This document shows positions 1 through 27,012 of a stretch of 27,012 nt of DNA, piece by piece. Below the pieces are notes generated by a model. That model saw only the letters and a list, made by a program, of their open reading frames with translations, searched no databases and was not told the origin of the DNA. The DNA lies in the IMG/VR virus record IMGVR_UViG_3300008220_000050, positions 1 to 27,012 of that record. One strand, written 5' to 3'. The position numbers and the translations under genes are program-made. The stretch's first letter is position 1, and every line of letters begins with the position of its first letter. This DNA is from a virus.

Positions 1-1
1 A

Positions 2-76
2 TTATTTATTATTAATATACATAGTGACTTCAAAGCCGAAGCGGATGTCACTGTATTCTGGAGTTTCCCATTTCAT
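2..76 (-). CDS. pqqA: PqqA-like pyrroloquinoline quinone precursor peptide (24 aa)
   Basis: This tiny gene is read on the minus strand from ATG (76-74) to TAA (4-2). I translated it by hand. The 24 residues begin MKWETP, contain RFGFEVTMY and end INNK. PqqA peptides are 22-29 aa and carry the core (R/x)xGFEVTxY, in which a Glu and a Tyr separated by three residues are cross-linked by the radical SAM enzyme PqqE to build PQQ. Here they are E16 and Y20, the canonical spacing. A ribosome site (GAGG in AGAGGGCAATATC) lies just upstream of the ATG. The partners pqqB-E would lie to the left, outside the window. Whether this is the host pqq operon beside a prophage or a phage-carried copy cannot be told here. 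The family call is strong because every conserved position is present. Confidence 0.9.
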   Translation of the reverse strand: MKWETPEYSDIRFGFEVTMYINNK

Positions 77-114
77 GATATTGCCCTCTAGTTATTATTC
101 ACCTATTTTTATAT

Positions 115-131
115 ATGCAGGTTCTATGCCA
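115..131 (-). promoter_or_regulatory. Possible sigma-54 (-24/-12) promoter for the pqqA-like gene
   Basis: On the minus strand the sequence reads TGGCATAGAACCTGCAT. The GG and GC dinucleotides have the spacing of the sigma-54 consensus TGGCAC-N5-TTGCA, with mismatches at the last C of the first block and the first T of the second. It lies about 40 bp upstream of the pqqA ATG. No sigma-70 -35/-10 pair with normal spacing was found between it and the gene. This is a motif match only. Confidence 0.35.
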
Positions 132-213
132 AACCCTCAAAGCCAATAAGACCATAGTTTTTAAAATTTTTCAAATAATTTTTTGGCTGTTAGCAACCAT
201 TTTGCAAGGGGGG

Positions 214-229
214 TGTTTCACGTGAAACA
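214..229. other. parS: parS centromere site (ParB-binding palindrome)
   Basis: TGTTTCACGTGAAACA is a perfect 16-bp palindrome and matches the consensus chromosomal parS site recognised by ParB/Spo0J across many bacteria. A 16-mer is not expected by chance in 27 kb. It lies in the non-coding region between the leftward pqqA-like gene and the first rightward gene, flanked on both sides by G runs. No ParA or ParB gene is visible in the window, so the reader would be a host or off-window ParB. I saw no second copy. Confidence 0.85.
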
Positions 230-284
230 GGGGTGGGGTTCGATTTTTAAATTTTTTCTGATCGTTTGAGCAAATTTAAGTGTA

Positions 285-335
285 AAGGGGTTGGGTGAGA
301 TGTTGGTGAGATTGGGGTGATGGGGGAGAGGTGGG
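285..335 (+). other. G-rich, strand-asymmetric stretch in the divergent control region
   Basis: Runs of 3-5 G (GGGG, GGG, GGGG, GGGGG, GGG) recur on the plus strand in an otherwise AT-rich region; two more G runs flank the parS site. Three of the tracts are close enough for a quadruplex, but the fourth is too far for a canonical loop of 7 or fewer bases. No reading frame or promoter is recognised in it. Confidence 0.4.
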
Positions 336-362
336 TTCGTTTAGATGCTTGATTTCACTAAT

Positions 363-391
363 GAACATCTGGCTATGATAACCTTTTGTTC
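363..391. promoter_or_regulatory. 29-bp dyad operator, copy 1
   Basis: Half-sites GAACATCTGGCTA and TAACCTTTTGTTC are separated by 3 bp. This copy lies just upstream of the promoter at 404-431, so a bound dimer could act on the first rightward promoter. One base in the right half-site departs from the consensus (TAACC for TAGCC). Confidence 0.8.
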
Positions 392-403
392 CGAACAAAG
401 TTC

Positions 404-431
404 TTGACACTGTCTATTTTCCTGTTAGTGT
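404..431 (+). promoter_or_regulatory. Promoter for the first rightward gene (cassette copy 1)
   Basis: TTGACA (404-409) is followed after 16 bp by an extended -10 element, TG at 423-424 and TAGTGT at 426-431. The -10 hexamer is weak but the -35 is perfect. The 27 bp from 406 to 432 recur with three differences at 2150-2176, also as a promoter-like element ahead of a gene, and both copies begin with a GACA-n-TGTC dyad. The 29-bp operator copy 1 abuts it upstream. Confidence 0.6.
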
Positions 432-484
432 CTTATTTGTAGCGAGCAATCCCGCTTGTTATTAATCAATGGAGTAATTAAAAG

Positions 485-1240
485 ATGAATAAACTAAACG
501 ATAATACAGCTCGCGAACTTCTGGGTATTACAACCAAAAGTTCGTTGTATCTGAATCAAGCTCAGTTAGCCGCGTGTACTGCTATGGGTAATATAGCAGG
601 TGAACTTGAGATAACTCAGGGGCAGTTATATGTTAAGGAAATAGAGTTAGCCTGTGCGTTCTATAACATAGTAACCGACGGCGGTAAGGTTGAGCCTGAC
701 TTTAATGTATGGACTCAATCGCGTAAGTTAGTTACAAAATTATGTGTAGATGCTCACGGATTAAGTGAGGATAGAGTACGTCACATAATAGGTAAGGCTA
801 TTAAGTTACTTGCTGAGGGTGTTCTTGATTGCAGTTTAGATAGCGCTACCGCAGGTGAAGTACTGGTAGCAACGAAGCCTGCAAAGGCAACACCTGATGC
901 GGTTCGAATGAGCGCAAAACGTGCCGCGTTGGTTGAGAAGTTTGAAGGAAAATCCGATAGCGATTTAATGGCTGAAGCTCAGGAACTTGGTAATACAGGT
1001 AACTATGCAGAGGCAGGCGAATTTGCTAAGGAACTAGAATCTAGGCAGAAAGCCCAAGCGAAAGCAACGGCAAAAGCAGAACGTTCTGGTAGAACTGAGC
1101 TTAACAAAGAGGTACGCGGCGGATTGAAAGACGCGTCCACTGAGTTAGCGGCTTACATGGCATGGCTCGTAAAGCATGAAGATAGTCAGGCTGAGTTCAT
1201 AGCTCAACAGATTAATGCTTGGAAAGAACATACAAGTTAA
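485..1240 (+). CDS. Unknown protein, first rightward gene (251 aa)
   Basis: I do not recognise this family. The start ATG has GGAG about 9 bases upstream and is the first gene after the promoter at 404-431. The N-terminal 110 residues look compact and mixed alpha/beta. Residues about 130-210 are rich in Ala, Lys and Glu and read as helical or coiled, with a basic stretch around KAQAKATAKAERSGR. The C-terminus is again ordinary. There is no signal peptide or membrane segment, so it is probably cytoplasmic. Codons 11-20 themselves form a copy of the 29-bp dyad operator, so this gene may be repressed from within its own coding region. It is transcribed alone, since a strong terminator follows 20 bp after its stop. 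A regulatory or DNA-binding role is a guess from position only. Confidence 0.8.
   Translation: MNKLNDNTARELLGITTKSSLYLNQAQLAACTAMGNIAGELEITQGQLYVKEIELACAFYNIVTDGGKVEPDFNVWTQSRKLVTKLCVDAHGLSEDRVRHIIGKAIKLLAEGVLDCSLDSATAGEVLVATKPAKATPDAVRMSAKRAALVEKFEGKSDSDLMAEAQELGNTGNYAEAGEFAKELESRQKAQAKATAKAERSGRTELNKEVRGGLKDASTELAAYMAWLVKHEDSQAEFIAQQINAWKEHTS
515..543. promoter_or_regulatory. 29-bp dyad operator, copy 2 (inside a coding region)
   Basis: Half-sites GAACTTCTGGGTA and CAACCAAAAGTTC are separated by 3 bp. It occupies codons 11-20 of the first rightward gene and is the only copy inside a gene. With copy 1 it brackets the promoter at 404-431, an arrangement compatible with DNA looping or a roadblock. 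Confidence 0.75.
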
Positions 1241-1259
1241 TTAATCTACGTAGTTAATT

Positions 1260-1285
1260 AAGCCCCACTTCGGTGGGGTTTTTTT
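1260..1285 (+). terminator. Rho-independent terminator
   Basis: A stem AGCCCCAC / GTGGGGTT closed by a TTCG tetraloop is followed by a run of seven T. It begins 20 bp after the stop of the 251-aa gene and separates it from the repeat region. This is the only textbook intrinsic terminator I found in the window. Confidence 0.93.
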
Positions 1286-1297
1286 ATGCCTGCAATC

Positions 1298-1326
1298 GAA
1301 CTTTTGGTTATCCTAGCCATTTGTTC
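1298..1326. promoter_or_regulatory. 29-bp dyad operator, copy 3
   Basis: Half-sites GAACTTTTGGTTA and TAGCCATTTGTTC are separated by 3 bp. This is the left outer arm of the nested symmetric locus 1298-1489, just downstream of the terminator. Confidence 0.85.
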
Positions 1327-1350
1327 ACTTGGTCAGCTTTGTTCTCTGTT

Positions 1351-1451
1351 ACCTTCCCTCACTATTATCTTAACTGTACGGTCATAAGGGAGTAACATGT
1401 ACGGTCATAAGGGAGTGTGATGCGCTGAACTGGTTTGGTTTGAGGGAAGGT
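1351..1451. repeat. Inverted repeat ACCTTCCCTCA / TGAGGGAAGGT enclosing a direct repeat
   Basis: An exact 11-bp inverted repeat (1351-1361 and 1441-1451) encloses two direct copies of TGTACGGTCATAAGGGAGT (1375-1393 and 1398-1416, period 23). Outside these arms lie AGCTTTGTT and AACGAAGCT, complementary at 8 of 9 positions, and outside those the operator copies 3 and 4. The whole has near mirror symmetry centred around 1395. Nothing here codes for protein. Confidence 0.8.
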
Positions 1452-1460
1452 CAACGAAGC

Positions 1461-1489
1461 TAACATCTGGTCATGATAGCCACTTGTTC
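1461..1489. promoter_or_regulatory. 29-bp dyad operator, copy 4 (degenerate)
   Basis: Half-sites TAACATCTGGTCA and TAGCCACTTGTTC are separated by 3 bp. It is the most diverged copy in the left half-site and forms the right outer arm of the symmetric locus 1298-1489. Confidence 0.7.
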
Positions 1490-1502
1490 ACTGAGTTAAC
1501 TT

Positions 1503-1519
1503 CGCGACATTGTGTCGCG
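1503..1519. promoter_or_regulatory. CGACA-n3-TGTCG palindrome, copy 1
   Basis: CGCGACATTGTGTCGCG is a perfect 7+3+7 palindrome. It is the longest member of a set that recurs at 1941-1953, 1979-1991 and 2125-2137. It is flanked on both sides by AGTTAACTTCG (1494-1504 and 1529-1539). A second class of DNA-binding site distinct from the 29-bp dyad is likely. Confidence 0.65.
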
Positions 1520-1686
1520 TTATTGTCAAGTTAACTTCGTTATACTGCATTGCACAATGTGTAATTTTGTAATAATAGGTGTAATTTTATAAACCCAGTG
1601 GTAGCAAGGGTTTCAGCTGTATTATTACATTATTACATTATTACACTAAATAAATTAGCTTTGGGTAATAAAAAAATGATCAAGAT

Positions 1687-1700
1687 ATACCATCTGTATA
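1687..1700. repeat. 14-bp repeat ATACCATCTGTATA, copy 1
   Basis: An exact 14-mer that recurs three more times at 2013-2071. It is separated from the other copies by about 310 bp and lies inside the TGTAAT cluster. Confidence 0.6.
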
Positions 1701-1764
1701 TTCTTCGTTATCTTCGTTCAAAGAAGATACGCAGTGCAGAGTTCTTCCCAAAAACGTGTAATAA

Positions 1765-1866
1765 TGTAATTTTACTTACTTATCATGCACTTAAGGTGTA
1801 ATGATACAAAGCTAACAAAGCTCAAACATGTAATTTTACTTACCTTTCATACACTTAAGGTGTAAT
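1765..1866 (+). repeat. 38-bp direct repeat pair
   Basis: Units 1765-1802 and 1829-1866 differ at 3 of 38 positions and have a 64-bp period. Each starts and ends with TGTAAT and contains CACTTAAGG. They form the core of the iteron-like region. Confidence 0.75.
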
Positions 1867-1940
1867 TTTATACCAAGCTAACTTTGTACATTTAGTGGTA
1901 ATTCAAGCACTTAATAAAATTACACATTTCAGGCTCGATT

Positions 1941-1953
1941 CGACAATATGTCG
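1941..1953. promoter_or_regulatory. CGACA-n3-TGTCG palindrome, copy 2
   Basis: CGACAATATGTCG, perfect 5+3+5 symmetry, in non-coding DNA. Confidence 0.6.
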
Positions 1954-1978
1954 TTCTCACCTCGTTAATCACCTAATA

Positions 1979-1991
1979 CGACAAAATGTCT
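1979..1991. promoter_or_regulatory. CGACA-n3-TGTCG palindrome, copy 3
   Basis: CGACAAAATGTCT has one mismatch at the outer base. Its right half overlaps the left arm of the 12-bp inverted repeat at 1987-2030. Confidence 0.5.
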
Positions 1992-2030
1992 ATACAGAAC
2001 GTATATTTATTTATACCATCTGTATAGACA
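1987..2030. repeat. 12-bp perfect inverted repeat TGTCTATACAGA / TCTGTATAGACA
   Basis: Arms 1987-1998 and 2019-2030 are exact complements around a 20-bp AT-rich spacer. The right arm contains the CTGTATA core of the 14-bp repeat, so the two repeat types share recognition sequence. It could be a cruciform or a binding site for two dimers. Confidence 0.65.
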
Positions 2031-2071
2031 AAATTGTACCTTTTATACCATCTGTATATACCATCTGTATA
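2013..2071. repeat. 14-bp repeat ATACCATCTGTATA, copies 2-4
   Basis: Exact copies lie at 2013-2026, 2045-2058 and 2058-2071, the last two in tandem sharing one base. With copy 1 there are four exact occurrences in under 400 bp, as expected for initiator or regulator iterons. Confidence 0.7.
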
Positions 2072-2124
2072 ACATTTTACGTTGGACCAATTCACTTCCC
2101 CAAAATATGTTCGCCCCAGTTTCG

Positions 2125-2137
2125 CGACAAAATGTCG
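2125..2137. promoter_or_regulatory. CGACA-n3-TGTCG palindrome, copy 4
   Basis: CGACAAAATGTCG, perfect, 11 bp upstream of the -35 of the promoter at 2148-2175. This is a good position for regulating that promoter. Confidence 0.6.
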
Positions 2138-2147
2138 AACATTATAT

Positions 2148-2175
2148 TTGACAATGTCTATTATTCTGTTAGTGT
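2148..2175 (+). promoter_or_regulatory. Promoter for the main rightward operon (cassette copy 2)
   Basis: TTGACA (2148-2153), a 16-bp spacer, TG at 2167-2168 and TAGTGT at 2170-2175. It is 24 of 27 identical to the first promoter cassette. Transcription would start near 2183, giving a leader of about 190 nt before the gene at 2374. That leader carries operator copy 5 and strong secondary structure. Confidence 0.6.
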
Positions 2176-2229
2176 CATATGTGAGGGGAGAAGTTATAAA
2201 TGTTCGCCAGTGCGGACTTTATACACCTC

Positions 2230-2258
2230 GAACAAATGGTTATGTTAGCCATTTGTTC
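2230..2258. promoter_or_regulatory. 29-bp dyad operator, copy 5
   Basis: Half-sites GAACAAATGGTTA and TAGCCATTTGTTC are separated by 3 bp and match at 12 of 13 positions, the most symmetric copy. It sits about 50 bp downstream of the predicted start of the main operon promoter, so a bound protein would block elongation rather than initiation. Confidence 0.85.
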
Positions 2259-2369
2259 ACACTCATTTCGAGTGATGTAAGAGGCAGATACATGGACTCA
2301 GTTAACTTCTCTCCATTGACTGGAACGGACACCGTAAGACTTACATCACTCACTTTTAAACGGAGAGAA
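2259..2369 (+). promoter_or_regulatory. Structured 5' leader with mutually exclusive pairings
   Basis: GAGTGATGTAAG (2270-2281) and CTTACATCACTC (2340-2351) are exact 12-bp complements. The first arm can alternatively pair locally, CACTC (2259-2263) with GAGTG (2270-2274). In addition TTCTCTCC (2307-2314) is complementary to the ribosome-binding segment GGAGAGAA (2362-2369) of the next gene. The leader could therefore fold as a long stem, a pseudoknot, or a form hiding the ribosome site, suggesting translational control of the operon's first gene. This is sequence complementarity only; no energies were computed. Confidence 0.5.
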
Positions 2370-2373
2370 CAAA

Positions 2374-2709
2374 ATGAAAAGCACAAATCCACAACAACTT
2401 ATGCAACAAGCCGAATCGAATCCTGCATCAATAAATTATTACAATGGGGCGGTTGAAGTAATCATTACCGCAACTATCGCTCGATTTCCAACGGCTGAAG
2501 ATTGCAAATATATTGGCGACGACCTCGAACAATCTTTGAGCTATCTGAAAGCAAACAGTAAATACTTTGATGGAAGGCACAAATTATCTTTACATTGGCA
2601 AGGTAAGAATGAAGATGACAAGTTCATACCGCTCCAAATTTGTGTTGGCTTGCCTGACGGAATGGGCTTACCTGTTGAATGGTTCAATATCAGAGAATGT
2701 AAATACTAA
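2374..2709 (+). CDS. Unknown protein, first gene of the main operon (111 aa)
   Basis: I do not recognise the family. The ATG has GGAGAG 6 bases upstream, and this ribosome site may be masked by the leader. The protein is a small soluble domain with no membrane segment or signal. It has a Gln/Asn-rich N-terminus, a central beta-like stretch (VEVIITATIARFPT), and a C-terminal half rich in aromatic and Gly residues (residues 80-111). The next gene follows after 14 bp with its own GGGG site. Another frame open across the same start (from 2082) has no ribosome site and runs through the promoter and dyad, so I rejected it. Confidence 0.75.
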   Translation: MKSTNPQQLMQQAESNPASINYYNGAVEVIITATIARFPTAEDCKYIGDDLEQSLSYLKANSKYFDGRHKLSLHWQGKNEDDKFIPLQICVGLPDGMGLPVEWFNIRECKY

Positions 2710-2723
2710 AAAGGGGAAACAAA

Positions 2724-2948
2724 ATGACTGTATCAACCACAGAGCACAAGATGCTCGAACTCGCAGGATATTTCTACCACTCAACTAATACATGGACAGC
2801 ACCCATGTGTGTCCTTCAGGCATGTGCAGAATATAAATTGTCTTTAGCACCACATATGTTACGACTGTTCACCTTACACCTCACACGAGGCATAGACATA
2901 GCCACAGCGGAAGGAGTTGTATCATTCCATGAAATGCACACAGTGTAG
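2724..2948 (+). CDS. Unknown small protein (74 aa)
   Basis: Unknown family. The start ATG is preceded by AAAGGGGAAACAAA, a usable ribosome site. The peptide is largely helical (residues 7-50) with the motif LQACAEY at about residue 31. The 18 bases encoding this motif recur exactly, in the same reading frame, in the 67-aa gene at 3123. The last 20 bases overlap the next gene, whose ribosome site AAGGAG lies inside this one, so the two are probably translationally coupled. Confidence 0.7.
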   Translation: MTVSTTEHKMLELAGYFYHSTNTWTAPMCVLQACAEYKLSLAPHMLRLFTLHLTRGIDIATAEGVVSFHEMHTV

Positions 2949-3126
2949 TAACGAAGTTAACAATGCCAGACATGACTTAGGATATGACACGTGTATGCCG
3001 TGTGGCGAGACAGAGGCTCGACTGAGAGTCCACTGTGTCGTACCCATGCACAAGTCTAATTATGTTGTCATTACCAATAAACAAGACCTTAAAGGAATCA
3101 ACAACAAAGGAGGGTTCCACAAATGA
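2929..3126 (+). CDS. Small zinc-finger (DksA/TraR-like) phage protein (65 aa)
   Basis: I start at ATG 2929, 12 bases after AAGGAG; the upstream TTG at 2917 directly abuts that site and cannot be used. The N-terminus has two cysteine pairs, MKCTQC at the start and DTCMPC about 16 residues later, around a NARHDLGYDTC stretch. This is the shape of the DksA/TraR-type zinc finger. The second half (VVPMHKSNYVVITN, then GINNKGG) matches a pattern I recall from small conserved phage proteins. A role in contacting host RNA polymerase is known for DksA/TraR but is inference here. The stop overlaps the next ATG as ATGA. Confidence 0.7.
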   Translation: MKCTQCSNEVNNARHDLGYDTCMPCGETEARLRVHCVVPMHKSNYVVITNKQDLKGINNKGGFHK

Positions 3127-3326
3127 GAAAATCTAAAGAAGCTAAGCAGAATGACATAGAACGCAAGAGATTATTACAGGCATGTGCAGAATATGAGCGG
3201 CACACATTCGTAATAAACGTGAGGCTAAGAGCAGACGCAGTAATTAACAGCAGTGAAGATGCTAGGTTGACCAACATGGCGGCTGATTACTGGGCTGAGA
3301 GTGGTTTAAATAGGGAGGGTTGGTGA
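3123..3326 (+). CDS. Unknown mosaic protein (67 aa)
   Basis: A good AAAGGAGGG site precedes the ATG. The protein is charged and helical. Two of its segments are shared with neighbouring genes. LQACAEY is encoded by the same 18 bases as in the gene at 2724. EDARLTN(M/I)AADY is encoded by a 36-bp stretch (3255-3290) matching 6970-7005 in the VWA/metallopeptidase gene with one mismatch. In that gene the segment is followed by GTAGTTAACAGCAGT; here nearly the same 15 bases precede it, as after a tandem duplication or permutation. It looks assembled from neighbouring gene pieces. It lacks HExxH and is too short to be a peptidase. Confidence 0.65.
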   Translation: MRKSKEAKQNDIERKRLLQACAEYERHTFVINVRLRADAVINSSEDARLTNMAADYWAESGLNREGW

Positions 3327-3329
3327 AGA

Positions 3330-3752
3330 ATGCGGAACAAACTCAAAAGACTTAACACCCATGAGAGAGGGCAAGGTTGGCATTGGTTAAAATTGCATCT
3401 TATGTATTTGTCTAAAAACAATACAAAACCACACGGCTACCAATACGATAGTAGTATTGCTAAGTGCAGGCTCATAAACAGTGTTCTCGATCAAAATAGA
3501 TGGGAGAGAAGTATAAGAGGGTATATAGGTCAGGAAGTGAGAGATAATTTATACCCACATCAACTATGGAGAGTTACCCAATGGGCGCAGGGAATTGAGC
3601 ATCAATGGGATTGGGACAACCTGCCATTTCCTAAGAAGGTTATTGCCTATTGCCGTAAAAACTATGGGGCAACTCAGGAGCCTGCATTTTTGACTGAGAA
3701 AATACTTAAGAAGTACAAACCTAAACGTAAAGTTTTTAAATTGAGGAGATAA
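3330..3752 (+). CDS. Unknown basic protein (140 aa)
   Basis: Unknown family. The start ATG follows GGAGGGTTGGTGAAGA and lies 3 bp after the preceding stop. The protein is rich in Lys, Arg, Trp and Tyr, with clustered basic residues at both ends (RNKLKRLNTHERGQGWHW and KKYKPKRKVFKLRR). It has no membrane segment, so nucleic-acid binding is plausible but unproved. The next gene starts 2 bp after its stop, with a GAGGAG site inside this gene's last codons. Confidence 0.72.
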   Translation: MRNKLKRLNTHERGQGWHWLKLHLMYLSKNNTKPHGYQYDSSIAKCRLINSVLDQNRWERSIRGYIGQEVRDNLYPHQLWRVTQWAQGIEHQWDWDNLPFPKKVIAYCRKNYGATQEPAFLTEKILKKYKPKRKVFKLRR

Positions 3753-3754
3753 TC

Positions 3755-4207
3755 ATGGGTAGATATTACTCAGGCGATATCGAAGGGAAGTTCTGGTTTG
3801 GTAGCCAAAGCAGTGATGATGCGGATAACTTTGGTGTAACAGGTACACCACCTGACTCACACTTAAACTATCACTTCAGAGAAAAAGATTTACCTAATAT
3901 AGAAAAAGGTCTTGAGGTATGTGAATCAACCTTGAACGACCTGAGTCCTTTTCTATTAGAAATATATCATGAGCACAACTTCTGTAAATCAAGCACGGAG
4001 TGGAAAACCATGTATGACACTCCACCGCCTAAACTTACGTTCCCTGCAAATACGAGCTTGAAAACTAAACTGCGATCGCAAAGTGTACTGCTGACTGAAG
4101 ACCAAATAAACCTAGCAACAGAAGTATATGCTCGGTTGATACTGGGCAGAAAGATTTACATGAAGGTAGTAGAAGATGGTGAATGCTTCTTTGAAGCAGA
4201 ACTTTAA
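3755..4207 (+). CDS. Conserved-looking phage protein, MGRYYSGDIEGKFWFG type (150 aa)
   Basis: The ATG has GAGGAG 8 bases upstream. The opening motif (GRYYSGDIEGKFWFGSQSSDDA) is a pattern I remember from uncharacterised phage early proteins, but I cannot name a function. The sequence is soluble and acidic, with a helical segment ILTEDQINLATEVYARLI near residue 120. It is followed by the first sizeable gap in the operon, which contains operator copy 6. Confidence 0.7.
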   Translation: MGRYYSGDIEGKFWFGSQSSDDADNFGVTGTPPDSHLNYHFREKDLPNIEKGLEVCESTLNDLSPFLLEIYHEHNFCKSSTEWKTMYDTPPPKLTFPANTSLKTKLRSQSVLLTEDQINLATEVYARLILGRKIYMKVVEDGECFFEAEL

Positions 4208-4210
4208 CCA

Positions 4211-4239
4211 GAACATTTGGCTATCCTAGCCATTTGTTC
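4211..4239. promoter_or_regulatory. 29-bp dyad operator, copy 6
   Basis: Half-sites GAACATTTGGCTA and TAGCCATTTGTTC are separated by 3 bp. It fills the gap between the stop at 4207 and the ribosome site of the gene at 4259. No promoter is visible beside it, so it would act within the transcript path. Confidence 0.85.
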
Positions 4240-4258
4240 ATAACTTAGGAGAGATGAT

Positions 4259-5338
4259 ATGGGATTCTTTTCAGACACTGCACTTGTGCCACACTTTAAG
4301 GGTTATCAAGATGTAGTTGATAGATTTAACAGCGCTAAGCACATACGCAATAGCAGTGAAAATGAAAGACGATTGTGTGACAGCGGAATGGATAGTGATA
4401 AAGATAAGAACGGCAGGCGACAGAAGCATAAGCTTTTAAAACGTGTTCCGATTACGGCAGATTGTTATGGCGAGCAAATGTATGAAGTGTCTCTTCATGA
4501 TAATACTATTGTTGAATACCACCCCACTTACTATGCCATAAACATGTGTGGTTGGAACAGCACTAGCACCATTGGTATGTTAGAAAAACTTACAGGGAGT
4601 GAGATACATCCGTTTAACCCACATGCCTATGCACCCAAGGGATTCCCTACAACCACAGAGAAAAGAGACCACCGCCGAGGTTATCGCACACCTAAAGTAA
4701 CTGTAAGATTTAAACGTTGGGAAATGAAAATTCCAGTTACTACCCTCACCAGTGCGGTTGCTGTGTGGTTTCCAGAAGGTCGAGCAACGAACAGAGTGTT
4801 GGTAGGACGAACCGAGTTTAATGATTCTGTATCAGGGTATCTCATTGACGACTCAAAAAAATACACGTTTAACTACGATAACACCCCCATTGACACTAAA
4901 CAGTTTGCTGAGTTTCACAAGTGCAAAGTTAACAGAAAAGAACTAAACAAAGTAAGGAAGGAGGTAAAACCTTTTGTAGATTATGTTAAGGCTACCCTCA
5001 CACTAACTTCAAACGATGGAGGTAAGTCTGTGCCTCAAGAGTCATGCGGCTTAAGAGAGACCCACACGGGTGAAGTAATTAGTGATTACATACACAACCT
5101 CAAGGCTTCAGAAATGTACAGCCTCATATATTTTTACTGTCAGTTAAAAAAATCTAAGGAGGTTAAAAATTATTTTGATTCGATAGATGAAGGTAGGTTG
5201 TGGGCAGAAATGCTTGACGCGCTAAAAATAGAGCACCATATACCATACAGGTCGATTGTTTTTATCGAAGACATAATGTGTGACCTAGATAAGATTATGA
5301 AACACGCTAACCCACGTACATTAGTACGAGTTAGTTAA
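4259..5338 (+). CDS. Unknown protein (359 aa)
   Basis: Unknown family, preceded by TAGGAGAGATGAT. There is a charged, low-complexity region at residues 30-60 (SSENERR, DSDKDKNGRRQKHKLLKR). A folded-looking middle (60-200) follows, with several aromatic motifs (YHPTYYAINMCGWNST), then a helical C-terminus with paired Lys/Glu. No catalytic motif, signal or membrane helix is evident. It sits between operator copies 6 and 7, one of the units that the dyads punctuate, and directly upstream of the MoxR gene. Confidence 0.75.
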   Translation: MGFFSDTALVPHFKGYQDVVDRFNSAKHIRNSSENERRLCDSGMDSDKDKNGRRQKHKLLKRVPITADCYGEQMYEVSLHDNTIVEYHPTYYAINMCGWNSTSTIGMLEKLTGSEIHPFNPHAYAPKGFPTTTEKRDHRRGYRTPKVTVRFKRWEMKIPVTTLTSAVAVWFPEGRATNRVLVGRTEFNDSVSGYLIDDSKKYTFNYDNTPIDTKQFAEFHKCKVNRKELNKVRKEVKPFVDYVKATLTLTSNDGGKSVPQESCGLRETHTGEVISDYIHNLKASEMYSLIYFYCQLKKSKEVKNYFDSIDEGRLWAEMLDALKIEHHIPYRSIVFIEDIMCDLDKIMKHANPRTLVRVS

Positions 5339-5341
5339 CCT

Positions 5342-5370
5342 GAACTTCTGGCTATTGTAGCCAAAAGTTC
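5342..5370. promoter_or_regulatory. 29-bp dyad operator, copy 7
   Basis: Half-sites GAACTTCTGGCTA and TAGCCAAAAGTTC are separated by 3 bp. It begins 4 bp after the preceding stop and ends about 10 bp before the ribosome site of the MoxR-like gene. Confidence 0.88.
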
Positions 5371-5391
5371 GCAACTTAAAAGGAGAATGTA

Positions 5392-6438
5392 ATGGAAACA
5401 ACCATTAGTTTAAAAGAAGCAGAAGAGTTAATTGCCCAAGTGGGTAAAGATTTAACTGTACACCTCAGAGGACAACCAGGAATTGGTAAGTCCACACTAC
5501 TAACTACACTAGCCAAGAGATTCCCTGACTACGAGCCAGTCTACATTGACTGCGCAGACTTAGACTTGGGTGACTTGGCTATGCCTGCCATGAATCATGA
5601 GTCAAAGACCACAGCATTCTACCCAAATGAAAGGTTTGCAATTCATAAAGGTAGACCTGTGCTTGTGATGCTTGATGAGATAACTAAAGCATCTGAGCCT
5701 GTCAAGAATATGCTGTTGCCTGTGATGCTTGAACGCAGACTAGGAGCAGTGGAGTTTCATCCTGATAGCATAGTGTTTTCCACAGGTAACCTTACGACTG
5801 ATGCTGTGGGTGACAACATAAAAGCACATGCTAAGAACAGGATTAGTCAGGTAACAGTGCGCAACCCTAATGACACTGAATGGTGTGCGTGGGGTGGAGA
5901 TAATGATATAGCACCAGAGATATTGGCTTGGGTTAATCAGTTCCCTCATTGTCTTGCGTCTTACACGGATAAGTCACAGGCTGAGAACTTCTATATCTAC
6001 AACCCTGCTAAACAACAAGATGCGTTCGTATCACCACGTTCATTAGCTAAGGCTTCATTCATAGTCAAAACAAGACATGAACTAGGAGACAATGCCACGA
6101 TGGTAGCACTAGCAGGGACTATCGGTGAAGCCGCGGCTCGTGATATGTCTGCGTACTTTAGCCTCGCTGATGCACTACCTACCAGAGAAGCTATCTACAA
6201 CACACCAGAAAAAGCGAAGTTGCCTGATGACCCCGCGGCCAGAGTTATTCTAATCATGCGTGAGTTGCAGGCATACAACAAGAAAACCTTTCAGGCTGTT
6301 ACTCAATACTTAGAGAGACTACCTAAAGAGTTACAGGCTCTGTTCTTTACTTCGATCATGAATTCCCAACATCAGTATGAAATATCGAAACTAAAATCAT
6401 TCACAAACTGGGTAAACAAGAACCACCAATTTTTATAG
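5392..6438 (+). CDS. MoxR-family AAA+ ATPase (348 aa)
   Basis: An ATP-driven remodelling protein of the MoxR/CobS-like AAA+ group. Walker A is GQPGIGKST (residues 27-35), Walker B is VLVMLDE (90-96) and sensor 1 is VFSTGN (128-133). A downstream Arg in AKNRISQV is a plausible finger. The length is normal for the family. MoxR ATPases typically work with a VWA-domain partner, and such a partner lies 260 bp downstream (6697-7881), with one small gene between. A DUF3150-like protein follows later in the operon. The target is unknown; the pair may act as a chaperone or a metal-insertion device. The start has AAAGGAGAATGTA upstream, and operator copy 7 precedes it. Confidence 0.88.
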   Translation: METTISLKEAEELIAQVGKDLTVHLRGQPGIGKSTLLTTLAKRFPDYEPVYIDCADLDLGDLAMPAMNHESKTTAFYPNERFAIHKGRPVLVMLDEITKASEPVKNMLLPVMLERRLGAVEFHPDSIVFSTGNLTTDAVGDNIKAHAKNRISQVTVRNPNDTEWCAWGGDNDIAPEILAWVNQFPHCLASYTDKSQAENFYIYNPAKQQDAFVSPRSLAKASFIVKTRHELGDNATMVALAGTIGEAAARDMSAYFSLADALPTREAIYNTPEKAKLPDDPAARVILIMRELQAYNKKTFQAVTQYLERLPKELQALFFTSIMNSQHQYEISKLKSFTNWVNKNHQFL

Positions 6439-6449
6439 GAGAATAAATT

Positions 6450-6713
6450 ATGAGTAACGAAAACTTAACTACTAAGCAACGTACAGCTTTATATCTAGCA
6501 ATAGATGATACTAAATATGCGTATCGAGATAAATTTGACGATATACCTAAGGTACATACTGAGATGGCAAATTCTATATTGTGGGAATCCTTAGGACGTT
6601 ATTACTTTCTCGGTCAATATACCTTTGATAAGGCATTAAAATATGCTGAATCAGAGGCTAGTGATTACTTAATGAAATACTCAGGGGAGGATAGTGATGG
6701 CGAAGCTAACTAG
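6450..6713 (+). CDS. Unknown small protein between MoxR and VWA genes (87 aa)
   Basis: Unknown family. The ATG follows ATAGGAGAATAAATT. It is predominantly helical, with many Tyr, Asp and Glu residues and an acidic C-terminus (SGEDSDGEAN). Its last codons contain the ribosome site AGGGGAGG of the next gene and overlap it by 17 bp, so it is likely co-translated with the VWA protein and may belong to the same complex. Confidence 0.75.
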   Translation: MSNENLTTKQRTALYLAIDDTKYAYRDKFDDIPKVHTEMANSILWESLGRYYFLGQYTFDKALKYAESEASDYLMKYSGEDSDGEAN

Positions 6714-7881
6714 ACCAGAAGATAGGGTTACTAAGGCACACATTCGTATCATGACCAGTCCTGAGTTCTGTATGTTCTCAGGTGTGTTGTCAATAGGGGA
6801 TATAACTTTTAGCAGAGATATACCTACCGCGTGTACTAATGGACGTGATGTTATCTATAACCCTGACTTCATAGACACGATGAATGATAAGGAGCTTACG
6901 TTCGTGATACTTCATGAAGCTATACACAAAGCCTTTCAACATATGACTATGTGGGAAAAGCTGTTCAAGGAAGATGCTAGGTTGACCAACATAGCGGCTG
7001 ATTACGTAGTTAACAGCAGTATTGTGGAAGCTGACCCCAAGAAAGCGCGGTGTGAAATGCCTAGTAATGCTCTGTATGACAAGAAATATGATGGCATGAC
7101 AACAAAGCAAATCTTTGAGCAGCTAAAGAAAAACCCTCCTCCACAGGGAGGTAAGGGAGGTGAGGGTAAAGATGGGGATCAAGAGACTTTGGACTCACAT
7201 GACTGGGAAGGTGCTAAGAAAATGTCTGAAGCGGAGAAAACAAAGACTCAGAAACAGATAGACCAAGCACTGCGCCAAGGAGAAGTAATCAGAGGAAAAC
7301 TCGGAGGAAATACTAACAGAGGAGTTAAGGAGTTACTCGCGCCACAAGTGAACTGGCGAGAACAGCTACGAGAGTACGTCACCACTGTGTCCAAGAGTAA
7401 AGATGAAACTTCTTTTAAGCGACCACATAGGAGGTTTATAGGTCAGGATATTTATATGCCTTCTATGATAGGTAACTGTGTAAATAAAATAGTTATCGCG
7501 GGAGATTTGTCTGGCTCTATCAGTAAGGAAACAGAACGTAAGTTTCTGACTGAGGCAATACAAGTCTGCAAGGATGTTAACCCTAAGAGCATTGACCTCA
7601 TTTGGTGGGACTATGAGGTGCAAGGACATGAGGTCTACATGGAGGGAGAGTATGACACTATCTTAGAACGCACCAAACCAAAAGGTGGGGGAGGAACTCG
7701 TGTTGGGTGTGTAAACAATTTTATTAAAGATAAAAGGTTAGAACCTGATGTTGTAATTATTCTTACTGATGGTTATGTGGAACACGACTGGGGTGGTGAT
7801 TGGAAGTACCCAACGTTATGGGCGATTACAAGTAAGTATTGTGATTCACCGCACGGTAAATCAATTTATATAGACGAGTAA
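6697..7881 (+). CDS. VWA-like metallopeptidase-domain protein, MoxR partner (394 aa)
   Basis: I choose ATG 6697, 6 bases after AGGGGAGG, over GTG 6694. The N-terminal half matches the putative metallopeptidase domain of the DUF2201 type. It has HEAIH (residues 73-77), followed by LTNIAADYVVN, which corresponds to the conserved second motif of this group. A Gly/Pro-rich flexible linker (about 145-165) follows. The C-terminal half is a VWA-like domain with a MIDAS-type DLSGS motif (270-274) and a later ILTDGY. Proteins of this build pair with MoxR ATPases. It may be a protease, or HExxH may only hold metal. A 36-bp segment (6970-7005) is duplicated in the 67-aa gene at 3123. Confidence 0.85.
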   Translation: MAKLTRPEDRVTKAHIRIMTSPEFCMFSGVLSIGDITFSRDIPTACTNGRDVIYNPDFIDTMNDKELTFVILHEAIHKAFQHMTMWEKLFKEDARLTNIAADYVVNSSIVEADPKKARCEMPSNALYDKKYDGMTTKQIFEQLKKNPPPQGGKGGEGKDGDQETLDSHDWEGAKKMSEAEKTKTQKQIDQALRQGEVIRGKLGGNTNRGVKELLAPQVNWREQLREYVTTVSKSKDETSFKRPHRRFIGQDIYMPSMIGNCVNKIVIAGDLSGSISKETERKFLTEAIQVCKDVNPKSIDLIWWDYEVQGHEVYMEGEYDTILERTKPKGGGGTRVGCVNNFIKDKRLEPDVVIILTDGYVEHDWGGDWKYPTLWAITSKYCDSPHGKSIYIDE

Positions 7882-7886
7882 CAAAC

Positions 7887-7915
7887 GAACAAATGGCTAT
7901 TGTAGCCAAAAGTTC
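7887..7915. promoter_or_regulatory. 29-bp dyad operator, copy 8
   Basis: Half-sites GAACAAATGGCTA and TAGCCAAAAGTTC are separated by 3 bp. It abuts the AGGAGG ribosome site of the following gene (7916-7921), so bound protein, or the RNA hairpin, could also affect translation. Confidence 0.88.
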
Positions 7916-7927
7916 AAGGAGGTGAAT

Positions 7928-8134
7928 ATGTATTTTGTAACAATTTTATGGGGTGAAAACCCTAGTAAATATGAGGAACCAGAACAGTATTACTTTAACA
8001 CTGAGCAAGAACGAGAGGCATTTATGTCTGGAGTAAACACTGCGATGGGGTGGCAAGACTATGACGTGCAGTTTCATAGTACTCCAAAGAAATTTAAACA
8101 CGAAGAGTTTGATAACTATAAAGGAGAAGAGTAA
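7928..8134 (+). CDS. Unknown small protein, VTILWG family member A (68 aa)
   Basis: ATG 7928 is 6 bases from AGGAGG; GTG 7922 directly abuts it and is rejected. The protein is acidic. It is clearly paralogous to the 103-aa product at 8735: both have VTILWG, a Glu/Asp/Tyr-rich segment, F(N/D)TE(Q/E)E, an AF or AFLHGV segment, then (G)W(Q/M)(D/E)Y(D/E)(V/I). The function is unknown. A domain of about 45 residues predicted to be alpha/beta is shared. The stop overlaps the next ATG by one base. Confidence 0.75.
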   Translation: MYFVTILWGENPSKYEEPEQYYFNTEQEREAFMSGVNTAMGWQDYDVQFHSTPKKFKHEEFDNYKGEE

Positions 8135-8505
8135 TGAGTGAAATAGAGAAAGCAACGGAGCATATGCTCAAGATAGTAGAAATACTTAAAGGTGTCGATA
8201 AACGACTAAAAAATCTGGAGGGTAACAAGATGAATATAGAAGGTGTAGACGCGCAACAAATAATTGATGGGATTAGAGATAATCTGGACTATGGTGAGAT
8301 AGCAGACCATATAAACCCATCTGATGTTGCTGAGCACATAGATCAAAATAGTATAGTAGAGGATGTAGCACAATACTATGGCGCAGAAGGTATAGCTGAA
8401 CACATAGATGTAGACCAAGTGGCCGAGCACGTGGAGGTTAATTACAAAGCATTGGCTCAGCATTTAATAAAAGCTTTTATGGGTGGTAAGGAGGATAAGT
8501 CATGA
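8134..8505 (+). CDS. Unknown acidic protein with internal AEHID repeats (123 aa)
   Basis: AAAGGAG lies before the ATG. After a short coiled-coil-like N-terminus (residues 1-30), the rest is a string of degenerate units built on (A/D)(D/E)HI: IADHINPSDVAEHID, then IAEHIDVDQVAEHVEV. The units are about 15-25 residues, strongly acidic, with His at regular positions. This could be a metal- or protein-binding helical repeat. No known family is assigned. It ends EDKS, encoded by the ribosome site of the next gene. Confidence 0.72.
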   Translation: MSEIEKATEHMLKIVEILKGVDKRLKNLEGNKMNIEGVDAQQIIDGIRDNLDYGEIADHINPSDVAEHIDQNSIVEDVAQYYGAEGIAEHIDVDQVAEHVEVNYKALAQHLIKAFMGGKEDKS

Positions 8506-8738
8506 GTTCAATAAAAGTAACAGAGAAAGCATTAGAGTTTCGTACACCAAATTGCTATACGCAAAATGGTGATGAAGAAGGAATGAAATGTCGTTGGTAT
8601 GACGACGTGCATGAGCAGATGGAAATGTTATTTGATAAATGGTTAGAGGAACACCCTGAGTTTAAGGACGCAGACCTTTTTCCATACAACACTAGAGTAG
8701 TCTTTGATATTGGAACCAATGAGGAGGATAAGTCATGA
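8502..8738 (+). CDS. Unknown acidic protein (78 aa)
   Basis: The start overlaps the previous stop (ATGA). The ribosome site and start, GGAGGATAAGTCATGAGT, are identical over 18 bp to those of the next gene (8723-8740). The protein is acidic and rich in Trp, Glu and Asp, with no recognised motif. Its end NEEDKS resembles the ends of its neighbours because the same AGGAGG site encodes it. Confidence 0.7.
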   Translation: MSSIKVTEKALEFRTPNCYTQNGDEEGMKCRWYDDVHEQMEMLFDKWLEEHPEFKDADLFPYNTRVVFDIGTNEEDKS

Positions 8739-9046
8739 GTGATAAAGAAACATTATTAGGAAATTCTCAAGTTAATAAATGTAGTGACGTCGCTACCAAC
8801 AGCGAAAAGAATTCAGTAACTATTCTATGGGGTCAAGCATTACGTAAAGATAAACCTGACACGTATGAATTTGATACAGAGGAAGAACTTTATGCATTTC
8901 TGCATGGAGTTGAGGAGAGTTCTGGGTGGATGGAATATGAAATCTTGTGCGAAATGAGTGATAACACGTGGCAAAAAGATAGTGATGGCACACGTATGGT
9001 GGTAACGAGTGACGGCAAATGGAGAGAGGAAGAGGAGGATAAGTGA
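8735..9046 (+). CDS. Unknown protein, VTILWG family member B (103 aa)
   Basis: This is the paralogue of the 68-aa protein at 7928. The shared region covers roughly residues 27-70 (VTILWG, then YEFDTEEELYAFLHGV and GWMEYEI). It has an extra 25-residue N-terminal tail and a charged C-terminal tail. The ATGA overlap and AGGAGG site support the start. The function is unknown. Retention of two copies within 1 kb suggests a dosage or pairing role. Confidence 0.72.
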   Translation: MSDKETLLGNSQVNKCSDVATNSEKNSVTILWGQALRKDKPDTYEFDTEEELYAFLHGVEESSGWMEYEILCEMSDNTWQKDSDGTRMVVTSDGKWREEEEDK

Positions 9047-9300
9047 TGGACTATGTAGACACAAAAGTATTTTGGAAAACTATAGCACTAATCAAATCAG
9101 TAGGAGATATAACTGAGGAGAGAGGTACTTTAGATTCAGGTAAAAAGAGTGGGATACAACAGGTATTTTATAAAGATGGTGAGGGGATAGTAGTGGGGGA
9201 AGTTCTTCGTGAACCCCCCGACCCTACTAACCACTACATTAACTACACATACATAACAAGTAAACCAGAACTTTGGGAAAAAGTTAAGGAGGTATCATGA
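9046..9300 (+). CDS. Unknown small protein (84 aa)
   Basis: ATG 9046 is 7 bases after AGGAGG and overlaps the preceding TGA; GTG 9043 is closer and less likely. It is a soluble sequence with a beta-rich middle (GIQQVFYKDGEGIVVGEVLREP) and a Tyr-rich end. Unknown family. Its last codons carry the AAGGAGG site of the next gene. Confidence 0.7.
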   Translation: MDYVDTKVFWKTIALIKSVGDITEERGTLDSGKKSGIQQVFYKDGEGIVVGEVLREPPDPTNHYINYTYITSKPELWEKVKEVS

Positions 9301-9716
9301 GTAAACACCCTGTAAGAATCTACCAAGAACAGATGGAAAAAGATGGTGGGTTTGAAGAATGCGAGGAGCATATTGAACTTCTAGAAGATTGTTATCCTGG
9401 GTACGTAGAAGATGATGAACATTCTGAACAACAATATGAAATGGTATTTGAAGATAAAGTACAAGAAGCTAGAGACTTACTCTATAACCACCCAGAATCT
9501 TTTGCAGAGATAATAGAGGAACTCAGAGCAGAGGATAGAGAATATGATTTTGATTTCGCTAAGGCTTTTATGGATAACTTGAAAGACTTACCCCATGCAG
9601 AGGAGGAAACAAATGTCATAAGGTCTCACAGCATAGTAATAAACATACGAAAAGCATATGAAAATTTGATAGACGCATATGCTGAAACATTAACCAGAAA
9701 AGAACTAGGAGGATAA
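9297..9716 (+). CDS. Unknown very acidic protein (139 aa)
   Basis: The start lies in an ATGA overlap with AAGGAGG before it. Glu and Asp make up roughly a third of the residues, with long helical stretches (about 20-100). Such highly acidic small phage proteins sometimes mimic DNA or sequester host proteins, but nothing here proves that. No family is recognised. The next gene starts 1 bp after the stop with an AGGAGG site. Confidence 0.72.
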   Translation: MSKHPVRIYQEQMEKDGGFEECEEHIELLEDCYPGYVEDDEHSEQQYEMVFEDKVQEARDLLYNHPESFAEIIEELRAEDREYDFDFAKAFMDNLKDLPHAEEETNVIRSHSIVINIRKAYENLIDAYAETLTRKELGG

Positions 9717-9717
9717 C

Positions 9718-10353
9718 ATGAGCATAAACTTAGCATCGCAACATTTAAAGCATTGTATTGATGTTAGCATGACGTTTAATTGGAAATTATTTAGCGCTAG
9801 GCAACAGAAAAGTATCATAAAGCCTTTGAGAGAGGGTGTGGTAAAAGATAGCGAGTGCACGACAGCGCAACTAGCACGTCGTATCGCTAGTAAATGTGGT
9901 GTGCCTTTAATTAAAGTGTCGCAGTATGGACTAGAGATTCCATTCAATTCTCACTCACTTATTGATTTAACACACCCTGTTTGGAACGCGCTGATGAGGC
10001 ACTATCTAATGTGTAAAGTTTTATGTCCCGACATCAGAGGATTAGATGAAAATATAGAAGAGTTGGAAAAACTCCTCAACTGTAAAGCATATCCGCATAG
10101 GCCAGAACAAAGTCGTTACAACTGGGATCTGTATTTTACATATGACAAAATAAACCCAAAAGTTTTTACGCAGTTTAAAAAAGATTTAGTTACTCCCGTC
10201 AAGCTTAAACCAGAAGACGCGGAGTTTTTAAATAGGTTAGAAAAAGGATTAGAATCAAACATAACCCTTTCTCTTGACCTTCACGGTTGGAATCATGATT
10301 ACATAAACAGTGCAAGTATTACCAAGACAGCACCAAGTGGTACTAAACTATAA
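9718..10353 (+). CDS. Unknown protein (211 aa)
   Basis: The start has AGGAGG 7 bases upstream. The first 90 residues include a basic stretch (TTAQLARRIASKCGVPLIKVSQYG) that could be a helix-turn-helix-like segment, though weakly. The rest is mixed. There are no catalytic motifs. The tail is Ser/Thr-rich, and the stop codon lies inside a short tandem repeat of ACTATAA at 10342-10363. Confidence 0.72.
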   Translation: MSINLASQHLKHCIDVSMTFNWKLFSARQQKSIIKPLREGVVKDSECTTAQLARRIASKCGVPLIKVSQYGLEIPFNSHSLIDLTHPVWNALMRHYLMCKVLCPDIRGLDENIEELEKLLNCKAYPHRPEQSRYNWDLYFTYDKINPKVFTQFKKDLVTPVKLKPEDAEFLNRLEKGLESNITLSLDLHGWNHDYINSASITKTAPSGTKL

Positions 10354-10363
10354 ACTATAAACT
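10342..10363 (+). repeat. Short tandem repeat across a stop codon
   Basis: About three units of ACTATAA/ACTAAA run in tandem through the stop codon of the 211-aa gene and up to the AGGAGG site of the next. Unit gain or loss would keep the frame-independent junction but change the spacing. It is probably a slippage product. Confidence 0.55.
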
Positions 10364-10376
10364 AGGAGGATTCATT

Positions 10377-11243
10377 ATGGAATCAGTAAGCATAGCATCA
10401 AGCGCAGTCCAAATAGATCTCAACATATCTACATGGACAGCACGTAAACTAGATAGAAAAGTTTCAGAAGAGATTGATGGAACTAAGAAAGCTAATACAC
10501 GAGCAGGCAATTACAACAAGCACTTGCTCGCAGGCACTAAACAACTGAAAGACATTCAGTCATTGACTGGGGAAATAAGAAACTGGCATGTAAAGCAGAC
10601 ACTTCCTTGGTCTGACAATGGTACGCGGTTGTTACCAATGAGTAACTTTTTTAAATACAAGGAACAGCTAACTGAGTATCAGCATCAGTTTGATACTAAA
10701 GTGCAACAGCTAGTGCAAGACTATCCTCAGTTAATAAGTCTTTCAGCTTTTAACTTGGGTGAGTTATTTAATCGAGACGATTACCCTCCCGCGGAGGAAA
10801 TTGAAAGTAAATTCAACCTGAGCTACACTATTATTCCCGTGCCTGAGGCAGGAGATTTTAGAGTAGATATTGGGAACGACATTCGTCAAGAACTTGAGAC
10901 TCAATATGAGGATGCTTATCAACAAAAGGTGGAGACAGCTATGAGTAGTGCTTGGTCTAGACTACACACCACATTAGAAAATATGGTGGCAAAACTAGCC
11001 GACCCCCGATGGAATGAAGAGGACACTAAGAACCCTCAGGTTTATGATTCGTTCATAGGCCATGGGATGGAGCTAACCTCTCTTCTGACAAGTCTTAACA
11101 TTACAAATGATAATGACTTAGAGCAAGCGAGAATAGGTCTCGAACAAGCATTGGCAGGGGTTCAACCTGACATGATTAAAAACCAACCTTACGTCAGAGA
11201 AAAGTTACTCAAGGATGTTCAATCCATTAAGGACTTAATATGA
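10377..11243 (+). CDS. DUF3150-like protein (288 aa)
   Basis: AGGAGG precedes the ATG. The sequence around residues 75-95 (TLPWSDNGTRLLPMSNFFKY) and the later YPQLIS, LGELFNRDDYPPAEEIESKF and IIPVPEAGDFRVDI fit my memory of DUF3150, a family found in mobile elements together with MoxR ATPases and VWA/CobT-like proteins. That context is present here (5392-7881). The protein is mostly helical, soluble, and has no catalytic motif. It may be an adaptor or substrate of the MoxR-VWA pair. The family call is from memory of the pattern, not from a search. Confidence 0.55.
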   Translation: MESVSIASSAVQIDLNISTWTARKLDRKVSEEIDGTKKANTRAGNYNKHLLAGTKQLKDIQSLTGEIRNWHVKQTLPWSDNGTRLLPMSNFFKYKEQLTEYQHQFDTKVQQLVQDYPQLISLSAFNLGELFNRDDYPPAEEIESKFNLSYTIIPVPEAGDFRVDIGNDIRQELETQYEDAYQQKVETAMSSAWSRLHTTLENMVAKLADPRWNEEDTKNPQVYDSFIGHGMELTSLLTSLNITNDNDLEQARIGLEQALAGVQPDMIKNQPYVREKLLKDVQSIKDLI

Positions 11244-11617
11244 AGGTAATAAAACTGACTGATGAAGATGATGCTGACTATCTTAGGAAAAAAGAAAGGG
11301 TAGCCATAGGAACGTTAAAACTAGCAGGAGACGGTTCTTATGTTAAAGGTGTAGGTATGCGTGATGGGGACTTCTATTTACTAGAGGAGACATCCGAAGA
11401 CTCTGAGTATATGGCTTTTATAGGTGAAGTTGATCCTACACAGCGCCAATGGTTAGTTGATACTATACTGACGAACGGTACAAAAAACACATTAGACATA
11501 GACTTACCTCCTATTCCAGAAGGTAGCACTCTTGTTTTCTTCAAAAAAATACGCCGTAAAAAGTGCTTGTTCAGAACTTTATGGGACTTCACGATTGTAG
11601 AGAAAAGTTTGTTTTAA
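11240..11617 (+). CDS. Unknown protein (125 aa)
   Basis: The start overlaps the previous stop (ATGA), with weak ribosome-site support, so coupling is likely. The N-terminus is acidic, the middle is beta-rich (VKGVGMRDGDFYLLEE), and the C-terminus is basic and aromatic (FFKKIRRKKCLFRTLWDF). No known family. The operator copy 9 starts 3 bp after the stop. Confidence 0.68.
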   Translation: MKVIKLTDEDDADYLRKKERVAIGTLKLAGDGSYVKGVGMRDGDFYLLEETSEDSEYMAFIGEVDPTQRQWLVDTILTNGTKNTLDIDLPPIPEGSTLVFFKKIRRKKCLFRTLWDFTIVEKSLF

Positions 11618-11619
11618 AC

Positions 11620-11648
11620 GAACAAATGGTTATCATAGCCAAAAGTTC
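11620..11648. promoter_or_regulatory. 29-bp dyad operator, copy 9
   Basis: Half-sites GAACAAATGGTTA and TAGCCAAAAGTTC are separated by 3 bp. It fills the gap before the VRR-NUC gene, which has no clear ribosome site of its own. It is the last copy in the window; the replication block has none. Confidence 0.88.
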
Positions 11649-11660
11649 TATGTTTATGTG

Positions 11661-11954
11661 ATGAGTAAAAAAGTTACAGAGAAGTGGGTAAAGCGCCAAG
11701 TGACCAGTCGGTTAAAAGAGCTTGGCGCTTACTACTTCTTCCCTGTGGCAAGTGGGTACATGTCCTCTGGTGTACCTGATATAGTAGCCTGCTACAAAAG
11801 TAAATTCATAGGTATCGAATGTAAAGCCAACGGAAACAAACCAACCCCCCTCCAACTTAAAAACCTCAACGAAATAAAACTATCTTCTGGGATTTCTCTG
11901 GTCATTGACGAGAATAATCTAGAAGATGTTATTTCCAAGCTGCTAGAACTTTAA
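11661..11954 (+). CDS. VRR-NUC domain nuclease (97 aa)
   Basis: A stand-alone virus-type replication-repair nuclease of the PD-(D/E)XK fold. The motifs are GVPDIVACYK (around residue 38), followed by IGIECKANGN, giving the D...ExK active site, and a downstream PTPLQ that supplies the usual Gln. About 100 residues is typical for phage versions, which can cut branched DNA. I choose ATG 11661; GTG 11658 is the alternative. No ribosome site is obvious, and operator copy 9 is 12 bp upstream. It sits at the boundary between the unknown-gene operon and the replication block. Confidence 0.88.
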   Translation: MSKKVTEKWVKRQVTSRLKELGAYYFFPVASGYMSSGVPDIVACYKSKFIGIECKANGNKPTPLQLKNLNEIKLSSGISLVIDENNLEDVISKLLEL

Positions 11955-12069
11955 CCCTTCTCCCATGACACATCAACCGATTCAATAAAAATCTCTAGTC
12001 ATCTTATGACCGTACATGTTACACTACCTTCCCTTAAAAACCTTCCCCCATTATTGGAGTTAAAATTAA
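11955..12069. promoter_or_regulatory. Intergenic region before the DNA polymerase, with dispersed-repeat copy
   Basis: This 115-bp gap holds CTTATGACCGTACATGTTA (12003-12021), the exact reverse complement of 1393-1411, followed by two ACCTTCCC elements (one near 12026, one near 12041) that also accompany the repeat at 1351-1451. A GGAG ribosome site for the polymerase lies at 12055-12058. I see no good -35/-10 promoter and no terminator. Confidence 0.6.
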
Positions 12070-13902
12070 ATGCGTAACTTAATAATAATTGATTTTGAAA
12101 CCTACTACTCTAAAGAGTATGGTCTCAATAAGTTAACGACTGAAGAATATATAAGGGATGAAAGATTTGAGGTAATAGGGGTATCCATTAAAAAAGATAG
12201 TTTAGACCCTGTTTGGAAAAGTGGTACTCATGAAGAAATAAAAAATTTTTTGCTATCTTACGATTTAGAAAATAGTTTTGTTGTTGGCCACAATTTAAGA
12301 TTTGATGGTGCTATTTTAAGTTGGGTATTTAATATTAAACCGAAAGGGCTTATTGATACTTTTAGCATGGCTTCCATACTGCATGGTTTAACAGAATCCC
12401 TATCCCTTAAACACCTTTCTGAGCTATACAGTATAGGCGCGAAAGGAAGAGAAGTGTTAGATGCCATCAACAAAAAACGTAGTAATTTCACAATAAAAGA
12501 ACTAGATGCTTATGGTTTATATTGTTGTAATGATGTAAAACTAACACATGAACTTCTTTTAAAAATGATACCTTCATTTACAAAAGAAGAACTTAAACTT
12601 ATAGATTTAACCATACGTATGTTTACCGAGCCTTCTCTACGAATAAACAAAACTTTACTCATAAAACATTTACATGAAGTAAAGGAAAACAAACAAAATC
12701 TTTTGAACAAAGCTAACGTAGATAAAAAAATATTAATGAGCAATCCTCAGTTTGCTGACCTACTAAGAACCCTACAAATTGACCCACCCATGAAAATAAG
12801 TCCCACCACAGGTAAACCCACATTTGCATTTGCTAAAACCGATCAAGGTTTTAAAGACCTCCTTGAGCACCCAGACGAGAAGATTCAAATCCTTGCTGGT
12901 GCAAGAATTGGTAACAAATCTACTATAGAAGAAACACGTACGGAAAACTTTATAAACATATCCAACAGGGGATTACTGCCCGTTCCGCTAAAATACTCTG
13001 GTGCTGTGGTAACTCACAGGTGGAGTGGTAGTGATGGCATAAATATGCAGAACCTTCCCAGGAGTTCACAGTTAAGACGAGCTTTATGTGCTCCACTAGG
13101 ACATAAATTAGTGGTTTCAGATTTAAGCAACATAGAATTGCGTTTGGCTTACTGGTTTTCTAACTCCCACCAAAAAGTTAATCAAATAAAACAAGGTATA
13201 GACCTGTATACTCAATCCGCATCAGACATCACAGGAACACCTTATGACGAAGTGGATAAGGATTTACGTTATATATTTAAGGTAGTTAATCTATCTGGAA
13301 TATATGGAGTTGGCCCTAATAAAATGCACAGCATCTTGACACAAGGGGGAGTACAAAAGGATCTCGATGAAGTTAAGAATATAGTGTACGCTTATAGAAG
13401 AAACAACCCAGAACTTGTTGAGGCTTGGTCAAAAGCTGAAGAGATGCTAACTGCTGTTATGAATGCCCAAGCATATAAAATGGGGGCGTCTGGTATTATT
13501 AGTAGTGTCCCTAAAAAAGGAATGTTGAAACCTAATGGTATGTTACTGGGACTCCCTAACTTACGAATACTAAAAAATAAAGACGGCCGAGAGTCGTGGG
13601 CATATGATAAAAAGTTAGGTAGAAAGATAATTCCAGAATATATTCACCCAGCCAAGACTTTTCAAAGATGTATTCAATCACTCGCTAGAGACGTCATAGG
13701 AGAGCACTTAATTTCTGTAGCTGGTAAATTTAAAGTGGTAATGACTGTGCATGATGAATTAGTTATTGTATGCCCTGATAATGATGTAGATAACTGTGTA
13801 GAATATGTAAAAAAGTGTATGACAACCGCTCCGACATGGTGTGAGGATTTACCTCTTGCATGTGAAATTGGTTACGCTGACAACTATATGGATGCTAAAT
13901 AA
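12070..13902 (+). CDS. polA: Family A DNA polymerase with 3'-5' exonuclease (610 aa)
   Basis: The phage replicative polymerase. The exonuclease domain (1-170) has DFE at 8-10, VGHNLRFDG (72-80) and YCCNDVKLTH (151-160). In the polymerase domain, motif A is DLSNIELR (351-358), motif B is RYIFKVVNLSGIYG (400-413) and motif C is VHDELV (560-565). The residue equivalent to Phe762 of E. coli Pol I, which sets dideoxynucleotide discrimination, is Leu408, and the adjacent Gly is Ser409. No 5'-3' exonuclease domain is present, as is normal for phage enzymes. The ATG follows TTGGAGTTAAAATTAA. The next gene overlaps by one base (TAATG). Confidence 0.95.
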   Translation: MRNLIIIDFETYYSKEYGLNKLTTEEYIRDERFEVIGVSIKKDSLDPVWKSGTHEEIKNFLLSYDLENSFVVGHNLRFDGAILSWVFNIKPKGLIDTFSMASILHGLTESLSLKHLSELYSIGAKGREVLDAINKKRSNFTIKELDAYGLYCCNDVKLTHELLLKMIPSFTKEELKLIDLTIRMFTEPSLRINKTLLIKHLHEVKENKQNLLNKANVDKKILMSNPQFADLLRTLQIDPPMKISPTTGKPTFAFAKTDQGFKDLLEHPDEKIQILAGARIGNKSTIEETRTENFINISNRGLLPVPLKYSGAVVTHRWSGSDGINMQNLPRSSQLRRALCAPLGHKLVVSDLSNIELRLAYWFSNSHQKVNQIKQGIDLYTQSASDITGTPYDEVDKDLRYIFKVVNLSGIYGVGPNKMHSILTQGGVQKDLDEVKNIVYAYRRNNPELVEAWSKAEEMLTAVMNAQAYKMGASGIISSVPKKGMLKPNGMLLGLPNLRILKNKDGRESWAYDKKLGRKIIPEYIHPAKTFQRCIQSLARDVIGEHLISVAGKFKVVMTVHDELVIVCPDNDVDNCVEYVKKCMTTAPTWCEDLPLACEIGYADNYMDAK

Positions 13903-14573
13903 TGAAAAAATTTACTTGGTCTTATTCTAGTGCTACTACATTTGAAAAATGTCCTAAGCAATACTACCACCTGTACGTAAAAAAAGACGTTAAGCAAGAC
14001 CCCAACCAAAAACATTTTTTATATGGTAACGAAGTTCACAAAGCCGCAGAATTATATGTTAGAGATAGTGTGCCCCTCCCTGATAAGTTTTCTCAATTTC
14101 AAGCGCCATTAGATAAATTAATTTCTATCCCAGGAGAAAAATTTTGTGAGCATAAAATTGGGCTAACGCAAACCCTTGAACCCACTGAGTTTTTTTCTGA
14201 CGTCGTGTGGTGGAGAGGGGTAATTGATTTATTGATACTTGACAAAGACCAAAAGGTAGCTACAATTATAGATTATAAAACAGGAAAAAATAGTCGTTAC
14301 GCAGACATGCGCCAACTATCTTTAATGAGTGTAGCAATATTCAAACATTTTCCTGGAATAGAAAAGATTAAGTCAGCATTATTATTTTTAGTGAGCAAAG
14401 AAGTTTTACGATCTGACTACAAAATTGAAAAAGTTGACGATATGTATAAAGAGTGGGGTTCATTGGTTAAGAGAATAAACCAAGCTTATGAAAGTGATGT
14501 ATTTAATGCGTCCCCTAACTTTGCATGTCGTAGTTTTTGCCCAGTCGAACAATGCGCACACTGGGGCAAATGA
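13902..14573 (+). CDS. RecB/Cas4-like PD-(D/E)XK nuclease (223 aa)
   Basis: The N-terminus has SSATTFEKCPKQYY, the typical opening of the PDDEXK_1 group. Then come GNEVHKAAE (motif with His), GVIDLLI (catalytic Asp), IIDYKTGK (D-x-K) and MRQLSL (Gln motif). Several C-terminal cysteines (CRSFCPVEQC), with the early Cys, could bind an Fe-S cluster as in Cas4/AddB-type enzymes. The length fits a stand-alone phage exonuclease used in recombination or end processing. It is coupled to the polymerase by TAATG. Confidence 0.9.
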   Translation: MKKFTWSYSSATTFEKCPKQYYHLYVKKDVKQDPNQKHFLYGNEVHKAAELYVRDSVPLPDKFSQFQAPLDKLISIPGEKFCEHKIGLTQTLEPTEFFSDVVWWRGVIDLLILDKDQKVATIIDYKTGKNSRYADMRQLSLMSVAIFKHFPGIEKIKSALLFLVSKEVLRSDYKIEKVDDMYKEWGSLVKRINQAYESDVFNASPNFACRSFCPVEQCAHWGK

Positions 14574-14842
14574 TGATTAAGAAAAGAAAAAGAAATTACC
14601 AAAAAGAAAATGAGTACAAGAAAAGACCAGAGCAAATAGCGGCGCGTGTAAAAAGAAATGCTGCTCGCAGACTACTCATACGAGAAGGTTTAGTAAAAAA
14701 AGGTGATGGCACACATGTAAACCATAAAGTCCCTTTAAGTAAGGGTGGTTCTAACGATAGGAAAAATCTAAGTGTTAGAGACGGAAAAAAGAATAGTTCC
14801 TATGCTAGAAACAAAGACGGTTCGATGAAAAGAAAAACTTAA
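14570..14842 (+). CDS. Small HNH endonuclease (90 aa)
   Basis: I use ATG 14570, which overlaps the previous TGA and is followed by a second in-frame ATG. A longer reading from 14537 would run into the upstream gene without a ribosome site. After a highly basic N-terminus, the HNH core reads HVNHKVPLSKGG, then NDRKNLSV and a later N (KKN). This order (H-N-H with PL and GG) is typical of small phage HNH proteins. Some assist terminase, others are homing enzymes. Its place among replication genes, unbroken and coupled, argues for a resident function. Confidence 0.85.
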   Translation: MMIKKRKRNYQKENEYKKRPEQIAARVKRNAARRLLIREGLVKKGDGTHVNHKVPLSKGGSNDRKNLSVRDGKKNSSYARNKDGSMKRKT

Positions 14843-14856
14843 CATAAGAGGTCTTC

Positions 14857-15015
14857 ATGACATTCTACATAGAAGCAAACATCGGTGAGAAAGAAAGATG
14901 CATCACGGTAGAAGCTATCACTGTAGAAGAAGCAGAAGAAAAAGCTCATAAGTTGTTAGGGGAAGGTTGTTTCATCCAAGCTGTTTCTACATTTCAACCA
15001 TCACAACGGTCATAA
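14857..15015 (+). CDS. Unknown small protein (52 aa)
   Basis: A short frame with ATG at 14857, TAA at 15013-15015, and an AAGAGG site just upstream fills the gap between the HNH gene and the gene at 15030. The peptide starts MTFYIEANIGEKERC and continues with a helical, Glu/Ala-rich segment (TVEAITVEEAEEKAHKLL), then a beta-like end. This ferredoxin-like or small alpha/beta shape is common in phage early proteins. Unknown function. Its tail includes ACGGTCATAAG, one of the dispersed repeats. Confidence 0.75.
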   Translation: MTFYIEANIGEKERCITVEAITVEEAEEKAHKLLGEGCFIQAVSTFQPSQRS

Positions 15016-15029
15016 GTTAGGGGAAGGTT

Positions 15030-15311
15030 ATGCTAGATAGTCTATGCATTATATTTTATACGGCTTATTTTAAGTGGGCTGATGGTTCGTACAACCCTAT
15101 CCCTCAAACGACAAACCGCATTGAGATTAAAACTGAAAAGCTTAAAACTTTATTATTGAAAACAAAAAACAATACTTGGTATGGAATTGTAAACGGTAAA
15201 ATATTTTATGGAGAATTGCCTAAGTATAGAAACTACATTTGTAAGTTAGCTGATAAAGAACTTTTACCAGAGGTAGCTTATAAAAGACGTGCAGTTTTAG
15301 TAGAGAATTAA
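15030..15311 (+). CDS. Unknown protein (93 aa)
   Basis: A GGGGAAGG site precedes the ATG. The protein has an aromatic N-terminus (CIIFYTAYFKWADGSY), basic residues through the middle, and a beta-like stretch NTWYGIVNGKIFYGE. No signal peptide is clear, although residues 4-14 are hydrophobic. Unknown family. The next gene begins 1 bp after the stop. Confidence 0.7.
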   Translation: MLDSLCIIFYTAYFKWADGSYNPIPQTTNRIEIKTEKLKTLLLKTKNNTWYGIVNGKIFYGELPKYRNYICKLADKELLPEVAYKRRAVLVEN

Positions 15312-15312
15312 A

Positions 15313-15543
15313 ATGCAGTATATAAAAGACTCTAACATTTTAAGACCTCCTACTCCTAAAGAAATAAAAGACCTTAGAACAGATACTGGGTTAACTGTTG
15401 CTCAAGCATCTAACCTAATACATAAAACAGCACGATCTTTTCAAAGATGGGAACGAGGGGATGGTGATATGCCCTTAGCTTATTGGGAGCTGTTTGAACT
15501 AAAATGTAAAGTTCTTAAAATGCGTGAAGGCGCTATGGTTTAA
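15313..15543 (+). CDS. Small helix-turn-helix protein, XRE-like (76 aa)
   Basis: Residues about 13-50 form a Cro/XRE-type HTH: TPKEIKDLRTDTGLTVAQ, then ASNLIHKTARSFQRWERGDGDMP. The WERG after the recognition helix is characteristic. It starts one base after the preceding stop with no evident ribosome site, suggesting translational coupling. The next gene is a second HTH protein of the same layout. One of these could read the 29-bp dyad or the CGACA palindromes. The cognate DNA is not shown. Confidence 0.8.
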   Translation: MQYIKDSNILRPPTPKEIKDLRTDTGLTVAQASNLIHKTARSFQRWERGDGDMPLAYWELFELKCKVLKMREGAMV

Positions 15544-15831
15544 ATGGAAGACTTTTATGTACCAAATGAAAAAGAAATTAAAGGGCACAGACTACGAGCG
15601 CAAATGACACAGGGTCAAGCGGCCAAGTGTTGTTGTGTAGCACAGGCTACTTGGGCCAGGTGGGAATCTGGTAGGAACAAAATGCCACCAGGTTTGTGGA
15701 AATTATTTTTAATTGAGCTTAAATATGAAAGTGATATTAAAGAAGTTGAAGAAGAAATACCGGCGACTTCTTTAGACGAAATAACTGAAACATGGGATCA
15801 AGATTATATTAGTCAATTAGAGGGACGTTAA
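15544..15831 (+). CDS. Small helix-turn-helix protein, XRE-like, tandem paralogue (95 aa)
   Basis: Residues about 8-50 (PNEKEIKGHRLRAQMTQGQ, then AAKCCCVAQATWARWESGRNKMPPGLW) align with the preceding protein: both share the P-x-x-KEIK opening, the recognition helix, W(E)xG, MP and a LW/YWEL end. It adds an acidic C-terminal tail (EEEIPATSLDEITETWDQD). Its ATG directly abuts the previous TAA. Three consecutive Cys in the HTH are unusual. It probably arose by duplication. Confidence 0.8.
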   Translation: MEDFYVPNEKEIKGHRLRAQMTQGQAAKCCCVAQATWARWESGRNKMPPGLWKLFLIELKYESDIKEVEEEIPATSLDEITETWDQDYISQLEGR

Positions 15832-15833
15832 AA

Positions 15834-16079
15834 ATGAGTGAAGAAAAATTGTTAAAAATGGACGGATACAACAACTGCCTAATTGGAAAAATATCCGGGG
15901 CAGGCATGCCAGACAAATTATGTTACAGCTATGATTTAGTTATTAAAGAAAATATGAACATGGGTATGACACATGAAGAAGCAGTGGAGTACTTTGAGTA
16001 TAATCAAAGAGGTGCTTATGTGGGCGAGCATACACCTTGCTTCCTAGAGAACATAGCATTTACAAATGAAGATCTATAA
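15834..16079 (+). CDS. Conserved-looking phage protein (81 aa)
   Basis: GAGGG precedes the ATG. The sequence (MDGYNNCLIGK, YSYDLVIKENMNMGMTHEEAVEYFEYNQRGAYVGEHTPCF) matches a small protein pattern I recall from many phages, with MtxEEAxEYFeyNxxGAYVGexTP. The function is unknown to me. It ends just where the helicase ATG begins. Confidence 0.72.
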   Translation: MSEEKLLKMDGYNNCLIGKISGAGMPDKLCYSYDLVIKENMNMGMTHEEAVEYFEYNQRGAYVGEHTPCFLENIAFTNEDL

Positions 16080-17633
16080 ATGGAAATATATAAAGACAAA
16101 GCTTTAATAGTAAACACAAAAAACCCTAACCTTATACTATCTAGTATACCTAAAAGTAGGGTTTTAAAGTCTTATGAGAATGGTGTTTCACAAGTTGTAG
16201 TTAACTGGGGTATTGATGAAGTAATTACTTTATCTAAATTAGTTAAATGGCCACCTTCACCAATAACTAAAGACTATAAATGGCCCGGCATATACAAACC
16301 ATTTAATCACCAAAAAGAAACAGCTGATTTTTTATCAGCTCATAAGAGAGCATACTGCTTGAGTGAAGCGGGCACAGGTAAAACCTCTGGGGTTATATGG
16401 GCCGCAGATTACTTGATGGAACAAGGTAAAATTAAAAGAATGTTAGTTGTATGCCCTCTATCTATTATGAAGGCCGCCTGGGAAGCAGATTTATTTAAGA
16501 CTGCTATGCATAGAACTGTAGCCATAGCACATGGAAGCGCTGAAAAAAGAAAGAAAATTTTAGCTCAAAATACTGACATTGTTGTTATTAACTACGATGG
16601 CATTGAAGTTGTGCGAAAAGAATTAAAAGAAGGTAAGTTCGATTTAATAGTAGTGGACGAAGCTAACTACATTAAAACTGTTACAACTAAACGATGGAAA
16701 TCACTTAACAAACTAATTGACCCAGACACATGGGTATGGTTGTTAACTGGTACACCCGCCGCACAATCACCGTTCGATGCATATGGATTAGCTAAAATGG
16801 TAAACCCCGTTGCTGTACCACGTTATGCCGGTACGTTTAAAGATATGGTTATGCAAAAAGTTGGTCAGTTTAAATGGATACCTAGATACAACGCTCAGGA
16901 TATAGTATTTAAAACATTACAGCCTGCTATACGCCACACAAAAGAGGAATGCCTGGACTTACCAGATGTGCTGTACACGTGTAGAGAAGTAGAGTTAACA
17001 CCCCAGCAAAACAAATATTACAAAAAACTTAAGAAAGATATGTATATGCAAGCGGCGGGGGAAGAAATAACTGTGGTCAATGCGGGAGTTATGCTGACCA
17101 AATTATTACAGGTTAGTGCGGGATCTATATATTCAGACAATGGTGAGACTATAGAGTTCGATATAAAAAATAGACTTACAGCGCTCAAAGAAATAATAAA
17201 TGAAGCAACTCATAAGGTATTAGTCTTTTGTTCTTTTAGACATAGCATTAACAGGATTAAAGACGAGCTAAACAATAGCAATATAACTTGTGAGTCTATA
17301 CATGGTGATGTGTCTATGGGCAAAAGGACTGAAATATTTAACAACTTTCAAACAACTCCGGACCCGCAAGTATTAATTATTCAGCCTCAAGCTGCTTCTC
17401 ATGGGATTACTTTACACGCGGCTAACGTAGTAGTTTTTTGGTCGCCTGTGTTGTCAGTAGAAACTTACATACAATGTTGCGCCAGGGTTGACAGAGCAGG
17501 GCAACGTAACCCTATGACTGTAGTTCATCTGCAAGGTAGTCCAGTAGAAGAGAGAATGTATAAAATGTTGCAGGGCAAAATAGACTTACATACACAGTTA
17601 GTTGATTTATATAAGGAAGAAATAGGGGTTTGA
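16080..17633 (+). CDS. Superfamily 2 (SNF2-like) DNA helicase (517 aa)
   Basis: A DNA-dependent ATPase with two RecA folds. It has SEAGTGKT (Walker A, 95-102), VVCPLSIM (motif Ia), VVDEAN (motif II, 191-196) and LTGTPA (motif III, 222-227). These are followed by VLVFCSFRHS (motif IV), IIQPQAASHGITL (motif V) and QCCARVDRAGQ (motif VI, 465-475). The QxxxRxxRxGQ form of motif VI is typical of SNF2-type enzymes and phage helicases of this kind. It may remodel replication or recombination intermediates. The ATG abuts the previous stop with no ribosome site. Its stop codon lies in the -35 of the next promoter. Confidence 0.93.
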   Translation: MEIYKDKALIVNTKNPNLILSSIPKSRVLKSYENGVSQVVVNWGIDEVITLSKLVKWPPSPITKDYKWPGIYKPFNHQKETADFLSAHKRAYCLSEAGTGKTSGVIWAADYLMEQGKIKRMLVVCPLSIMKAAWEADLFKTAMHRTVAIAHGSAEKRKKILAQNTDIVVINYDGIEVVRKELKEGKFDLIVVDEANYIKTVTTKRWKSLNKLIDPDTWVWLLTGTPAAQSPFDAYGLAKMVNPVAVPRYAGTFKDMVMQKVGQFKWIPRYNAQDIVFKTLQPAIRHTKEECLDLPDVLYTCREVELTPQQNKYYKKLKKDMYMQAAGEEITVVNAGVMLTKLLQVSAGSIYSDNGETIEFDIKNRLTALKEIINEATHKVLVFCSFRHSINRIKDELNNSNITCESIHGDVSMGKRTEIFNNFQTTPDPQVLIIQPQAASHGITLHAANVVVFWSPVLSVETYIQCCARVDRAGQRNPMTVVHLQGSPVEERMYKMLQGKIDLHTQLVDLYKEEIGV

Positions 17634-17657
17634 CATTGTAAAAATGTATGCTATGCT
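17630..17657 (+). promoter_or_regulatory. Sigma-70-type promoter overlapping the helicase stop
   Basis: TTGACA (17630-17635) is followed after 16 bp by TATGCT (17652-17657). The helicase TGA stop is part of the -35. The promoter drives the SSB/primase group starting at 17701 and is one of few good host-type promoters in the window. No 29-bp dyad accompanies it. Confidence 0.65.
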
Positions 17658-17700
17658 TTAGTTTTAATCAAAACGGGGGTAAATAAAGGTGAATGAAATA

Positions 17701-18162
17701 ATGACAAGTACTAGAAGCGACGGTTTAAAAACAGTTGTAGAAATGGTTGAGATAAAAGCTATGACTGGCGAAGACATTGAACGGATTATGAAAGCCATCT
17801 TAGAATTACGTGAAAAAATAGCCACTCACGAAAATGAAGCAAAAAAAATGAAAAAAGAAAAATCAGAACTCGATAATATTCTTATTGAAGCTTGCCGTTA
17901 TTTAAAAACTGATAGTCTTAAAAATAAAGTGGGAACACTCAGTAGACGAGTTAAAAAACGTTATTGGACTACAGATTGGCCAAGCATGTATAAGTTTATT
18001 AAAGACAAAGGCCTTATAGAGTTTATGGAAAAAAGGCTAAACCAAACAAATATAAAAGAATATATAGCTGAAAACCCTGATGAGTTACCACCAGGTTTAA
18101 GCTCATCTTCTGAATATACGGTGTCTATCCGTAAAAATAGAAGCTACGAGGAGGTAGAATAA
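17701..18162 (+). CDS. Unknown coiled-coil protein, phage replication neighbour (153 aa)
   Basis: I choose ATG 17701, 8 bases after AGGTGA; GTG 17689 is an alternative giving 4 more residues. Residues about 20-65 are a coiled coil rich in Lys and Glu. The second half (KVGTLSRRVKKRYWTTDW, then MYKFIKDKGLIEFMEKRLNQTNIKEYI and LPPGLSS) is a globular domain I recall beside SSB genes in phages. Such proteins are often annotated as nuclease inhibitors or left unknown. The stop overlaps the next ATG by one base. Confidence 0.7.
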   Translation: MTSTRSDGLKTVVEMVEIKAMTGEDIERIMKAILELREKIATHENEAKKMKKEKSELDNILIEACRYLKTDSLKNKVGTLSRRVKKRYWTTDWPSMYKFIKDKGLIEFMEKRLNQTNIKEYIAENPDELPPGLSSSSEYTVSIRKNRSYEEVE

Positions 18163-19118
18163 TGACAAGTGAAATAGATGTATTTAAAGACAAACCTACA
18201 GAAATGGTTAAAAGTAATAGAGAGGATGGGTTTTCTCATAACATAACTGGAAGCTCATCTACAAGCAAAAGGATTTCTATACGTAATAATTTATTTAGGT
18301 TAATTATTAACGGGGAAGAAATTAGCAAAAGCAATCAACGACACTTAGATGTGGTTATTGTAAATGCTTCTCCTTCTGTGCACAGGATGTTTTACCCTGA
18401 AGCATACAGACCGGGGACTAAATTATCTCCACCTTCATGTTGGAGTTCTGACGCTCAAGTTCCTGATAAAGATGTATTAGAACCACAGCATAAAGATTGC
18501 TCTGAATGTCCACAAAACATTAAAGGCTCAGGCCCTAATAACACTAAAGCATGTAGGTTTAGTAGACGCATAGCTGTTGTTATGGCAGATAATTTAGAAG
18601 GCGATGTATATCAATTAACTCTCCCTGCTCAATCTATATTTGGAACGGGTGATGATACTGGTAAACCATTAAATAAATATGCGGATTACGTAAAAGCAAA
18701 TAAAGAAGCCGTAGGCTCAGTAGTTACTCGTATGTCTTTTGATGAAAACTCTTCCAGTACTAAGGTTAAGTTTTCGCCGGTCTCTAGATTATCGGATGAA
18801 GAATTTGAAATATCTAAAGGCCAGGGAGCTACTGAAGATGCTCAACGAGCTATTACTTTAACTGTAGTTAAAAGAGAGCCTGAGGTGGATGAAAAAGATT
18901 TACCTAAAGCTTTTAGATTAACTGAAAAAGATGAAAGCGATGAAATTGAAGCTGAGAAAAAAGAAGCAGTTGCTGAACCTGTTAAGAAAAAAACAAGTAG
19001 AAAAAAGAAAACTAAAACTGAAACGCCCCAAGGCGATATGTTTAAAGAGTCTGAAGACAAACCCGTACAAGACACAGGTGATGTGAGTCTTGATGATTTA
19101 GTATCTGATTGGGAGTAG
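18162..19118 (+). CDS. Putative single-stranded DNA-binding protein with Cys motif (318 aa)
   Basis: A GAGGAGGTAGAATA site precedes the ATG. Residues 30-230 look like an OB-fold-type beta-rich core. It contains a CxW...HKDCSEC...C motif (residues about 87-125) that could bind zinc, as in T4 gp32. The last 90 residues are disordered and Lys/Glu-rich and end in an acidic DVSLDDLVSDWE tail, the hallmark of ssDNA-binding proteins that recruit replication partners. It lies between the coiled-coil gene and the primase-helicase. The assignment rests on build and position, not a family match. Confidence 0.55.
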   Translation: MTSEIDVFKDKPTEMVKSNREDGFSHNITGSSSTSKRISIRNNLFRLIINGEEISKSNQRHLDVVIVNASPSVHRMFYPEAYRPGTKLSPPSCWSSDAQVPDKDVLEPQHKDCSECPQNIKGSGPNNTKACRFSRRIAVVMADNLEGDVYQLTLPAQSIFGTGDDTGKPLNKYADYVKANKEAVGSVVTRMSFDENSSSTKVKFSPVSRLSDEEFEISKGQGATEDAQRAITLTVVKREPEVDEKDLPKAFRLTEKDESDEIEAEKKEAVAEPVKKKTSRKKKTKTETPQGDMFKESEDKPVQDTGDVSLDDLVSDWE

Positions 19119-19126
19119 GAGATAAT

Positions 19127-19366
19127 ATGAGAGGTTATTCACAAAAAGTAATTAATGATAATAAAAAAGCTACACCTGTAACACCCGGCATAAAGTTAGG
19201 TAAATTATGTATCAAACTTATGTACCCCGCGGCAGAGATAGCTAAAAAACTAAGTACATCTAGGCAATGCGTTTATAATTGGTTTTGTGGTAAGTCCACA
19301 CCCAGTAAAAATAACATTGAAAAAATAAATCAGTTAATAAAAGATTTAACTGCTGAATATAAATGA
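19127..19366 (+). CDS. Small helix-turn-helix protein (79 aa)
   Basis: ATG 19127 follows TAGGAGATAAT; the TTG at 19109 is rejected. Residues about 20-60 (GIKLGKLCIKLMYPAAEIAKKLSTSRQCVYNWFCGKSTPS) form an XRE-type HTH in which VYNWFCGKSTP is the recognition helix and turn. The N-terminus is basic. It is not a close paralogue of the two HTH proteins at 15313-15831. Possible roles are repressor, replication control or operator reading. Confidence 0.78.
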   Translation: MRGYSQKVINDNKKATPVTPGIKLGKLCIKLMYPAAEIAKKLSTSRQCVYNWFCGKSTPSKNNIEKINQLIKDLTAEYK

Positions 19367-19375
19367 TGCCGCACC

Positions 19376-22228
19376 ATGCAAATAAAAGAATTTTTACGCC
19401 ATGTGTGGTCGGAACAGGGCTTCTATTGCGTTGTAGGTAAAGATCAACAGAATATTATTCACCCTAAATTTGTCAAAACTATTGACGAAGTAGAGAGACA
19501 AGCGCTTAAACTTTTAAAAGATAAACAAGACGTTTATTTTGCTTGCTCTACATGGGTTGAACCTACTGATAGAAAAAAGCCTAATGCTAAAGAACAACGT
19601 ATCTTATGGTTAGATATTGACTGCGGTTATGATGAAAAGAAACGCCGCTGGAAAGACTATCGTACCAAAGAAGATGCTCTTGTTGCTTTACGAAAATTTA
19701 CTGATGATACTAAATTACCAGCTCCTACATTAATTGATTCTGGGAGAGGTATACATTGTTATTGGTCATTCACTGAACCTGTAGACAAAGTGGTCTGGCT
19801 TCCTGTATCTCAAGGTCTTAAATTTTTATGCGTTAAGTATAGTTTTTATGCTGACCCCATGTGCACAGCTGATGTAACTCGTATACTCAGAATACCCAAC
19901 ACTAAAAATTTTAAAGACATCGACGACCCTCAAGAAGTCAAAGTCATAAAAACAGGTAAGCCAACTCCATTTGAAGAACTTGCGTCTCTTATACCAGTGC
20001 AAGTGGTAAAAGAATTTACACCGCGAAGAGAAGCAGATGCGGCCACCAAAGCATTACTAGGTAATAATTCATCTAGATTTAGAAAAATTATTGAGCGTTG
20101 TAAAATAGACGACGGGTGTGCGCAGTTACACCATATAATGACAAAACAACAAGAAATAGAAGAACCTCTTTGGCGGTCTGGTTTATCAGTTGCTGTGCAT
20201 TGTGAAGACAAATCCATAGCTATACACAGTATTTCTAAGCTACATACAGACTACGATTTTACTAAAACCGAAGAAAAGGCTTATCAGATCCCCGCTCCGC
20301 ACACTTGTAAACAATTTGAATCATTACGTCCTCCCGGCTGTAAAAATTGCTCACACAAGGGGAAAATCACTTCCCCTATACAACTGGGTCGCGTTATAGC
20401 TAGAGCGCGTGGCGCAGATAATATTATTGAAGCTAAGAGTGAAGCTCTAGATAAGATGGTTACTTATCAAGTGCCGGAGTACCCATACCCTTATTTTCGA
20501 GGAAAAAATGGCGGTGTATATAGAGTGATGCCGGACGACGATGAAGATGGTATTAAAATTTACGATTATGATTTTTACCTGGTTGAGAGGTTACACGATC
20601 CTAACTTAGGGGAATGCGCATGGTTTAAGTTACATCTGCCTAAGGATGCGGTTAGAGAGTTTATAGGCAGAACTTCTGAGTTAATGACTAGAGATAAAGC
20701 CAGACAAATTTTAGTTGATATAGGAGTTATAGCTCACGGAAAACAAATGGACAGCGTTATTAATTACATCGTTACAGCTATTCAAACACAGCAGAGAGCG
20801 AAAGAAGCTTCTCCTATGCATAAGCAATATGGATGGAATCCGGGGCCTGTTGAGTATAAAAACAAAATTTTGATTGGCAACAGAGAGATAAGTGCTTTCG
20901 GTATTAAATACGTACCTATAGCGGATGAATTGAACGAAGTTAACCCAACTTTACAAAAGCAGGGGAGCTATGAAGAGTGGCAAAAAGCAATAAGTATTTA
21001 CGAACGACCAGGTATGGAGCTTAGGGCATTTGGTTTCTTCTGTGCATTTGGTTCTTTGTTAATGCCTTTCTTTGATTCCAGAGAAAAGTCAGCTGTTATT
21101 AATTTGTACCATCCAGAAACAGGCCAGGGGAAGACTACTATTCTTCAAGCTATGACAAGCGTTTATGGCAATCCTGATCTATCCGCCAAGCTTATTCAGT
21201 TATGGGGGGATACCGCTAACTCTATTGTACATAGGATGGGGTACATGAACAATTTACCGGCCGCTGTCGATGAGTTTACAGATGTTAAAGCCGGTGAACT
21301 GCATACCTTTCTTAAGTTTATGGCAACGGGACGAGGTAAGAATAGGTTAACCAGCGGTAGTGTAAATAGAGAAAGAGCTAATGACACTGTGTTTAATCTT
21401 ATATGTTTAGTCTCTAGTAATACTGATTTTAGAAGCGTTATGTTTTCAGACCGAGCTAAGTCCAGTGGTGAAATGGCACGGTTTATTCAACTGCGAATAG
21501 AGAAAAATACTACCTTAACCAAAGAAGAAGCTGATACGCATTTTGGGAAGTTGTTTGATAATTATGGACACGCCGGGGAAATATACGCTCAATATCTTAT
21601 AGCGAACATAGATAAAGTTAAAAGAGAACTACAACAAACACAAAGAAAAATAGACAAAGAATTAAACATTAAAAGTGAGGATAGAAAATACTCAGCTACA
21701 TTGGCCGCTGTTTTTCTTGGCGCTATAATTTCTAAGAGCTTAGGTATTCATAACATACCTATTATGCCGGTGTATAAAGCTATAGCTAAAGAACTACGTA
21801 ACTCTAAGATAGATTTAAAAGAAAGAGATTTTGATTCCTTACAAACACTTGGTAATTTTTTAAACGAGTGTAAAAGCAACACACTTGTTATAAATAGTAA
21901 GATTGACTCTAGAGCCGGGGTGTTAGAAGCACCAATACTAAGACCTACCCTTGATTTAAAAGTTCGTGTTGAACCAGACACTCACACTATTTATATACCA
22001 GTGTCTATTATGCGAGAGTATACTAACCAGATTAAAGTAGACTATAATGACTTTATTAAAGGATTAAAAAAAGCAGGTGTATTAAAAAGAGCATCACAAA
22101 ATAAAACGCTTCATAAAGGGTTAGACATAAGTGCTCCAGCAGTAAGATGTTTATGGGTTGACAACTCTACTTTTGAAGACATACAACCAGAAAACCTAGA
22201 TTTAGATATTCCTAAAAATGTTAACTAA
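19376..22228 (+). CDS. Primase-helicase, AEP-type primase fused to SF3-like helicase (950 aa)
   Basis: The N-terminus is archaeo-eukaryotic primase-like. It has LDID (79-82), SGRGIHCYW (122-130), a D at 160 and RILRIPNT (169-176). A CxxC/H segment (HTCKQFESLRPPGCKNCSH, 309-327) may bind zinc. The C-terminal half is an AAA/SF3-like helicase resembling the DUF927 group. It has ETGQGKTT (Walker A, 581-588), AAVDEFTD (Walker B, 629-636), SSN (sensor, 680-682) and basic residues after it. It would prime and unwind DNA for the family A polymerase. There is no ribosome site, so start 19376 relies on the frame and on coupling. Confidence 0.9.
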   Translation: MQIKEFLRHVWSEQGFYCVVGKDQQNIIHPKFVKTIDEVERQALKLLKDKQDVYFACSTWVEPTDRKKPNAKEQRILWLDIDCGYDEKKRRWKDYRTKEDALVALRKFTDDTKLPAPTLIDSGRGIHCYWSFTEPVDKVVWLPVSQGLKFLCVKYSFYADPMCTADVTRILRIPNTKNFKDIDDPQEVKVIKTGKPTPFEELASLIPVQVVKEFTPRREADAATKALLGNNSSRFRKIIERCKIDDGCAQLHHIMTKQQEIEEPLWRSGLSVAVHCEDKSIAIHSISKLHTDYDFTKTEEKAYQIPAPHTCKQFESLRPPGCKNCSHKGKITSPIQLGRVIARARGADNIIEAKSEALDKMVTYQVPEYPYPYFRGKNGGVYRVMPDDDEDGIKIYDYDFYLVERLHDPNLGECAWFKLHLPKDAVREFIGRTSELMTRDKARQILVDIGVIAHGKQMDSVINYIVTAIQTQQRAKEASPMHKQYGWNPGPVEYKNKILIGNREISAFGIKYVPIADELNEVNPTLQKQGSYEEWQKAISIYERPGMELRAFGFFCAFGSLLMPFFDSREKSAVINLYHPETGQGKTTILQAMTSVYGNPDLSAKLIQLWGDTANSIVHRMGYMNNLPAAVDEFTDVKAGELHTFLKFMATGRGKNRLTSGSVNRERANDTVFNLICLVSSNTDFRSVMFSDRAKSSGEMARFIQLRIEKNTTLTKEEADTHFGKLFDNYGHAGEIYAQYLIANIDKVKRELQQTQRKIDKELNIKSEDRKYSATLAAVFLGAIISKSLGIHNIPIMPVYKAIAKELRNSKIDLKERDFDSLQTLGNFLNECKSNTLVINSKIDSRAGVLEAPILRPTLDLKVRVEPDTHTIYIPVSIMREYTNQIKVDYNDFIKGLKKAGVLKRASQNKTLHKGLDISAPAVRCLWVDNSTFEDIQPENLDLDIPKNVN

Positions 22229-22415
22229 CGGTGTTGATTACCAAATTATGTGGCCTGAATTTAAACCAGGTACTTCTATTTTTATTCCGGCTATTGATGT
22301 TAAAGCCGCTATTAAAGCATTAAAAAAAGAAAGCAAACGTTTGGAGTTTAAGTTCGTGCATAAAATAGTAGTAGAGAATGGAGTAAAAGGTATAAGAGCT
22401 TGGCGACTTAGCTAG
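22218..22415 (+). CDS. Unknown small basic protein, last rightward gene (65 aa)
   Basis: It starts 11 bp inside the end of the primase-helicase gene in another frame, with no ribosome site, so translation is probably coupled. The peptide has an aromatic N-terminus and a Lys-rich helix (AIKALKKESKRLEFK), then a beta-like VHKIVVENGVKGIRAWRL. This looks like a small DNA-binding or winged-helix-type protein, but no family is assigned. Its stop TAG shares bases with the stop of the convergent giant gene. Confidence 0.68.
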   Translation: MLTNGVDYQIMWPEFKPGTSIFIPAIDVKAAIKALKKESKRLEFKFVHKIVVENGVKGIRAWRLS

Positions 22416-25400
22416 TCACCATAGAAAAAATCTTCTTCATCTTCATCATAGTCACTTTCTTCAATTAAACGATCTCTCATTTTTGGATCAAATGATACAC
22501 CATGTACAGCTTCAAGAGCTTTTCTATCAAAAGTTTTTTTCGAGTTACGTAAAGTTGTTCCAGATATTGCAACTTCTGGATTTTTTTCATTAAATCTATT
22601 TATCTTGGTTTGTATTTTGTTCATTCCATTACTATCCCCAGCCACAGTAGCAAGGTAATAATTTAATAATAATTTAGTTCTAAGCCCTGAAACTTTTTTC
22701 TCTTTAAATTTCATAATAGCTACGCGTTCATAAGCTTGGCTTAAATCAGAATTGCTAAACCCAAATAACTGCATAAATAAATTATATGCGTTGGGATCGT
22801 CTACTATCTTAAGTCCTTTTCTGGTGGTAGCTCCCTCAGTTGCAAATCGAAAAGTTTTAACACCATTTCTAGCCCACGTAGGAATTATTTGTTCTACGCC
22901 TCTAGTAATATTTCCTTCATTTATATCCTCAATACCACGATCAATACCTGTTAATATTGACCAGCTTGGGCCTAAAAAGTGTTCTGCTATATACACAGCT
23001 TCACCTACTTCTTCTCTACGCCTTCTATCAGCGCGCCACATTAATCCTCTGAATCCAGTTCTAGCTCCTATATCAACATTAAAAGCAGCGGTTAAAGGCC
23101 CTTTGTAACCTACTTCGCCTATTGATTGTTTAACAAAATCATCTAATAAAAATGGATCTTCTTCATCATCTACTAATAACGAAGCTAACGCATCTGCGGC
23201 TCCATAAAAAGGTAACCCTTGAACCCCAGCAAACATATAAGCCATACCAGATATACCCATTAATTGTTTTCTAGCAATGTTCATTTCTTTTTTAGTTAAT
23301 TTTCTTTTTTTATCTTTGGTAAGATGGTAAGACAAATTAAATGATCTTCCAAGCAACTGAGATACTAAATATATTTGAGCTTGAGCAAAACGTTTAAAAG
23401 TAAAAGCTACTTTACCTATACCAGATTGAAATAGTAACGGGCCTGCTTCAGGTAATGCATGTGAATGAGCCTTAATTGTTAGCTTTATGGCTTTTTCTAT
23501 AGCCATTTGCTCAGAGTCCCCTGCTCCTCTAGCTAAATCATAAGCTGCTACTAAAGTAAGCTCACGGTTGGCTCGTTCTGAGTTTTTAAACGTCCAACCT
23601 AATGCTTGATTAACTAAATTTGCTGACTGACCTAACTTAGTATTAGAATTAAAATCTATACTTTCATGTATTAACCCGCGGGTTAAAGTCATTCTTTCAT
23701 TAGCTGTTTTAAATAAAGCGCCGTACTTTTGTTTTTGTTCTGCATTAAAACCTTCTTCCATTGTATAGTCAGGTATGTTACGTGTTTCCCAAGTGCTTCT
23801 ATTCTTTAATTTAGCTTTACCTTCCAAGTCACCTTGAAAATAAAGTTTACGGGCGTTTTCTAATGCGGAAACAGATTTTCCAATTCCGTAATCAAGCCCC
23901 AACATAGGCGCTACTACAATAGGCATCTGCGTTAAGTTAACAAAAGCTGAAGATAAATTACCTCCTATATACCATGCATAACTTGAAAAACTAGCTGTAG
24001 AAGCCCAGCTTTCAGCAACAGGGTTTAAAAAGAAAGAAGCCCTATCATTTATAGCTTCATATATACCTTTGCGATACCCTCTACCAGAACCTCCTTTACT
24101 AACGTTTGTTTTTATTTCGTTTAAAGCAGATTTAATGTCAGGAAGATAAGTTATATCGTTTATATTTTTTATAGATCTATTACTTGCATTTGCAAAACCA
24201 TACTCTAAATCTTTTATAAATCCGTGAAAGCCATGTCTATGTCTACTAGCTGCTTGAACACTTTCTGCTCTGAATCTACTTAAAAATTGTTCCGTTATTT
24301 GATCAGTTAAAGTATCTTTTACATCTGCAGATATATCAGCTCTACTTAATAACTCTTGAATATAGTCATACATCTCTCTGTCAGGTGGACTATCTTTAGC
24401 TGGTGTAGGTCTTGAATACCCTTCGTCAGTAAATTTAACAAAATCTTTTTTAGTTTTTGCTTCTTCTTTTAAACGTTCTCTTTCACGTGGTGTTTGTGCT
24501 GCTATTACTACTGTTTCTAGTCCTTCTTTTGTTTGTATTTGATAGTCAAACCAATAGTCTCCATCACGCATAAAAGGTTGATAAAATTCTAACTGTTTCT
24601 CATCAAATTCTTTTCTTAAGTAATCTACTTTTCTTCCGCTCATTTTTTCTAAAGCGTCTAAAGCTTCCATAGAACGTTGTACAAGACTATTATGCATACC
24701 AATAGCTATATCTTGAAGGTCTTGAGGTAAAGTTTTAAATTCTTTTACAAGCGCATGATCTTTATTTTTTTCTTTGCCTGGGTGTATATTTTGTCTAGAT
24801 AACTCATAAGTTATGTCAGTCCACTTATCAAACACAGGAGTATTTCTATACTGATCTAATACTCTTGACATCTCTAGTTGAAATTTACTTAATTTTGTTG
24901 CTGCCTCATCTAAAGCTGAAGCTCTTTTTTCTACAGTTTTTTCTAACGTGTTTACTCCGGGTACGTCTGGGAATAGCTCAAATATTTGTGATAAAGAAAG
25001 TATTCGTATGTAATATTTTTGCGCCCATGAACTAAACTTAGAAAAAACATCTCTAATACCTTCCATTAATCCTTTACTATAGACAGGTTGAGTTCTAACA
25101 ACTTGCCCTACAACGTTTATTAACTCAGTATAATTTTTAGGGTTATGTTGTGATAGGGAAACTCTACCAGCATCTCTAATATCATCAGTTGTTGTAGGCC
25201 CATCAGGTATTTTACTTGCTTGATCAATAATTTTCTTTTCTGTAGGTGGTTTTCCTGTTGGAGTAGCTGCAAATAATGCTTTTTGTGGATCCCCTTCAAT
25301 TTGTTCTGTTTTAAGATCAGCAAGTTTAATTTCTAAATCTGCAATTTCTTGATTAAGTTTTTTTAAGCTTTCATTAGTTGCATCTATAGCTATCATCAAT

Positions 25401-27012
25401 GATTTTCTTCGATTATCATATTTTTTTCTAGCAGGATCATTAGGGGTGAAATCTCGTTCGTCTTTCCTTTGTTCGTTTGCTTCTTGGTAGTTTAAATTTT
25501 TTAAACCATATTCTCCAAATTGTAAATTATCTAACGTTTTATAATTACTATTTCTTCTCTCTATAAGTTTAGATAATTTTTTATCTTCCCTATCTATTAA
25601 CTTTTGAATTTTTTTCCAATGTGGGGTTCTTGTACTACGAAGGCCCATAAATTGAAGATCTGTAGGCAAGCCTTCTCCTCTAATTGCTTCTTCTTGTTTA
25701 CCACGAGCTCGCTCTAAATTTCTTCTCACTTTTTCTGCTGCTTTTTGCTCCATAGCTACAGCTTGTTGTGGGAACTCTTTTCTATCCAACATTTTTACTA
25801 TTTCTGGGTCTGTCTCCTGAAGAGTATTAACTTCACCTAGAGCAGAACCGTACTTATCAGGCACTACCTTTCGTGTAAATTCTTCGACCTCTGTTTTATA
25901 ACCCGCGTCCACATCAAAAGTTTCTACTCCTAGTTCAACTTTAGGGGAAAGAGCTAAAAAATCTGCAAACAATGTATCAGAAGTTTTAAGCCCTAAAAGG
26001 CGTTTAAGCGCAAATATAAAATTATCTAATAAAGATTTACTTGTTTTTTGACTTTTAATAACAGATGGAAGTGAATTTAATTGCGTCATAATTACAGGGC
26101 TAGATGTAGCTTCAGCAAAAAAATCATAAATATTAGTGCTTGCATAAGTGTAAGGGAAAGCTTGTTTATAGGCAGTAAATATAGCTATAGCATCTTTACC
26201 AATTTTAGAACCATCTCTAGGAGTTAAGCTGCCATCTCTTGTACTTACATGTTTTTCTAAACCTTCCAATGTAAGCGCATGTCTTACTTCATGTAAGATT
26301 GTGTTTGCTAAATCTGGCAACGTGTCTAACTCTGGCGAGCTTATAGTATTTTTTGAACCTACAGGGATTGAATAAAATTTTGTTTCACCAATATAAATTT
26401 TATTCAATTCACCAGTTTCTGTAAAAGAATTTATCCATTCTTTAATATCATTCCCATCCCACATAGACTCTTTATCATTTATAATAATAAATTTATTTTG
26501 GGGATCATAATAACCCATTGCGTTTTCTCTGTAGGGTACACGACCAAAAGTGAAAGGCACGTTTTGAATATTTTTGGCATTTCTAAACGCGGTAACTAAT
26601 TCTAATGTAGCTGGGTCTAATAGTGGTCTGTTTTTGCTAAGTAATTTTAGAGCTTCACCTACTGTACGAGGATTTTCAGCTTGAAAAACTCTAAATAGTT
26701 TTAGATTATTTTCGTATGCGTTAACTAATCTATATTCAGTTGTACCATATAGGTCTTTTTTATTTTTTGATTCTGGATCTAAAAGGGAAGTTAAATTTTC
26801 ACCAAAAGTTTTAAGCGCCCTTTCAAGTTCCTCTCCTTTTAATGGAGTTGCGAGTTCTCCTGTTCTTCCTGCAGTTGCAGGCAAATCAGGTGAACGCCCA
26901 TCCACTCTAGTTCCGTCAGGGTTGAGAGCTCCTTCGGTAATGTCACCCGCTGGGGGCTTGCCAGGTACACGAGCGCCTGCTCTAGTTGCTCTGTCGTCAA
27001 ATTGTGAAACTC
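22412..27012 (-). CDS. Giant phage polyvalent protein with HExxH and LPD-like region, 5' end beyond window
   Basis: The frame is open from the right edge to the stop at 22412 (over 1530 residues) and has no stop upstream of GTG 26905, so the N-terminus is off-window. Reading from 26905, residues 199-215 (LANTILHEVRHALTLEG) contain HEVRH, and DFFAEA about 55 residues later could give a third metal ligand. This resembles a zinc metallopeptidase. Coiled coils follow (about 375-560). The last 600 residues (NLSSAFVNLTQMPIVVAP, AGPLLFQSGIGKVAFTFKRF) resemble large polyvalent phage proteins. Hydrophobic segments near GMAYMFAGVQGLPF suggest membrane contact. It is likely a virion or ejection-related protein, but this is inferred. 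Confidence 0.75.
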   Translation of the reverse strand, partial: VSQFDDRATRAGARVPGKPPAGDITEGALNPDGTRVDGRSPDLPATAGRTGELATPLKGEELERALKTFGENLTSLLDPESKNKKDLYGTTEYRLVNAYENNLKLFRVFQAENPRTVGEALKLLSKNRPLLDPATLELVTAFRNAKNIQNVPFTFGRVPYRENAMGYYDPQNKFIIINDKESMWDGNDIKEWINSFTETGELNKIYIGETKFYSIPVGSKNTISSPELDTLPDLANTILHEVRHALTLEGLEKHVSTRDGSLTPRDGSKIGKDAIAIFTAYKQAFPYTYASTNIYDFFAEATSSPVIMTQLNSLPSVIKSQKTSKSLLDNFIFALKRLLGLKTSDTLFADFLALSPKVELGVETFDVDAGYKTEVEEFTRKVVPDKYGSALGEVNTLQETDPEIVKMLDRKEFPQQAVAMEQKAAEKVRRNLERARGKQEEAIRGEGLPTDLQFMGLRSTRTPHWKKIQKLIDREDKKLSKLIERRNSNYKTLDNLQFGEYGLKNLNYQEANEQRKDERDFTPNDPARKKYDNRRKSLMIAIDATNESLKKLNQEIADLEIKLADLKTEQIEGDPQKALFAATPTGKPPTEKKIIDQASKIPDGPTTTDDIRDAGRVSLSQHNPKNYTELINVVGQVVRTQPVYSKGLMEGIRDVFSKFSSWAQKYYIRILSLSQIFELFPDVPGVNTLEKTVEKRASALDEAATKLSKFQLEMSRVLDQYRNTPVFDKWTDITYELSRQNIHPGKEKNKDHALVKEFKTLPQDLQDIAIGMHNSLVQRSMEALDALEKMSGRKVDYLRKEFDEKQLEFYQPFMRDGDYWFDYQIQTKEGLETVVIAAQTPRERERLKEEAKTKKDFVKFTDEGYSRPTPAKDSPPDREMYDYIQELLSRADISADVKDTLTDQITEQFLSRFRAESVQAASRHRHGFHGFIKDLEYGFANASNRSIKNINDITYLPDIKSALNEIKTNVSKGGSGRGYRKGIYEAINDRASFFLNPVAESWASTASFSSYAWYIGGNLSSAFVNLTQMPIVVAPMLGLDYGIGKSVSALENARKLYFQGDLEGKAKLKNRSTWETRNIPDYTMEEGFNAEQKQKYGALFKTANERMTLTRGLIHESIDFNSNTKLGQSANLVNQALGWTFKNSERANRELTLVAAYDLARGAGDSEQMAIEKAIKLTIKAHSHALPEAGPLLFQSGIGKVAFTFKRFAQAQIYLVSQLLGRSFNLSYHLTKDKKRKLTKKEMNIARKQLMGISGMAYMFAGVQGLPFYGAADALASLLVDDEEDPFLLDDFVKQSIGEVGYKGPLTAAFNVDIGARTGFRGLMWRADRRRREEVGEAVYIAEHFLGPSWSILTGIDRGIEDINEGNITRGVEQIIPTWARNGVKTFRFATEGATTRKGLKIVDDPNAYNLFMQLFGFSNSDLSQAYERVAIMKFKEKKVSGLRTKLLLNYYLATVAGDSNGMNKIQTKINRFNEKNPEVAISGTTLRNSKKTFDRKALEAVHGVSFDPKMRDRLIEESDYDEDEEDFFYGD

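Follow-up and report, generated by a model that had tools for sequence, protein, structure and literature searches.

The early region of the phage genome studied here is punctuated by a long palindromic motif, raising the question of what reads these sites and to what end. The stretch analysed, hereafter the window, comprises 27,012 bases of an IMG/VR virus record. Scanning it for GAACnnnTGGYTAnnnTAGCCAnnnGTTC with up to 3 mismatches gave 18 strand-matches, that is 9 sites, against an expectation of 0 from dinucleotide shuffles; a backwards control pattern gave 0 as well. The nine 29-bp dyads of the original prediction were thus recovered exactly where it had placed them, at 363, 515, 1298, 1461, 2230, 4211, 5342, 7887 and 11620. 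Six of the nine match the motif exactly on the plus strand, and the degenerate ones are 363 (right arm TAACCT), 515 (TGGGTA/CAACCA) and 1461 (outer arm TAAC, plus TGGTCA).

Two copies belong to the locus of the first early gene, a plus-strand leader gene (485-1240) encoding a 251-aa protein without known family. Copy 1 (363-391; homologous site at 2068 in the related contig G004) stands upstream of the promoter-like sequence of this gene, TTGACA-N15-TTAGTGT with a poor -10 (404-431, plus strand, TTGACA at 404-409). The same sequence occurs in G004 and, as a second promoter-like element on the plus strand, at 2148-2175 upstream of the main early operon. Copy 2 (515-543) does not occupy a gap but falls within codons 11-20 of the leader gene, and it is retained in G004 at 2211. 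A noncoding region of about 1.1 kb with iteron-like repeats (1241-2373) contains the next three: copy 3 (1298-1326) just past the intrinsic terminator of the leader gene (1260-1281), copy 4 (1461-1489) further within the region, and copy 5 (2230-2258) in the leader of the main early operon. The remaining copies occupy the operon gaps. Copy 6 (4211-4239) precedes the gene at 4259, whose start is 19 nt downstream, and copy 7 (5342-5370) precedes an AAA ATPase gene at 5392, 21 nt from its start. Copy 8 (7887-7915) abuts AGGAGG, with the gene listed at 7922 and an ATG 12 nt downstream, and copy 9 (11620-11648) abuts the gene listed at 11658, with a GTG at 9 nt or an ATG at 12 nt. Five operon copies had been described as lying immediately before ribosome sites; with gene starts taken from six-frame ORFs, 4211, 5342, 7887 and 11620 have a start codon 9-21 nt downstream, with a clear AGGAG-type site at three of the four, and 2230 is 115 nt from the ATG at 2374. 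The mid-operon copies indeed have no sigma-70-like promoter overlapping or directly preceding them on the plus strand. Intrinsic terminators were also considered and rejected; 4211 scores on the plus strand and 7887 on the minus strand, but the right N3 arms are often AAA.

The same code, GAAC-www-TGGYTA-nnn-TARCCA-www-GTTC, was found by a motif scan of IMG/VR in seven other contigs, including the 66-kb G004. Across eight homologous dyads of G000 and G004, the 20 specified bases are 90-100% identical, and identity is lower on average both at the N positions (0.44 to 1.00) and in the upstream flanks (0.55 to 0.97). The motif is therefore conserved in relatives at homologous sites, the lack of which had been named beforehand as an argument against a network. 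More distant relatives, found by a DNA polymerase search and then by reading longer contigs, carry dispersed dyads of other sequence in the same early region. We count at least 15 codes, a lower bound drawn mostly from metagenome contigs, with overlap among contigs and loci. A phage with 86% identical polymerase (G007) has a single GAAC-nnn-AAGGAA-like dyad; at 70% identity (G013) the code reads GACA-nnn-YTACCA-2-TGGTAR-nnn-TGTC and at 67% (G014) GAAC-nnn-TGCCYA-4-TRGGCA-nnn-GTTC. Others are GTTCYG-nnn-TGCACT-4-AGTGCA-nnn-CRGAAC (G026), GTGGCA-4-TGCCAC plus outer arms (G027), a GGACAttCCGGTA-type code (G015), GCGACA-3-TGTCGC (G019), ACCTACA-3-TGTAGGT (L085) and GTTATAC-1-GTATAAC (G025), besides further ones. 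CTAACA half-sites occur with spacers of 1 (G018), 2 (G017 and G020) or 3 bp (G016), and TTAAAC-3-GTTTAA (G009) and GGAAC-3-GTTCC (G011 and G012) separate phages with 89% identical polymerase. In the cultured Rhizobium phage RHph_TM3_14A, GTTACC-N6-GGTAAC occurs at 41 places with up to 2 mismatches, in both early and late regions and in some cases inside genes.

A de novo search of sequences of at least 8 kb found a significant dyad family in 52 of 102, against 1 of 102 Markov-resampled controls, the 102 being not independent, since some loci overlap and a record may be represented both by a locus and by its full contig. G013 and G014, not significant in that search, were accepted on inspection, and no convincing network was seen in five long relatives (G021, G023, Rollin, KPP25 and pSTEC648_2). 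The palindromes are dispersed, and in G004 the genes between them differ by gain or loss; they could in principle be selfish or mosaic repeats, REP-like linkers with no regulatory function. We consider this extremely unlikely, since homologous sites retain the specified bases and the N positions drift, and since the whole code differs from lineage to lineage, which is not expected of independent repeats.

The kind of position is shared across codes. In 18 networks, 85 of 186 dyads are followed within 60 nt by an open start and a stretch resembling a ribosome site (median distance 22 nt), compared to 19% for positions drawn at random from those regions, the motif patterns and search regions, here and in the G-U/A-C test below, having been picked by eye after the networks were found. 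In the full-length aquatic contigs inspected, the early region holds the bulk of the dyads. In most of the relatives inspected with a complete early region, this region opens with a first early gene of roughly 165-250 aa, and dyads are located before it, behind it, or within its leader or opening codons; in G022 and G027 the arrangement was not clearly seen. Sites heading gene groups might be internal promoters or activator boxes, each dyad recruiting a phage activator or an altered polymerase, and lineage-specific codes fit a phage-specific transcription factor equally well. We judge this unlikely, because the 9-21 nt between dyad and start codon at 4211, 5342, 7887 and 11620 leave no room for a -10-like element, and because dyads flank the leader promoter on both sides and also occur within genes of RHph_TM3_14A.

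Do the dyads act as DNA or as RNA? Rich in A and T, the N3 arms show no more pairing across the dyad than shuffled arms do, in keeping with what was first noticed, and the preference expressed then for a protein reading DNA over RNA hairpins is supported by two comparisons. Compensatory covariation, which would have pointed to RNA, was looked for by shuffling right halves among 20 distinct copies, and no position showed a significant excess of pairing. Likewise, RNA function should make G-U mismatches commoner than A-C on the transcribed strand, yet in 275 copies sense-strand G-U mismatches were not above A-C (34 vs 42, p=0.42). Hairpins in the early transcripts, serving as translational operators, processing or attenuation sites, would suit dyads that sit just ahead of ribosome sites; four window copies are predicted to fold at -6.7 to -13.3 kcal/mol, and one symmetric C-G switch occurs in G004 at 4331. 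Beyond the two comparisons, the arms of relatives are 1-3 bp apart with predicted stems of merely -0.9 to -4.4 kcal/mol, copy 363 precedes a promoter-like element, and Rfam gave no match. RNA function is thus very unlikely, and it keeps that small share because four window copies would still fold well. Recognition of the dyads as DNA is supported.

A role in replication, partition or nucleoid organisation, with iteron or parS-like sites, was weighed as well. Three copies lie in or beside the iteron-like noncoding region, near a canonical parS. Most copies are nevertheless spread across 11 kb at gene starts, no ParB gene was found in ten contigs searched, the window included, and the code differs between relatives with 70% identical polymerase, which makes this role highly improbable for the dyads. 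As to the region itself, its repeats (TGTAATTTTACTTACC.., TATACCATCTGTA and CGACAnnATGTCG) make it a possible replication origin. The parS palindrome, TGTTTCACGTGAAACA, is exact and canonical and lies at 214-229, just upstream of the first dyad; G004 and G002 each have one near-exact copy (one mismatch) at the corresponding position. Since the ten contigs lack a ParB gene, a host ParB might serve this site. Also near the start of the early region, a small CxxC...CxxC protein (2917-3126), with no Pfam match above the cut-off, is kept in most relatives.

Having weighed these alternatives, we find it probable that the dyads are DNA operators or roadblocks for a phage-encoded, lineage-specific repressor that damps early transcription. 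The regulator would be a DNA-binding protein bound to the dyads as a dimer or higher form. On the leader-gene dyads it would autoregulate its own synthesis, and at the gaps within the early operon it would form an operator-bound roadblock that damps early transcription or switches it off; in temperate members, bound dyads would keep it off. Operator sequence and reader may drift together, giving each lineage its own code with the kind of site position retained.

Our best candidate for the reader is the leader protein (485-1240), whose gene has dyads of its own at 363 and 515 and to which we would give somewhat less than an even chance. The leader gene diverges fast among relatives, and leaders with detectable homology tend to have the same or nearly the same half-sites (groups II and III, with a weak E=2e-4). 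In a partial Mantel-type test, leader divergence correlated modestly with dyad divergence beyond that of the polymerase (partial r 0.22, p 0.013); the test does not single out the leader, because the VWA protein scored 0.29. The leader protein has no Pfam or PHROGs assignment, and two AlphaFold2 models of low confidence (mean pLDDT 60 and 63) had no significant Foldseek match among solved or viral structures. Queries with it retrieved only members of the window clade from viral contigs and nothing from plasmids, and the Rhizobium leader (MN988472.1 18372-19100 in RHph_TM3_14A) matched only in four Rhizobium phages. Three helix-turn-helix proteins had been suggested as binders, and none is favoured. 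The recognition helix of the one at 19109 (originally listed at 19127) is near-identical in relatives with different dyads, the protein of G009 sharing 95% identity with that of G010/G011 despite their different dyads. Those at 15313 and 15544 were found only in the close clade of the window, and the former shares 91% identity with its counterpart in G007, a contig in which the single dyad recovered differs in its inner arm. A ribbon-helix-helix-like gene, present in the CTAACA phages tested, was rejected too: G021 also has it although CTAACA dyads were not detected there, and several networks lack it.

How does this network compare with known ones? The stoperators of cluster A mycobacteriophages (L5, Bxb1, Trixie) are many dispersed repressor-bound sites of about 13 bp, mostly in one orientation, subcluster-specific and tracking repressor divergence, and a site close to the repressor gene has been proposed to autoregulate it (PMC6550527). 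They are asymmetric and read by a known monomeric two-domain repressor (PMC9283540). Bound repressor halts transcript elongation there. The original prediction had likened the dyads to stoperators, and the likeness holds for the way they would work, with many dispersed sites mostly outside promoters (9 in the window, up to about 40 in relatives). The asymmetric, singly oriented site that defines cluster A is not found, since the dyads here are two-fold symmetric and 13-34 bp long across the family. An integrase was not found in the aquatic contigs tested, and the Bradyrhizobium relatives have integrases. Among the part of the proteins of this fragment that was scanned with Pfam/PHROGs, nothing related to a known repressor turned up and no cluster A-type immunity repressor was matched. 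Phage P1 disperses 22 operators of its C1 repressor widely over its genome, with the 17-bp asymmetric consensus ATTGCTCTAATAAATTT (PMC8546580). Wide dispersal in one phage genome is common to both; sequence and symmetry differ, and P1 is a temperate plasmid prophage whose reader, C1, is known. Closest in symmetry are the CIRs of phiC31, a temperate phage of the actinobacterium Streptomyces, about 18 dyad copies, many of them early-region and intergenic, read by a known immunity repressor. To our knowledge, no family-wide series of different codes has been described for them. The dyad sequence itself is unlike known ones, as had been claimed, and no paper on this network was found in the open literature (subscription papers mostly lie outside its coverage).

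Dispersed operator or stoperator networks have been described mainly for temperate actinobacterial phages and P1. The present one spans a family of phages of about 60-66 kb, rhizobial ones included, with many codes on one conserved gene map. It offers a natural series for studying how specificity shifts jointly in a reader and in dozens of sites, as in CTAACA with 1, 2 or 3-bp spacers or TTAAAC vs GGAAC, and the cultured RHph_TM3_14A is a phage in which such a change is testable.

Integrated relatives were seen only in a distant Bradyrhizobium branch. Bradyrhizobium sp. 139 carries a relative whose sequence is divided between two contigs, each of which continues into chromosomal genes. A 170-kb contig starts with the early part; behind it come genes for a serine recombinase and a methyltransferase, an 801-aa ORF (no Pfam match) and chromosomal genes. 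The late part lies next to glycyl-tRNA synthetase genes on a contig of 61 kb. We read this pair as one integrated prophage split by assembly. These two contigs hold 20 of the 22 GTTACC-N6-GGTAAC sites in that genome (up to 1 mismatch). Bradyrhizobium SA-3 has a phage-sized contig with a tyrosine integrase behind the primase gene. Given these integrases, and since 12 of the longer virus contigs from this family yielded neither a serine nor a tyrosine type (the window being a 27-kb fragment), an immunity role for the network is plausible for the rhizobial branch and conjectural for the clade of the window. A bolder reading, to our mind doubtful, is that of a private-code operator network across a family apparently largely without integrases, in which the fast-evolving leader would serve as reader and represent a new type of DNA-binding protein. 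During lytic growth such a network would time the early genes, and it may exclude superinfecting phages in a lineage-specific way; on this reading, the reader and its operators, up to about 40 of them, would have been re-coded together at least 15 times.

Three side observations follow. In the two Bradyrhizobium relatives, unrelated integrases of serine and tyrosine type follow the same primase gene (L218 3486-5165 and G033:C42:59997-60461). The circular 60.6-kb E. coli record pSTEC648_2 (L227) has phage genes and a ParB-family gene and holds a distant relative of the 950-aa primase-like protein of the window (22.5% over 81%); it looks like a distantly related phage-plasmid. Finally, the "putative integrase protein" EVB41_076 of RHph_TM3_14A (L070 42239-45322) aligns with the same 950-aa protein, and its annotation as an integrase therefore looks wrong.
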